From NCBI RefSeq assembly GCF_040529185.1, contig NZ_CP159510.1, positions 744,001 through 808,000 on the forward strand: DNA of 64,000 nt, in the 5' to 3' direction. Shown in pieces: positions 1-64,000 of the stretch. The stretch's first letter is position 1; every line of letters begins with the position of its first letter. A model generated the notes under the pieces. That model was not told where the DNA came from. It made no database searches and worked only from the letters and a program-made list of their open reading frames with translations. Both the position numbers and the translations under genes were made by a program. This DNA is from Sporolactobacillus sp. Y61 (GTDB lineage Bacteria; Bacillota; Bacilli; Bacillales; Sporolactobacillaceae).

Positions 1-1080
<1,080 letters not shown>

Positions 1081-1194
1081 TGTTGCTTCTTCCGGATCCC
1101 TTTCGGCATCCGGGTCAAACTTTTTCGTTCATAAGATCCATAGCAAATTGAATTGATCAGGGGATAAACCCCTTAAATCACGCTTGGCTTTTGT

Positions 1195-1215
1195 TCGGTT
1201 TTCAAGGAACATTCC
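1195..1215 (-). promoter_or_regulatory. boxA-like antitermination element of the rrn leader
   Basis: On the minus strand the leader reads TGTTCCTTGAAAACC, close to the Bacillus boxA that precedes 16S and recruits NusB/S10 for processive transcription. It lies between promoter P2 and the 16S 5' end, as expected. Confidence 0.5.
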
Positions 1216-1244
1216 GTGTTGCCTTTCTCGACTGCAACTTTTAA

Positions 1245-1273
1245 AGTATATCATGTCGCTTCAAGAAAGTCAA
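1245..1273 (-). promoter_or_regulatory. rrn promoter P2
   Basis: Minus strand TTGACT, 17-bp spacer, TATACT. It is the promoter nearest to 16S, about 165 bp upstream of the mature 5' end. Both hexamers are close to the sigma-A consensus. Confidence 0.8.
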
Positions 1274-1306
1274 TAACTTTTTTCACCTTTTTCAACGACA
1301 AAAACT

Positions 1307-1335
1307 ATTATATTATCACACCGACATTCTGTCAA
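1307..1335 (-). promoter_or_regulatory. rrn promoter P1
   Basis: Minus strand TTGACA, 17-bp spacer, TATAAT: perfect sigma-A hexamers, 62 bp upstream of P2. Tandem strong promoters are typical of Bacillus rRNA operons. A 63-codon open frame across this region is therefore treated as chance. Confidence 0.85.
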
Positions 1336-1451
1336 GAACTTTTTTGCAGCTTTTGAAGAAAAAGCCTTCAGAAAAACGATGTCTTCTCGGGTAGCGCCTG
1401 GCTTACCAGTCAGCAGGTTTTTCTTTATCCTGAAAAAACGCGGCAATGAGT

Positions 1452-1480
1452 ATATTAACATCCCGCACTCTATCCGTCAA
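1452..1480 (-). promoter_or_regulatory. possible third upstream rrn promoter
   Basis: Minus strand TTGACG, 17-bp spacer, TAATAT. It is weaker than P1 and P2 and lies immediately after the bofA stop. It could serve the rRNA operon. Confidence 0.4.
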
Positions 1481-1496
1481 CACCTGAACCTTCATT

Positions 1497-1760
1497 TCAG
1501 CCGGATAATTTAATGAAGACCAGTGCGGCTACGCCAGGCAGTCCAAGAATCCCGCTTATCGACGCTGTAGCAAGATTAATAGGTATATGCAGATTAAAGG
1601 ATTCTCCGATCACGTTGAGAAGAAAAAGCATAAATACCCCTACTGTCAGTCTGACAGCCAGTTTTCCCAGCCATCTTAACGGACGTAAGGATCCCGACAG
1701 GACAAGCATCAGCAAAAAAAGAACAACAGCACAACCGGCAATAAGTAAAAACTGTTGCAT
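1497..1760 (-). CDS. bofA: BofA family protein, sigma-K processing inhibitor
   Basis: 87 residues, the usual BofA length. Two hydrophobic segments (about 2-22 and 32-52) are followed by a small-residue-rich C-terminus (ISGILGLPGVAALVF), as in BofA. In B. subtilis BofA sits in the outer forespore membrane with SpoIVFA and holds back the SpoIVFB protease that activates pro-sigma-K. A clear ribosome site (AGAGAGGAGG) precedes ATG. It is the last gene of the dnaX-ebfC-recR-yaaL-bofA string, directly upstream of the rRNA operon, the same order as B. subtilis. Its presence supports a sporulating host. Confidence 0.9.
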   Translation of the reverse strand: MQQFLLIAGCAVVLFLLMLVLSGSLRPLRWLGKLAVRLTVGVFMLFLLNVIGESFNLHIPINLATASISGILGLPGVAALVFIKLSG

Positions 1761-1823
1761 CAGAACAGACCTCCTCTCTTACCTGTTATAAAAGTATATG
1801 GAGACCTGTCCATTTAAGAACCT

Positions 1824-2045
1824 TTACCGGTTGTTTATCCGCACATGCTGTTCACGTACTTCTTTTAACAGAAACAGGTATCTGACTTCTGACAGTTTAA
1901 GCTGATACAGTACTTCATCAGAAGGATCTATACTGGATTCAATCACCCGCTTCTTATTCATCCAGTCATCTTTGCATCGATACAGGGCATCAATCAGGGC
2001 GTCGGTCATTTGTTTTCGAAGCAGCCCTTTCTTCTTTCCAAACAT
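1824..2045 (-). CDS. yaaL: YaaL family protein (DUF2508)
   Basis: 73 residues, charged, no membrane segment, largely helical in composition. It matches YaaL of B. subtilis by size, by its place between recR and bofA, and by its basic start (MFGKKKGLLRK). The ATG at 2045 is preferred over an upstream TTG because GGGGAGGATT lies 5-8 nt upstream of it. Function is unknown. Confidence 0.8.
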   Translation of the reverse strand: MFGKKKGLLRKQMTDALIDALYRCKDDWMNKKRVIESSIDPSDEVLYQLKLSEVRYLFLLKEVREQHVRINNR

Positions 2046-2102
2046 GGTCAATCCTCCCCAATTCTGATCAGTCTTTTTTTCGAGCAGGACAATTTAAAGG
2101 GG

Positions 2103-2698
2103 CTACAATTCCCTGCGACCTTCAAGGGCTTTCGAAAGGGTCACTTCATCAGCGTATTCCAGATCCCCCCGACAGGCAGACCGTGGGCAATTCTTGAGGT
2201 TTTCACACCGATCGGTTTGACCAGTCTGGAGATATACATCGCCGTCGCTTCGCCTTCGACTGTCGGATTTGTCGCCAGAATGATCTCCTTAATCTGTTCA
2301 TCTTTAAGCCGCCTGATCAGTTCGGCGATCCTGATATCCTCGGGCCCGATCCCGTCAATTGGTGAGATGACGCCGTGGAGCACATGATACAGACCATGGT
2401 AGTCCCTCATTTTTTCCAGTGCGACGACATCTTTCGGATCCTGTACGACACAAATGGTCGAATGATCGCGGGAAGAGTCGTCACAAATGGAACAGGGATC
2501 ATGGTCACTGATATTCTGGCACACAGAACAGTAAACCAGTTTCCTTTTCACATCAACCAGTGAACGGGCAAATGACATCACGTCTTCTTCGTTCATATCC
2601 ACGGTAAAAAAGGCAAGACGTTGAGCAGTCTTCGGCCCTATTCCCGGTAACTTCATATAACTGTCAATTAATTTTGCAATGGGTTCAGGGTATTGCAT
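2103..2698 (-). CDS. recR: recombination protein RecR, broken by a -1 frameshift near 2165-2170
   Basis: RecR works with RecF and RecO in gap repair by loading RecA. The N-terminal helix-hairpin-helix ([16 protein letters not shown], about 17-32), a four-Cys zinc site (CSVC..CSIC, about 57-72) and the Toprim domain are all present. The frame runs to HGLPVGG and then leaves the family sequence, ending early at 185 codons. Adding one G to the six-G run on the coding strand restores an ending of the form [17 protein letters not shown].. and a stop at 2103, giving the usual 198 residues. The same kind of missing G occurs in serS, gyrA and mnmE, so a sequencing error is the likeliest cause. ATG is preceded by GGGAGG. 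Confidence 0.93.
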
Positions 2699-2810
2699 AA
2701 TACATTTTCCTCCCTGGAAAATCCGGATAAAGAATCAGCAGCGAATCCCGCGATCCGATGATCCATCGGTTTACGGAATTCGCCGCTTCAGCCTGCTTCG
2801 TCACTGATCG

Positions 2811-3122
2811 TCAGAAACCCGGTAAATTCATCCCTTTTGTAAATTTTCCAAGGCGCTGAGCGGTCAGTTCATCCGCTTTTGTCAGTGCATCATTAACTGC
2901 GGCCAGAACCAGGTCCTGCAGCATATCTACGTCATCCGGATCCACTGCTTCCGGCTGGATTGCCACATCGACAACCTGTTTATGACCGTTGGCCTTGACT
3001 GTCACGACACCGCCACCCGCCGTACCCTCTACTATTTCGTCTTTCAGTTTTTCCTGCGCTTCGGCCATCTGTTTCTGCATTTTCTGTACCTGACGCATCA
3101 TATTGTTCATATTTCCACGCAT
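2811..3122 (-). CDS. ebfC: nucleoid-associated protein, YbaB/EbfC family
   Basis: 103 residues, the family length. The N-terminal helix is rich in Met/Gln/Lys ([19 protein letters not shown]), followed by the conserved [14 protein letters not shown] strand region and [20 protein letters not shown]. YbaB/EbfC proteins are dimeric DNA binders of uncertain role. The gene sits between dnaX and recR, as in most bacteria, and is preceded by AGGAGG. It is probably co-transcribed with dnaX. Confidence 0.95.
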
Positions 3123-3155
3123 AATTCTGATCGCCTCCTGATTAATCTTGCCTGT

Positions 3156-4841
3156 TTAGTCCCGTATATCCAGAAGATCGGGACCTGCTATTTTTTTTGC
3201 TTCCTCAATCATTGGGTCTTCTGCAGGTTTCTGGCCGTTGTCTTCTCCCTGCTCCTTCGACCGCTGAATATATTCTGCTTTCAGCTTTTTCCATATTTCT
3301 TCCGGAACCGGGTACATGGTTTTCTGCTTATGGATAACTTGCTGCAGGGCCGACTGCACCAGTTCAGGTATATGACTCTTTTTATCCATGACCATCTGAC
3401 AGTGAAAATCATATTTGAAAGACAGGATGAAGCCCTCCGGAGAACTGGCGACGGGCCGACTCTCAAGCAGCCAGGCATGTGCCGCCACATTTTCGGCACG
3501 GACTTTCGCCATCACTTCTCCCCACGCCGACCGGAGCTCCATGAGATCCTCTCTGGTTGCCGTATCAAGTACATGATTCAACTGCGTCACTGGAAGTTTC
3601 AGATTGCCGTGCGACGATATCCGCCTGCGTGATCCGGCCGGTGCGGCATGTGCTGTACCGGTCGGCGATGAAGCCAGACTGTCCATTTTCTTTTCAATCG
3701 CCGTCACTCTTTTCTCCAGAGGAACAAGGTCGGGCGCAGGTCCGGTCGCCTGATCTGCCGGCGCCCGGCACAGTTTAACAATGGCCATTTCGAGGAAAAT
3801 CCTCGGGTGGTTGGTCCGCTTCATTTCCAGAAAAGCCTTGTTCAGTTGATCAATCATCGTGTAGAGCCGACTGGCAGGTATTTGATCCGCCTGTTTCCGG
3901 AAGGCGTCGTCTACCCGCGGCCGGCTAAGTATATCTTCCAGACTTGGCGAGGTCTGATACAGCAAAAGATCCCGGTAATAGAGAAGCAGCTGTTCAATCA
4001 GTCTGAGCGGATCCTTGCCCTGATCAAGCAGGGCACCTGTCTTGCTGATTGCCCGAGCCGCATCTTGCTGGTCAAGCGCTTCGACCAGTTCGCAGATTAG
4101 CTGGTCGGATACCAATCCCGTAACATCAAGCACATCCTGAACAGTAATTTTCCCATCACTGTAGGCTGCTGTCTGATCCAGAACACTCAGCGCATCACGC
4201 ATACCGCCTTCGCTTGCTTTGGCAATCAGTTGTAATGCCGCGTCTTCCGCTTCGATATGCTGGTCATGTGCAACGAACTCCAGACGTTCGGCAATCGCCG
4301 CCGAGGGAATTCTGCGAAAATCAAACTGCTGACAGCGCGAGATGATCGTCAGCGGTATTTTCTGCGGCTCCGTCGTCGCCAATATAAACACCACATGTTC
4401 CGGGGGCTCCTCCAGTGTTTTCAGCAGTGCATTAAACGCCCCTGTCGACAGCATGTGCACTTCATCAATAATATAGACTTTATAACGCACTTCACTTGGT
4501 GCATATTTAACCTTGTCACGAATCTCACGGATTTCATCGACCCCATTATTTGATGCGGCATCAATTTCGATGACATCAGAAATACGGCCCTCCGTGATGC
4601 CGCGGCAGGCTGCACATTCATTACAGGGATCAGCGACCGGCGCATGCTCACAGTTGATGGCCTTGGCAAGAATCTTTGCAGCACTGGTTTTCCCGGTCCC
4701 GCGTGGCCCGGTAAATAAATAGGCATGTGAAAACTGCTGTTTGACCAGGGCGTGCTGCAGTGTCTGTGTGATATGCTGCTGTCCGGCTATATCATGAAAA
4801 GTCTGGGGCCGGTATACTCTGTAAAGAGCCTGATAAGCCAA
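3156..4841 (-). CDS. dnaX: DNA polymerase III subunits gamma/tau
   Basis: 561 residues. This is the clamp-loader ATPase that loads the DnaN sliding clamp and links polymerase to helicase. Walker A GPRGTGKT is at 45-52, the four zinc cysteines are at C64, C73, C76 and C79, and the Walker B-like DEVH is near 130. A sensor-1 region follows (ATTEPQKIPLTIISRCQ), then the tau-specific C-terminal half, variable and charged. It heads the dnaX-ebfC-recR cluster and has its own promoter about 50-80 bp upstream. No slippery site for a programmed frameshift was noticed. Confidence 0.97.
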   Translation of the reverse strand: MAYQALYRVYRPQTFHDIAGQQHITQTLQHALVKQQFSHAYLFTGPRGTGKTSAAKILAKAINCEHAPVADPCNECAACRGITEGRISDVIEIDAASNNGVDEIREIRDKVKYAPSEVRYKVYIIDEVHMLSTGAFNALLKTLEEPPEHVVFILATTEPQKIPLTIISRCQQFDFRRIPSAAIAERLEFVAHDQHIEAEDAALQLIAKASEGGMRDALSVLDQTAAYSDGKITVQDVLDVTGLVSDQLICELVEALDQQDAARAISKTGALLDQGKDPLRLIEQLLLYYRDLLLYQTSPSLEDILSRPRVDDAFRKQADQIPASRLYTMIDQLNKAFLEMKRTNHPRIFLEMAIVKLCRAPADQATGPAPDLVPLEKRVTAIEKKMDSLASSPTGTAHAAPAGSRRRISSHGNLKLPVTQLNHVLDTATREDLMELRSAWGEVMAKVRAENVAAHAWLLESRPVASSPEGFILSFKYDFHCQMVMDKKSHIPELVQSALQQVIHKQKTMYPVPEEIWKKLKAEYIQRSKEQGEDNGQKPAEDPMIEEAKKIAGPDLLDIRD

Positions 4842-4892
4842 AAGTGCCCCTCCTTCCGCTGCCGTATTCCGGCTCTTTTAGATCATAAATTC

Positions 4893-4921
4893 ATTATAAC
4901 GGTATCAGGCCGTGAAGTGAA
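4893..4921 (-). promoter_or_regulatory. dnaX promoter
   Basis: Minus strand TTCACT, 17-bp spacer, perfect TATAAT, 52 bp upstream of the dnaX start codon. Confidence 0.6.
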
Positions 4922-5011
4922 CTGCAACCTCATCACTGTATGTATCAAGTTTTTCTCAGTCCCTCGGTCAGAGGGGGGTACGGGCCTCGTCGCTCTCAGC
5001 CGGACCCGCTG

Positions 5012-6277
5012 TCATCTCATATCCTGATTCTCACTCTGCCCGGTGCTTATGCCGGCATTTTCTTTATACTTCTTCTTAACGGATAAGTTTATCGTCAAGA
5101 ACGTTCCGGCGACGGCAATGAGCAGACCGCAAAGCATGATTGTGTATCCCGCCGTCAGCCACTCACTCAAAATCCCATTGATTCCCATACCGATTAATGT
5201 GGCGGTTGAAGCCAGGCTGCCCACTAATCCAATAAATCTGGCAAGCTGATTATAGGGAATATATTTTTGCCAGAATGTTGATGAAGACATATTAAACACG
5301 GCATTTGCAACGCCCGTCAGGAAGGAGGCAACGCACATTGACAGGATCGAATGGCCGATGCCGATCATACCGTAGCATAGTCCGAGAACCAAACCGGAGA
5401 GACCTAATTGTATTTTCAAGGGCCATTTCACAACCCATCTTGCGGCAAACATACTCGTCACCAGGATTCCGAGGCTCAGTGCGCCTACGACATAGCCGAC
5501 GGAATACGTATTTAAACCGGCATCGTTGATGTGTGCCGTCAGCATCACATCTGCGCCCGCCACGCCGAACAAAATCAAAAGAAAAGTAACAAGCAGATTG
5601 ACCATCACGCTATCGCGAAGCGGGGACATCCCTTCTTGCCATATTTGATAGAACGATTTGTTCTTAAACCCGCCATGCGTTTGCTTCCCCGATTCATTTA
5701 ATTTTCCCTGATCCGCCAGTTTGATCAAGATCAGCGCACCGAGTACATAGGTCACAGCATCAATGAGAAACCCCATACGCTTAAGATGATCGGGCAGCAA
5801 TGCCAGAACGGAAACGGCCAACATCGGCCCGATAATTTTGACACATTCATTTGCCATTTGGAAAGAAGAATTAGCCGTCATTCTGTTCTCCTCTTCAACA
5901 GAAGCGACAAGGTATTTTTGAAAAGCGGGGTCCCGGTACGCATTGATAAAGGCAATCCAAAATGCGGCAAGAGCGTACAGCCAAACATTCAACGGAAAGA
6001 AAATAACAAGCAAAATAACTAACGCGCTTACCCAGTTTGCCACAATTAATATATTTTTAGGGTTTCTATGTTCGATATAGATCCCGGAAAACTGGCCGCC
6101 AATCAGCCCTGCAATCATTTCGGCAGCCGTCAGGATCATCGTCACCAGTACATCCTGTGTGTGATTATAGACGGCTACAATCATCAGCATATAGGTAAAC
6201 CAGGTACCAAGCTGCGAGATAATAACCGAACCCATTAAATAAAATAAGTCCCGATCTTTTTTAAAAAGCTTAAGCAT
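5012..6277 (-). CDS. MFS transporter, probable exporter
   Basis: 421 residues with about 12 hydrophobic segments in two halves and a cytoplasmic loop near 205-230 (ESGKQTHGGFKNKSF). It starts MLKLFKKDRDLFYLMGSVII and carries a motif-A-like loop (GGQFSGIYIEHRNPKN, about 60-75), as in the MFS_3/EntS-like group of drug and siderophore exporters. The substrate cannot be told. It lies between dnaX and the SRP RNA gene, where B. subtilis has nothing. The upstream DNA is AT-rich and carries a broken coding remnant, so this is probably an acquired gene. Confidence 0.85.
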   Translation of the reverse strand: MLKLFKKDRDLFYLMGSVIISQLGTWFTYMLMIVAVYNHTQDVLVTMILTAAEMIAGLIGGQFSGIYIEHRNPKNILIVANWVSALVILLVIFFPLNVWLYALAAFWIAFINAYRDPAFQKYLVASVEEENRMTANSSFQMANECVKIIGPMLAVSVLALLPDHLKRMGFLIDAVTYVLGALILIKLADQGKLNESGKQTHGGFKNKSFYQIWQEGMSPLRDSVMVNLLVTFLLILFGVAGADVMLTAHINDAGLNTYSVGYVVGALSLGILVTSMFAARWVVKWPLKIQLGLSGLVLGLCYGMIGIGHSILSMCVASFLTGVANAVFNMSSSTFWQKYIPYNQLARFIGLVGSLASTATLIGMGINGILSEWLTAGYTIMLCGLLIAVAGTFLTINLSVKKKYKENAGISTGQSENQDMR

Positions 6278-6444
6278 GCTACCATTCTCCCAATCTTTTT
6301 ATTAGTCAATCTTTTTTGAATTCTGACGGAAGGGCATCGGCCATTAACGTACTGAGGTAACAGCTTAAGTCCTTGTCGCTCTCTCATTTTTTCATAGAAA
6401 ATGAGCCGATCACTTTTATCAAATTGTTGTGAATAGTATAATAA
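6278..6444. other. AT-rich intergenic DNA upstream of the MFS gene
   Basis: No convincing reading frame. It contains TATAATAATGG-like AT-rich stretches and presumably holds the MFS promoter. A TAATAT/TATAAT-type -10 cannot be paired confidently with a -35. Confidence 0.4.
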
Positions 6445-6636
6445 TGGATTGATTTAATTACAATAGCTTTGGAACGAAAGGGAATAATTTTAGTTCAGCT
6501 GGGTCTGATTAAAGAAGGTCAATCATTAATTGACAAAGCCATTTCTATTAATAGAGCATTGGATAACGTGAAGTTCGCCAATGCAATAGTAGAAGAAGTT
6601 GAACAAGAAACGGGATTATTATCTTTAAGCCGATAA
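6445..6636 (+). pseudogene. C-terminal remnant of an unidentified helical (TPR-like) protein
   Basis: A 63-codon frame with no start codon runs from just after a TAA at 6442 to a TAA at 6634. It reads ALERKGIILVQLGLIKEG, then SLIDKAISINRALDNVKFAN, ending ETGLLSLSR. The amphipathic helical pattern and AT-rich codons look like the tail of a real TPR-type regulator, but I cannot name the family. It lies divergent to the MFS gene and may be left over from the acquired segment. Confidence 0.4.
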
Positions 6637-6710
6637 CATGATTCCGTCTAATTGAATAGTGCTGCTGTGCCATATTTCAGAGGATGAAGTAAAAAGATGT
6701 CAATAATAAA

Positions 6711-6743
6711 CAGGAGCTGCCGGAAGATTTCCGACAGCTCCTG
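6711..6743 (-). terminator. terminator after the SRP RNA gene
   Basis: A long near-perfect inverted repeat, CAGGAGCTG(T/C)CGGAA against TTCCG(A/G)CAGCTCCTG, with a 3-nt loop. On the minus strand it is followed by TTTATTATTG. It lies 15 nt beyond the SRP RNA 3' end. Confidence 0.8.
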
Positions 6744-6757
6744 CTGATATTTTTAAC

Positions 6758-7027
6758 GCCGTGCACCTTTTGTCGATGAGAGCGCCATAAGCGTTTCTTA
6801 AGCCGCCAGCTCAGCCCAGGTAGCCCCGCGGCACACGAAAGGTCTCACTTACTGCTGCTTCCTTCCGGACCTGACAGGGTTCGCGAGTTTCCGTTGCGCA
6901 GGACCTGAACGTCCACACCACGTACTTAAGGCTGCCTTACAGTGCACAGACCTCGAAAAGGGATTCAACCCCGCTATAGCGGATTGCGGGCTACAGGGCA
7001 CCGCTGCCTCCCCGTCTAGCACGGCTA
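6758..7027 (-). ncRNA. scr: signal recognition particle RNA (large Bacillus-type scRNA)
   Basis: The minus strand contains the SRP core GTCAGGTCCGGAAGGAAGCA near 6850-6885, the 5' Alu-domain start GCTAGACGGGGAGG near 7008-7022, and the 3' end GGTGCACGGC at 6758-6767. The length of about 270 nt matches the 271-nt B. subtilis scRNA, which has an Alu domain absent from the short 4.5S type. It binds Ffh for co-translational membrane targeting. It sits next to dnaX as in B. subtilis and directly downstream of tRNA-Ser, with which it probably shares a promoter. Confidence 0.95.
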
Positions 7028-7045
7028 ATTTGATAACATAACAAA

Positions 7046-7138
7046 TGGCGGAGGCGAGAGGATTTGAACCCCCGCGGCGCCGAACGACGCCCTAACTGAT
7101 TTCGAGTCAGTCCCCTTCAGCCACTTGGGTACGCCTCC
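7046..7138 (-). tRNA. tRNA-Ser(CGA)
   Basis: 93 nt with a long variable arm, as expected for serine. Acceptor GGAGGCG pairs with CGCCTCC. The anticodon stem ACTGA/TCAGT encloses loop CTCGAAA, giving anticodon CGA (reads UCG). The T arm GGGGGTTCAAATCC is normal and the 3' CCA is encoded. Confidence 0.95.
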
Positions 7139-7163
7139 ACTGATTAAATCCGTAACGGGAACT

Positions 7164-7192
7164 AGTTTAACATAAATTGATACCCGATACAA
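7164..7192 (-). promoter_or_regulatory. promoter of tRNA-Ser and SRP RNA
   Basis: Minus strand TTGTAT, 17-bp spacer, TAAACT with a TG extension just before the -10. It lies 26 bp upstream of the tRNA. No other promoter is obvious before scr. Confidence 0.6.
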
Positions 7193-7250
7193 GCACCAGA
7201 TGAGACCGCACCCGGCAGCGGGCGTCCGCTTCGTTTTCATTGCCGCGCCA

Positions 7251-9440
7251 TCATACAGGCTGGGCGCTGACCATCCGAATGACGTTTTCCAGAATCTTCA
7301 TACCGACATTTCCTCCCATTGTCATCATCGACTCCGGGTGAAACTGCACAGCAGCTACCGGCAAACTCCTGTGTTCCACAGCCATCACAATCCCGTCTTC
7401 CGTTTCAGCCGTCACTTCCAGCGGATCGGATACCACGCGCGCATGAACCGAGTGATACCGCCCGGCTGTGAACGTATGCGGGATTCCCCTGAACAGCATC
7501 GAATGAGGATCAGTGATAATGGCAGATGGCTTGCCGTGCACGGGAGCCGGAAGCAGGTCCAGACTGCCTCCAAAATAGCTGACCAGTCCCTGCAGACCAA
7601 GACAGATGCCGAATAACGGCAGCCGCCGCTCAAGACAGAGCCGGATCGTTTCATCCATATGATAGCGTTCCGGCCTGCCCGGCCCCGGCGAGAGAACGAC
7701 CAGATCAATCGGTTCACCGCCTGCTTTAATCATCCGGCGGGCGGCAGAACTGCGAAGCACGGTAACATCAGCGCCAAGATACTGGAAGTAACCTGAAAGC
7801 GTGTGGACGAATGAATCCTCATGATCGACAAAAAGCAGATGAAGATTTCGGCCCGGCACCTTCTTTTTCTCCTTAATGACTGGCCCTGCAGGCTCCCCAT
7901 GTGGTTTGAGCGCTTCAAGGAGTGCCGCCGCCTTGGTCAGTGTTTCCTGCTCTTCCCTCTCCGGATCGGAATCATACAGCAGGGTCGCCCCGACACGAAT
8001 TCTGGCTATCCCTTTCTGAAGGCTCAGGCACCGGAGTGCAAGCCCTGTATTCATTCTGCCGTCGAAACCGATCCAGCCGACCGCGCCGCCATACCAGCCC
8101 CGTGGGGTTTTCTCATGATGTTCGATCCACTTGATCGCTTCAAGTTTCGGTGCTCCGGTAATCGTCACTGCCCACATATGGCTGATAAAGGCATCGATGG
8201 CGTCAAATTCCGGCCGAATCAGTCCTTTGATATGATCCACTGTATGAAAAAGATGGGAGTACGCTTCAATTTGCCTGCGTCCGACGACTTCGACGGATCC
8301 CGGTACACAAATTCGTGATTTATCATTACGATCCACATCCGTGCACATCGTCAGTTCGGACTCCTCTTTAGACGAACCCAGCAGCGTTTTAATCTGCTCG
8401 GCGTCTTCGATCACCGATCCGCGCCTTCTGATTGTCCCGGAAATTGGAGAGGTCTCGACCGTCGCCCCATCCACCCGAACGAACATCTCCGGTGAACAGC
8501 CGACGAGAAACTCTCCTTGATTCAGGTGTATCAGAAAGCCGTACGGACTCGGATTAATCTTCTGAAGACGCCGGAAAACTTCGGATGGCCGGCTCTGACA
8601 AGGCTGCACGAGCAACCGGCTGGGAACGACTTCAAACAGATCACCCCGTTTGAAAGCCTGCCTGGCTTTCCGCACCATAGCGGCATAATCTCCTTTTCTG
8701 TCAGCATCTGCTGACTGCGCCTTCGCGCCATCCGGATGAAACGGAAAGGTTTTTCCTTCCCGTGCCAGGCTTTCCGTAGTCCTCCCACCCACACGAAATT
8801 CATAGGAAATGCGGAATGCTTCATTCTTTTCCCGGTCGGCAACAATCAACTGATCCGGCAGATAAAGCTGAAGATCATTCTGCCCGGGATCCCGGCTCTT
8901 TGCGAGCGGGAACGATTCAAACTGCAGGATCAGATCAAATCCGAACGCTCCGTATAATCCAAGAAAATCATCGTCAGTCCGGAAGAGGCTCTGAATCTGT
9001 CTCAACAGGGTAAACAGCGAGGGTTGCCTGGTCCTGTTCTCTTCCTTCAGGATGGTTTGTGCTCTGCTTTTCATTATGGTGCCCGACAGACAGTCCGGAT
9101 CCTGTTTTTCAATAGAAAAGGCAGGACTGCTCAGATTATTTTCCAAATAAGCCAGGATAAGCCGTCCGCGGGCATTCAGTGATCGAATCACAAAGGTATC
9201 CTTTTTTGCTGTCAGTTCAATAGGCGGATTGACAAAACCAACGTCCCATCTGGAATAGCGTCCTGGAAAATGATACGTACTGGAGTAAAGAGCCCCTTTG
9301 TGCTCATCAAGGGCATCAATTAAATTTAAGAGGGATTGATCGGCTGAAACGGGGATCTGAGTACGCGTGATTTCAAGACCGGCACCTGCCGAATAGGCGA
9401 CGGTCTTCTGCGCGTGGTCTTCCTGTGAGAAAAAGTTCAT
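7251..9440 (-). CDS. trpE(G): anthranilate synthase, fused TrpE-TrpG
   Basis: 729 residues: a chorismate-binding TrpE domain (about 1-515) joined to a class I glutamine amidotransferase (about 530-729). The first part shows the chorismate-enzyme motifs SPISGTIRRRG and MWAVTITGAPKLEAIKWIE. The second has the nucleophile loop LFGICLGLQG and the catalytic His-Glu pair in QFHPES. The fusion resembles the single-chain anthranilate synthases best known from alphaproteobacteria, whereas most Firmicutes keep TrpE and TrpG separate. It makes anthranilate from chorismate and glutamine. The remaining trp genes are not beside it. An upstream leader with a TRAP-type triplet array strongly supports a tryptophan role over PabB or phenazine PhzE. 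Confidence 0.88.
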   Translation of the reverse strand: MNFFSQEDHAQKTVAYSAGAGLEITRTQIPVSADQSLLNLIDALDEHKGALYSSTYHFPGRYSRWDVGFVNPPIELTAKKDTFVIRSLNARGRLILAYLENNLSSPAFSIEKQDPDCLSGTIMKSRAQTILKEENRTRQPSLFTLLRQIQSLFRTDDDFLGLYGAFGFDLILQFESFPLAKSRDPGQNDLQLYLPDQLIVADREKNEAFRISYEFRVGGRTTESLAREGKTFPFHPDGAKAQSADADRKGDYAAMVRKARQAFKRGDLFEVVPSRLLVQPCQSRPSEVFRRLQKINPSPYGFLIHLNQGEFLVGCSPEMFVRVDGATVETSPISGTIRRRGSVIEDAEQIKTLLGSSKEESELTMCTDVDRNDKSRICVPGSVEVVGRRQIEAYSHLFHTVDHIKGLIRPEFDAIDAFISHMWAVTITGAPKLEAIKWIEHHEKTPRGWYGGAVGWIGFDGRMNTGLALRCLSLQKGIARIRVGATLLYDSDPEREEQETLTKAAALLEALKPHGEPAGPVIKEKKKVPGRNLHLLFVDHEDSFVHTLSGYFQYLGADVTVLRSSAARRMIKAGGEPIDLVVLSPGPGRPERYHMDETIRLCLERRLPLFGICLGLQGLVSYFGGSLDLLPAPVHGKPSAIITDPHSMLFRGIPHTFTAGRYHSVHARVVSDPLEVTAETEDGIVMAVEHRSLPVAAVQFHPESMMTMGGNVGMKILENVIRMVSAQPV

Positions 9441-9497
9441 TTACGGTCCTCCTGTATAAAAGATTTTATACAGAAGAGCATGGTTATTCAGAATGAA

Positions 9498-9529
9498 GAA
9501 AAGGGGAAAAAGAGGTTCGTACTGAACCC
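9498..9529 (-). terminator. attenuator terminator in the trpE(G) leader
   Basis: Minus strand GGGTTC, 5-nt loop AGTAC, GAACCT, then CTTTTTCCCCTTTT: a 6-bp stem with one G-U pair and a U-rich tail. It lies 16 nt after the last TRAP triplet and about 60-90 nt before the start codon, the position expected of a TRAP attenuator. Confidence 0.6.
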
Positions 9530-9544
9530 TGTTTCATACGTATT

Positions 9545-9608
9545 CTTTACTTCTCTCAACTCTGCTCTTCTATACTCTGCTCAAACTGAACTGTTCTGTT
9601 CTCAGCTG
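9545..9608 (-). promoter_or_regulatory. TRAP (MtrB) binding site, 13 NAG triplets
   Basis: On the minus-strand transcript there are thirteen NAG triplets at strict 5-nt spacing with a single 6-nt step: CAG, GAG, CAG, CAG, CAG, GAG, GAG, UAG, GAG, GAG, GAG, AAG, AAG. Seven are canonical (G/U)AG. TRAP binds about 9-11 (G/U)AG triplets separated by 2-3 nt around its 11-subunit ring when tryptophan is plentiful. The run starts almost at the predicted transcription start and is followed by a terminator hairpin, so tryptophan-dependent attenuation of the downstream gene is expected. mtrB itself is not in the window. Confidence 0.85.
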
Positions 9609-9615
9609 TATTCCT

Positions 9616-9644
9616 ATCATACCCGGACCGCCGTAATAATTCAA
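9616..9644 (-). promoter_or_regulatory. trpE(G) promoter
   Basis: Minus strand TTGAAT, 17-bp spacer, TATGAT. The expected start near 9609 places the first TRAP triplets at the extreme 5' end of the RNA, with no room for a separate 5' stem-loop such as the B. subtilis trp leader has. Confidence 0.65.
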
Positions 9645-9663
9645 TCCCCCGACGCTTCACGGA

Positions 9664-10230
<567 letters not shown>

Positions 10231-10249
10231 TCATTCACACGACATACTG

Positions 10250-11530
10250 TTATTCTTCGTTTGACCAGTGCAGCTTGTTCATTAAGGCAAAGAACAGGCT
10301 GAGCAGAATGCCGACAAGCGTTGCAAGCCCCATACCATTGAATGGAACAAGACCGATCTGGATCGTCGCCCCGCTGATACCCGCCGCAAAAATAACGGTG
10401 GCTAAAATAATGTTCTGGGATTTTGCAAAATCAACTTTTGATTCAACAAAAATTCTAAAGCCGTTCGTCGCAATCACCCCAAACAGAATCAGCGAAATGC
10501 CGCCGACAACCGCCGAAGGAATGGTTGTAATCAGTGCGGACAGCTTTCCGATAAAGGACAGCAGGACGGCAATCACCGCCGCACCGCCGATGATCCATGT
10601 TGAATAAACACGTGTGATTGCCAGAACACCAATGTTTTCTCCATAGGTGGTGTTCGGAGTGGAACCGACAAACCCGGAAATCACCGTGGAGATTCCGTTA
10701 CCGAAAATGGAACGGTCAAGCCCCGGGTCTTTCATCAGGTCCCTGCCGACAATGTTCCCGGTCACAATCAGGTGTCCGATATGTTCGGCAATCACCACAA
10801 GGGCGGCCGGAAGAATAATTGAGATGCTTGAAAAATCGAAGGTCGGTTGATAAAACGTCGGCAGGGAAATCCATCCTGCCTCAGCAACCGGTTTGAAATT
10901 CACCAGTCCGACCCCTATGGCAATGACATAACCGGAGACCATGCCAATTAGAATCGGAATAATCTTGAAAAATCCTCTGAACAGCACCCAGCCGAGCAGC
11001 GTAATCGACGCCGTCAGCATCGATGTGACCAACGTCGCCGCGTCAGGTGACCATTTCTGCCCGGCGGCTGCAATCAGTCCGGCGTTCTGCGCCGCCGTCG
11101 GAATCAGCTGCAGTCCGATAATAGCGACAATCGATCCCATCGTTACCGGCGGAAAGACAACATCCAGCCATTTTGTCCCGACCAGGTGAACAATCAGTGA
11201 AATGATAATAAAGACCAGTCCAACGGCAATAAACCCTCCGAGCGCCGCCTCATAACCTTTGCCTCCGATGACATAGAGCACAGGGGAGATAAAAGCAAAA
11301 CTGGAACCGAGGTAAGCCGGAATTTTTCCCCGACAGATGAAAATATAAATCAGTGTACCGATCCCGTTCATCAGCAGTATGGTTGCCGGGTCGACTTTGA
11401 AGATGATCGGAACCAGAACGGTCGAACCAAACATAGCGAATAAGTGCTGAAAACTTAAAGGAATACTTTCGAGCAGCGGCAGCTTTTCATCTACCTGAAT
11501 CTCGCGCTGCGACACGTTCAATCCCCCCAT
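10250..11530 (-). CDS. uraA: uracil/xanthine permease, NCS2 family
   Basis: About 426 residues from the ATG at 11530, the family-like start (MGGLNVSQREIQVDEKLPLL), with about 14 hydrophobic segments. It shows NCS2 signatures QHLFAMFGSTVLVP, FGSTPNTTYGENIGVLAIT and EHIGHLIVTGN. The pattern fits the UraA/PyrP uracil-proton symporter group, though substrate among nucleobases is inferred. It is separated from tadA by a terminator and from the upstream gene by another. No PyrR attenuator was recognised in the short leader. Confidence 0.85.
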   Translation of the reverse strand: MGGLNVSQREIQVDEKLPLLESIPLSFQHLFAMFGSTVLVPIIFKVDPATILLMNGIGTLIYIFICRGKIPAYLGSSFAFISPVLYVIGGKGYEAALGGFIAVGLVFIIISLIVHLVGTKWLDVVFPPVTMGSIVAIIGLQLIPTAAQNAGLIAAAGQKWSPDAATLVTSMLTASITLLGWVLFRGFFKIIPILIGMVSGYVIAIGVGLVNFKPVAEAGWISLPTFYQPTFDFSSISIILPAALVVIAEHIGHLIVTGNIVGRDLMKDPGLDRSIFGNGISTVISGFVGSTPNTTYGENIGVLAITRVYSTWIIGGAAVIAVLLSFIGKLSALITTIPSAVVGGISLILFGVIATNGFRIFVESKVDFAKSQNIILATVIFAAGISGATIQIGLVPFNGMGLATLVGILLSLFFALMNKLHWSNEE

Positions 11531-11581
11531 ATTTATTTTTTCCTGTCTAGTATACCCGATTACAGGCAGGCAAAAAAGGGC

Positions 11582-11613
11582 AAAAAAAAAAGAGATATCC
11601 AATCGAATACCTC
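11582..11613 (-). terminator. terminator after the Bax-inhibitor-1 family gene
   Basis: Minus strand GAGGTAT / ATATCTC stem (one G-U pair), 8-nt loop, followed by a run of more than nine T. Confidence 0.75.
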
Positions 11614-11640
11614 CTGTTGCAGGTGACTTATTCAGATCAG

Positions 11641-12282
11641 TCAGTTCTTCGACCCGATACCGATGAACTGAAGGATATAAAGGAACAGGTTGATGAAGTC
11701 CAGATAAATCGATACAACAATCATTGGAATATCTTCATCACTGAACCCGTGTATAGTCAGTCTGCTGAAATCAAACAGGGTATAGCCGATAAAAATCAGA
11801 ATGCCAAAGCCTGAAAAGGCCATCATGGTCGTACTTGAATAGGGAACAAAAATGCCAACGAGTCCGACGAGAATCAGAGCGATCAGGCCAAGAAACAGAA
11901 ATCCTCCCAGAAAAGAGAAATCACGTTTGCTGACCATCGCATAGACGGCAATCGCACCAAATGAAGCGGTCGTTACAGTAAACGCCTGAAGGACAAGAGT
12001 CCCTCCGAGTAAACCGGTATAAAAGGCAACCGCCGAATACAGAACCAGGCCGGAAATGAACATAAAAGTATACATCAGCATATAGCCGACCGACTGACGT
12101 TTTCTGACAAACATCATTAATACAATCAGACCGATTTCCGCAATCCAGAGCGGCAGCCTCAGTGCATCAGGCAGGTACTGCCCGGCATACAGACCGACAG
12201 CTGTGGCCAGAAGACCGGTGAAGAAGACCCCAAACAGTTTAGAATAAGGCTTCCGTAACGTGCGAATTGTGAATGTTTCCAT
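11641..12282 (-). CDS. Bax inhibitor-1 family membrane protein (YetJ-like)
   Basis: 213 residues with seven predicted membrane segments. It carries BI-1/YccA family features such as MVSKRDFSFLGGFLF, FGILIFIGYTLFDFSRL and a C-terminal IYLDFINLFLYILQF with the conserved Asp seen in pH-sensitive calcium-leak channels such as B. subtilis YetJ. The likely role is calcium leak or membrane stress, inferred from family. It is a single-gene unit ending in its own terminator. Confidence 0.88.
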   Translation of the reverse strand: METFTIRTLRKPYSKLFGVFFTGLLATAVGLYAGQYLPDALRLPLWIAEIGLIVLMMFVRKRQSVGYMLMYTFMFISGLVLYSAVAFYTGLLGGTLVLQAFTVTTASFGAIAVYAMVSKRDFSFLGGFLFLGLIALILVGLVGIFVPYSSTTMMAFSGFGILIFIGYTLFDFSRLTIHGFSDEDIPMIVVSIYLDFINLFLYILQFIGIGSKN

Positions 12283-12466
12283 AACAGATACCCTCCTGTT
12301 TATCCTGTTATCACTTACGTATATGTCACCATCAAAGTTTCCAAAGCCAGAGTATTTTTACAGAATTCCATTTTAAGCAGAGGTTTATACTTTAAAATGG
12401 ATCACTTCTAACAAGCTTATATTCATTATACATTTACCGTCGGAAAAAACAAAATAATTTAAGTAT

Positions 12467-12503
12467 GAAAAAGCGGTCCCTCTAATCAGAGAACCGCTTT
12501 TTC
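12467..12503 (-). terminator. strong hairpin terminator, possibly bidirectional
   Basis: AAAAAGCGGT ... ACCGCTTTTT with an inner CCTCT/AGAG pairing. The A-run and T-run flanks let it work on both strands. It ends the small-gene pair that starts at 12859. Confidence 0.8.
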
Positions 12504-12522
12504 CTGCCCTTCCATCAAGGAT

Positions 12523-12672
12523 TTACTTTTGACGGCGTCTTGCGCTCACTTTCAGAATCTTTCCCGCCTGCGTCATTTCCGTTTCGCCATTAACCTGGAC
12601 TGACGAATGCGTAGCATGGGATTTTTGAAACAGATCATTTGTGTTGCCGTTAATAACCGGTTCCTTTTTCAC
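12523..12672 (-). CDS. small basic hypothetical protein
   Basis: 49 residues from a GTG at 12672 with GGAGGG six nt upstream; an ATG two codons earlier sits too close to that site. It is polar and Lys/Arg-rich at the C-terminus (GKILKVSARRRQK), with no membrane segment and no Cys. It follows another short gene by 28 nt and is followed by a strong terminator, so the pair is probably one transcript. I do not recognise the family. Short basic proteins of this kind are common in spores, but that is only a guess. Confidence 0.5.
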   Translation of the reverse strand: MKKEPVINGNTNDLFQKSHATHSSVQVNGETEMTQAGKILKVSARRRQK

Positions 12673-12700
12673 GATCATCCCTCCGCGTGCTGGTGATTCG

Positions 12701-12859
12701 TTACTTGCGCTGATCATTACGATGCGCAGAAAACATACGCTCAGCCGGACGGTCCTTAATTGAACCCTCTGCACGTTTCGACGCGTGCTCTTCTTTTGCT
12801 CCCGGCCATAGCTCATTTTCATTCTGAACGCTGTAGGTTGTTCCCGGACGATCCGTCAT
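12701..12859 (-). CDS. small hydrophilic hypothetical protein
   Basis: 52 residues, beginning MTDRPGTTYSVQNENELWPG and ending SAHRNDQRK. It is highly charged with no hydrophobic segment. A GAGAGGAG site lies about 10 nt upstream of ATG. It forms a pair with the next small gene (gap 28 nt). Not recognised. Confidence 0.5.
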   Translation of the reverse strand: MTDRPGTTYSVQNENELWPGAKEEHASKRAEGSIKDRPAERMFSAHRNDQRK

Positions 12860-12982
12860 TTTTTAAAATCTCCTCTCTGAAAGGGTGGTCTTATTATGCT
12901 TCTGCACTGTAAAAATATACACACGGGACAAAAAATGGTTTACGAACAGGCAACATCCACCTGCCGGCGCGGCAGATGGACC

Positions 12983-13504
12983 CTATTTTTTCTTCAGCTG
13001 CGAAGCCACATAATCCTTTTCCTCCTGTTTCGTCAGAAGCCCTTCAGCCTTACCCACTGTTCCGCCCTGCAGCTCCCAGATGGCGTTATGATCCTTGTCC
13101 GCACGGGAAAAGTCGCCTTTTTCCCAGCGCGTCACTATTTCCTGATAAACCGCTTCATTGATGAACTCATTCTGACCAAGTGCTTCCTGCAGCCAGTTAA
13201 TTCGGGCTTTCGTTATCTGAATAAATCCCCACTTCTGATCTGCCTTTATTTTCTGATGAGACATTTCATGAATCAGCATCTGCATATCCTCATCTGTCAG
13301 GTCATTGATCACCTTATTTTCTCCAAAGGGATTGGTTTTGTCGTCAGGATCTGCCGCGTTAATTTCCTCCAGCATTTTTTGCGTGACCTGGTGTCGCACT
13401 TCATTTGTCTGTTGCTTTTGAAAAAAAATATAACCCGCCACGACAAGTAACCCAATCATGAGAAGGCTTCCAATGGCAATGAGCAGTATTCTTTTAATTG
13501 TCAT
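12983..13504 (-). CDS. membrane-anchored hypothetical protein
   Basis: 173 residues: one N-terminal membrane segment (about 5-28, RILLIAIGSLLMIGLLVVAG), then a soluble, charged, probably extracytoplasmic domain with the stretch MLIHEMSHQKIKADQKWGF. It resembles small anchored proteins of bacilli classed as DUF6241, but that is from memory and unconfirmed. No catalytic motif is evident. It is flanked by small genes and by clpP, all on the same strand. Confidence 0.6.
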   Translation of the reverse strand: MTIKRILLIAIGSLLMIGLLVVAGYIFFQKQQTNEVRHQVTQKMLEEINAADPDDKTNPFGENKVINDLTDEDMQMLIHEMSHQKIKADQKWGFIQITKARINWLQEALGQNEFINEAVYQEIVTRWEKGDFSRADKDHNAIWELQGGTVGKAEGLLTKQEEKDYVASQLKKK

Positions 13505-13564
13505 CCACTCCCCGTTCTCTCTCTTAAACTCAACTCATCCTACTGTAGAAAACGTGCCGGATCA

Positions 13565-13595
13565 AGAAAAAACGGGTGCGTCCCTTGCGCACCCG
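13565..13595 (-). terminator. terminator after clpP
   Basis: CGGGTGCG / CGCACCCG stem, 7-nt loop, followed on the minus strand by TTTTTT. It lies 10 nt beyond the clpP stop. Confidence 0.85.
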
Positions 13596-13604
13596 AGTGA
13601 TCAG

Positions 13605-14192
13605 TCACAGTGACTGAATGATTTTATCAACAAATCCATAGGATCTGGCTTCCTCAGCGGTCAGGAAGTGATCACGGTCCGTGTCCTTCTCAATCTGTTC
13701 CAGAGACCGTCCGGAGGTTTCGGACAGAATTTTGTTCAGCTTCTCTTTTGTCTTCATAATATGCCGGGCAGTGATTTCGATATCACTCGCCTGTCCCCTG
13801 GCGCCGCCAAGCGGCTGGTGAATCATAACTTCCCCATTTGGCAGGGAGAGGCGTTTACCTTTTGTTCCTGAAGTAAGAATAATGGAAGCCATAGAGGCCG
13901 CCATTCCGACACAGATCGTCTGAATATCCGGCTTAACGAAATTCATTGTATCCAGAATAGCGAATCCGGCTGTTACGGAACCGCCCGGACTGTTAATGTA
14001 AATCGATATATCTTTTTCTGAATCCTCGGAAGCAAGAAACAACAACTGGGCAACAATGCTGTTAGCCAGCTCGTCATTAATTTCCGATCCGAGGAAGATC
14101 ACCCGGTCCTTCAGAAGGCGAGAGTATATATCGTACGAACGCTCACCACGATTGGACTGTTCAATAACATATGGGATAAAAAATGAAGACAT
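13605..14192 (-). CDS. clpP: ATP-dependent Clp protease proteolytic subunit (ClpP family)
   Basis: 195 residues from the ATG at 14192, which has GGAGGAAAC just upstream. The catalytic triad is present: Ser100 in GMAASM, His125 in MIHQPLGG, and an Asp in DTDRD near 171-174. The residue after ASM is Ala rather than the usual Gly (GMAASMAS), and the handle region differs from B. subtilis ClpP, so this may be a second paralogue rather than the main ClpP. No CtsR operator was recognised upstream. It works as a 14-mer with Clp ATPases. Confidence 0.9.
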
Positions 14193-14390
14193 GTTTCTTC
14201 CTCCTCTGTGTGCAACATCTGTCATTCATGATCAGACAGTTATCTGAAAAAACGCTGTCCGGTATCTCTTTATGAATCCATAATAGCATACATGGAAAGA
14301 GAGTGATAACGCCGGAGATCTCCGCGACCGATCCACACTTTTTCTTTATAGAAGCGCAGAAATTTCGAAGGATCCGGAAAAAGGCTTTGA

Positions 14391-15110
14391 TCATAAATTC
14401 CGAAATTCCGGACCCCCTCCAGGTCCGCCCAGAATCCCTTTCAGCTCAACCAGACGTTTCATCTGGTAAGTCGGAGCGTATTGACCCGTGTTCTGCACAC
14501 CGTCCGGATTAAACCAGCAGGTGTCCAGTCCGGCCAGATACCCGCCTTTTATATCTGAACTCAGTGAATCCCCGATCATCAGTGCCTGGTCTTTTGAAAA
14601 ATCAGGAACCCGGGCAAAGGCATAATCAAAAAAAGCCCGCATCGGTTTCTGATAACCCGCCGTCTCTGACACAAAGATCTTCCTGAACAGCGGCAGAAGG
14701 CCGGAGTCACGAAGTCGTCTGAGCTGTGTGCTTCGGACACCGTTGGTAATTACATACAGATTATACCGGTTATGAAGCAGGCGGATCATCTCCAGAGCTC
14801 CGTCAACCAGCTGATGTCCTTCGCTCAGATACTCACGGTATTTCTTTTCCATAGCCGGTCCGTCAACCCTCTTACCGTAATGTCGAAACAGACGGGAAAA
14901 GCGCTTATTCAGAAGCGAATCCCGATCCGCTTTTCCCTGCTCTATGACCTGCCAGATGCCCTGATTGATCCTCCGGTAATGGGCCATAATCCTGTCGGTC
15001 AGTGGGACATGCTGACTGGCAAACAATTTATGCAAAGCCTGATCTTCCGCTGCCCGGAAATCCAGCAAGGTATTATCTACATCAAAAAATAATGTGCTGT
15101 ATGGTTTCAC
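14391..15110 (-). CDS. HAD-superfamily hydrolase, YjjG/YfnB-type 5'-nucleotidase
   Basis: 239 residues. HAD motif I is DVDNTLLDF (about 10-18), motif II is the ITN near 121-123, the motif III Lys is in YQKPM, and motif IV is MIGDSLSSDI. The cap and the sequence GDSL..DIKGG..AGLDTCWFN match the YjjG/YfnB group, which removes phosphate from pyrimidine (often non-canonical) nucleoside monophosphates. The natural substrate is not certain. The C-terminus (GGPGGGPEF) is unusual and lies in a G-rich run. Confidence 0.85.
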   Translation of the reverse strand: MKPYSTLFFDVDNTLLDFRAAEDQALHKLFASQHVPLTDRIMAHYRRINQGIWQVIEQGKADRDSLLNKRFSRLFRHYGKRVDGPAMEKKYREYLSEGHQLVDGALEMIRLLHNRYNLYVITNGVRSTQLRRLRDSGLLPLFRKIFVSETAGYQKPMRAFFDYAFARVPDFSKDQALMIGDSLSSDIKGGYLAGLDTCWFNPDGVQNTGQYAPTYQMKRLVELKGILGGPGGGPEFRNL

Positions 15111-15271
15111 CGTGTTTCCCCCTGATCATACCGTTCATGATAAGAAACCTGCCCGCTTTATCGAAAAAAGTCCGCCCCGCCAAAATTTCTGCCTGAGCAG
15201 GCTGTTTGCAGCTGCGTTTTTTTTGAAAGAACGGATTTTACCCTGTTGGTACATTATTTTGTTCGTACTGA

Positions 15272-16162
15272 CTATTTTTGAACAGTCGGTTCATGCACCT
15301 CATGATAAACGGAAGTGGCCACATAGTTAAATAACTCTCTGGGAATATCCACATCCGATACCTTTGAGATGGTTCTGAACCCCGCATTGCCATTAACTTC
15401 ACAAACCGTAAGCCCATTTTCTGTAAACAGAAGATCAATGCCGCAGAACTCCAGATTCAGCGCTTTTGCCGTTCGGGTACACAGGGAAATTATTTCTTCC
15501 GTTGTTTTATAAAGTGCAGCATGTCCGCCTAACGCATAGTTTGCTCTGAAACCGGAGACGGATTTTCTCAGGACACTGCCCAGTACCCGGCCGCCCAGCA
15601 CATAAACCCGGAGATCCTTTCCGAAACTTTTGTGGATGAACTCCTGACACAGAAAGTATCCCGAAGTCTTTGACCAGGCTTCGTCAAAATCGCTCTTATT
15701 TCTGACCAGAAAGACGTTCTTTCCCTGTGAGCCTTCAACTGCCTTCATTACAAACGGCTTTCCGTCAAACTGTTTACGGAGAAACGGATAATTTTTTTCC
15801 ATCATATAGATCATCCCGGGTGTGGGAATTCCCGCCCGATTGAGGATCTGCGCGGTGACCACCTTATTCCGGGCTTGAAACATGGCCAGGGTTTTATTGA
15901 TGACTCTAATTCCGGACTGCTCAAGCTGCGAACCGACAATCCGGTTATAACAGCGCATCACGACAAAATCCGGCTTTTGCAGCTTCCTCCCCCGATAATA
16001 GAAAACCGGTTTCTGATCCATATCAATGACCAGCTGTTCAATAAAGATAACCGCCAGATCAATATGATGTGTCCCTGCTTCCTCTCTCATCCAGTCAAAC
16101 GCGTTATTGCCATATCTGTTATGTACCACGGATTCGGAATAGACTATCCATCCGTATTTCAT
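15272..16162 (-). CDS. RimK-like ATP-grasp ligase
   Basis: About 296 residues from the ATG at 16162 (MKYGWIVYSESVVHNRYG); a GTG at 16195 is an alternative start. ATP-grasp features include KPFVMKAVEGSQGKNVFLV (about 134-152), QEFIHKSFGKDLRVYVLGG and the metal-binding VCEVNGNAGFR near the end. This places it with RimK family alpha-L-glutamate ligases, which add amino acids to peptides or coenzymes; the acceptor cannot be inferred. It stands alone between the HAD gene and a gene-free stretch. Confidence 0.8.
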   Translation of the reverse strand: MKYGWIVYSESVVHNRYGNNAFDWMREEAGTHHIDLAVIFIEQLVIDMDQKPVFYYRGRKLQKPDFVVMRCYNRIVGSQLEQSGIRVINKTLAMFQARNKVVTAQILNRAGIPTPGMIYMMEKNYPFLRKQFDGKPFVMKAVEGSQGKNVFLVRNKSDFDEAWSKTSGYFLCQEFIHKSFGKDLRVYVLGGRVLGSVLRKSVSGFRANYALGGHAALYKTTEEIISLCTRTAKALNLEFCGIDLLFTENGLTVCEVNGNAGFRTISKVSDVDIPRELFNYVATSVYHEVHEPTVQK

Positions 16163-16718
16163 GATGCTCACCAGCTTGTTCTCATGTTCAGTCACTAATG
16201 ACTATGCCATCCACACTGTCCGTGCTCCTTTACAGTATGTACGGGCTTTTTAATAAACAATCAGGAAGAGATGCCTGTTTCTCAAAAAAATCCGGGTTTT
16301 CGACTTTCTACGAGCATAGCACACCGGCCAGGCTGTGTCGATAAACTGACGGATTCTGAAGATACGGATTCATCCCTGCCTGTTCGAGCATTTTCACAGA
16401 TCAGTAACCTGTATAAAATCTTCTTTTTCGGCAGAAGGTTCCACGTGTAACATATGTGCCCGTATACAGACTTTTTCGCTTTCCCCGTCAGCCATCTTCA
16501 GGGCAGGGGAATAATTTTACATTCGGCGCTTTCTGCACGGCTTTATCCTGAAAGCCTGGGAGTCGGCAAATTTGCCGTGTCCCCTCGCTCTAAAAAAAGT
16601 GTACTCAAATTTGAGCCGTCGCATTTCCGATAGATCGTTGCATCTTTTACCCGTTATAATCGCTTTTTCAAACTAAAGGGCACCATTCAGGCACCAGTTA
16701 TCATGCCAGATCAACAAA
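16163..16718. other. gene-free stretch of about 560 bp
   Basis: No convincing frame on either strand. It contains A/T tracts, several short inverted repeats, and a C-rich segment near 16490-16590. It may hold the promoter of the RimK-like gene, but no sigma-A pair stands out. A small RNA cannot be excluded. Confidence 0.4.
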
Positions 16719-16748
16719 AGGGATCCGATCAAACGACCGAATCCCTTA
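16719..16748 (-). terminator. terminator after tRNA-Arg
   Basis: AAGGGATcCGaTC / GAcCGaATCCCTT stem, followed on the minus strand by TTTTGTTG. It lies 20 nt beyond the tRNA 3' end. Confidence 0.75.
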
Positions 16749-16767
16749 ATTTAAAAGCATTTTTTAA

Positions 16768-16840
16768 TGGCCCTGGGGGGAATCGAACCCTCGACGCACG
16801 GTTTAGGAAACCGACGCTCTATCCACTGAGCTACAGAGCC
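16768..16840 (-). tRNA. tRNA-Arg(CCU)
   Basis: 73 nt. Acceptor GGCTCTG pairs with CAGGGCC (one G-U). D arm GCTCAGTGGATAGAGC, anticodon CCT in TTTCCTAAA, T arm GAGGGTTCGATTCCCC. Discriminator A; CCA is not encoded. Confidence 0.95.
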
Positions 16841-16950
16841 AAATCTCTGACGCCTTTTTAAGCGACATTCTATATTATACAAAAAGATGAAGGCTTTGAA
16901 CAGGGCAGGCCATCCTTCATTGAGAATTTTATTAAAAAAACAGTGCATAA

Positions 16951-16982
16951 TAAAAGCAGCCCTTTTTTAGAGAGGACTGCTT
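16951..16982 (-). terminator. terminator after the cold-shock gene
   Basis: Minus strand AGCAGTCC / GGGCTGCT stem, followed by TTTTATT. Confidence 0.7.
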
Positions 16983-17007
16983 CCGTATCACCGGCTATGG
17001 CCGAAGA

Positions 17008-17211
17008 TCACAGTTTTACGACGTTTGCTGCCTGAGGTCCGCGGTTGCCTTCAACGATGTCGAATTCAACTTCCTGACCTTCTTCAAGCGTCTTGAAACC
17101 GTCGCCTTCGATTGCAGAATAATGTACGAATACGTCATTTCCGCCTTCAACTTCAATGAAGCCGTACCCTTTTTCTGCGTTAAACCACTTTACTTTACCG
17201 TTCTGAGCCAT
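17008..17211 (-). CDS. csp: cold-shock protein, CspA/CspB family
   Basis: 67 residues, a single cold-shock domain. RNP1 is KGYGFIEV (about 14-21) and RNP2 is VFVHYSAI (about 27-34), with the usual basic strand VKWFNAEKG. It binds single-stranded nucleic acid and acts as an RNA chaperone. It has a strong promoter about 180 bp upstream and a long, structured 5' leader, as cold-shock genes often do, then its own terminator. Confidence 0.97.
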
Positions 17212-17301
17212 AGTATAGCTGCCTCCCTAAAACCTTGCGCTGCCCGCGCGTGAAATAAAACCATCCACCATCTAACACATAATCAGATTACATGAAAACA
17301 G

Positions 17302-17346
17302 ACCCCTCCAGAAGTAAAAACTACTACACTTCAGGGAAGGGTCTTC
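17302..17346 (-). promoter_or_regulatory. long hairpin in the csp 5' leader
   Basis: Minus strand AGACCCTTCCCTGAAGTG pairs imperfectly with CACTTCTGGAGGGGTCT-type sequence across a T-rich loop, then TGTTTTC. It lies between the promoter and the coding sequence. It could be a cold-responsive leader structure or a terminator/attenuator; the sequence alone cannot decide. Confidence 0.45.
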
Positions 17347-17392
17347 ATTCTTACGTCCAGATCTTATATTAAGTAGTAAAATGGTTTATTAA

Positions 17393-17421
17393 AATATAAC
17401 ACATCTCCCATAAAGTGTCAA
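17393..17421 (-). promoter_or_regulatory. csp promoter
   Basis: Minus strand TTGACA, 17-bp spacer, TATATT. The predicted start near 17386 gives a 5' leader of about 175 nt. Confidence 0.75.
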
Positions 17422-17673
17422 GCTTTACAGGATCATTTGAAAACGGAAACGAACCTTCTATATCGCGATTTTACGATATGATGCTTTCATCCGCTTCTGC
17501 CAGTTCCATTTTACCCGCTTTATTATTTTTTATTCACTGACCCGAATTCTTTAAATTTTTGTTCGCTTTTCAAACCACTTCTGTCATGATAGACTTAATG
17601 GAAATGTAAATGATCTTGTTAGGCAGCCGCTTCCTGACGGCTATTTTTATTTCAGAAAGGCGATTGATTTTTT

Positions 17674-18330
17674 ATGGAAGAAACGCGTGTACCGTCAAAA
17701 TGCCTGATTACCGTTGCCGGAATGGTCGGTATTGGTAAAACAACGTTCACTAAAGCCCTTGCCCATAAGCTGCATTACCATACTTCACTTGAAAAAGTGG
17801 ACGGCAATCCATATCTTGATGCCTTTTACAGGGATTTCAAACGATGGGTTTTCCAACTTCAGATCTACTTCCTCGGGGAGCGGTTCAAGGAGTCGAGACG
17901 AATCGAAGAATCACCATACGGATTTGTCCAGGACCGTTCGATTTATGAAGACACCGATATTTTTGCCCGAATGCACTATGAAAAGGGGAACATGTCCAGG
18001 GCAGACTATCGTACATATACCAGCCTGTTTGAAGCGATGGTCATGACGCCTTACTTTCATCATCCGGACCTTCTGATCTACCTTCGCGGATCACTGGATG
18101 CGACAATCCGGCGAATTAACAGACGCGGGCGAGGGCTGGAAAAAGAAACGCCGGTCAGTTACTGGACCGAGATGCATCAGCGCTATGAAAAGTGGATCAG
18201 TCATTTCAACTCCTGCCCGGTGCTTCAGATCGATATTGACGATTATGATCTCGTCGGGGATCCCAATTCATTCAGCCGCATCATTCCCCAGATTAAAGAC
18301 AAACTGGCCAGCGGGGCGGTGAATCGCTGA
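17674..18330 (+). CDS. dck: deoxynucleoside kinase (dAdo/dCyd kinase type)
   Basis: 218 residues. The P-loop is GMVGIGKT (16-23), followed by the LID/DRS motif QDRSIYED (near 89) and an RxxxR lid segment in RINRRGRG. The family salvages deoxyadenosine/deoxycytidine or deoxyguanosine to monophosphates. B. subtilis has two such genes (dck, dgk) next to serS; here one copy remains and is inverted relative to its neighbours. It ends in a strong terminator. Substrate preference is inferred from family only. Confidence 0.9.
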   Translation: MEETRVPSKCLITVAGMVGIGKTTFTKALAHKLHYHTSLEKVDGNPYLDAFYRDFKRWVFQLQIYFLGERFKESRRIEESPYGFVQDRSIYEDTDIFARMHYEKGNMSRADYRTYTSLFEAMVMTPYFHHPDLLIYLRGSLDATIRRINRRGRGLEKETPVSYWTEMHQRYEKWISHFNSCPVLQIDIDDYDLVGDPNSFSRIIPQIKDKLASGAVNR

Positions 18331-18357
18331 AATTTTATACCTTTTGATAGGTACAAA

Positions 18358-18397
18358 AAGCGCGGGATCACCATTTATGCTCCCGCGTTTTTTCATG
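18358..18397 (+). terminator. terminator after the deoxynucleoside kinase gene
   Basis: CGCGGGA / TCCCGCG stem, 13-nt loop, followed by TTTTTTC on the plus strand; an AAAAAG run before it would let it also stop minus-strand transcripts from the small gene. Confidence 0.8.
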
Positions 18398-18399
18398 GT

Positions 18400-18546
18400 C
18401 TATTTTTTATTGCTGCTGTCTTTTTCTTTCACTTTTTTCTTTGCCGTCATTTCCTGCTCTGCTTTTTTCGGATGGAGGGTAATCCCCATATCCTCGATCA
18501 TTCGTGTCAGTCTGGTCTCAGTATCAACTTTCTGATGAAAGGGCAT
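18400..18546 (-). CDS. small charged hypothetical protein
   Basis: 48 residues from ATG at 18546 with GGGAGG 10 nt upstream. It starts MPFHQKVDTETRLTRMIEDM and has a lysine-rich tail (KKKVKEKDSSNKK). It lies 25 nt downstream of the serS stop on the same strand, so is probably co-transcribed. No family recognised. Confidence 0.45.
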   Translation of the reverse strand: MPFHQKVDTETRLTRMIEDMGITLHPKKAEQEMTAKKKVKEKDSSNKK

Positions 18547-18571
18547 GTTTTAAAACCTCCCGGACATGGAA

Positions 18572-19857
<1,286 letters not shown>

Positions 19858-19869
19858 GTGTTTTTCCTC

Positions 19870-20115
19870 CTGATAAATAAAAATCCCGTCCCAAAAATCA
19901 GGGACGGGATTTAACCCGCGTTGCCACCCAAATTGCCGAATTGAACGCTGACGTTCATCCAGCCACCTTAATCATGATAACGGATTTGATCCGCACAGGC
20001 ATCTTAAGCCTGCTTCACTCTCTGGGATGGATTCATGAGTCATCCTTTACCGCTTCTCATCTCCTGCGGCTCTCTGAAAAAGGATGATGGTCACTACTAA
20101 TTCCCATCATCAAGT
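19870..20115 (-). promoter_or_regulatory. T-box riboswitch, serine (specifier UCC)
   Basis: The minus strand has the T-box core TTGGGTGGCAACGCGG (19917-19932) followed by a strong terminator hairpin ATCCCGTCCC / GGGACGGGAT and T-run (19875-19912). The specifier loop reads GAATCCA with codon TCC at 20029-20031, matching serine. A stem I base (GATGATGG) begins near 20111. Uncharged tRNA-Ser would favour antitermination and raise serS expression. Confidence 0.92.
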
Positions 20116-20170
20116 CTGCTTTGGTTTACTTACTAAGAATTTACAATAAACTCTGTAAAAATGCAAGCAT

Positions 20171-20746
20171 TCACCGAGATTCTTCCACAATATTGACAAA
20201 ATATCGATGCATGCCCCGGTCGGCGGTAAGTTCCGGGTGAAAAGCACAGGTCAGAAAGCGACCCTGCCGGCAGGCAACAATATGTCCTTTATAAGTGGAC
20301 AGCACTTCCACCTGATCCCCGGCACTTTTAATATAGGGCGCCCGGATAAATACGCCGTTATAATGTTCACCGACGTGTTTAATATTCAATTCCGCTTCAA
20401 AACTGTCCACCTGTCTGCCGAAAGCATTTCTTTTCACGTCAATGTCGAGAAGCCCCAGATGGGGACCTTCACGTCCTTCAATTTTTTTGGCCATCAGAAT
20501 CAGACCGGCACAGGTACCGAAAACAGGACGGGTCTGAGCATACGTTTTTATGGCTTCAAAAAGACCATATTTATCCATCAGCCGGCGCATCGTTGTACTT
20601 TCTCCGCCCGGAAGCACCAGACCGTCAAGCCCGTTCAGATCCTCTGTATTTTTGACGGATACGCCTTCCGCCCCGGACTCCTTCAATGCCTGGATATGTT
20701 CACTGACGGCCCCCTGAAGCGCGAGAACTCCAATTCTTAATGTCAT
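20171..20746 (-). CDS. pdxT: pyridoxal 5'-phosphate synthase glutaminase subunit PdxT
   Basis: 191 residues from the ATG at 20746, preceded by GAGGTGA. Class I-type glutaminase triad: Cys79 in GTCAGLI, and the His-Glu pair in AFHPEL near the end. Oxyanion motif PGGEST lies at 46-51. It passes ammonia from glutamine to PdxS in the DXP-independent vitamin B6 route. The start lies 10 nt after the pdxS stop, so the two are translated from one message. Confidence 0.97.
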
Positions 20747-20756
20747 GACCTTCACC

Positions 20757-21641
20757 TCATTCTCCGCGATCCTGCATGCGGTCTGCCGGCTGAAGCGTGC
20801 CCATATCAATGCCCTTCATTGGTGCACCCAGACCTTTTGACAGCTCGGCAATCCGTTCATAGTCCTGATAATAAGTGGTTGCTTCGACAATGGCACGTGC
20901 AAATTTAGCCGGATTTTCCGACTTGAATATGCCGGATCCGACGAAGATACCGTCTGCTCCAAGTTCCATCATCAGCGCCGCATCGGCAGGTGTTGCCACA
21001 CCGCCGGCAGCAAAGTTGACGACCGGAAGACGCCCGGCTTCTTTGATCTGCAATAATATTTCATAAGGGGCACCCAGTTCCTTCGCATAAACCATAATCT
21101 CATCCGGAGACATGCCAACAACTTTACGTACCTGACTGTTAACCAGACGCATATGCCGTACCGCTTCCACAATATTTCCGGTTCCAGGTTCGCCTTTCGT
21201 CCGAAGCATGGCTGCGCCTTCTCCGATTCTTCTCGCAGCTTCACCCAGATCACGGCAACCGCAGACGAATGGGACGGTGAATGCTTTTTTATCTATATGA
21301 AAGACATCATCTGCAGGTGTCAGCACTTCACTTTCATCGATATAATCCACTTTCATTGATTCAAGAACGCGCGCCTCAACAATATGGCCGATCCGCGCTT
21401 TGGCCATCACCGGAATCGTCACCGCATGCTGAACCTCTTCAACAATTTTCGGATCTGCCATTCTAGCGACTCCACCGGCTTTTCGGATATCTGAGGGCAC
21501 CCTCTCAAGTGCCATAACAGCAGTTGCTCCTGCCTCCTCCGCTATTTTGGCCTGCTCGGCATTGACCACGTCCATGATCACGCCGCCTTTCTGCATTTCA
21601 GCCATGCCTCTTTTTACTTTTTCTGTTCCCCTCTGGCCCAT
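20757..21641 (-). CDS. pdxS: pyridoxal 5'-phosphate synthase subunit PdxS
   Basis: 294 residues. TIM-barrel synthase with Asp24 (VIMDV) and the substrate-binding Lys81 (MAKARIGH); [16 protein letters not shown] and [18 protein letters not shown] are hallmarks of the family. It builds PLP from ribose 5-phosphate, glyceraldehyde 3-phosphate and ammonia from PdxT. A ribosome site GGAGGG precedes ATG. Gene order dacA-pdxS-pdxT-serS is as in B. subtilis. Confidence 0.98.
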
Positions 21642-21783
21642 GACTAACCCTCCATTAAAATCTTTATTGTTTATTAGCTATTATAAGGCTACTGTTATCT
21701 CTGGTAAACCACTGTGTTTTCGTGTGTATTGCAGAATAATGCAGGGCATCTGCCAATTGAACAGGTCGGCACACGACTGTAAG

Positions 21784-21818
21784 AAAAAGAGCCAGTCCCG
21801 GTCAGGTTGCTGGCTCTG
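21784..21818 (-). terminator. terminator after dacA
   Basis: GAGCCAG / CTGGCTC stem with a 14-nt loop containing further pairing, followed on the minus strand by TTTTTCTTAC. Confidence 0.85.
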
Positions 21819-21838
21819 TAAATATTACCCGTTTCGCC

Positions 21839-23179
21839 TTAGAAAAGTCCGGCGATCCATGAAAAGATTCCTGCAAAAAAGTTTCCGATACCCTGGAACA
21901 TACGTACAATCCAGCTGCTTTTTTCCACCCCTTCGGCAGCGACAACCGGTACCTGGTTATTCTCCTTATAGAGATGTCCGTATGCACCGTCTGTTGCAGA
22001 AAGCGTCGCATAGCCTATCTTCTGGCCCTTTTTAACCGGAGCTTCGAGCTGTCCGTCTCTATTCAGCAGTGACTTGTTGAGCGTCACTTTGAAACGGGGA
22101 TTTGACTCTTCGCCATTCCGGGCAGTCAGGTTCACAGATTGACCAAATGCCGCTCTGACAGAATCTTTTTTGCCATTATTGACTTTAACAGCCTTCTGAC
22201 CTTTCACGACCTGATTTTTTTTGGCAATCGTTTTCTCTGAAAATTGCTGATAGCCGTAATCAAACAGGGCCCGTGTCTGCCCAAAACGTTCATTTTCGGA
22301 TGGCGTCCCCATGATGACACTGGCCAGGCGATGTCCATCGCGGTTAACCGTACCGGTGAAACAATATCCGGCCAGATCCGTATGTCCGGTTTTTAAACCG
22401 TCAACACCTTCATACTTATACTGGTTCATATTGGCGCCAAATCCCGGAAGCATGTAATTCCAGTTCACCATCTGAACGGGTGAATCAACACCTGCTGTGA
22501 AATTCTTCAGAGGGATACTGGAAATCGTCAGTGCCTCCGGATAATCCCTGACCATGTGATAAGCTAATTTGGCGAGATCACGCGCAGACAGCAGATTACT
22601 GTCTTTTTCATCGCCGTAGGGGGCAAAATCTCCAAGATCAATATTTTCCAGCCCGCTGCTGTTAATATAGGATGCGTGGGTCATGCCCAGCTTTTTTGCG
22701 GTCTTGTTCATCAGATCAACAAAGTTTTTTTCAGATCCGCCTATTTTTTCAGCGAGAGCTATGGTCGCACCGTTAGCCGAATAGATCGCCATCGCTTCAT
22801 ACAGTTCCCTGACCGTATACTGATAATCTTTTCTTAATGGAACATTGGAAAACTCACGGTTCTGAGAAATCTGATAGGCGTAATCACTGATTGACACTTT
22901 TGTATCCCAGGTCAGTTTTTTCTGATTAAGCGCCTGCATGACGAGATATTCGGTCATGATCTTTGTCATACTGGCCGGAGGATACACCTGATCTGCATTT
23001 TTTTCATACAAAATCTGTCCGCTGTTTACATCAATCAAAATAGCGGATTTTGCTTTTATTCCCACTGTGTCTTCAGCCTGTGCCTTTGGTGTCAGCTGAT
23101 TTTGAAAAGACAGTGCGACGACGAGCACTAAAGCCAGACTTGCTGCTACAAGAAAACGCAGCGATTTCCTGAAATTCAA
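21839..23179 (-). CDS. dacA: D-alanyl-D-alanine carboxypeptidase (PBP5 type)
   Basis: 446 residues. A signal peptide (about 1-35, ending near PKAQA) is followed by the penicillin-binding motifs: SMTK at 70-73, SAN near 130, and KTG in DGLKTGHTDLAG. A C-terminal beta domain and an amphipathic membrane anchor (SSWIVRMFQGIGNFFAGIFS) complete the PBP5 layout. It trims the terminal D-Ala of peptidoglycan. The start appears to be TTG (TTGAATTTC) behind a G-rich ribosome site. Confidence 0.96.
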   Translation of the reverse strand: MNFRKSLRFLVAASLALVLVVALSFQNQLTPKAQAEDTVGIKAKSAILIDVNSGQILYEKNADQVYPPASMTKIMTEYLVMQALNQKKLTWDTKVSISDYAYQISQNREFSNVPLRKDYQYTVRELYEAMAIYSANGATIALAEKIGGSEKNFVDLMNKTAKKLGMTHASYINSSGLENIDLGDFAPYGDEKDSNLLSARDLAKLAYHMVRDYPEALTISSIPLKNFTAGVDSPVQMVNWNYMLPGFGANMNQYKYEGVDGLKTGHTDLAGYCFTGTVNRDGHRLASVIMGTPSENERFGQTRALFDYGYQQFSEKTIAKKNQVVKGQKAVKVNNGKKDSVRAAFGQSVNLTARNGEESNPRFKVTLNKSLLNRDGQLEAPVKKGQKIGYATLSATDGAYGHLYKENNQVPVVAAEGVEKSSWIVRMFQGIGNFFAGIFSWIAGLF

Positions 23180-23296
23180 CCCCTACACCCCCGAAAAAAA
23201 TTCCTGTTTCAGCCTGTTTATGACAGAAACAAATCCGGACGATTCCGCGCCCGGAAAGATTTATACTATGCATAATCATTATGAATGCGAAAGGCA

Positions 23297-24769
<1,473 letters not shown>

Positions 24770-24824
24770 TTACCTCCATGAGATAATTGATTTTTGGATT
24801 TTTTCTTCCGAAAATTTTAATGCT

Positions 24825-24853
24825 AGCGTAACAACTCACCAGGCACCTGTCAA
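24825..24853 (-). promoter_or_regulatory. guaB promoter
   Basis: Minus strand TTGACA, 17-bp spacer, TACGCT with an upstream TG (extended -10). The rest of 24854-25097 shows nothing recognisable. Confidence 0.55.
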
Positions 24854-25097
24854 GAATCCGCATTGAAATTCTATTTTTCTAAGTCACAGGCGTGTTCAGG
24901 GCCGGAAACAGTCAAGGGACACAGAACCCTTACTTATTGCTTTTTTTCATGCGTCTGTCGATTTCCGCCCCGTATGCCCGCTTTCTGCGGCGATTCGCAG
25001 GCTACCCCGTTCATAAGCTGCGAGACTGGCTCGACTTTCCGGCAGGAGCCTGCATCTTTCGCTCCAATCCACATGAAGCATGGTGAACCTGGTTTGT

Positions 25098-26183
25098 TTA
25101 TTTGAAGTCAATCTGTTCTATCGTGATCTCCCGATGATCAGATAATGAAAAAATCATCTGGTTATCAAGCCGGATCATCGGACGGGTCGGCTGATGATCC
25201 GGTACAAAGGTAATTTCCCCGTGCTGATGATTCGACAGTCGGGCGTTCATCCCGATAAACAGAGTCATCACGGCGTAACAGAATTTAGCAAAGACATATC
25301 CCGATAATCTGCCATAAGCGCAGCGGGCCAGATGATCAAGGTGGCGGACGGGCCAGCCTGCTGCGCCTGCTTTATCTTTTTCACTGATAAAGCTGTCACA
25401 GACAGCAAGGATTTTTCCATATATATTGATCCGTTCTCCACGCAGGTGCAGGGGATAACCGCTCCCGTCTTCGCGCTCATGATGCTGAATGACTGCGAGT
25501 ATCAGCGATTCCCGCAAGGTCGGGACACCCTTCAGCATATTATAGCTGTCCAGCACATGCCTTTCATATAGGGCATGTGCCTGTCCGGGAACATCATTTG
25601 CCCGCCTCACAAGAGAAGGAGGAAGTTTAGCCATGCCACAGTCAGCAAGCATCCCTGCAAGACCCATCTGATAAACATTGCCCGGATCAAGTCCTGCCTT
25701 CTTCCCGAGAAAGCCAGAGACCAGACCCATTGCTACACAACGTGCTTCAAAACTGCGAAGGGAAGTTAAGTGTAACAGAAAACCGGCAAACCAGACGGGA
25801 TCCGCCAGACTGCGTTTCAAAAGTGGCATCATATCTTTCCTGAATAAGCCGATGTTCACCGGTTCACCGGACTGCCACTGCTTAAAGAAGAAACGATAAG
25901 AGGAAACAGCCTGTGCGAATACGGCATCAAGCAGAGAATTGGCTGTCTTTGCAGAGGAAGGGGCGTCTGCTGCGAGACGGGCATTTTGTCCGGAAGTCTG
26001 ATCTGTATTCTTCTTTTTTCCCGCCGGCCGGACATCGATACGGTCAATCAGAAAGGCATGAAGAACAGCAAAATGTATGTCCTTAAGAACTGTTCCTGCC
26101 TTGATCAGCGGTTTGTCCGATTTTGAGAAAACGTCCCTTCTCAATACATCACCCGGTCTGCATTTATCTGTTTTTACCAGCAT
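25098..26183 (-). CDS. HD-GYP-like protein with an altered HD motif
   Basis: 361 residues. The C-terminal half carries the GYP part (IQHHEREDGSGYPLHLRGE) and IYGKILAVCDSFIS, as in cyclic-di-GMP phosphodiesterases. The canonical HD motif (usually LHDIGK) reads LADCGMAKL, so the metal-binding His is replaced by Ala and the Gly-Lys spacing is changed. That may mean reduced or lost hydrolase activity, with a sensing or structural role left. The N-terminal part has no recognised domain. It sits between guaB and gyrA, where B. subtilis has yaaC. Confidence 0.8.
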   Translation of the reverse strand: MLVKTDKCRPGDVLRRDVFSKSDKPLIKAGTVLKDIHFAVLHAFLIDRIDVRPAGKKKNTDQTSGQNARLAADAPSSAKTANSLLDAVFAQAVSSYRFFFKQWQSGEPVNIGLFRKDMMPLLKRSLADPVWFAGFLLHLTSLRSFEARCVAMGLVSGFLGKKAGLDPGNVYQMGLAGMLADCGMAKLPPSLVRRANDVPGQAHALYERHVLDSYNMLKGVPTLRESLILAVIQHHEREDGSGYPLHLRGERINIYGKILAVCDSFISEKDKAGAAGWPVRHLDHLARCAYGRLSGYVFAKFCYAVMTLFIGMNARLSNHQHGEITFVPDHQPTRPMIRLDNQMIFSLSDHREITIEQIDFK

Positions 26184-26213
26184 CCTCTCTCCTCATTCCT
26201 CAGAGATCTTAAA

Positions 26214-28678
26214 TTATTCTTTATCGGATACTTCCTCTGTATCTTCATCGTCATCATTCTTCTGGATACGGGCAATCGTCGATACGCTGTCTCCTTCATC
26301 TACACGGATCAGAGTGACTCCCATCGTGTTTCTTCCCAGCCTGGATATGCCTGAAACCGGCATCCGGATGATCACACCATGCGCTGTGATAACCATCAGA
26401 TCTTCATCTTCATCGACGGTCCGCATGGCAATCAGTTCACCGTTTTTTTCGGTGATGTTACAGGTTTTCAGTCCCTTTCCGCCTCTTGTCTGTCTTCTGT
26501 ATTCACTGCAGGGCGTTCTCTTGCCAAATCCCTTTTCTGTCACAATCAGCACATCGTTTTGATCGCCTGCAATCCCCATGCCGACGACTTCATCGCCGGG
26601 ATCCAGGGAGATCGCCTTCACGCCGGCAGCTGTCCGGCCCATCGGACGGACCGCATTTTCGTCAAAACGGATCGCCATCCCTTTCTTTGTCCCGACAATA
26701 AGATCACTTTTTCCATCGGTCAGGCGTACAGCAATCAGTTCATCTTCGTCCCGGACTGTAATGGCATACAGTCCAGCTTTACGGATATTGGAAAAATCAC
26801 TCAGTTGCGATCGCTTCATAATTCCATTCTTTGTTAAAAAGACGAGGTAATGATCCGCATCAAATGATTCGACAGGGAAGAAGGCAGTGATATGTTCTCC
26901 CTTATCAATTTGGATCAGATTGATAATCGGAATGCCCTTAGCTGTGCGACCCAGTTCCGGGATTTCATAGCCCTTCAGTTGATAAACCCGTCCTTTGTTC
27001 GTGAAAAAGAGGACATGATGATGCGTGTTTGTCTGGAAAAGATGCTCTACAAAATCATCTTCATTTGTCCCCATGCCTCGAATGCCACGTCCACCGCGGT
27101 TTTGATTTTTATAAGTGCTGACGGGCATCCGCTTAATATAGCCATTGTGGGAGACCGTAATGACGATATCTTCTCTTTCAATCAGATCCTCATCTTCCAG
27201 CAAATCGGATCCAAAGGTGATTTCTGTCCGCCTTTCGTCATTAAATTTTTCTTTAATTTCTCCAAGCTCTTTACGGATGATCTGCAGTACTTTCTGCTCA
27301 TCGGCAAGGATCGCCTTCAGTTCCGCAATGCGTTTGACCAGATCCGCGTATTCCTGCTCAATTTTCTCACGCTCAAGTCCTGTCAGTCGCTGGAGACGCA
27401 TATCAAGGATCGCCTGTGCCTGAACTTCAGTCAGTGAGAAATTATTCATCAGTCCCGTGCGGGCGATATCGGCGGTCTTGGAGTGACGGATCAGGGAAAT
27501 GACTTCATCCAGATGATCCAGTGCGACGCGCAGACCTTCGAGAATATGAGCCCTTGCTTCTGCCTTCTTTAATTCAAAAGCTGTTCTCCGGCGAATGACA
27601 TTTTCCTGATGCGCCAGATAGTAATGCAGGCACTCTTTAAGAGTCAGCACTCTCGGTCTGCCGGCGACGAGAGCCAGCAGGTTAATACCGAAACTGGTTT
27701 GCAGACCCGTGTGCTTGTACAGATTATTCAGAAGGACATTTGCATTGGCGTCACGGCGAACCTCAATCACCATCCGCATTCCCGGCGGTCGGATTCGTCA
27801 CGCAGATCAGTGATTCCTTCCAGTTTTTTTTCTTTTACCAGATCGGCAATTCTTTCGATCAGTTTGGCTTTATTGACTTGATAGGGGAGTTCGGTAACAA
27901 TAATGCTTTGTTTTCCGCTTGCCTGCTGTTCAATATTAACTTTTGCCCGGACGATAATCGACCCGCGACCGGTCCGGTAAGCCCGCTTGACACCTTCGCG
28001 TCCCATGATCAGACCGCCGGTTGGAAAATCCGGTCCTGGAATATACTTCATGATTTCTTCTGTTGTTATATCGGGATTGTTACTCAGAGCCAGTACAGCG
28101 TCGATCACTTCACCCAGCTGATGAGGGGGGATGTTCGTTGCCATCCCGACTGCAATACCGGACGCACCGTTTACAAGCAAATTTGGAAAACGTGAAGGCA
28201 GGACAACAGGTTCCTGCTCCGATCCATCATAATTAGGCTGAAAATCGATTGTATCTTTCCGGATATCGCGGACCATTTCCATCGATATTTTTGACATTCT
28301 TGCTTCTGTATAACGCATCGCTGCGGCCGGATCTCCGTCGACCGATCCGAAGTTACCATGACCGTCAACGAGTTCATAACGCTGGCTGAAGTTCTGCGCC
28401 ATGCGTACCATCGTATCATAGACAGCCGTATCCCCGTGGGGATGATATTTACCAATAACTTCACCGACAATACGTGCCGATTTCTTATAAGCTTTATCAG
28501 ACGTGATACCCAGTTCATTCATGGCGTATAAAATCCGCCTGTGAACCGGTTTCAGACCGTCCCTCACATCAGGAAGGGCGCGGCTGACGATGACACTCAT
28601 CGCGTAATCAAGAAATGATGTGCGCATTTCATGCCCGATGTCCACGGGTTTTATTCTTGATTCATCTTGATCTGTCAT
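26214..28678 (-). CDS. gyrA: DNA gyrase subunit A, broken by a -1 frameshift near 27781-27783
   Basis: The N-terminal part has the winged-helix region, the [21 protein letters not shown] and catalytic Tyr in [11 protein letters not shown]. The frame runs through [12 protein letters not shown] and then stops after five wrong codons. Adding one G to the GGG run gives [20 protein letters not shown], and the rest (521 further codons) supplies the C-terminal gate and beta-pinwheel, including the GyrA-box sequence [11 protein letters not shown]. The restored protein is about 822 residues, normal. Since gyrA is essential this is almost certainly a sequence error. Negative supercoiling partner gyrB lies just upstream. 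Confidence 0.96.
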
Positions 28679-28810
28679 CTTTTTTCCTCCTTACCGGGCG
28701 GATTCATGCTTATTTCACAGGATGAACCTTTTCCCGATGATTGTGATAAACGTAAAATCCGTATGCTTCCAAACGTCACCTGTTTCCTGTCTGAGTATGA
28801 GGGTGTTGTT

Positions 28811-30751
<1,941 letters not shown>

Positions 30752-30810
30752 TCATCCGACACATAATCTCTTAAAATCTGTCACCACTACCGGTGCTGAA
30801 TGCCATAGAG

Positions 30811-31935
30811 TTACTCGTGCATGGGTTCCACTTTCCCCTGACTGATGCTGAAAAGTGTCGCCCTGTCCAGCAGGCCCTGATCCAGACCATCAATGGATGT
30901 AGTCGTTACAAAGGTCTGGACTTTCTGCCTGAACACACTCAAAAGATGTGTCTTTCTGACATCATCCAGCTCACTCAGTACATCGTCCAAAAGAAGAAGC
31001 GGGTACTCGCCCACTTCTTCTTTAATCAGCTCAATCTCTGCCAGCTTGACAGAAAGGGCGGCCGTCCTCTGTTGCCCCTGGGAACCGAATGTCTGTACGT
31101 TACGCCCGTTGACAAAGAATTGCAGATCGTCTCTGTGCGGACCGAACAGGGTAGATCCTCTGTCCAGCTCACGTTGTTTTAAACGCCGGTAACTGTTCTT
31201 GTAAGCTTCTTCTATTTTTGACTGTTCGCTGTCTATTGATACGTCGTGGACGGAAGACTCATAAACAAGTGACAGCTGTTCCCGCCCGTCACTGATTTCC
31301 GAATGAATTGCCGAAGACCATTTATTCAGCCGGGAGACAAAGCTCAGCCTGCGCCGGACGATTTCCGACGCCAGGGTTATCATGGACTCTGTCAGAATAT
31401 CCAGCAGTGAATCCCGGCCTTTTTTCTGCCGCATCTCATCCCGGAGCAGAGCATTCCTCTGTTGCAGCACCTTCTGGTAATCACTGAGGAGATGTAGATA
31501 GACGGGAGCGATCTGTCCCATTTCCATATCGATAAATCTTCTGCGGACAGAAGGGCTGCCCTTGACCAGATTCAGATCCTCAGGGGCAAACATGACAACA
31601 TTACAATTGCCGACATATTCACTGAGACGCCTTTTTTCAAGATGATTGACACGCGCCTTTTTGCCTTTTCCGGAAATAATCAGTTCAAGGGGGAAAATAT
31701 CTCCGCGCCTGGCCACTCTTCCCTTTATTTTACCATAATCTTCATCCCATTTGATTAAATCTTTATCATGGGAGGTGCGCACGGATTTGGCCAGGGCGAG
31801 AACATATATAGCTTCAAGAAGGTTGGTTTTCCCTTGTGCATTTTCTCCCAGAAAAACATTGACCATTGGCGAAAAAGACAGTTTCTGCCTGTCATAATTT
31901 CTAAAATTTGTTAATTCAATTGATTTAAGTATCAT
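30811..31935 (-). CDS. recF: DNA replication and repair protein RecF
   Basis: 374 residues from the ATG at 31935 (MILKSIELTNFRNY), the family start. Walker A is GENAQGKTNLLEAIY (about 30-44), signature SQGQQRTAALSVKLAE and Walker B LLLLDDVLSELD. It acts with RecO/RecR at gaps and stalled forks. It follows yaaA by 17 nt. In B. subtilis remB separates recF and gyrB; here only 80 bp of non-coding DNA does. Confidence 0.97.
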   Translation of the reverse strand: MILKSIELTNFRNYDRQKLSFSPMVNVFLGENAQGKTNLLEAIYVLALAKSVRTSHDKDLIKWDEDYGKIKGRVARRGDIFPLELIISGKGKKARVNHLEKRRLSEYVGNCNVVMFAPEDLNLVKGSPSVRRRFIDMEMGQIAPVYLHLLSDYQKVLQQRNALLRDEMRQKKGRDSLLDILTESMITLASEIVRRRLSFVSRLNKWSSAIHSEISDGREQLSLVYESSVHDVSIDSEQSKIEEAYKNSYRRLKQRELDRGSTLFGPHRDDLQFFVNGRNVQTFGSQGQQRTAALSVKLAEIELIKEEVGEYPLLLLDDVLSELDDVRKTHLLSVFRQKVQTFVTTTSIDGLDQGLLDRATLFSISQGKVEPMHE

Positions 31936-31951
31936 CGCGGGGCAATCCCCC

Positions 31952-32176
31952 TCATGAACGACTGATGACAAATTCACCCATTCCGGGCACTCTGATCAGG
32001 TCGCCATCCCTTAATTTCTTCCCGCGGCGCATTTCATGATCTCCATTGACATAAACTTCTGTCGATGAGAGAAAATATTTGGCTTCGCCACCTGTTTGAA
32101 TGATGCCTTCAAGTTTAAGCAATTGACCCAGTGTGATGAAGGCCTCATTGACCTTCAGTCTGACTGTTTTCATCAT
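31952..32176 (-). CDS. yaaA: S4-domain protein YaaA
   Basis: 74 residues: one S4 RNA-binding domain (ITLGQLLKLEGIIQTGGEAK and VYVNGDHEMRRGKKLRDGD). It lies between dnaN and recF as in many bacilli. Related small S4 proteins bind ribosomal RNA, but its role here is unknown. GAGGCGAA precedes two adjacent ATG codons; either could be used. Confidence 0.93.
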   Translation of the reverse strand: MMKTVRLKVNEAFITLGQLLKLEGIIQTGGEAKYFLSSTEVYVNGDHEMRRGKKLRDGDLIRVPGMGEFVISRS

Positions 32177-32202
32177 TTCGCCTCACTTTTTTTCCTCAAC
32201 GG

Positions 32203-33387
32203 TTAAAAAGTTCTGATGGGAAGAATCAGCATCAGAATATTATCATCGCCGATCGGACGGATAATAATCGGACGCATGGGACCGACAAAATAAATACGTA
32301 CATTACTGTCATCAATTTTCCCCAGGGCGTCCATCATGAATTTGGCACTGAACGCAATACGCATCGGCTCTCCTTCAAATTCTTCAACCTGTAACGTTTC
32401 AAAAACGCGGCCCAGTTCCAGGGACTGGGAAGAAATTTCAACGTGTCCATCCTCCGCCCGGAGTTTCACAATGTTGTTCCGTTCCTCCTTAGCCAGGATG
32501 GAAGCCCGTTCGATCGCCTGGTATAGTCCTCTGGTTGGAAGGGTGAGCGTCGTTTTACTGTCCTGAGGAATCAACCGCGACGTATCCGGATAATTTCCAT
32601 CCAGGATCCGGGAGTAGAATTGGACATTATTCAATTGAAACAGGATCTGATTTGATGTCATTACAAGGTCTGCATTTTCGTCATCGTTATCATCCAGAAG
32701 CTTTACCAGTTCAGTTAAACTTGAGCCGGGGATGACAACATCTCTGGATTCCTCAGCTGCGCTTCCGGATGCAACCGGGACAGACCGCTGTGCCAGGCGG
32801 TGACTGTCCGTTGCGACACAAGCCAGTCTCCCGTTTTTCAGACTCCATTTGACACCGGTCAGAACCGGGCGCGTTTCTGATACGGATACAGCGTAAACGG
32901 TCTGTCTGATGACGTCACGTAAAAGGTCTTTTCGGATACTGATGACTTTTTTCTCATTGATGACCGGCAGATTCGGATATTCCTCCGGATCAAGTCCGTT
33001 TAAGTTAAATTCAGAAGAACCTGAAGTGATCTTAGTAATCTGGCGGCTGTCTGACTCTATAAGAATTTTATCATTGGGGAATTTACGAACCACTTCGGAA
33101 AAAAGACGTCCCGGAAGAACGACACTTCCCGGCGTATCGATAACAGCTACTTCCTGATCCTGATCTTCAGCAGGGATAAAGGACATGATCGAAATATCGG
33201 AATTGCTTCCTGTCAGTCGAATGCCGTCAGGATCTGCTGAAATTTTAATGCCTGTGAGTATAGGAATGGTGGTTTTTGATGAGACAGCCTTCATCACCTG
33301 GCTTACGGCTTCAGCAAGCCTGTTTTTCTGAACACTGACATGCATTGTCAGTGTTGTGCCCTGATTCGTGTCTTGCATTTCTTGCAT
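32203..33387 (-). CDS. dnaN: DNA polymerase III sliding clamp (beta)
   Basis: 394 residues. The chosen ATG at 33387 has GGGGGA seven nt upstream, which adds about 14 residues before the usual family start (MHVSVQKNRLAEAVSQVMK at 33345). Either start is possible. Three clamp domains are visible, with SSKTTIPILTGIKI, FNLNGLDPEEYPNLP, SETRPVLTGVKW, DGNYPDTSRLIP and the C-terminal LILPIRTF. It encircles DNA and tethers polymerase and repair factors. The promoter-proximal intergenic region also carries part of oriC. Confidence 0.96.
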   Translation of the reverse strand: MQEMQDTNQGTTLTMHVSVQKNRLAEAVSQVMKAVSSKTTIPILTGIKISADPDGIRLTGSNSDISIMSFIPAEDQDQEVAVIDTPGSVVLPGRLFSEVVRKFPNDKILIESDSRQITKITSGSSEFNLNGLDPEEYPNLPVINEKKVISIRKDLLRDVIRQTVYAVSVSETRPVLTGVKWSLKNGRLACVATDSHRLAQRSVPVASGSAAEESRDVVIPGSSLTELVKLLDDNDDENADLVMTSNQILFQLNNVQFYSRILDGNYPDTSRLIPQDSKTTLTLPTRGLYQAIERASILAKEERNNIVKLRAEDGHVEISSQSLELGRVFETLQVEEFEGEPMRIAFSAKFMMDALGKIDDSNVRIYFVGPMRPIIIRPIGDDNILMLILPIRTF

Positions 33388-33427
33388 GATTCTTTCCCCC
33401 AATATGTTATAAGAAATAAGATACAGT

Positions 33428-33516
33428 AATCATAGTAGTAAGACCTGTGGATTTGTGGGTAAATGGCTTCTACCGTGAAAAGCACAGTTATCCACCTGTT
33501 CATAAGCTGTGGATAA
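33428..33516 (+). other. oriC: oriC unwinding region: DnaA boxes and DnaA-trio run (dnaA-dnaN gap)
   Basis: Plus-strand DnaA-trio-like triplets TAA (33427-33429), TAG (33433-33435), TAG (33436-33438) and TAA (33439-33441), with one mismatch triplet between, are followed by GACC and two adjacent boxes TGTGGATTT (33446-33454) and TGTGGGTAA (33454-33462). Two more boxes, TTATCCACC (33488-33496) and TGTGGATAA (33508-33516), lie toward dnaA. In B. subtilis the same arrangement before dnaN forms the basal unwinding system where DnaA opens the duplex. Confidence 0.75.
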
Positions 33517-33578
33517 AATGAATACTGTTATTTACTGTTATGCACAGTCCTGTGTATGACCGGTACCCCATCCGCAAG

Positions 33579-35012
33579 CTATTGGACTCTTGCCGGAGAT
33601 TTCAGCTGGTCAATTAAGCCATTGACTTTTTTCTGAAGTTCACGGTCGACAGATAATTGTTTTGTGATTTTTTCATGAGCATGAATAACCGTAGTATGGT
33701 CACGGCCCCCGAATTCTTCACCGATTTTCGGAAGCGAATAATCCGTCAGTTCACGAGCAAGATACATGGCAATCTGTCTTGGAAAGGCAATGGACTTAGT
33801 CCGGCGCTTTGCTGCAAAATCTTCCAGACGCAGATGATATTCAGCACCGACAGCCACTTGAATATCCTGGATCGTGATTTGCTTCGGCCGGGCAGAAGGA
33901 ATAATATCTTTCAACGCTTCTGCCGCAAGATCGACGCTGATATCCTCATTGTTCAGTGATGAAAAAGCGATGACACGGATCAGGGCGCCTTCCAGTTCAC
34001 GAATATTGGTGTCGATCTGATTGGCGATATAGATCATGACCTCATTGGGTATATCCAGACCTTCTGCTTTTGCCTTTTTTCTTAGAATAGCAATACGGGT
34101 CTCAAGATCAGGCGGGGTGATATCTGTAATCAGCCCCCATTCAAACCGGGAACGTAAACGGTCTTCCAGTGTCGGAATTTCTTTTGGCGGCCGGTCGCTT
34201 GAGATGACAATCTGTTTGTATTCTTCATGGAGCGCATTAAATGTATGAAAAAACTCTTCCTGTGTCTGTTCTTTTCCGGCGAGGAACTGAATATCATCTA
34301 TGAGCAGGACATCAACGTTCCGGTATTTATTACGGAATTCCACCGTTTTATTGTCACGAATGGAATTAATAAATTCATTAGTGAATTTTTCAGAAGACAG
34401 GTAAACAACGCGAGCGGCCGGATTATGTTCGATTACATAGTGTCCGATCGCATGCATCAGGTGCGTTTTCCCCAGTCCGACCCCGCCGTAGATAAAAAGC
34501 GGGTTATAGGCTTTTGCCGGCGCTTCGGCGACTGCCAGAGAAGCGGCATGAGCAAAACGGTTTCCGGATCCGATGACAAAGGTTTCAAATGTATTTTTTG
34601 AATTCAGCATACTGTTATTAATCTCATCGAGACTTCTTCGATCAGTTGCACCGGAACGCTCAACAGGGTGCCCGGGGCTGTTTCTCTGACTGAAGTTCGC
34701 CGGCTCACTCTTTCTTTTTGGAGTTGTGCTGTTTCCCTTTTTATGACCGAGGCTCCCTTTATTTTTCTGCGGGATAACAAACTGGATGCTGTAGCGAATT
34801 CCAGTTATTTCCATAAGTATATCTGAAATCAGACGGGAATAATGTTCTTCCAGCCAGTCGCGTGAAAATTCATTCGGGACGCTGATAATCATGTTTTGTC
34901 CGTTTACAGCCTGTGCCTGAGTTTCTTTAAGCCATGTCTCAAAACTGGGTTTGCTAAGTTTCTTTTTAATGATGATCAGTGCCTGATCCCATATTTCTTT
35001 CAGGTTGTTCAA
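33579..35012 (-). CDS. dnaA: chromosomal replication initiator DnaA
   Basis: 477 residues. Domain I (1-80) precedes a variable linker with [20 protein letters not shown]. The AAA+ domain has Walker [10 protein letters not shown] and Walker [14 protein letters not shown], and the initiator-specific motif region is intact. The C-terminal helix-turn-helix includes [15 protein letters not shown], which contacts the DnaA box. The start appears to be TTG at 35012, behind a GGGGGG run about 9 nt upstream. DnaA boxes upstream of it suggest autoregulation. Confidence 0.98.
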
Positions 35013-35136
35013 TGCTTTGCGGCCCCCCCTTGTCTGATGAAATACATAAAAAAAGCAAACGCCAACAGTCAGACTGGATGATCACACAGCCTGCGGACGA
35101 TTCACTGCTTTCACCTGTATACCCTGCTTTTTTTGC

Positions 35137-35472
35137 TTATCCACAAAATGTGCAGTTGAAAAATGCGTATTTTGTCGAACAGATTGAAGTTATCAACAGA
35201 TGTTAACAACCTGTGGATAAAACAACTAACATCTGTGCTAAACGTCTTGAAGATTTATCCACAGGCAGTGGATAAATCTGTGCATTAACGGACTTTTCGA
35301 CGGATTCAAGTACTATGATCATATCAAAAAAGCACCGATAAAGCAATGATCGCCAAAAGTTATCCACAGTGAATAACTTTTGCACATGGGCGTTGTACAC
35401 AGCCTGGTAATTTGTTAGGAACATGTCGATAAAACGTGAAAAAAATCGAAGGAGGAGAAATAATTATCCACA
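35137..35472. other. oriC: oriC box cluster (dnaA-rpmH gap)
   Basis: Perfect 9-mers TTATCCACA or its complement occur at 35137-35145, 35212-35220, 35255-35263, 35360-35368 and 35464-35472. One-mismatch boxes lie at 35190-35198 (TTATCAACA) and 35267-35275. This matches the upstream incA/incB-type DnaA-box clusters of bacillar origins. dnaA transcription runs left from here and rpmH right, so leading-strand gene direction changes at this point. Confidence 0.92.
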
Positions 35473-35517
35473 GAAGGTGGGGACGCATTTCAGGACGGTG
35501 GCGTCCTGGAAGGACGG

Positions 35518-35546
35518 TTGACTTTCACAAAAAAAATAATTATAAT
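35518..35546 (+). promoter_or_regulatory. rpmH promoter
   Basis: TTGACT, 17-bp spacer, perfect TATAAT on the plus strand. The AT-rich stretch here is part of this promoter. It gives a leader of about 105 nt before rpmH. Confidence 0.8.
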
Positions 35547-35658
35547 AAGTCAGACTGGTTTTGATTAGAGAATAATGAATGGATAAAATGAGATCCGACC
35601 TATATGTTTGAACGAGGCACCGATTTTATTTATCGATTTGTATGGGAGGTGTATGAAA

Positions 35659-35793
35659 GTGAAGCGTACCTATCAACCAAATAAACGCAGCAGAAAAAGA
35701 GTGCATGGTTTCCGTGCGAGAATGGCGACAGCAAAGGGCCGCAAGATTCTGGCAAACCGCCGGCGCAAGGGAAGGAAAGTTTTGTCTGCGTAA
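35659..35793 (+). CDS. rpmH: 50S ribosomal protein L34
   Basis: 44 residues from GTG at 35659, 8 nt after GGGAGGT; an ATG two codons earlier sits too near the ribosome site. [20 protein letters not shown] and [11 protein letters not shown] are L34 signatures. It opens the conserved rpmH-rnpA-yidD-yidC string and is followed by a terminator. Confidence 0.97.
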
Positions 35794-35826
35794 AGCCACT
35801 GTCAGCATTGCAGTGGTTTTTTTCAC
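35794..35826 (+). terminator. terminator after rpmH
   Basis: AGCCACTG / CAGTGG stem with an 8-9 nt loop, followed by TTTTTTT. It probably lets only part of the transcripts continue into rnpA. Confidence 0.75.
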
Positions 35827-36038
35827 ACTATAATAGAGTTTGAAATTTTTACGAAAAGAAAAAGGGTTGAAAAACTGAAACCCCCGGATGCGTCAGGGGC
35901 TTGCCTGCGGGCCGGTTTTTCTTCATCAGGTCATGCGGGACAGGCAATAACGCAATGAGGGGACAGTTATTTCTTAGTTCGATGATCTATGATTAATATG
36001 CTACACAGGGTAAAATGATGTCCCACTGGAGGGACAAA

Positions 36039-36395
36039 ATGAAGACAATTCAGAGACTAAAGAAGAACGAAGATTTTCAGGTTGTTTTTAAAAAAGGGAA
36101 ATCATTCGCCAACAGACAGTTTGTTGTCTACGTACTTCGGCATCCCGGTCAGCCCTGTTCACGGCTGGGTCTGTCCGTGAGTAAAAAGATGGGCAATGCT
36201 GTCATGCGGAATCATATAAAAAGGTGTATCAAGGAAATCTTTCGGGATATGGCAGACAGACTGGAGCCTGGAAATGATTACATTATTATCTCTCGACGTC
36301 CGGTACGAACCATGTCCTATCATGAAATGCAGGGCAGCCTGATGCATGTTCTCAGAAAAGCAGGCGTAATAGCCGAACATAAGGACGAGTTATAA
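36039..36395 (+). CDS. rnpA: ribonuclease P protein component
   Basis: 118 residues from ATG at 36039, with GGAGGG upstream. The RNR-type motif region reads [20 protein letters not shown], typical of RnpA. With the M1 RNA it matures tRNA 5' ends. The stop overlaps the yidD start by one base (TAATG), suggesting coupled translation. Confidence 0.96.
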
Positions 36396-36667
36396 TGAAA
36401 TATATTTTTATATTTTTGATCCGCATCTATCAGAAATTTATATCACCTTTCACGCCGCCTTCATGCCGGTTTTACCCAACCTGCTCACAATATGCGCTGG
36501 AGGCCTTTTCGCGGTTCGGCGTTATTCGCGGTGGATGGCTGACAGTCAGGAGGCTCCTGAAGTGTCAGCCCTTTCATCCGGGAGGCTTTGATCCTGTGCC
36601 GGAAAAAAAAACCGGACACAGACATACAGGTATGATAACATTTCGTTCGGATCGACCGAGGAGGTAA
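36395..36667 (+). CDS. yidD: membrane protein insertion efficiency factor YidD
   Basis: 90 residues with the family motif [14 protein letters not shown] (three conserved Cys with C-x5-C) and [24 protein letters not shown]. It is a small membrane-associated protein that aids YidC-mediated insertion. It lies, as usual, between rnpA and yidC. Confidence 0.96.
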
Positions 36668-36671
36668 CATT

Positions 36672-37451
36672 TTGCGTAAACGATTAATTGGTGCGGGACT
36701 GCTTGTTCTGATTGTCGTGCTGCTCACAGGCTGTACGAATTTGAATGAACCGATTACCGCAGAGAGTGGGGGTTTCTGGAGTCATTATTTCGTATATCCT
36801 CTCTCATGGTTTATTATTGAAGTGGCCAAGATATTCTGGAACAGCTATGGCATTGCGATCATTATCACCACGTTGATTGTTCGACTCGTGATTTTGCCAT
36901 TGATGGCCAAGCAGGTCAAAAGTTCTCAGGCCATGCAGGAGCTGCAGCCGAAAATTAAAGCCCTTCAGGAGAAATACAGTTCCAAAGATCAGAATACGCA
37001 GCGCAAGCTTCAGGAAGAACAGATGAAACTCTTTCAGGAAAATCACATCAATCCGCTCGCCGGGTGTATGCCTCTCCTGATTCAGATGCCTATTTTGTTT
37101 GCCTTTTATCAGGCCATCATGCGCACATCGGAGATTAAAACACAGTCTTTTCTGTGGTTCCAGCTCGGCGCTCCTGATCCCTATTACATCTTGCCTGTGA
37201 TTGCTGCAGCGACAACCTTCCTGCAGCAGAAGATCATGATAGGCAGAATGGGGAACGCGAATCCGCAGATGACCATGATGCTTTACGTCTTCCCGCTGAT
37301 GATTGCGATTCCGGCTTTGTATTTCCCATCAGCACTGGCCCTTTACTGGGTTGTCGGTAATATCTTCATGATCTTCCAGACGTATATTATTTACGAGAAG
37401 CATGATGACAAAGAGAAACCGGCTGAAGGCTCCAGAAAGAAGAAAAAATAA
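36672..37451 (+). CDS. yidC: membrane protein insertase YidC/SpoIIIJ
   Basis: 259 residues. It has a lipoprotein-type signal ([12 protein letters not shown], lipobox Cys near 20) and the five-helix insertase core with the conserved Arg in [27 protein letters not shown] and [20 protein letters not shown] follow, then a basic tail. SpoIIIJ inserts membrane proteins and is needed in sporulation. Start appears to be TTG after GAGGTAAC. The gene jag, which normally follows, is absent; about 250 bp of non-coding DNA separates yidC from mnmE. Confidence 0.97.
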
Positions 37452-37698
37452 CCGCAAGGGTAGATCTATAGAGTTTTCGGGGAAAAGCACGCATTCAGCG
37501 CGCTTTTTTCTCACTATAAAATTTTTTGAGGAAAAAAGGGTTGAAAAAACGTTGCCTCTGGCAGTGCCCGCGTCCTGCCAGTCGGCAAGTGTTCTTAGAC
37601 GTGTAGATTCTGTTTGCATAGCCGTAGTGTGGTCTCGTGAAACTGGATCAGCTGACAGACATCCGGGAGAGAGACTTATCAGAATTGGGGTGATAAAA

Positions 37699-39077
37699 TT
37701 GGATTATGATACCATTGCGGCCATCTCAACACCTGCCGGTGAGGGAGCGATCAGTATTGTCCGATTGAGCGGACCTGATGCTATTCAGGCGACAGATCGG
37801 CTGTATAAAGGAAAAAAGAGACTGACAGCAGTTCCTTCGCACACGATTCATTATGGTAAAATAATCGATCCGGACACAGAACGTATCGTTGATGAGGTAA
37901 TGGTTTCGGTCATGAAAAAACCGAAGACTTATACGCGGGAAGACGTTGTAGAAATTAACTGTCATGGCGGCATGATAAGTGTAAACCGTGTTCTGGAACT
38001 GATTCTTGACCAGAACGTGCGAATGGCAGAACCCGGTGAATTTACGAAAAGGGCGTTTCTGAACGGGCGCATTGATTTATCTCAGGCTGAAGCGGTTATG
38101 GATCTGATCCGGTCGAAAACAGACCGGGCAATGAATACAGCGATGGATCAGATGGAGGGTAAACTATCCAGACTTGTCCGTAAACTGCGGCAGCAGCTGC
38201 TGGACATTCTGGCTTCGGTTGAAGTCAATATTGATTATCCGGAATATGATGATGCGGAAATCGTAACCAATCAAATGCTCGATGATCGCTCAAAGAAAGT
38301 CAGGAAGGAAATTGATCACATTCTGGCAACAGCCAGACAGGGAAAGATTCTGAGAGAAGGGTTGTCTACAGCGATTATTGGCCGGCCGAATGTGGGTAAA
38401 TCGTCTCTCCTTAACCAGCTGGTGCATGAAAATAAAGCAATTGTGACCAATGTACCGGAACGACACGTGATATTATAGAAGAATATGTGAATATCAACGG
38501 TATACCACTGAAACTGATTGATACAGCAGGCATTCGTAAGACTGAGGATGTGGTGGAAAAGATTGGCGTAGAGCGGTCGCGGAGGGCCCTTCGTTCAGCT
38601 GATCTGGTTCTGCTCCTGATTAATTATCACGAGAGCCTGACAGAGGGGGACAGAGAACTATTTCAGTTGATTAAGGGAACACCGGCGATTATCATACTGA
38701 ATAAGACGGATCTTTCCTGCGGTGTTTCACTGGAAGAGGTCAATCGGCTGGCAGAGGGAAACCCGATTATCCGGACATCCCTCTCTAAGGATCAGGAACT
38801 CTCCGAATTGGAGAACAAAATCTCTTCGCTGTTCTTTGAACGGGGCCTCTCACAGAATGAAGAGGTCTGCGTTTCTAATACGCGGCATATTGCTTTGCTG
38901 AAAAAGGCACGTGCGGCAATCACTGACGCGATCCGCGCTTCAGAGAAGGGTATTCCTGTCGACATGGCTCAGATTGATGTGAAAAGGACATGGGAAATTC
39001 TGGGTGAGATTGTGGGAGACACGGTTTCAGACAGTCTGATTCATGAATTATTCTCGAAGTTTTGCCTTGGAAAATAA
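37699..39077 (+). CDS. mnmE: tRNA modification GTPase MnmE, broken by a -1 frameshift near 38457
   Basis: The first part (TTG start after GGGGTGA) gives the folate-binding N-terminal domain and Walker [13 protein letters not shown]. It then reads [11 protein letters not shown] and stops. Adding one G after TACCG gives [20 protein letters not shown], the switch region, and joins the second frame. That continues with DTAG, NKTD and the C-terminal [14 protein letters not shown] end (here FSKFCLGK). Restored length is about 459 residues, normal. With MnmG it makes the 5-carboxymethylaminomethyl group at U34 of some tRNAs. Confidence 0.95.
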
Positions 39078-39130
39078 GAAAACGCCTTTGAATAGATATT
39101 TTTAAATCAATCAAAAAGGGTGGAACAGTT

Positions 39131-41023
39131 ATGAAAACATATCAGGCCGGCACGTATGATGTGATTGTCGTTGGTGCCGGACATGCGGGTGTTGAGGCCG
39201 GCCTTGCAGCAGCAAGGATGGGTGCGAAGACACTGATGCTGACGATCAGTCTGGAAGGCGTCGCTTTTATGCCATGCAATCCGTCTGTCGGCGGCCCGGC
39301 CAAGGGTGTTGTGGTCAGGGAGGTCGATGCACTTGGTGGTGAAATGGCTCACAATATAGATAAAACGTATATTCAGATGAGAATGCTGAACACCCGAAAG
39401 GGACCTGCCGTCCGGGCGCTGCGTGCTCAGGCAGACAAACAGCTTTATCAGCGTGCCATGAAGCAGACTATTGAAGAAACAGAAAATCTGACCTTGCGTC
39501 AGGGCATGGTAGAAAAACTGATTGTGGAAGACGGGGTCTGCAGGGGAGTTGTTGTCGCGACCGGAGCAAAGTACCTGGCAAAAACGGTTGTTCTGACAAC
39601 AGGCGTCTATCTGAAAGGGAAAATTATTATCGGTGATCTGGAATATGAGAGTGGTCCGAATAATATGCAGGCTTCGGTCAAGCTGTCGGACTGTTTGCGA
39701 GAACTGGGATTCGATCTGGTCCGGTTTAAAACAGGCACTCCGCCGCGTGTTAATGGACGGACTGTTGACTATTCCAAAACGGAAATTCAGCCCGGTGATA
39801 AGCGGCCTCTTGCATTTTCCTATGATACCACGCAATTTGTCAAAGATCAGATTCCCTGCTGGCTGACGTACACCAATCCTGTGACTCATCAGATCATCCA
39901 TGATAATTTGGACCGTTCTCCCATTTACTCCGGTGCCATCGTCGGTACCGGACCAAGATACTGCCCGTCAATTGAAACGAAAATTGTCCGTTTCAGTGAT
40001 AAAAGCCGTCATCAGCTTTTTCTTGAACCCGAAGGACGGGAAACAAGAGAAGTATACGTTGATGGTCTGTCGACGAGCCTGCCGGAGGAGATTCAGCGAA
40101 AGATGCTGGAGTCCATATCCGGGCTGGAACACGCGGAAATGATGCGTCCGGGGTATGCTATCGAATACGATGCTCTTGTTCCGACGCAACTGTGGCCGTC
40201 GCTTGAGACAAAAAAAATCTCAGGACTTTTTACGGCTGGTCAGATTAACGGGACATCCGGATATGAAGAAGCAGCCGGGCAGGGGCTGATGGGCGGCATT
40301 AATGCGGCACGTAAAGCATCTGGTCTGGATCCGATTATTCTTGACCGTTCGCAGGCTTACATCGGTGTGCTAATTGATGATTTGGTCACCAAAGGGACAA
40401 AGGAACCTTATCGTTTACTGACTTCACGTGCAGAATATCGCCTGCTTCTCCGTCATGATAATGCAGATCTGCGTCTGACGGAGCTCGGTCATCAAATTGG
40501 TTTAATCCCTGAAGAACGGTATCAGAGATTTTTGAGAAAGAAACAGATGATTGAACACGAAAGAAAACGCCTTGCTTCTTTGACTGTCAAGCCTTCTGAA
40601 GCTGTGAATGCGTTGCTTGCGAAAAAAGGTGCAACAGCAATTCGGGAACCCATCAGAGCTGACCGACTGTTAAAGAGACCGGAACTCGATTACCATGATC
40701 TGGTCACTCTGCTGCCGGATGACGGGAACCAGATTCCCGAAGAAGTTGGTGAGCAGGTCGAGATTCAGATAAAATATGAGGGCTATATTAATAAACAACT
40801 GCAGCAGGTAGAAAAAATGAAACGCATGGAACAGAAAAAGATCCCTCAGGATCTCGACTATGAGGCAATTGACGGGCTGGCTACGGAGGCCAGACAGAAA
40901 TTAAGCAAAGTCCGTCCGATATCGGTAGGTCAGGCTTCACGGGTTTCCGGCGTGAATCCGAGCGATATTGCCATTCTGCTGGTTTATCTGGAACAGGGCA
41001 GACTGGCGAAAACAACCGGCTGA
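39131..41023 (+). CDS. mnmG: tRNA U34 carboxymethylaminomethyl modification enzyme MnmG
   Basis: 630 residues. FAD-binding [17 protein letters not shown] (about 16-32) and the GidA hallmarks [37 protein letters not shown] and [16 protein letters not shown] are intact. The C-terminal MnmE-binding domain ends with [16 protein letters not shown]. It partners MnmE, encoded just upstream. Confidence 0.98.
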
Positions 41024-41041
41024 CAGCTCTTGGAGGAACAA

Positions 41042-41749
41042 ATGAAATATCTCGAATCAATACTGTCAAATCAGGGATTGCAGCTTTCTGAAGTTCAGAA
41101 AAAACAATTTGACCTGTATTTCCAGAAACTTGTAAAATGGAATCAGAAAGTGAATCTTACAGCAATTACCGAAGAAAAAGAGGTCACGGTGAAACATTTT
41201 TATGATTCACTGACACCGGCCTTTTATTTTCCCTTCAGTAGCGGCATGACACTCTGTGATGTCGGTTCGGGGGCGGGTTTTCCCGGGATTCCTTTGAAAA
41301 TCATGTACCCCGGGCTTAAACTGACCTTGGTTGATGCCCTGAAAAAAAGGCTGTCTTTCATTGAATCACTGACAGGGACACTGAATCTGAATGATGTCCG
41401 GCTCTACCATGACCGTGCAGAAACGTTTGCACACAGGAGGGGTATTCGTGAGTCTTTTGATATTGTGACTGCCCGGGCGGTGGCGCCTCTTTCTGTACTC
41501 TGTGAATATTGTCTGCCCCTCAATCGGACAGGGGGGACATTCATTGCTCTTAAAGGAGCAAATGCCAGTCAGGAGATCTCCAGTTCTGACCATGCTCTCC
41601 ATGAGCTCGGCGGAACACTTCAGCGATCCGTTTCTCTGGATCTGCCTGATCTTGCCGGTAAGAGGACCCTTGTTTTTATTAAAAAAACAGGCACAACGCC
41701 TGTAAAATACCCAAGAAAGCCTGGAACGCCTTCCAGGAAGCCATTGTGA
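41042..41749 (+). CDS. rsmG: 16S rRNA (guanine-527-N7) methyltransferase RsmG
   Basis: 235 residues from ATG at 41042, with GGAGGAA just upstream. SAM-binding motif CDVGSGAGFPGIPLKI and TARAVAPLSVLCEYCLP are typical. The C-terminus is extended and Pro/Lys-rich. It follows mnmG by 19 nt. A parS site immediately follows its stop. Confidence 0.96.
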   Translation: MKYLESILSNQGLQLSEVQKKQFDLYFQKLVKWNQKVNLTAITEEKEVTVKHFYDSLTPAFYFPFSSGMTLCDVGSGAGFPGIPLKIMYPGLKLTLVDALKKRLSFIESLTGTLNLNDVRLYHDRAETFAHRRGIRESFDIVTARAVAPLSVLCEYCLPLNRTGGTFIALKGANASQEISSSDHALHELGGTLQRSVSLDLPDLAGKRTLVFIKKTGTTPVKYPRKPGTPSRKPL

Positions 41750-41765
41750 TGTTTCACGTGAAACA
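41750..41765 (+). promoter_or_regulatory. parS: parS site
   Basis: Perfect 16-bp palindrome TGTTTCACGTGAAACA, the Spo0J (ParB) binding site, between rsmG and noc. Spo0J loads here and recruits SMC near the origin. Confidence 0.97.
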
Positions 41766-41844
41766 TTGGGGTTAATTGCCGGAAGGAATTCAAAGCTGTG
41801 CAGCCGAAATAGATAAAAGGCGGCCGTAAAAGGGTGGTGTCAAA

Positions 41845-42708
41845 ATGAAACATTCTTTATCTCATCTTTTTAATCAGGATCATGAAGACAGTGCTACATT
41901 CACTCACAGTGAAAATGATGAGACCCACGTACAGGAAATAGAAATAAATAAAATTGTTCCAAATCCGTATCAGCCGCGTTCCATTTTTAATGAAGAAAAA
42001 CTGCGGGAATTGGCAGCTACCATTAGGGAACATGGTGTCATACAACCCATTGTGTTGCGCCCTTCAGGGGATCATTTTGAAATTATCGCAGGAGAAAGAC
42101 GTTGGCGTGCGGTCTCTTATCTGGGGTGGGAAAAGATTCCCGCCATCATTAAGCATCTTGACGAAGACCAGACGGCTTCCATTGCATTAATAGAAAATCT
42201 CCAGAGAGAAGAACTGACAGCTATAGAAGAAGCAATGGCTTATGCACGATTAATGGATATCAACGGGTTAACACAGGAGGGACTGGCTCAGCAACTGGGG
42301 AAGGGGCAGTCCACCATTGCCAATAAATTAAGGTTGCTTAAATTACCTTCATCCGTTCAAAGCTCTATATTAGAAAAAAAGATTACAGAACGTCATGCCC
42401 GTGCTTTACTTATTCTGAAAGATCCGGAGAAACAGGAAAAGCTTCTGAAAGATATTCTGGAGAAACAATTGAACGTCAAACAGACAGAATTTCGTGTAAG
42501 AAAGCTTCTTGAAGAAGGTAAAGGAAAGAACGAGAAGAAAAACCGCAAACAAAGGCGACAATCCTTGAGCAGGGATACCCGAATCGCCGTAAATACAATC
42601 CGTCAATCCGTACACATGGTGACCCGTTCGGGTATGCCGATTGATACGGAAGAAGAGGATATGGGCGACTTTTATCAATTTACAATCAAAATTCCAAAAA
42701 ATAAATAA
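41845..42708 (+). CDS. noc: nucleoid occlusion protein Noc
   Basis: 287 residues, a ParB-family CTPase. The N-terminal region contains [14 protein letters not shown] and the CTP-binding box [18 protein letters not shown] helix-turn-helix ([24 protein letters not shown]) and a C-terminal dimerisation part follow. Placement between rsmG and soj, and divergence from the second ParB gene, mark it as Noc rather than Spo0J. Noc binds NBS sites and blocks septum formation over DNA. Confidence 0.95.
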
Positions 42709-42750
42709 ACAAATGATGAATGCGTGAACTGAATAGTGAACAATGAGTTA

Positions 42751-42790
42751 TCCGGCAAAGATTCTGACGAGCCCTTTGCTGGATATTTTT
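42751..42790 (+). terminator. terminator after noc
   Basis: TCCGGCAAAG / CTTTGCTGGA stem, 13-nt loop, then TATTTTTG. Confidence 0.8.
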
Positions 42791-42873
42791 GTGATTCAAT
42801 ATTAATGATCATCGATTGATCTTTTCATGGTAAAATAAAAGATAGCAATTGAGATTTGAGAGTAGGTGTAAGT

Positions 42874-43635
42874 GTGAGTAAAATTCTGGCTATTGCCAAT
42901 CAAAAAGGCGGTGTCGGCAAAACCACTACGGCTGTTAATTTGAGCGCCTGTCTTGCGACACTTGGCTGTAAGGTCCTGCTTGTTGATACTGATCCTCAGG
43001 GAAATGCAACAAGCGGTTCGGGTGTGGACAAAGGGGAAGTGGATGAATGTGTCTATGATGTCCTTGTTGAAGAAACCGAAGTGGCGGGTGTTGTGAAGCC
43101 ATCGGCCATTGAGAATATGGATGTACTTCCTTCAGCCATTCAGCTGGCCGGAGCAGAAATCGAACTTGTTCCGACCATTTCACGCGAAGTTCGGTTAAAA
43201 AAGGCGCTGGATAAAGTAAAAGATACATATGATTACATCATCATAGATTGCCCACCCTCTCTGGGTCTTTTGACCATTAATGCCCTGACTGCTTCGGACG
43301 CAGTCATCATACCGGTTCAGTGCGAATATTATGCGCTGGAAGGACTGAGTCAGCTGCTGAATACCGTACGGTTAGTACAGAAACATTTGAATCATCATCT
43401 GGCCATTGAAGGCGTCTTGCTGACTATGCTGGATGCCAGAACTAATCTGGGACTGCAGGTGATCCAGGAAGTGAAAAAGTACTTTCAGGATCATGTCTTT
43501 CACACAATTATCCCGCGTAATGTCCGCCTGAGTGAAGCGCCCAGTCATGGCAAGCCGATCATTATCTATGATTCCCGCTCAAGAGGTGCAGAGGTTTATC
43601 TTGATTTTGCAAAGGAAGTGATGACTGGTGACTAA
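42874..43635 (+). CDS. soj: ParA-family ATPase Soj
   Basis: 253 residues from GTG at 42874 (SKILAIANQKGGVGKTTT). Deviant Walker A KGGVGKTT, Walker B IIDCPPSLGLL and the ParA switch region are present. It regulates DnaA and, with Spo0J, chromosome segregation. Its last codons overlap the spo0J start by 8 nt, so the two are coupled. Confidence 0.97.
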   Translation: MSKILAIANQKGGVGKTTTAVNLSACLATLGCKVLLVDTDPQGNATSGSGVDKGEVDECVYDVLVEETEVAGVVKPSAIENMDVLPSAIQLAGAEIELVPTISREVRLKKALDKVKDTYDYIIIDCPPSLGLLTINALTASDAVIIPVQCEYYALEGLSQLLNTVRLVQKHLNHHLAIEGVLLTMLDARTNLGLQVIQEVKKYFQDHVFHTIIPRNVRLSEAPSHGKPIIIYDSRSRGAEVYLDFAKEVMTGD

Positions 43636-44488
43636 AGCTTTGGGGAAAGGACTTGATGCCTTCTTCCCCACTGCATTTTCAGGTGATCTGGACAATGCAG
43701 TGGAAAGTGTTGCCCTGGAAGATCTCAGACCCAATCCATACCAGCCAAGAAAACAATTTGATGAGGCGGGACTGGATGAGCTCGCCCGGTCGATCAGAAT
43801 GCATGGAATCATTCAGCCGCTTGTGGTCAGAAAAAGTATCAAAGGTTATGACATCGTTGCCGGAGAACGCCGCTTTCGCGCGGCAAAACGTGCAGACCTC
43901 AAGAAAGTTCCTGTCGTCATTAAAGAACTATCAGATAATGAGATGATGCAGATTGCCCTGATTGAAAATCTGCAGCGGGAAAATCTGAATCCAATTGAAG
44001 AAGCAACAGCGTACAAGAAACTGCTCGATGGATTGAAGCTGACACAGGAAGAACTGGCAAAAAAGCTGGGTAAAAGCAGACCGCATGTGGCCAACCAGCT
44101 GCGCCTGCTGCAACTGGATGGGAAAGTTCAGAAATTACTTGAGGAAGGAAAACTCTCCATGGGCCATGGCAGGGCACTTGTCGGTTTGAAAGATAAAAAG
44201 CAACTGATTCCGGTTGTCAATAAAGTCCTAAAAGAGCAATTAAATGTGCGTCAGCTTGAAGCACTGATTCAAAAACTCAATCATCATGTTTCACGTGAAA
44301 CATCAAAGAAAAAAACATGGACCATGCCTCCGGAACTGAAAGAAAAGGTGGACGGAATTCGTGAACGACTGGGTACCTCGGTAAAAATAAAACCGGCAAG
44401 AGCAGGGGAAAAAGGAAAGATTGAACTGGACTACTACTCAGCAGACGATCTGTACCGCCTGCTGGAACTGATCAATCATCCCTCATAA
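43628..44488 (+). CDS. spo0J: ParB-family chromosome segregation protein Spo0J
   Basis: 286 residues from GTG overlapping soj. It starts TKALGKGLDAFFP (the Soj-activating peptide) and has NPYQPRKQFDEAGLDELA, the CTP-binding motifs GERRFRAAKRAD and ENLQRENLNPIEEA, and a helix-turn-helix (LTQEELAKKLGKSRPHVANQL). A parS palindrome lies inside its coding sequence, as in B. subtilis. Confidence 0.97.
   Translation: MTKALGKGLDAFFPTAFSGDLDNAVESVALEDLRPNPYQPRKQFDEAGLDELARSIRMHGIIQPLVVRKSIKGYDIVAGERRFRAAKRADLKKVPVVIKELSDNEMMQIALIENLQRENLNPIEEATAYKKLLDGLKLTQEELAKKLGKSRPHVANQLRLLQLDGKVQKLLEEGKLSMGHGRALVGLKDKKQLIPVVNKVLKEQLNVRQLEALIQKLNHHVSRETSKKKTWTMPPELKEKVDGIRERLGTSVKIKPARAGEKGKIELDYYSADDLYRLLELINHPS
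44287..44302 (+). promoter_or_regulatory. parS: parS site inside spo0J
   Basis: Perfect TGTTTCACGTGAAACA, in frame in the linker of Spo0J, the same location as the classic B. subtilis parS. Confidence 0.97.
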
Positions 44489-45109
44489 GGAATGTGCTGA
44501 ATCATCGGAAAACGGCCTGCCTGTCAATATCGATCGTTTTTCCCGGGAAAAGAGAGCAATATATAGACTGCGACTAATCGCCCTGGAAAGTTTCATGACG
44601 AGGCTGAGTCGTGTGTTTTGCAGAACGGCATACTCCATATACCCGCTTAAGTTGACGATGCCGGTGATATTCATATCGCCGACGGGGGGAAGCTTCTTAT
44701 TTACTCCTGATCCGGGTCTGACAGGTCCTTCAGAAACACAGACTTTTCCTACATGATGCCGGTGGCCAAGGCAGGCATCGACAGCGATGATAAACGGATG
44801 ATCATGCATCGCCTGTACCTCCTCCATGGTATTCTGAAGATTGACGGCGTGTACCGGCTGATCGAGAGTGCCATATATATGTGTATTATTCAGAGTATAT
44901 TGCCGGAGATGCATCCCCACCAGCGGTCCCAAAGCATCCCCTGTTGAACGGTCCGTCCCGATGCAGACAATGACAATAGAATAAGCGTCCGCTTCTTTTG
45001 GCAGATGCCTGTTTATGGCGGAGACAAGAGAAACATGGGCATCGGGATGGATATAACAAAAAGCTTCCTGCCGGTTTTTCATGAATGCGCTGTTTGTTCT
45101 CAGATTCAT
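44483..45109 (-). CDS. yyaC: spore protease-like protein YyaC
   Basis: 208 residues. CIGTDRSTGDALGPLVG and AVDACLGHRHHVGKV match the YyaC/germination-protease-like fold, found near spo0J in spore formers. It converges on spo0J with a 6-nt overlap at the ends. It is probably sporulation-expressed, by analogy. Confidence 0.9.
   Translation of the reverse strand: MNLRTNSAFMKNRQEAFCYIHPDAHVSLVSAINRHLPKEADAYSIVIVCIGTDRSTGDALGPLVGMHLRQYTLNNTHIYGTLDQPVHAVNLQNTMEEVQAMHDHPFIIAVDACLGHRHHVGKVCVSEGPVRPGSGVNKKLPPVGDMNITGIVNLSGYMEYAVLQNTRLSLVMKLSRAISRSLYIALFSREKRSILTGRPFSDDSAHSL
44538..44551 (+). promoter_or_regulatory. candidate Noc-binding site (NBS)
   Basis: TTTTCCCGGGAAAA, a perfect palindrome matching 12 of 14 positions of the NBS consensus ATTTCCCGGGAAAT (core TTTCCCGGGAAA). 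It lies in the 3' part of yyaC, about 2 kb from noc. Chance occurrence is possible. Confidence 0.5.
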
Positions 45110-45224
45110 AGTTTTCGCTCCTTATTGGTGTAGTAAAGTATACGGCAGATTTTTAAAGCTTATACATGATCAATGAAAAAATTCAGCGGGTATCATTTTT
45201 TTAGAAAATAGGCTATACTATAAA

Positions 45225-45475
45225 TCGAAAACAATCAGGTGAAATCCCTGAATCTATATCAGACAATGAAGGAAAAGAGTATCCGGAAGAAGCATCCATA
45301 CAGAGAACCAGGAAGGGTGAGAACCTGGCTGGAGAGCACCGGAGAAGGCGTTCCTGAGTCTCGCTTCTCTTTTAGAGTGGGTGCTTTCATAGCATCAATT
45401 AGGGTGGAACCGCGTGAGCAGATAAAAGCTCTCGTCCCTGGGTCAGACTGGCCTTTGGATGAGAGCTTATTTATA
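45225..45475 (+). promoter_or_regulatory. T-box riboswitch, glycine (specifier GGC)
   Basis: T-box core AATTAGGGTGGAACCGCG at 45397-45414, followed by the terminator AAGCTCTCGTCC / GGATGAGAGCTT and a T-rich tail (45426-45475). The specifier loop reads GAAGGCG with codon GGC at 45347-45349, for glycine. It precedes the glycyl-tRNA synthetase gene. A -10 TATACT lies just upstream at 45214. Confidence 0.9.
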
Positions 45476-45498
45476 TTTGATGAAAAGGAGCAAAATAG

Positions 45499-46881
45499 AT
45501 GGCAGAATCAATGGAGCAAGTCGTTAAGCTGGCGAAACAGCGAGGCATCATTTTTCCAGGATCTGAAATTTACGGGGGCCTGGCAAACACCTGGGACTAC
45601 GGGCCGATTGGTGTGGAGCTGAAAAATAATGTAAAAAAGGCCTGGTGGAAAAAATTTGTACAGGAATCACCGTACAATGTTGGATTGGATGCCGCCATCC
45701 TGATGAATCCGAAAACGTGGGAAGCCTCAGGACATGTCAAAAACTTTAATGATCCAATGATTGACTGTAAGAATTGCAAATCCCGCTTCCGTGCGGATAA
45801 ACTGATTGAAGAATATATTCCAGCCGATAAGCTGCCCGGACCGGTTGACGGACTGGATTTTTCAACCATGGAACGATTGATTGAAGAACACAGCATCAAG
45901 TGTCCGGAATGCGGAGAACATGATTTTACACAAATCCGGCAGTTTAATCTGATGTTTAAGACCTTTCAGGGGGTAACCGAAACACAAAAAGATGAAATTT
46001 TTCTTCGTCCGGAAACGGCTCAGGGTATCTTTGTGAATTTTAAAAACGTCCAGCGAACCATGAGGAAAAAGATACCGTTTGGGATCGGACAGGTCGGCAA
46101 GGCGTTCAGAAATGAAATCACACCGGGTAACTTTACGTTCAGAACGCGTGAGTTTGAACAGATGGAACTGGAATTTTTCTGCAAACCGGGTGATGATAAA
46201 AAATGGTTTCAATATTGGCGTACGTTTGGCTATGAATGGGTGAAATCACTGAATGTTTCACCGGATCACCTCAGGCTGCGTGATCATGAAAAAGAGGAAC
46301 TGCCGCATTACAGTAATGCAACGACTGACATTGAATATCTCTTTCCGTTCGGTTGGGGAGAACTGTCGAGTCTGTCCTCACGCACGGATTATGACCTGCG
46401 CCGGCATATGGATGTTTCCGGAGAAGATCTTCATTACATTGACCAGAATAATAATGAAAGATACATTCCTTATGTCATTGAGCCTTCACTTGGTGCTGAC
46501 CGTGTGACGCTGGCTTTCCTTACTGAGGCCTATGAGGAGCAGGAAATTAATGATAAGGAGAGCCGGACCGTTCTCCATTTTCATCCGGCACTGGCCCCTT
46601 ATAAAGCAGCGGTTCTTCCTCTCTCGAAGAAGCTGGGTGAAAAAACCCGGGCCATTTATCAGCAGCTGGCGAAGGACTTCATGGTTGATTACGATGAGAC
46701 AGGTTCGATCGGTAAAAGGTATCGCCGGCAGGATGAGATCGGAACACCGTTCTGCGTCACCTATGACTTTGATTCACAGGAGGACGGTAAAGTGACGATA
46801 CGTGATCGTGACACAATGGAACAGGTGCGTCTGCCAATAGAAGATGTCGCCTCATTTATCAGTGAGAAAACAGCATTCTGA
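45499..46881 (+). CDS. glyS: glycyl-tRNA synthetase, single-chain type
   Basis: 460 residues, the alpha2-type enzyme rather than the GlyQ/GlyS heterotetramer of B. subtilis. It shows [16 protein letters not shown], the zinc-type CKNC..CPEC pairs, class II motif 2 ([20 protein letters not shown]) and motif 3 ([13 protein letters not shown]). It has a glycine T-box leader. Its position between yyaC and yyzM is not that of B. subtilis glyQS. Confidence 0.97.
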
Positions 46882-46918
46882 AACAGGAGAAATCCTGTAT
46901 CCGAGGAGGAATGAATTT

Positions 46919-47158
46919 ATGGCCAAACCGAGGATAGCGTTCGATCTGAATGATATAGTTGAAATGAAGAAGGTACACCCTTGCGGAGAGAACCGATGGA
47001 AAGTCATCCGCATGGGTGCAGATATACGCATTAAATGCCTGGGGTGCGGGCACAGTGTGATGATGCCCAGAGCAGAGTTTCAGAAAAAGATTAAAAAAGT
47101 TTTGGAACACGGAGCCGATGAAAATCAGAAAAATGCAGATGAATCCTCATTTTTATGA
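46919..47158 (+). CDS. yyzM: DUF951 family protein (YyzM-like)
   Basis: 79 residues from ATG at 46919 after GAGGAGGAA. IVEMKKVHPCGENRWKVIRM and IKCLGCGHSVMMPR are the DUF951 signature; a Cys-x2-Cys pair plus an upstream Cys suggests a zinc ribbon. Function unknown. It lies upstream of ychF as in other bacilli. Confidence 0.9.
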   Translation: MAKPRIAFDLNDIVEMKKVHPCGENRWKVIRMGADIRIKCLGCGHSVMMPRAEFQKKIKKVLEHGADENQKNADESSFL

Positions 47159-47273
47159 AGAACCGGCTGGACTTTCAGGCAGGGTCTGTACTTGATGAGG
47201 ACCGTGCAATGGTCAGAAACAGACGAACGTGATTAATGAAACAAGGATCTTGTGATCCGGGGAGTGACTATTC

Positions 47274-48374
47274 ATGAGTTTGACAACAGGAATCGTCGGC
47301 CTGCCGAATGTTGGCAAATCAACATTGTTTAATGCCATTACACAGGCGGGTGCGGAGATGGCGAATTATCCATTTTGTACCATTGAACCGAATGTCGGGA
47401 TTGTGAGTGTACCGGATAACCGGCTGGATCAGCTTACGGAAATGTATCATCCGAAACGTACAGTTCCAACAACATTTGAGTTTACTGATATTGCAGGGCT
47501 GGTGAAGGGTGCCAGCAAAGGTGAAGGACTCGGCAATCAGTTTCTGGCGAATATCCGTCAGGTTGATGCCATCTCTCACGTTGTTCGCTGCTTTGATGAT
47601 AAAAATATTACACATGTAACCGGCAAGATCGATCCGATTGATGATATAGAAACAATCAATCTCGAATTAATTCTGGCGGATCTGGAACAGATTACTAAGC
47701 GTCTTGACCGGGTCCAGAAACTTGCAAATCAGAAAGAGAAGCAGGCGATCATTGAATTATCCGCTTTGAATAAGCTGAAAGCGGCTTTTGATGCGGGGAA
47801 GCCGGCCCGTCACGTTGATTTAACGGACGAAGAGGAAGCAGCTATTAAGCCATTTAACCTGCTGACCAGAAAACCTGTTCTGTATGTCGCAAATATCTCA
47901 GAAGACGATGTGGCGAAACCAGACGAGAATCCTCATGTCCGGGCAGTCAAAGATTATGCAGAAAAAGACGGTGCTGAAGTCATTGCTATTTCAGCCCGTA
48001 TTGAATCGGAAATCGCCGAGCTGGATCCCGATGAAAAACAGGCTTTTCTTCAGGATCTGGGGCTTAAAACTTCCGGCCTTGACCGACTGATTGCGAAATC
48101 TTATCAGCTGCTGGGGCTGGCGACTTACTTTACAGCGGGCGAAAAGGAAGTACGTGCCTGGACGTTCAGAAGGGGAACAAAAGCGCCACAGGCCGCAGGA
48201 ATCATTCATTCGGACTTTGAACGGGGATTTATCCGCGCGGAGATCGTTTCATATGATGATCTGATTTCAGCCGGATCGGAAACGGCAGCAAGAGAACAGG
48301 GACACCTGCGCCTGGAAGGCAAGGATTATGTGATGCAGGACGGCGATATCGTCAACTTCAGATTTAATGTCTGA
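47274..48374 (+). CDS. ychF: redox-regulated ATPase YchF
   Basis: 366 residues. Walker A GLPNVGKSTLFNAI, switch region DIAGLVKGASKGEGLGNQFL, the ATP-specifying NISEDD in place of NKxD, and a TGS domain (FTAGEKEVRAWTFRRGTKA). An Obg-type ATPase linked to ribosome function and stress. Ends with VNFRFNV. Confidence 0.97.
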   Translation: MSLTTGIVGLPNVGKSTLFNAITQAGAEMANYPFCTIEPNVGIVSVPDNRLDQLTEMYHPKRTVPTTFEFTDIAGLVKGASKGEGLGNQFLANIRQVDAISHVVRCFDDKNITHVTGKIDPIDDIETINLELILADLEQITKRLDRVQKLANQKEKQAIIELSALNKLKAAFDAGKPARHVDLTDEEEAAIKPFNLLTRKPVLYVANISEDDVAKPDENPHVRAVKDYAEKDGAEVIAISARIESEIAELDPDEKQAFLQDLGLKTSGLDRLIAKSYQLLGLATYFTAGEKEVRAWTFRRGTKAPQAAGIIHSDFERGFIRAEIVSYDDLISAGSETAAREQGHLRLEGKDYVMQDGDIVNFRFNV

Positions 48375-49035
48375 AGTAGCGCGTGGCGATTCGGGAAAAG
48401 GATCAGAAAGACCGTGGCCTTACTGGATACGTATGAAAGCCAGCTGGATGAGGATGAGCGGATCAAACAGGTGGAGAAACTCTGAACGTACCTGACGCGG
48501 TACTGAGAGCACCTGTTTGGCTGACGTGAAGTGCTGACTCAGGAGGGGTAAGCGCAGTGCGCCGGCCATCTGGCGGGTGTACATTTTCAGAAAGTTTCAT
48601 CTTCTGTCTGATGCGAGATTCCGAGAAAACCCTGACACATGCCTTCCTTCTCGAGCAAAAAGGTAACAACGAAAACAGGATCTGCTGCCGCTATCGGCTG
48701 ACCGACGACGACAGAACGTCCGGCAGGCATCTGTGAAAATGCTGAATGAAGAAAGTGCGTCTTATCCGATGGACTTTCGGATGATTCAGCCGTTGAAAAA
48801 TATCTCATGTTTTCCGGAAATGCGTCTCAAAAAACAGGCGGCGGGCATTCAGTTCCCCAGCGCGCTTTATGGTTGTGTGTCCGTCGGGCCTTGCGCCTTT
48901 ATGTAAGCCGCCTGATCCGGTTCCGATTGCAAGGGAGGCATAACAAACAATCAACGTAGTCTGCATGACTGAATTCTGTGATACGGAAACCTTTTCCACT
49001 GTGCTTTTCACAATCAATCTGGGAGGAGCTGAGGC
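48375..49035. other. gene-free stretch of about 660 bp
   Basis: Several short frames on both strands but none with a ribosome site or family likeness. A plus-strand segment ends YESQLDEDERIKQVEKL before a stop at 48485, and minus-strand frames abut at 48805-48808. It may be a decayed gene. The last 50 bp hold the ribosome site of the next gene. Confidence 0.4.
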
Positions 49036-49638
49036 ATGGTGATGTCGACGATTCTGTCGGCCGTTTTTTCTTTTATCGCGACAAGCATCGATTACGTGAT
49101 TATATTAGTCGTCCTTTTTTCGGAATTTAAGAAGAAAAAAGGCGCGACAAGAGACATCGCGCTCGGACAATATGCAGGAATTACTGTTTTACTTGTGGTC
49201 AGCGTGCTGGCGGCATTCGGCCTCGCTTATGTGCCGCAGCGATGGGTCGGCCTGCTCGGCTTCGTGCCGATGTATCTGGGGCTGAAAGTCTGGTTCGGCG
49301 GCGGGGAAGACGACGAAGGCGAAGAAGAGGAAATCATTGAATCAAGCCATAGATTCAGCAAACTGGCTCTGAGTGTTACCGCCATCTCACTGGCAGCGGG
49401 CGGCGATAATCTCGGGGTATATATTCCGCTATTTACCACTTTAAATTTGTTTGATCTCGTTCTTACTATTGTGATCTATTATCTGATGGCGGCAGTTCTG
49501 CTTGCCTTCAGCCGCAGCCTGACCGCGATCAGAGGCGTTTCAGAAACTGTTGAAAAATATGAAAAGTTCATCGTTCCGGTCGTTTTCGTCGCACTCGGGT
49601 TCATGATCCTGTTCGAAAACGGGACGCTCGTTCTCTGA
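49036..49638 (+). CDS. CadD-family cadmium/cation resistance transporter
   Basis: 200 residues with about five membrane segments and an acidic central loop (GEDDEGEEEEIIESSH, about 91-106). SFIATSIDYVIILVVLF and VTAISLAAGGDNLGVYIPLF carry the family Asp residues near the membrane. GGGAGGAG precedes ATG. The substrate is inferred from family (cadmium or related cations). It lies alone, facing the permease gene. Confidence 0.85.
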   Translation: MVMSTILSAVFSFIATSIDYVIILVVLFSEFKKKKGATRDIALGQYAGITVLLVVSVLAAFGLAYVPQRWVGLLGFVPMYLGLKVWFGGGEDDEGEEEEIIESSHRFSKLALSVTAISLAAGGDNLGVYIPLFTTLNLFDLVLTIVIYYLMAAVLLAFSRSLTAIRGVSETVEKYEKFIVPVVFVALGFMILFENGTLVL

Positions 49639-49920
49639 CACCGGGTCAACTTTTTTAGCAGACCAATAACAGATCCGCTGCTGTTTCCATCCGTGCCCGT
49701 TTTTACCAGTTTAAGAAAGCGGATACTCGATGAAGCGCGGCGAAAATAAGCATCGATCTGTTGTTGCAAGGTCGGGGACAGACCGAAAAAGAAAAGACAT
49801 TGCCGGTTGCGATCCGATGTTTATCGGCGGCTGATTTTTAACTGCTTATTTTCATACAATAGAGCGATTGCTGGCATCCGTCGTTCTGCTTACGCCAGCG
49901 CTACGACCCCGTCCTTTCTT
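49639..49920. other. convergent intergenic DNA
   Basis: Nothing certain. On the minus strand a 40-codon open segment with LQQQIDAYFRRASSSIRFLK has natural-looking codons but no start or ribosome site; it could be a gene scrap. Confidence 0.35.
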
Positions 49921-51186
49921 TTAATGTTCTTTTTTCCGGATGGAAGAGGCAGGATGCCTGGCATGTACTGTGCGAAGCCATGTCCAGACGGTCATTCCGA
50001 CGATTGCGACGAGCACCCATTTAGCTGTGAAGATCAGCAGTGACAGAAGGCCGATACCAAGAAAAACAGAGCTCCATCGTATCCATTTTTCCTCCAGAAG
50101 GCGAAAAGCTGCCACAAGGCCGAGAAAAGCATTGCCGAGAAAAAATGTGTTGGCGATGGCGATGATCTGAACGAGGGTGATCAGCCGCAACTCGGCCAGC
50201 AGAAAAACTGTCAGGTGGACGGAGAACATAACGCTGAGCGCGGCAACGGGTACACCTTTTTTATTCCGATAAGCAAGAGGCGCCGGAAAGATACCTTTGT
50301 CGGCTTGAGCAGCGATAAGCCGGGAGACGCCGCCGATGACCATTATAACGGTGCTCAAACATAACGCGGCCGTGATCAGGGCGATCAACGGTTTTGCCTG
50401 GGAGCCGAAAAGAGAGCTAAGAATGAGATCCAGTTTTCCGCTGACGGGGACATGAAGCTTTTCCGGATCCACCCACTGCACAGCCGCCGCGACGGTCAGC
50501 GAGACAACGGCGATAACAAGACAGCTAAATATAATTGCCCGGTGAATCGTTTTTTTCGGCTGTCTGACTTCTCCGGTGTAGTTGCCGATAACCTCCCATC
50601 CGACAAGGCACCAGAACAGGAGTAGCAGGCTGTAGCCAAAAGCCGGCAGCTGGAACGGCGTCGAAAAGTCGATGCGTCCGCGGGCAACAAGCAGGGAATG
50701 GAGGGCACCGCTGACGAGGAGTAAAGTAATCGAACTGGACAGGATCAGCGAAAGCCTGCCCAGCGACGCGATGCTCATCGAAACAGCCGCATAGACAAGC
50801 ATCAGCAACGCCAATAAGATAAAGGGACTGTCTTTCCCAGTCCACAGGCTGAGATAATCGGAAGCGGTGCTCAGCACGGCAATCGGCCCAAGACATACCG
50901 CGATGATCAGAAACATGGCGCCGAGATTTCGAAACGGTTTGCCGAGCGCCTGTTCGACGGCTTGCGCCGCCCCTGAATCACCTGGAAACCGAATGTACAA
51001 TCTGCCAAACACGGCAGCAAACACAAAACTGACGATCATCGTCAGAAGCCAGGCTACGAGCGCGTAATCTCCGATCGTCCGGAAGATCAGCGGTGGAAGA
51101 ATGATGATGCCGGATCCGAGAATCGGACCGATGATCAGTCCGCTCAGCAGGATCGGGCCGATTTTTTTCTTCCGCATGTCTTTCAT
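49921..51186 (-). CDS. amino-acid permease, APC family
   Basis: 421 residues, about 12 membrane segments. The consensus first helix reads LIIGPILGSGIIILPP, with the broken-helix Gly-rich signature; GWEVIGNYTGEVRQPKK is typical of APC transporters. Substrate unknown. It is divergent from a LysR gene 138 bp away, so that regulator probably controls it. Confidence 0.85.
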   Translation of the reverse strand: MKDMRKKKIGPILLSGLIIGPILGSGIIILPPLIFRTIGDYALVAWLLTMIVSFVFAAVFGRLYIRFPGDSGAAQAVEQALGKPFRNLGAMFLIIAVCLGPIAVLSTASDYLSLWTGKDSPFILLALLMLVYAAVSMSIASLGRLSLILSSSITLLLVSGALHSLLVARGRIDFSTPFQLPAFGYSLLLLFWCLVGWEVIGNYTGEVRQPKKTIHRAIIFSCLVIAVVSLTVAAAVQWVDPEKLHVPVSGKLDLILSSLFGSQAKPLIALITAALCLSTVIMVIGGVSRLIAAQADKGIFPAPLAYRNKKGVPVAALSVMFSVHLTVFLLAELRLITLVQIIAIANTFFLGNAFLGLVAAFRLLEEKWIRWSSVFLGIGLLSLLIFTAKWVLVAIVGMTVWTWLRTVHARHPASSIRKKEH

Positions 51187-51263
51187 CCCCCCTGTTTTTT
51201 CTTGAACCTTTTCATCTTTCGCAATATATTAAGTGTAACAGTGGTTTTTCAATCGGTAAAACG

Positions 51264-51294
51264 GATAATTTCGAATAAAACGATCGATAATTTC
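51264..51294 (+). promoter_or_regulatory. possible LysR operator: direct repeat
   Basis: Two copies of GATAATTTC at 51264-51272 and 51286-51294, spaced 22 bp apart (two helical turns), between the divergent permease and LysR genes. The flanking AATAAAACGATCG is also AT-rich, a usual LysR setting. Confidence 0.45.
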
Positions 51295-51324
51295 AATGAA
51301 ACAAGCGGAAGGAGGATTCATCAC

Positions 51325-52269
51325 GTGGAGATACGCCAGCTGCAGACGTTTATCACGGTAACCGACGTCAGGGGATTCAGCCGGGCTGCCGACAGCCTTG
51401 GCTACGCACAGTCAAGCATAACGGCACAAATACAGGGGCTGGAAGCGGAGATCGGGATACCTTTGTTTAACCGGCTCGGTAAAAAAATTACACTGACTGA
51501 AGCAGGAAAGCGGCTGCTCCCTTATGCCCGCCAAATCGTTGCGCTGCACGATTCGGCTCTGGCACAGACAAAAGAAAGCGGCATTCCGTCCGGAAAGATC
51601 GTGATCGGAGCCCCGGAATCACTCGCTGCTTATCGACTGCCCGCGGTGATTGACGCGTACCGCAGGCGCTATCCCCATGTGAAAATCATTTTGAAGCCGG
51701 GGATGTGCCAGCAACTGAGAGAGGAAGCAAAAAATGGTGAACTGGATGTTGCCTTTCTCCTGCAGGAAGAAGCGACGTTTCCCGATCTTCACACGGAAGT
51801 GCTCGTTCGCGAACCGATGGTGCTGATTGCCCCGCCACAGCATCCGTTAACGAAATCGGCGCGGCTCCGGCCAGCCGATCTCCAGGAAGAGCCCATTCTT
51901 TCAACGGAGCCGGGTTGCCGCTATCGGGAGTTGTTTGAAAGTTACATGAACCGGTGCGGAACGCCTGTCAGGACCGATCTGGAATTCTGGAATATCGAAG
52001 CAATCAAACAGTGTGTCATGTGCGGACTCGGCATTGCGTACTTGCCCTATGTAACGGTGAAATCAGAAATCAGGCAAAACAGACTGGTCGTTCTGCCGTG
52101 GCAGGACGATATCGTTCCGGTTGCGACCCAGCTCGTCTATCATCAATCAAAGTGGCTGTCCTCTGCCCTGCAGGCGTTTCTCCGGATGCTGCGTGTAAAT
52201 GCACAGATGTGGCGGGAAGAAGTTGCCGATTTCGATCCGACCGGTTCACTGAGTAAAGGCAGTGGCTGA
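51325..52269 (+). CDS. LysR-family transcriptional regulator
   Basis: 314 residues from GTG at 51325 with GGAGGATT upstream; the longer frame starting at 51202 reads through intergenic DNA. The N-terminal winged helix (EIRQLQTFITVTDVRGFSRAADSLGYAQSSITAQIQ, given here in part) and effector-binding domain (PEPLVLI-type segment MVLIAPPQHPL) are typical. Likely target is the adjacent permease gene. Confidence 0.88.
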   Translation: MEIRQLQTFITVTDVRGFSRAADSLGYAQSSITAQIQGLEAEIGIPLFNRLGKKITLTEAGKRLLPYARQIVALHDSALAQTKESGIPSGKIVIGAPESLAAYRLPAVIDAYRRRYPHVKIILKPGMCQQLREEAKNGELDVAFLLQEEATFPDLHTEVLVREPMVLIAPPQHPLTKSARLRPADLQEEPILSTEPGCRYRELFESYMNRCGTPVRTDLEFWNIEAIKQCVMCGLGIAYLPYVTVKSEIRQNRLVVLPWQDDIVPVATQLVYHQSKWLSSALQAFLRMLRVNAQMWREEVADFDPTGSLSKGSG

Positions 52270-52444
52270 TTCGTTCCGGACGAATACCTCATCCATAGTG
52301 GCAAGCATCGAGATGATCGCCATGAGTAACAGAAAGCACGTAAAAAGCGACGACAAAATGAGATATGAAAGGCTGTACCGTTTACAGCAAGACAACACAA
52401 CGATGAGAATACCCGGCACGACAGAATCGGCCGCCCAATTTTTC

Positions 52445-52473
52445 TTGCATTGAAAGATAAAGTATGCTATCAT
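52445..52473 (+). promoter_or_regulatory. rpsF operon promoter
   Basis: TTGCAT, 17-bp spacer, TATCAT with a TG extension. The start near 52480 gives a leader of about 65 nt before rpsF. Confidence 0.7.
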
Positions 52474-52479
52474 TTTAAT

Positions 52480-52540
52480 CTATGAGTGAGTAAACTTGCT
52501 CTCTGCTCCGTTGAGGGGCCGCTTAGTCCAAAGGGAGGTG
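52480..52540 (+). promoter_or_regulatory. possible S6:S18 autoregulatory leader
   Basis: The short leader contains two CCG motifs (CTCCGTTGAGGGGCCGC). A conserved CCG-bearing hairpin that binds the S6-S18 complex is known in rpsF leaders; this is at the right place, but I did not derive its fold. Confidence 0.35.
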
Positions 52541-52546
52541 AAAATC

Positions 52547-52765
52547 GTGCGCAAATATGAAATACTGTACATCCTGCGTCCGGATTTGGAAGACGATCAG
52601 GAAAAAGCCGTTAAGGAAAAGGTTGCTTCCATCCTGACGGATAATGGCGCCGAAATCAATGATGTCAAGGAAATGGGCAAACGCCGACTGGCCTATGAGA
52701 TCAATGATTATAATACCGGTGTCTATGTTGATTTGTTTGTAACAGCCGACAATAAAGCAACCTAG
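52547..52765 (+). pseudogene. rpsF: 30S ribosomal protein S6, 5' part, cut by an IS element
   Basis: From GTG at 52547 (GGGAGGTGAAAATC upstream) this reads MRKYEILYILRPDLEDDQEK through EMGKRRLAYEINDYNTGVYV to VTADNKA, 71 correct residues of about 101. The last genuine rpsF base is 52760; one IS-encoded codon (Thr) and a stop follow. The removed C-terminus includes most of strand 4 and the S18-contact tail. The missing part lies beyond the IS at 54471-54568 and rejoins perfectly in frame if the IS and one duplicated copy are removed. A truncated S6 is unlikely to fold or bind S18 normally. Confidence 0.95.
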
Positions 52766-52828
52766 AATATTCATGGCCCGCGGTATGAACTTTACTTGTC
52801 GTTGAGCCACCAAGGTTTACAGCGATTT

Positions 52829-52856
52829 TCACTTTTCACCTGAAAAGTGAAAAAAG
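52829..52856 (+). repeat. hairpin upstream of the transposase gene
   Basis: CACTTTTCA / TGAAAAGTG arms with a tiny loop (positions about 52831-52850), inside the IS left end. It may limit read-through transcription into the transposase gene, a common guard against host promoters. Confidence 0.5.
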
Positions 52857-52926
52857 GAAATGAAAAAGGAGCTCATTCCTTGTATGATTAAGTTAAGCGA
52901 AAACAAACATACAGGGGGCTCCTCAT

Positions 52927-54255
52927 ATGTCCAGTGTAAAGGAATCAACGTTCCACTTCAATAAAAAGATTAAGGCCAGTTTCTCAGGCGGCGCGCTTTC
53001 TTCTGATTCCGGCTTATTACTTTATCGAGAATTCGATGAAAAGACTGGCCTCAGTGAGTTGATCCAGGAAAAACTGTACGTGAACGATCCGGTCACTCAT
53101 GCCAGGCACACCAACCCAAAGGTGGTGATTCAGAAAATCTATCAGCACCTGGCTGGCTATCACACCGACGACCAGGCCGATGAGTTGGGAACAGATCCCA
53201 TATTCACGACCCTGCTTGAGAAGAAGCACCTGGCTTCCCAACCGCGGCTGTCCCGCTTTAATCAACGCGTGGATGCCGACACCGTTCAATCGCTGGAAGC
53301 CGTCAATCAAGCTTACCTGGATCGACTCTATGCCCTCAGGCCCAGTCAGCAGGTAGTGCTTGACGTGGATTCAGCCAATTTTGAGACCGCCGGGCATCAG
53401 GAAGGGACGGCCTACAATGCCCATTACCAGGACACCGGCTACCATCCGCTTCTCCTGTTTGACTCGCTGACCGGCTACTGCCTGAAAGCCGAACTACGTT
53501 CCGGCAATGTCTACACCTCCCGTGGTGTCGTCGATTTTATCCGTCCGGTGCTGGCACACTATCGCTCGCTCAATCCCGGACAGGATCTGGCCGTCCGGGG
53601 AGACAGTGGCTTCGCCGTTCCCGGGCTGTACAGCTTGTGTGAGGAAAAAGAGGTTTTTTACGCCATCCGTTTGAAGGCCAACCCCCGGTTGGCTGAAAAA
53701 GCACAGCGGCTTGTGGAAGCCCGTCAGAAAAAGCACGCCATGCCAGTCGGTTCTTCAGTCGTGTTTTATCGTGAATTTCAGTACCAGGCGGCTTCCTGGG
53801 ATCAGGCCCGGCGAGTTGTTGTGAAACTGGAGCGCCCGGAAGGTGAGCTCTTTTTCCAGCCGACCTTTATTGTCACGAATATGAGCCTTCCCGCTAAACG
53901 CGTCATTAAATTCTATCAAAACCGGGGCACGATGGAAAACCTGATCAAGGAAGGCAAGAACGGTTTTGCCTTTGATCAGCTGAGCAGCACCCGTTTTGAA
54001 GCCAACGCGGTGAAACTGCAGATTCGTATGCTGGCAAGCAATATTGAAGCCGGGTTTCGCCTGCTCTGTCTGCCGAAATCCGCTAAAAAGAAGCGGCTTT
54101 GTATGGATACTGTGCGCCTTCGCCTGATCAAGATTGCCGGCAGGCTCGTTCATTCCGGCCGTTCGCTCATTTTCCGACTCTGCAGTCACTGTCTTTACCA
54201 AAAGGTCTTCCGGCAGACGCTGGATCAAATCCATCGGTTGCCGGCATTGGCATAG
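52927..54255 (+). CDS. IS1380-family DDE transposase
   Basis: 442 residues, intact. Begins MSSVKESTFHFNKKIKASFSG and shows the family regions LDVDSANFETAGHQEGTAYN, VRGDSGFAVPGLYSLCEE and the C-terminal YQNRGTMENLIKEGKNGFAFDQLSS (quoted in part), whose Asp/Asp/Glu make the catalytic triad. ATG is preceded by AGGGGGCTCC. It moves its own element by cut-and-paste. Probably still active. Confidence 0.93.
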   Translation: MSSVKESTFHFNKKIKASFSGGALSSDSGLLLYREFDEKTGLSELIQEKLYVNDPVTHARHTNPKVVIQKIYQHLAGYHTDDQADELGTDPIFTTLLEKKHLASQPRLSRFNQRVDADTVQSLEAVNQAYLDRLYALRPSQQVVLDVDSANFETAGHQEGTAYNAHYQDTGYHPLLLFDSLTGYCLKAELRSGNVYTSRGVVDFIRPVLAHYRSLNPGQDLAVRGDSGFAVPGLYSLCEEKEVFYAIRLKANPRLAEKAQRLVEARQKKHAMPVGSSVVFYREFQYQAASWDQARRVVVKLERPEGELFFQPTFIVTNMSLPAKRVIKFYQNRGTMENLIKEGKNGFAFDQLSSTRFEANAVKLQIRMLASNIEAGFRLLCLPKSAKKKRLCMDTVRLRLIKIAGRLVHSGRSLIFRLCSHCLYQKVFRQTLDQIHRLPALA

Positions 54256-54417
54256 TGTCCAGACCATCAATCTTAAAAAATTCAGAATTTCTGTTGGAAA
54301 CGACGGGATTCGTCTGCCCTGAAAACGAGAAAATGGCTGTCCGCATGTTCCATGCGGGCCAACAGGCATTCAAAATCATCGTTAAGTTGTTCGCTTAGTA
54401 AAAATCTGTAAAATCCT

Positions 54418-54446
54418 TTGCGAAATTACCACCTAAACCATAGAAA
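54418..54446 (+). promoter_or_regulatory. possible outward promoter at the IS right end
   Basis: TTGCGA, 17-bp spacer, TAGAAA, 24 bp inside the IS end and reading toward ssb-rpsR. Each hexamer matches 4 of 6 consensus positions. If used, it would drive the operon genes now cut off from the rpsF promoter. Confidence 0.35.
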
Positions 54447-54470
54447 ATAAGCTGCTATGAATAATTCAGG

Positions 54471-54568
54471 AAGCAATTAATGAATTTGATCGTCTTGTGA
54501 AAATCAATGATGATGTCATTCGATTTATGACCATTAAAGACGAACGCAAGCCGGAAGAAGTAAAATAA
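54471..54568 (+). pseudogene. rpsF: 30S ribosomal protein S6, 3' part
   Basis: Starts with the duplicated AAGCAA and continues INEFDRLVKINDDVIRFMTI, then [10 protein letters not shown] and stop at 54568: the S6 C-terminus in the frame left at 52760. No ribosome site or start of its own (an ATG-like codon is internal), so it is not expected to be translated. It lies 22 nt before ssb. Confidence 0.93.
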
Positions 54569-54590
54569 AACAGGAATCGGGGGGATTCTG

Positions 54591-55112
54591 TTGATTAATC
54601 GGGTCGTGCTTGTCGGACGGCTTACCAAAACTCCGGAACTCCGTTATACACCAAATGGAGTGGCTGTAACAAGTTTTACCCTTGCTGTGGACCGTCCGTT
54701 TTCAAATCAGCAGGGTGAACGTGAAGCAGATTTTATTCCGGTAGTTGTCTGGCGCAGACAGGCAGAGAATGTGGCGAATTTCCTGAACAAGGGAAGTCTG
54801 GCTGGTGTCGACGGACGGATCCAGACACGCAATTATGAAAATAATGAAGGCCGGAGAGTATATGTGACCGAAGTCGTTGCCGACAGTGTTCAGTTTCTTG
54901 AACCCAAGGGTGCAAGACACAATGGTACTAATAACGGAGGGAATGCCGCTCCTGCCCCCACAGGAGATCATAACGGCTACGCCTCGCAGAAACAACAAGC
55001 GAGGCGCCCGAATGAAAATGGCAACAGTGATCAGAATGCCCCTTCTTTTGACGATCCCTTCGCAAATGACAGCAAACCAATCAATATATCGGATGATGAT
55101 CTGCCGTTCTGA
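54591..55112 (+). CDS. ssb: single-stranded DNA-binding protein
   Basis: 173 residues. OB fold starting [20 protein letters not shown] (start TTG, GGGGGG upstream) and the acidic C-terminal tip DDDLPF, which recruits partner proteins. A low-complexity Asn/Gly/Gln linker lies between. It is essential, so it must be transcribed despite the IS upstream. Confidence 0.97.
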
Positions 55113-55148
55113 CAGGCATCCGACGAATAAAAGAGGAGGTGCACGGAT

Positions 55149-55379
55149 ATGGGTATGCGCAGATCTCGCGGTAAACGCCGTAAAGTATGCTATTTCACAG
55201 TAAATCACATTACTTATATTGATTATAAAGATGTTGATCTGCTGAGAAGGTTCATTTCCGAGCGAGGAAAGATCCTGCCCCGTCGTGTAACAGGAACCAG
55301 TGCGAAGTACCAGCGTCCGCTGACCAGAGCGATTAAACGCGCCCGTCAGATGGCCCTGCTTCCCTATACAGCGGAATAA
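55149..55379 (+). CDS. rpsR: 30S ribosomal protein S18
   Basis: 76 residues; GGAGGTGC precedes [23 protein letters not shown], then [20 protein letters not shown] are S18 hallmarks; the CxxC seen in zinc-type S18 is absent (single Cys). S18 normally pairs with S6, whose gene here is broken. Confidence 0.97.
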
Positions 55380-55385
55380 ACAGAT

Positions 55386-55427
55386 AAAAAAGCAGTGGCA
55401 GCCAAAAAGGCTGCCGCTGCTTTTTTA
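55386..55427 (+). terminator. terminator after rpsR
   Basis: AAAAAAGCAG..GGCAGCC / GGCTGCC..CTGCTTTTTT, 5-nt A-loop. Bidirectional in appearance. Confidence 0.9.
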
Positions 55428-55486
55428 AAGTATCAGAAAAACGAATCCTCTGGCGGCGTCTGCGGTTTGCCGGTCAGCAATGTTCC

Positions 55487-56059
55487 TTAATAATAAGGAG
55501 CCATCATCAGATAGACAACGACGCCTGTCAGGCTGACATAGAGCCAAATTGGCATGGTCCAGCGAACAATCCGTTTATGCTTTCGCACCTGCATCGTCCA
55601 GCCCCAGACCGTTGCAAACGGAGCAAGGAAAACAACCAGGGCGGCAAGTGTACTGTGCGTAATCAGAATAAAAAAGTAAATCGGGCGAACCGATCCGGTA
55701 CCGCCGAAGTGTGCAGGCGGGGCAATAAAATGAAAGGAAAGATATGACAAAAGGAACAGAAAGGTTGTCGTGAAGGCAGCAAGAATAAATCCGCGGTGCA
55801 GATTAATCTTTTTTTTCTTAATGGCAATAAGTGCGGCGACAAGAAAAATAAAGGTAAAACTGTTAAATACGGCGTTAAGTTTAGGAAGAATATAAATATC
55901 GTCGTTCACTTTCCCCTGATAGCCAATAAATGGTGCAAAAAACAACAGCAAAATGGCGACATTGGCAAGGATTGCGAAAGTGATGATCGGGAGGGCGTAA
56001 TTCTTCCCTTTTTTGTCATGTATGCGTTCAGTGTCTGCCCTTTGTATCCTTTTATCCAT
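55487..56059 (-). CDS. DUF420 family membrane protein (YozB/CtaM-like)
   Basis: 190 residues, about five membrane segments, with conserved HRGFILAAFTTTFLFLLSYL and ITHSTLAALVVFLAP and histidines in the membrane. Members (YozB, CtaM) are needed for terminal oxidase maturation in some Firmicutes; whether that holds here is inferred. Alone on the minus strand. Confidence 0.85.
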   Translation of the reverse strand: MDKRIQRADTERIHDKKGKNYALPIITFAILANVAILLLFFAPFIGYQGKVNDDIYILPKLNAVFNSFTFIFLVAALIAIKKKKINLHRGFILAAFTTTFLFLLSYLSFHFIAPPAHFGGTGSVRPIYFFILITHSTLAALVVFLAPFATVWGWTMQVRKHKRIVRWTMPIWLYVSLTGVVVYLMMAPYY

Positions 56060-56142
56060 TATGACTCTCCTTAACTTTCAGATTAACATTCAATCTCACT
56101 TTCTATGATAGGGGAGAACCGTAATGGAAGCAAGAAGAAGCC

Positions 56143-56793
56143 TCAGGGGTTATCTTTGTTTTCAGAAAGCAGATTTGTCGTAATTTCTTTGATCCGTTTC
56201 TGCTCGGTTGTTTCCTCTTCAATCAATTCTTTCAGGATCACATGGATAAAATAGGAGACTGACGGCATTTCTCTGAATTTGATAATCGAGGACAGAGCTT
56301 CCTGATAAATCTGGAAAAACAGGGGCTCAGGGTTTCCCTTCTGTATTTCGCCGTATGCTTCATAAAGCAGATCGATCTTATCAGCAACGGACAGGATGCG
56401 TCCTTCGAGTGAATCGTCTTTTCCTTCTTTAAATCGGCTTTCATAGACTTTCCTGAATTCAGGAGGAAACTGATGATCCAGAAATTCCTGTGTCATGGAA
56501 CCTTCCACCTGAGAGAAAAGCTCTCTTAATTTAGGGAGTGCATATTTGACCGGGGTTTTAATATCCCCTGTGAACAGTTCGGAATAATCATGATTAATAG
56601 CCCGTTCATAGACTTTTTTCCAGTCTACCGTGTGACCGCTTTGATCTTCTACTGTCGCGAGAAACTGAGCGATTGTCGCGACTTTAAAAGAATGACTGGC
56701 AACGGAATGCTCCTGATACTTGAAAACGCCCGGGCAGCGATAAATACCTTCCAGGTCCGAAAGGCTTTGAAAATATTTATGAATGCCCATCAT
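56143..56793 (-). CDS. HD-domain hydrolase, YfbR-like
   Basis: 216 residues. Metal-binding HD pattern: His in HSVASHSFKV, HD in INHDYSELFTGDIKTPVKYA, and a distal Asp in SVADKIDLLYEA. The HDYSE..GDI..PVK string matches YfbR-type 5'-deoxynucleotidases, longer than E. coli YfbR. Substrate unproven. Confidence 0.85.
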   Translation of the reverse strand: MMGIHKYFQSLSDLEGIYRCPGVFKYQEHSVASHSFKVATIAQFLATVEDQSGHTVDWKKVYERAINHDYSELFTGDIKTPVKYALPKLRELFSQVEGSMTQEFLDHQFPPEFRKVYESRFKEGKDDSLEGRILSVADKIDLLYEAYGEIQKGNPEPLFFQIYQEALSSIIKFREMPSVSYFIHVILKELIEEETTEQKRIKEITTNLLSENKDNP

Positions 56794-57044
56794 TAATTCC
56801 CCCTTTCATATCATGTCTGTGTACTCTGAATAAATAATTCTGATCAGTATAGACTTCATCAGGAAAAGAGTCAACGGGTTTGTTCTGTTTCGAACTTTTT
56901 ACGATGTTGATTTTTTCTTTTTTATCTCAAACAGGAATCCGTTATTTTTCGCATTGTCAAAGCTTTGCCTGCTGATTTTGTTAGATTTTCTCATGATTTT
57001 TGAAGTGATTCCCGAATGAGCTGAAAAAAGGCAGACGGCTCCTG
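56794..57044. other. AT-rich intergenic DNA upstream of the HD gene
   Basis: No gene seen. It probably holds the HD gene promoter. Confidence 0.4.
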
Positions 57045-57102
57045 TTATCCACAATTTTGGTTTTTAAAATGGCTGGTGATGGGGTTATCCACATGTGGAT
57101 AA
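57045..57102. other. DnaA-box cluster outside oriC
   Basis: Perfect TTATCCACA at 57045-57053 and 57085-57093, and TGTGGATAA at 57094-57102; the last two form the palindrome GTTATCCACATGTGGATAAC. Three perfect 9-mers in 58 bp is far above chance. It is about 22 kb from oriC. B. subtilis has DnaA-box clusters outside the origin that bind and titrate DnaA. Confidence 0.7.
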
Positions 57103-57129
57103 CTTTTCAGACGGTAACCCGGCTTCTCA

Positions 57130-57373
57130 TTTTTTCCGATTGTTTTTCTTTGATACGTTTCAGAGCCTGCCAGCATCACGAGAGAGCCGGTCCGCATCGG
57201 ATATGCATTTTTGTCATGCCTCGGATTGTGTGCACTTCAAAACCGGGGGAAGCGCCCAGCCGACTGCTGACTCGCTCAACGGCTGTCCGTTTATTGTAGA
57301 GCCGTTGCGGCTTATAGTTCGCCCGATCAACAGGCGTGAAGACACGCCGATTGTCGGAAAATGACACCCTCAT
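57130..57373 (-). pseudogene. transposase C-terminal remnant
   Basis: Minus strand reads KPQRLYNKRTAVERVSSRLG, FEVHTIRGMTKMHIRCGPAL, then a frameshift and LVMLAGSETYQRKT. This matches the C-terminal end of DDE transposases of the IS1182-like / DDE_Tnp_1 type (RTAVERV.SRL...IRG..KM..RC.LAL..MLA). No N-terminal part was found nearby. Confidence 0.65.
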
Positions 57374-57555
57374 ACCCTGAGTGATCAGGCATGAGGCTGG
57401 CCTCTTACAGGTGAGTCCTTACCGTTTGGCCGGGCCAATCTTCTTCAGCGTATTGTGAATCCTTTCAAAGTAGCCATAGGCTATGTCCCGTCTTGGAGAG
57501 CTTTCATCCCACTTTCCTTTAAATAGGATGTTTTGTGCTTAGAGCAAAAAGTAAA

Positions 57556-57745
57556 ATAAGCGGATACTTTCCGGTTAGGGGCAGAACGGCACGCTTTTCG
57601 GAGGGGAGATAAGCAGAATTTTTTCCGATTAGGCCAGGCAAAAAGCTCCTTTATCCCGTTTCTCTAGTCAATAGGCGGAATCTCTCCACCTATTTTAGTT
57701 ATTCATAAATTTAATTACCGAGTAAGTAGAATTTTTCCGTCTATT
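57556..57745. repeat. four degenerate palindromic repeats
   Basis: Related units at 57556-57579, 57609-57633, 57671-57694 and 57722-57745, each of the form AT/TAAG(C/T)(G/A)GAAT..TTTCCG..TTA(G/T), with a partly self-complementary core. Spacing is 53, 62 and 51 bp. Similar AAGCGGAA-TTCCGCTT type intergenic repeats are familiar in other bacilli. The rest of 57374-58036 shows no gene; an open minus-strand segment near 57419-57530 (PRRDIAYGYFERIHNTL) is unidentified. Confidence 0.55.
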
Positions 57746-58036
57746 CATCTGACCATGCGCTTAACTGATCCCCCAACCGATAAGAGCACATCTCAGGAAA
57801 CCTCCACCTGTATTTTTCATCATGTTGGGATAAATTTCCCCGATCGTCCCAGATTTTTGATCATACGACTTCAGAATTTCCCCTGTTTTGGGAGAAAATA
57901 ATTTCAGAATTCCTTATCATCCCTTTTAATCCACATTGCAATCAGCTTTCCATTTCTTAAGAAGTATGACGGATAGACGGTTGAGAAAAGCCGGGTCACT
58001 GGCCGCGTCTGCAGCTTGTCGGTCAACAGGTTCTCT

Positions 58037-58507
58037 TTAATATCCGGCACTTTTTCTGACGGATTGATTCAGCCGGCTGATGTTCGCCATGACAGCGCCA
58101 CTGTCTAAAAGCGGCAGTTCTTTATCCTTCAGGAGGACCTTTTTTGATCGGAGGGGCAGATCACAGGCATATAGTTGTTCAGAAGAAAAGGAAATCGTGT
58201 CCCGGACAGCGTCTGCTTCAAGGGCACAGGCCCCGGAAGCAGACTGGCAGATGATGTATTTTTTATCCTCCGGCTTCAGTGCAGGGGAATATCCCGCCTC
58301 TAACAGTCCGGAAAGATCGAACAGAGGAAGCACTTCGCCTCTGTTTAGAATCAGTCCTGCAAAACAGGGATGCGTGACCGGAACATCAATTGCAGGAATG
58401 GGTTCAAGAATTTCCCGAACGTCACGTATCAGGAGTCCGACTGTTATGTCGCCGATGAGTAAGGTAAGGGCGACGTGGGTTGTTGTATCTGATGACATCA
58501 GTTGCAC
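58037..58507 (-). CDS. CheW-like chemotaxis coupling protein
   Basis: 156 residues, one CheW domain: VGLLIRDVREILEPIPAIDVP and FAGLILNRGEVLPLFDLSGL. It would link chemoreceptors to the CheA kinase or act in another signalling array. No other che genes are near, so a function outside classical chemotaxis is possible. Confidence 0.85.
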   Translation of the reverse strand: MQLMSSDTTTHVALTLLIGDITVGLLIRDVREILEPIPAIDVPVTHPCFAGLILNRGEVLPLFDLSGLLEAGYSPALKPEDKKYIICQSASGACALEADAVRDTISFSSEQLYACDLPLRSKKVLLKDKELPLLDSGAVMANISRLNQSVRKSAGY

Positions 58508-58570
58508 CTTCTGTTCATAATTTGATTCTTTATCACCTGTAGAATATATCGGTGTGTCATCGGATAATGA

Positions 58571-59503
58571 TTATTTTTTTAAATCAGGAACAGAATCGGG
58601 TTCGACAATTTTCTTTCCCTCATACCAGGGATTGATGTGGATCAGGACTTCTTCTACATCAGGAAATTTCGCCATGATTTTTTTGCGAATCTCCTCTGTA
58701 ATGTCGTCACCTTCCTGAATATTCAGGGAGGCGGGCAGACGGATCTGGGCATCAATCAGGATAACGTTACCGTGTTCCCTTGCCCGCAGAATATCGATCT
58801 TTTTTACTTCCGGAAAAGAAAGAAAGACCGCTTTGTACTTTTCCTGTATGTCTTCATCGACACTGCTGTCCATAAGCACATTGGTCGTTTTTTTTATCAT
58901 AATCACAGCAATTCTCAGTACGAGAAAAGAAACGACAATGCCGGCAACAGGGTCGCAATAATGTGAATAAGGCAATCCCAGAATCTGACCGATCCATCCG
59001 ATACCCAGTCCGACGGCAGCGGCAGATGAGGCATAGATATCGGCCAGATGATCAGAAGCAGTCGCCCGCAGGCTTTTGCTGTGATAAGCTAAAGCTGCTT
59101 TATTTGTATAAATATACAGGAACCATTTCCAGACAGCAGAGACAGCAGCTGCAGCAAACGCCCACACGCTGACGGGTGAAGCCGGTTCGAAAAGGGCCCT
59201 GACGGCATCAAAGATCAGAAATGCTGCAGCAGCAATGAGTATCAGAGCAACAAAGGCAGAAGAGATATCTTCCGCCTTGCCATGCCCGTAAGGATGTTCG
59301 ATGTCGGCGGGATGGTTCGACCATTTCATTGATCCAATGGTTGCGACAGACGCGATCACATCCCCTCCGTTATGAACACCGTCGGCGACGAGTGCGGTAC
59401 TGTGGAAAAAGATACCGAAGACAATCTTGATCACAGTCAGAAAAAAGTTGCTGATCAGGCTGACCCATGCGGCGAACAGGGCTTTTGGACCTTCATAGGG
59501 CAT
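58571..59503 (-). CDS. cation diffusion facilitator, possibly manganese exporter (MneP/MneS-like)
   Basis: 310 residues: six membrane segments (about 10-210) and a C-terminal cytoplasmic domain (about 215-300). Metal site A reads ADGVHNGGD (His-x3-Asp type) and SDHLADI in helix 5. HPYGHGKAE lies in the loop. The closest B. subtilis relatives by position and style are YdfM/YeaB (MneP/MneS). A MntR-like palindrome sits 24 bp before the start codon, which supports manganese. Start ATG with GGGGTGA. Confidence 0.85.
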   Translation of the reverse strand: MPYEGPKALFAAWVSLISNFFLTVIKIVFGIFFHSTALVADGVHNGGDVIASVATIGSMKWSNHPADIEHPYGHGKAEDISSAFVALILIAAAAFLIFDAVRALFEPASPVSVWAFAAAAVSAVWKWFLYIYTNKAALAYHSKSLRATASDHLADIYASSAAAVGLGIGWIGQILGLPYSHYCDPVAGIVVSFLVLRIAVIMIKKTTNVLMDSSVDEDIQEKYKAVFLSFPEVKKIDILRAREHGNVILIDAQIRLPASLNIQEGDDITEEIRKKIMAKFPDVEEVLIHINPWYEGKKIVEPDSVPDLKK

Positions 59504-59526
59504 GATTATTCACCCCGCTCACAAAG

Positions 59527-59541
59527 TTTGCCTGAGGCAAA
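59527..59541 (-). promoter_or_regulatory. MntR-like palindrome
   Basis: TTTGCCTGAGGCAAA, a perfect 7-bp inverted repeat around one base, 12 of 15 positions equal to the B. subtilis MntR box (TTTGCCTTAAGGAAA). It lies within the 5' leader, just before the ribosome site of the cation exporter. In B. subtilis MntR activates mneP and mneS from sites further upstream. Confidence 0.55.
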
Positions 59542-59559
59542 TTATTCATCATAAAAGAC

Positions 59560-59737
59560 AATCCGATTTCGAATTGTCTTTTAAAAGATATATTTTGTTT
59601 ATATTTATTCATATCCGCATACATACGGCATCAGCTCTCCAGAATTGCCGACAAACGGTCGGAACGTAAAAACACCCGCTTCAGTATTTCATACCGGCGA
59701 CGGGCTTCATGTAAAACGCTTTCTTAATTATATTATC
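59560..59737 (-). ncRNA. structured 5' leader of the cation exporter, possible riboswitch
   Basis: From the predicted start near 59737 the RNA shows CCCG..CGGG enclosing CGGTAT-GAA-ATACTG, then CCGAC-CGTTT-GTCGG, then CCG..CGG, then the 10-bp AAAAGACAAT / ATTGTCTTTT hairpin followed by U-rich sequence. It lacks the GGGGAGUAG of the yybP-ykoY manganese riboswitch. Ligand unknown; it could be protein-bound or merely structured. Confidence 0.4.
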
Positions 59738-59743
59738 GAGACT

Positions 59744-59772
59744 ATTATACACATGATACAGAGAAAAGACAA
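59744..59772 (-). promoter_or_regulatory. promoter of the cation exporter
   Basis: Minus strand TTGTCT, 17-bp spacer, perfect TATAAT. It would give a leader of about 235 nt. Confidence 0.6.
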
Positions 59773-59956
59773 GGCAGAGGAATCGCCCTCTTCGTAAGGC
59801 TTCCAATCGGTCCTGTTTTTATATTATAATGAAACTTATGGGCAGTATCCGTTAATCTGCCTGATCATTCCAGGAAATGGCTCGTTTAGATCCCGTAGCA
59901 GACTGCCAGTAAAATGGTTATGTTGTACGTCCGTTCCTGTACAGAGGTGCCTGATA

Positions 59957-60901
59957 ATGAAGAATAAAAACGCCCTGTTTCATGGGCTTTTGACACTCTT
60001 GTTTCTGAGTCTGTTACTGATTGTAACGGTATATGTGCCAGCTGTCTCTTTGCTGACAATCTGGCTGATACCGGTTCCACTCATGTATCTCACAGCAAAA
60101 TTTAGCTGGCCATATGGATTGGCCGGGTTCATTGCTGCAGCGGCGGTCCTGCTTATTATTCTGCCTGGACCGGGAGCTGTCATTCCGATCTTTTTCATGA
60201 TCATTGGGTGTGTCATGGGAGAGATTATCCATCGTAAGAAGCCCGCATTTGCCGTCCTTCTGGGAGGAAGTCTTGCCAGTATTGCCGTTCTGATTTTGTA
60301 TCTGGCCTTTTCCGTTCTTGTCATGAAATTCAATCCCATTACGGCATTTAAAGATATTGCGTCGCAGTCTATTGAACTTTCACTGAATCAGTTCGGCTCC
60401 CTTCTGAATCAGGATAAAGGGAAACTGCTTGAATTTTACAGAAACCAGCTGGATTATCTGGGTTATCTGGCGCCCTCATTGCTCGTCATGATCGGCGTTT
60501 TTTACTCGCTTATTGTTGAGCTGATCGCCCTTCCCCTTCTCAGGTTGCTGAAGGTGGATGTCCCCGGATGGATCCCTTTTCGGTCATGGCAGGTTCCGAG
60601 GAGCCTGATCTGGCTTTATCTGTTCGTCCTGGTTATCCAGTTATTCGTGCCGGCTGAGTCTGGAACATCATTCTATACGGCCCTGATTAATATAGAGTTT
60701 GTGTTCCAGATTTTACTTGCTATCCAGGGGCTGAGTTTTATTTTTTATTTTATGTACGTGAAAAAAGTGCCCATTGCCGTACCCATCCTCATAACAGTCG
60801 TTGTTCTGATTTTCAGTTTTCCACTGCTGCAATTGGTGTGGATATTGGGTATAATTGACCTTGGTTTCAACCTGCGCAAACGTATCCGCGGGAAACAGTA
60901 A
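59957..60901 (+). CDS. yybS: YybS family membrane protein (DUF2232)
   Basis: 314 residues, about eight membrane segments, beginning MKNKNALFHGLLTLLFLSLL. It lies directly upstream of gdpP as in B. subtilis. The family resembles substrate-binding S components of transporters; function unknown. Start chosen at ATG 59957 after AGAGGTGCC. Confidence 0.9.
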   Translation: MKNKNALFHGLLTLLFLSLLLIVTVYVPAVSLLTIWLIPVPLMYLTAKFSWPYGLAGFIAAAAVLLIILPGPGAVIPIFFMIIGCVMGEIIHRKKPAFAVLLGGSLASIAVLILYLAFSVLVMKFNPITAFKDIASQSIELSLNQFGSLLNQDKGKLLEFYRNQLDYLGYLAPSLLVMIGVFYSLIVELIALPLLRLLKVDVPGWIPFRSWQVPRSLIWLYLFVLVIQLFVPAESGTSFYTALINIEFVFQILLAIQGLSFIFYFMYVKKVPIAVPILITVVVLIFSFPLLQLVWILGIIDLGFNLRKRIRGKQ

Positions 60902-60960
60902 AGTAAGGAAAATGAATCATGCGAAACAGGCGGAATATGGGCCTCAGGAGCTGAATAGAC

Positions 60961-62937
60961 GTGTCAAATAAATTTAAACATCGATGGCGCAGCGACCTGC
61001 TTATTATCCTGGGTGTGCTGTGTCTTCTCTTTATCACATTCACGGCGTTCCTGAACTGGATGCTTGCTCTGGCCGGACTGGTTATTCTCGCCCTTGCCAT
61101 CACCTGGTTTATTTTTAATGAAACGCAATTTGATAAAGAACTGATTGAGTATGTTGCCGGACTCTCTTACCGACTGAAAAAAGTCGGAGGTGAGGCACTG
61201 CTGCAAATGCCGATTGGTATTATCCTGTACGATGATACAGGAGAGATCGAGTGGTGCAATCCGGAAATGGACACCATTGCCGGAAGTCATACGACGCACA
61301 TAGGTAAAGCCCTTGATGATATTTCCGGTGAGATTAATCAACTCATTTTGTCGGATAAAGACTCGGATATTCTTACGATAAGGGACAGGAAGTACAGGGT
61401 ACGGCTGAGACGGGATGACCGTCTGCTCTATTTTGCCGATATCACAGATGTTCTTGAAATTAAGAAGAATTATTATAATGAACAATCGGTTCTTGCCCTT
61501 ATTTTTCTTGATAATTATGACGAAGTGACACAGGGGCTGGAGGATCAGGTCAGGAGCACAATAAATAATGAAGCGACTTCCCTGATTAAAGCCTGGGCAC
61601 AGCATTACGGGATCTATTTGCGCCGTACTGCCTCCGACCGCTTTCTTGCGGTGATGAATGAAAAACTGTTAAAACATGTAGAAGCAGATCATTTTTCCAT
61701 TCTTGATCAGGTACGTAAAGTCACGGTACCATTAAGTCATATTCCTTTGACACTCAGTATCGGTGTCGGGGCGGGTGCGGAATCACTTGAGGAACTGGGC
61801 ACGTACAGTCAGTCGGCACTTGATCTCGGGCTGGGTCGTGGCGGTGACCAGGCCGTGATTAAAAGGCCGGACGGAAATGTGAAGTTTTATGGTGGAAAAT
61901 CTAACCCGATTGAAAAAAGGACCCGTGTCCGTGCCAGGGTCATCTCCCATGCTCTGTCCGAACTGATGCTGGAAAGCGATCAGGTGATGATTATGGGCCA
62001 TCAGGCACCGGATCTTGACGCCATCGGTTCCTGCATCGGATTGTTGAAAATTGCCCATGCCAACGGCCGGAGCGCGAAAATAGTGATGGATCGTCAGAAA
62101 AATGTCACAGGTGTTGCCCGACTGCTTGACGAAATAAAAAAGCACAAAAATCTGTGGACAAGCTTCATCTCTGCAGAGCAGGCCCATGCCGAAGTCACCA
62201 GGCGGACGCTCGTGATTGTTGCAGATACGCACAGGCCGTCGATGGTCGTCGACCGGACACTGCTTGATGATGTTCACCGGGTGGTTGGGATTGATCATCA
62301 TCGGCGCGCTGAGGAATTTGTAAAAGATCCTGTCCTGGTTTATATGGAGCCCTATGCCTCGTCGACATCGGAACTGGTGACGGAGCTGCTGGAGTATCAG
62401 TCGAATGAGCGTCCACTTGACGTCATTGAAGCGACAGCGATGCTGGGCGGTATTGCCGTTGACACGAAGAATTTCACCCTCCGCACAGGGTTTCGTACAT
62501 TTGATGCAGCCTCATATCTTCGGGCACATGGCGCAGATACAATTCTTGTTCAGAAATTTTTAAGTGACGATCTTGAGCAGTTTAACCAGCGTGCCGCACT
62601 CATCCACAGGACAAAGATCTATCGCCCGAAAGTTGCGATTGTGACTGGTGATCAGGACAAGACCTATGATCAGGTGCTGCTTGCCCAGACAGCAGATACA
62701 CTGCTGATGCTGGAAGGAATCAGGACCTCTTTTGTCATTGGTATGAGAGAGGATGGGAAAGTGGGTATCAGTGCCCGCTCGCTCGGTGATATGAATGTCC
62801 AGATCATAATGGAGAGTCTTGGGGGCGGCGGTCATTTAAATACTGCTGCGACACAGCTCGAACACGAGAGCGTCTCATCGGCGGAAGAAAAAGTGAAACA
62901 GGCGATTGACCGTTATATTGAAGGAGGTTTGTCATAA
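60961..62937 (+). CDS. gdpP: cyclic-di-AMP phosphodiesterase GdpP
   Basis: 658 residues (GTG start). Two membrane helices (about 12-55), a PAS-like domain (about 85-150), a degenerate GGDEF domain (about 170-300), DHH (about 340-490: GHQAPDLDAIGS, VADTHRPSMV, GIDHHRR) and DHHA1 with GGGGHLNTAATQ at the end. It degrades c-di-AMP. The stop TAA abuts the rplI start. Confidence 0.97.
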   Translation: MSNKFKHRWRSDLLIILGVLCLLFITFTAFLNWMLALAGLVILALAITWFIFNETQFDKELIEYVAGLSYRLKKVGGEALLQMPIGIILYDDTGEIEWCNPEMDTIAGSHTTHIGKALDDISGEINQLILSDKDSDILTIRDRKYRVRLRRDDRLLYFADITDVLEIKKNYYNEQSVLALIFLDNYDEVTQGLEDQVRSTINNEATSLIKAWAQHYGIYLRRTASDRFLAVMNEKLLKHVEADHFSILDQVRKVTVPLSHIPLTLSIGVGAGAESLEELGTYSQSALDLGLGRGGDQAVIKRPDGNVKFYGGKSNPIEKRTRVRARVISHALSELMLESDQVMIMGHQAPDLDAIGSCIGLLKIAHANGRSAKIVMDRQKNVTGVARLLDEIKKHKNLWTSFISAEQAHAEVTRRTLVIVADTHRPSMVVDRTLLDDVHRVVGIDHHRRAEEFVKDPVLVYMEPYASSTSELVTELLEYQSNERPLDVIEATAMLGGIAVDTKNFTLRTGFRTFDAASYLRAHGADTILVQKFLSDDLEQFNQRAALIHRTKIYRPKVAIVTGDQDKTYDQVLLAQTADTLLMLEGIRTSFVIGMREDGKVGISARSLGDMNVQIIMESLGGGGHLNTAATQLEHESVSSAEEKVKQAIDRYIEGGLS

Positions 62938-63381
62938 ATGAAAGTCATTTTTGTGAAAGACGTGAAAGGAAAAGGCCGTTCAGGCGAAATCAAAGAGGTC
63001 TCTGAAGGCTATGCCCGCAATTATCTGTTTCCACAGAATCTGGCTGTCGCGGCAAATAAAAGCAGCCTGAGCCAGCTTGCTGCAAGAAAGAGGAAAAAGA
63101 AACAGAATGAAGAAAAAGAACGTCAGGAAGCTGAATCATTGAAAGCAAAAATCGAAAAAGTAACCGTTGAGCTGCAGGCAAAATCAGGTGAAGGAGGCAG
63201 ATTGTTCGGCTCGATCACGAGTAAACAAATTGCCCAGGCACTGAAAAAGATGGATATCACCATTGATAAAAGAAAGATCGACCTCGCTGAGCCGATTCGT
63301 TCACTTGGATACACGGATGTTCCGCTGAAACTGCACCCGGATGTAACAGCAAAGGTTAAGGTACATGTGCAAGAACAGTAA
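62938..63381 (+). CDS. rplI: 50S ribosomal protein L9
   Basis: 147 residues. [20 protein letters not shown], then [14 protein letters not shown] are L9 signatures, followed by the long helix ([20 protein letters not shown]) and C-terminal domain ([16 protein letters not shown]). ATG follows the gdpP stop directly; the ribosome site GGAGG lies inside gdpP. Confidence 0.98.
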
Positions 63382-63450
63382 AATGTCTGAAACAATATTT
63401 TTTTCATGCTTCAAGACCTGAGAGTGGGTGCCTAAGGGAGGAGAAAGAAA

Positions 63451-64000
63451 ATGAGTGATTTATTTGCTGACCGGACTCCTCCGCACAATACGGAAGCGGA
63501 GCAGGCGGTGCTGGGTGCCATATTTCTGGAACCCGCGGCAGTCGTCACAGCTTCAGAGCTTCTCGTACCCGAGGATTTTTACCATACCGGCAATCAGCTG
63601 ATCTTTTCCGTTATGCTGAGTCTGTCTGATCGAAATGAGCCGGTTGACGTTGTCACAGTGACCAACGCTCTGCAGACGGGAAAACACCTCGAAGAAGTTG
63701 GCGGGGTCTCCTATCTTGCGGATTTGGCCGGTTCAGCGCCGACAGCAGCAAATATTGAATACTACTGTCATATTGTTGCGGAAAAATCACTGCTCCGCCG
63801 GCTGATCCGTACAGCCACACACATCGTTTCCGATGGCTATACCCGGGATGATGATGTGGAGACGATCGTTGACGATGCCGAACGGGAGATCCTTGAAGTC
63901 TCCGAACGGAAGCGGGCCGGTGAATTCCGCCCGATCAAAGATGTCCTGATCGAAACATACGATAATATCGAAGCATTGCACAGTCGTAAAGACGATGTGA
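63451..64000 (+). CDS. dnaB: replicative DNA helicase, N-terminal part (cut by window edge)
   Basis: The first 183 codons of the DnaB-type helicase (called dnaC in B. subtilis): MSDLFADRTPPHNTEAEQAV and LGAIFLEPAAV form the N-terminal collar, with EDFYHTGNQLIF, then VGGVSYLADLAGSAPTAANI, and the linker ends near EALHSRKDDV. GGGAGGAG precedes ATG. The RecA-like ATPase half lies beyond the window. It follows rplI as in B. subtilis. Confidence 0.97.
   Translation, partial: MSDLFADRTPPHNTEAEQAVLGAIFLEPAAVVTASELLVPEDFYHTGNQLIFSVMLSLSDRNEPVDVVTVTNALQTGKHLEEVGGVSYLADLAGSAPTAANIEYYCHIVAEKSLLRRLIRTATHIVSDGYTRDDDVETIVDDAEREILEVSERKRAGEFRPIKDVLIETYDNIEALHSRKDDV

Follow-up and report, generated by a model that had tools for sequence, protein, structure and literature searches.

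The gene for ribosomal protein S6 (rpsF) in Sporolactobacillus sp. Y61 is interrupted by an insertion sequence of the IS1380 family. We consider it most probable, at roughly 0.8, that this is a recent natural loss of rpsF by transposition of a resident element, in a strain for which S6 would be dispensable and in which the downstream ssb and rpsR would be expressed by read-through. According to this reading, an active resident element would have jumped into codon 72 of the only chromosomal rpsF in a single strain, and the 30S subunits would be built without S6. The genes ssb and rpsR would still be transcribed, by read-through that originates both at the rpsF promoter and in the transposase gene, which points in the same direction. 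The strain would survive as S6 is dispensable; as in Escherichia coli, maturation of the 30S subunit would probably suffer, and the loss may be beneficial under stress. The S6 gene is found in all sampled genomes of Bacilli and is dispensable in E. coli, and its disruption here is recent, natural and well supported. The mechanism, an active insertion sequence that breaks a dispensable gene, looks ordinary rather than new, and the case looks like a rare natural knockout. Its value lies in a non-engineered test of the role of S6 in 30S assembly, of the autoregulation by the S6:S18 complex, and of the adaptation of S18 after the loss of S6.

Interruption of rpsF by a resident element

The window, by which we mean the whole 64,000-nucleotide stretch of DNA that was analyzed, corresponds to bases 744001-808000 of the one contig (3,224,419 bp) that makes up the genome, which is 99.17% complete. 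The features of the rpsF locus are collected in Table 1.

Table 1. Features of the interrupted rpsF operon (window coordinates)
Feature	Position	Strand	Remarks
rpsF leader	52480..52546	+	hairpin, CCG, and a stem taking in the Shine-Dalgarno sequence; probable S6:S18 operator
rpsF, 5' part	52547..52765	+	71 native codons, ACC from the junction, TAG inside the element
Target-site duplication, left copy	52755..52760	+	AAGCAA
IS1380-family insertion sequence	52761..54470	+	1710 bp; orientation of rpsF; imperfect terminal inverted repeats
IS1380 transposase	52927..54255	+	442 aa, DDE; profile matches
Target-site duplication, right copy	54471..54476	+	AAGCAA
rpsF, 3' remainder	54477..54568	+	original frame
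ssb	54591..55112	+	intact; TTG start
rpsR (S18)	55149..55379	+	complete open frame; Q57P at base 55318

As read from the window, rpsF starts at the GTG at 52547 and continues for 71 native codons and one nucleotide before the element is reached. The broken product would finish in ...NKAT, with its stop codon (TAG, 52763-52765) situated within the left end of the insertion sequence. The N-terminal piece matched positions 1-68 of the 90 positions of the Pfam S6 profile (E 3.5e-20), and the C-terminal piece matched positions 68-90 (E 5.4e-05, with a score under the curated cut-off of the family). The two pieces are consecutive parts of the S6 profile in one frame and belong to a single S6 gene. 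The sequence-only reading of this DNA had proposed that the rpsF frame stops at the boundary of the element after 71 codons and resumes in frame beyond it, and both the sequence and the profile matches bear this out. It had also called for a search for a second rpsF. In the profile search of the 3,224,419 bases of the chromosome (one contig), the rpsF fragment was the single S6 match at E≤0.001, and no second S6 gene was found on this 3.22-Mb chromosome, which would encode no complete S6. A plasmid-borne S6 would have escaped this search.

The identity of the element, proposed at the outset as a 1710-bp member of the IS1380 family between 6-bp copies of AAGCAA, was confirmed. The transposase scored 378.4 bits with the NCBIfam model of the family (NF033539, cut-off of 180), and 13 of the first 17 bases match between the two ends. 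Both the inverted repeats and the flanking target duplication expected of the IS1380 family are present, and the likeness extends to the DDE transposase, encoded in one open reading frame. The family is usually quoted with target duplications of 4-5 bp, and the element studied here differs from this description in making 6-bp duplications as well. Across the genome (the rpsF copy and L083-L089), five copies have a 5-bp duplication and the remaining three a 6-bp one.

Eight full-length copies of the element reside in the genome, with common end bases and all with duplications of 5 or 6 bp. The copy in rpsF and two others are identical. Relative to these, one copy has a single changed base, three have 11, and the last has 22 as well as a gap. 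The ninth match found is a 785-bp fragment with no flanking duplication. A megablast search of the element against 72,556 plasmid records gave no match. Judged from its identical copies, the element looks like an active resident insertion sequence. The set of eight full copies, three of them identical and every one flanked by a 5-6 bp duplication, argues that the insertion in rpsF is a real and recent transposition.

A second genome (G010) offers a view of the locus before the insertion. It is of the same species, with an identity of 99.57% to the window genome across 51 kb of the ribosomal-protein cluster. Next to the insertion, the identity is 99.1% across 6.7 kb on one side and 99.5% across 6.5 kb on the other. 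When the flanks of the element are joined and one copy of the duplication is removed, three substitutions separate them from G010 in 1238 nt, which makes the G010 locus the empty site. Two of the substitutions, one each in rpsF and ssb, are silent, and the third, in rpsR, alters S18. The S6 of G010 is intact and identical to both pieces of the interrupted rpsF. This identity outside the insertion supports the earlier proposal that the event is recent and the remainder of rpsF undecayed. An intact rpsF in another assembly had been set beforehand as a test against the disruption. At the level of the species such an allele exists, in G010, and the insertion itself stands. Because the site is empty and S6 is intact in G010, the insertion reads as confined to one strain or to part of the species. 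The element is also present in pieces in G010, and at least five of these pieces lie at the very start (base 1) of a contig; breaks at repeats are expected in a draft assembly. The nearest named ssb loci are those of Sporolactobacillus sp. THM7-7 and other Sporolactobacillus species, and the nearest named S6 proteins, among the matches listed, are likewise from Sporolactobacillus.

The same observations bear on whether the insertion is polymorphic, that is, whether the sequenced culture was a mixture of cells with and without the element, of which the assembly displays one allele. The existence of the intact allele within the species would fit such a mixture, as would the undecayed break and the identical copies of the element, which point to recent transposition, but when an assembly is complete in a single contig, the allele shown is normally that of the majority, and we regard this explanation as unlikely.

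Fate of the S6 protein

In the predicted model of intact S6 (mean pLDDT of 93.6), the strands span residues 2-10, 36-52, 55-67 and 85-92, and the helices span residues 16-31 and 69-80. According to the model, the break past residue 71 would remove most of helix 2 and the entirety of strand 4. Five of the 24 columns that are invariant in 31 aligned S6 proteins are lost with them (E74, F75, R77, K80 and R87). The N-terminal piece would retain strands 1-3 and helix 1. In E. coli, residues 44-49 of S6 constitute the loop that contacts S18, as given in the relevant passage of PMC4647458, and the region that aligns with this loop remains in the truncated protein, where some binding might persist. 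We infer from the model that the 72-residue product would not be a working S6, and a working fragment of S6 is unlikely. It is very improbable that a split or truncated S6 still binds S18 and 16S rRNA, with the C-terminal piece either translated separately or absent. The retained strands, helix and S18-loop region would favor this explanation, as would the lack of decay in either piece of rpsF, but a recent knockout would look equally undecayed, and the loss of most of helix 2, of strand 4 and of the five invariant columns argues against a functional fold. The starts available to the C-terminal piece are also poor: the first common in-frame start is the GTG at 54497, the single in-frame ATG at 54527 would yield 13 codons, and no ribosome-binding site was noticed before either. 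That the interruption is an assembly artefact, with the element misjoined into rpsF as can happen with repeats such as this multi-copy element, is scarcely credible, considering that the perfect target duplication and exact element ends, which the other seven full copies also show, are not what a misjoin looks like and that both flanks are collinear with G010.

The S6 gene is otherwise whole in the genus. All 14 of the other genomes encode an S6 that covers 89-90 of the 90 profile positions, with no internal stops. In the broader sample of Bacilli, an S6 match was obtained in 398 of 398 genomes, the weakest being that of the window genome (1.4e-19, with the next weakest at 1.2e-25). The matches in the other 397 genomes were all much stronger than that of the window fragment, with internal stops reported on for the strongest of these matches. 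The window genome provides the sole broken-looking S6 match among the 398 and is a candidate for a natural S6-null. This particular truncated form was not seen among the 120 listed of the 593 S6 proteins found, in a protein collection that may simply omit disrupted genes such as a broken rpsF. The one short protein among them, P0221, is a 75-residue S6 from a 61,260-bp contig (source ENA); it has a different tail and is apparently frameshifted, whether in nature or in sequencing. A limited search of literature listings returned no report of a natural insertion sequence in rpsF.

Akanuma et al. are said to have found, in 2012, that rpsF is dispensable in Bacillus subtilis. For E. coli, the pertinent part of PMC3669203 describes an rpsF::kan strain that is able to grow, with accumulation of 17S rRNA and tolerance to salt, and the RpsF knockout appears in an excerpt of PMC10038286 among the non-essential ribosomal proteins tested for zinc resistance. 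The relevant passages of PMC3112155 report that the rpsF mutant of E. coli has a lowered level of rpsR mRNA and no significant change in growth at 37 °C, and list rpsF among the genes required at 47 °C. A TraDIS screen places E. coli rpsF in the set of genes essential only by that method (PMC5821084, in the section concerned), so the cost of S6 loss may be large. The initial suggestion that this lineage tolerates the loss of S6 is supported as a reading, but it is less surprising than was implied, since the E. coli rpsF knockouts are viable. The engineered Keio knockouts of E. coli resemble the present case in the loss of S6 and the preservation of the downstream rpsR, whereas here the disruption is natural, took place in a strain of Bacilli, was caused by an insertion sequence, and coincides with a substitution in S18.

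Downstream expression and the operon leader

The transposase gene is co-directional with the rpsF operon. The terminator-like sites of the + strand are three weak stems, all of which are within the transposase gene, and the scan found no such site between the transposase gene and ssb on this strand. The right end of the element was also scanned for a promoter that faces outward, and none passed (the best candidate by count had 8/12). The genes ssb and rpsR are probably fed by read-through from upstream. Two promoter-like sites of the + strand lie upstream of the transposase, at 52739 and 52860; the region as a whole has seven promoter-like sites versus 3.7 by chance (sd 1.7), which is not clearly above chance. 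The former site is a product of the left junction of the element (52739-52768), with GTAACA contributed by rpsF, a spacer of 18 nt, and TAGAAT contributed by the end of the element. Transcription from this junction site might serve the transposase and extend as far as ssb.

The relevant passages of PMC10931766 place ssb between rpsF and rpsR in the Firmicutes operon and describe a CCG feature of the S6:S18 operator. The operon of the window genome is alike in both respects, with ssb between the two ribosomal-protein genes and a leader that carries the CCG. It differs in that, without S6, the usual S6:S18 repressor could not form. Across the genus this leader is highly conserved, and the CCG is found beside the hairpin in the nine aligned leaders (that of the window and 8 of the 10 others, on which both alignment and fold are based). 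Only one of the 19 pairs changed on both sides, which amounts to conservation and not to covariation, and the alignment does not prove the fold. A match to a curated RNA family was also sought, and Rfam returned none at E≤1 within 52000-56000. With S6 absent, repression by S6:S18 should fail, and translation from the leader could rise as a consequence. The autoregulation by S6:S18 is probably lost.

A substitution in S18

The sequence-only reading had taken the S18 gene to be intact. Its open frame is indeed complete, but it contains the Q57P change, which is absent from the other genomes of the genus: residue 57 of S18 is proline in the window and glutamine in all 14 of the others. The change is the only amino-acid difference of the operon with respect to G010, and one of the three substitutions in the 1238 nt. 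Neither the window genome (G000) nor G010 has a second rpsR. In named loci, position 57 is occupied by K (44), Q (28), R (2) or M (2) and never by proline, a tally made from 76 of 80 loci, as L008, L048, L069 and L073 gave no S18. Of 7999 S18 proteins scored, the nearest 120 were listed, and 13 of these do have proline at this position (P0009, P0012, P0014, P0015, P0018, P0020, P0021, P0023, P0024, P0029, P0030, P0037 and P0075). Five of the 13 come from contigs equal in length to contigs with a complete S6, and each of the five probably shares its contig with that S6; as the two apparently coexist there, Pro57 does not require the loss of S6. Twelve of the 13 share the N-terminal sequence RQGRKGRRRK, and they look like one group of Bacillales.

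As a control, we compared 32 other ribosomal proteins of the main cluster, whose names we assume from sequence and gene order, between G000 and G010. Six of them (L1, L12, S12, L3, L2 and S3) differ by one residue, in all cases at sites that are variable among the outgroups (five outgroups, with only three aligned for L1). Hence, differences in ribosomal proteins as such are common, and S18 is unusual solely in that its change falls on an otherwise invariant site, a property spotted post hoc. In the alignment with E. coli S18, residue 57 corresponds to Q54, six residues before K60, and the stretch that leads from it to K60, R61 and R63 is presumably one helix. These three residues of E. coli S18 contact rRNA and not mainly S6, according to the corresponding passage of PMC4647458.

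The Q57P change is suggestive of compensation, but it was singled out post hoc. The S18 proteins with Pro57 and the six other differing ribosomal proteins speak against such a reading, and the variability of those six sites among the outgroups, unlike residue 57 of S18, speaks in its favor. The specific proposal that Q57P would let S18 assemble into the 30S platform without S6, in a two-step natural compensation, we hold to be quite improbable. The limited search of literature listings found no report of changes in S18 that compensate for the loss of S6. If the proposal were true, the loss of rpsF together with Q57P would be a natural example of ribosome compensation that is open to testing. 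Compensation within 16S rRNA found no support: when the six 16S genes of G000 were aligned with the single one of G010, nine columns were variable, none of them within columns 601-780, which contain the S6/S18 site (G007 and G013 gave no 16S match). The first 1078 bases of the window themselves lie inside one of the six 16S rRNA genes (G000:C1:743528-745078).
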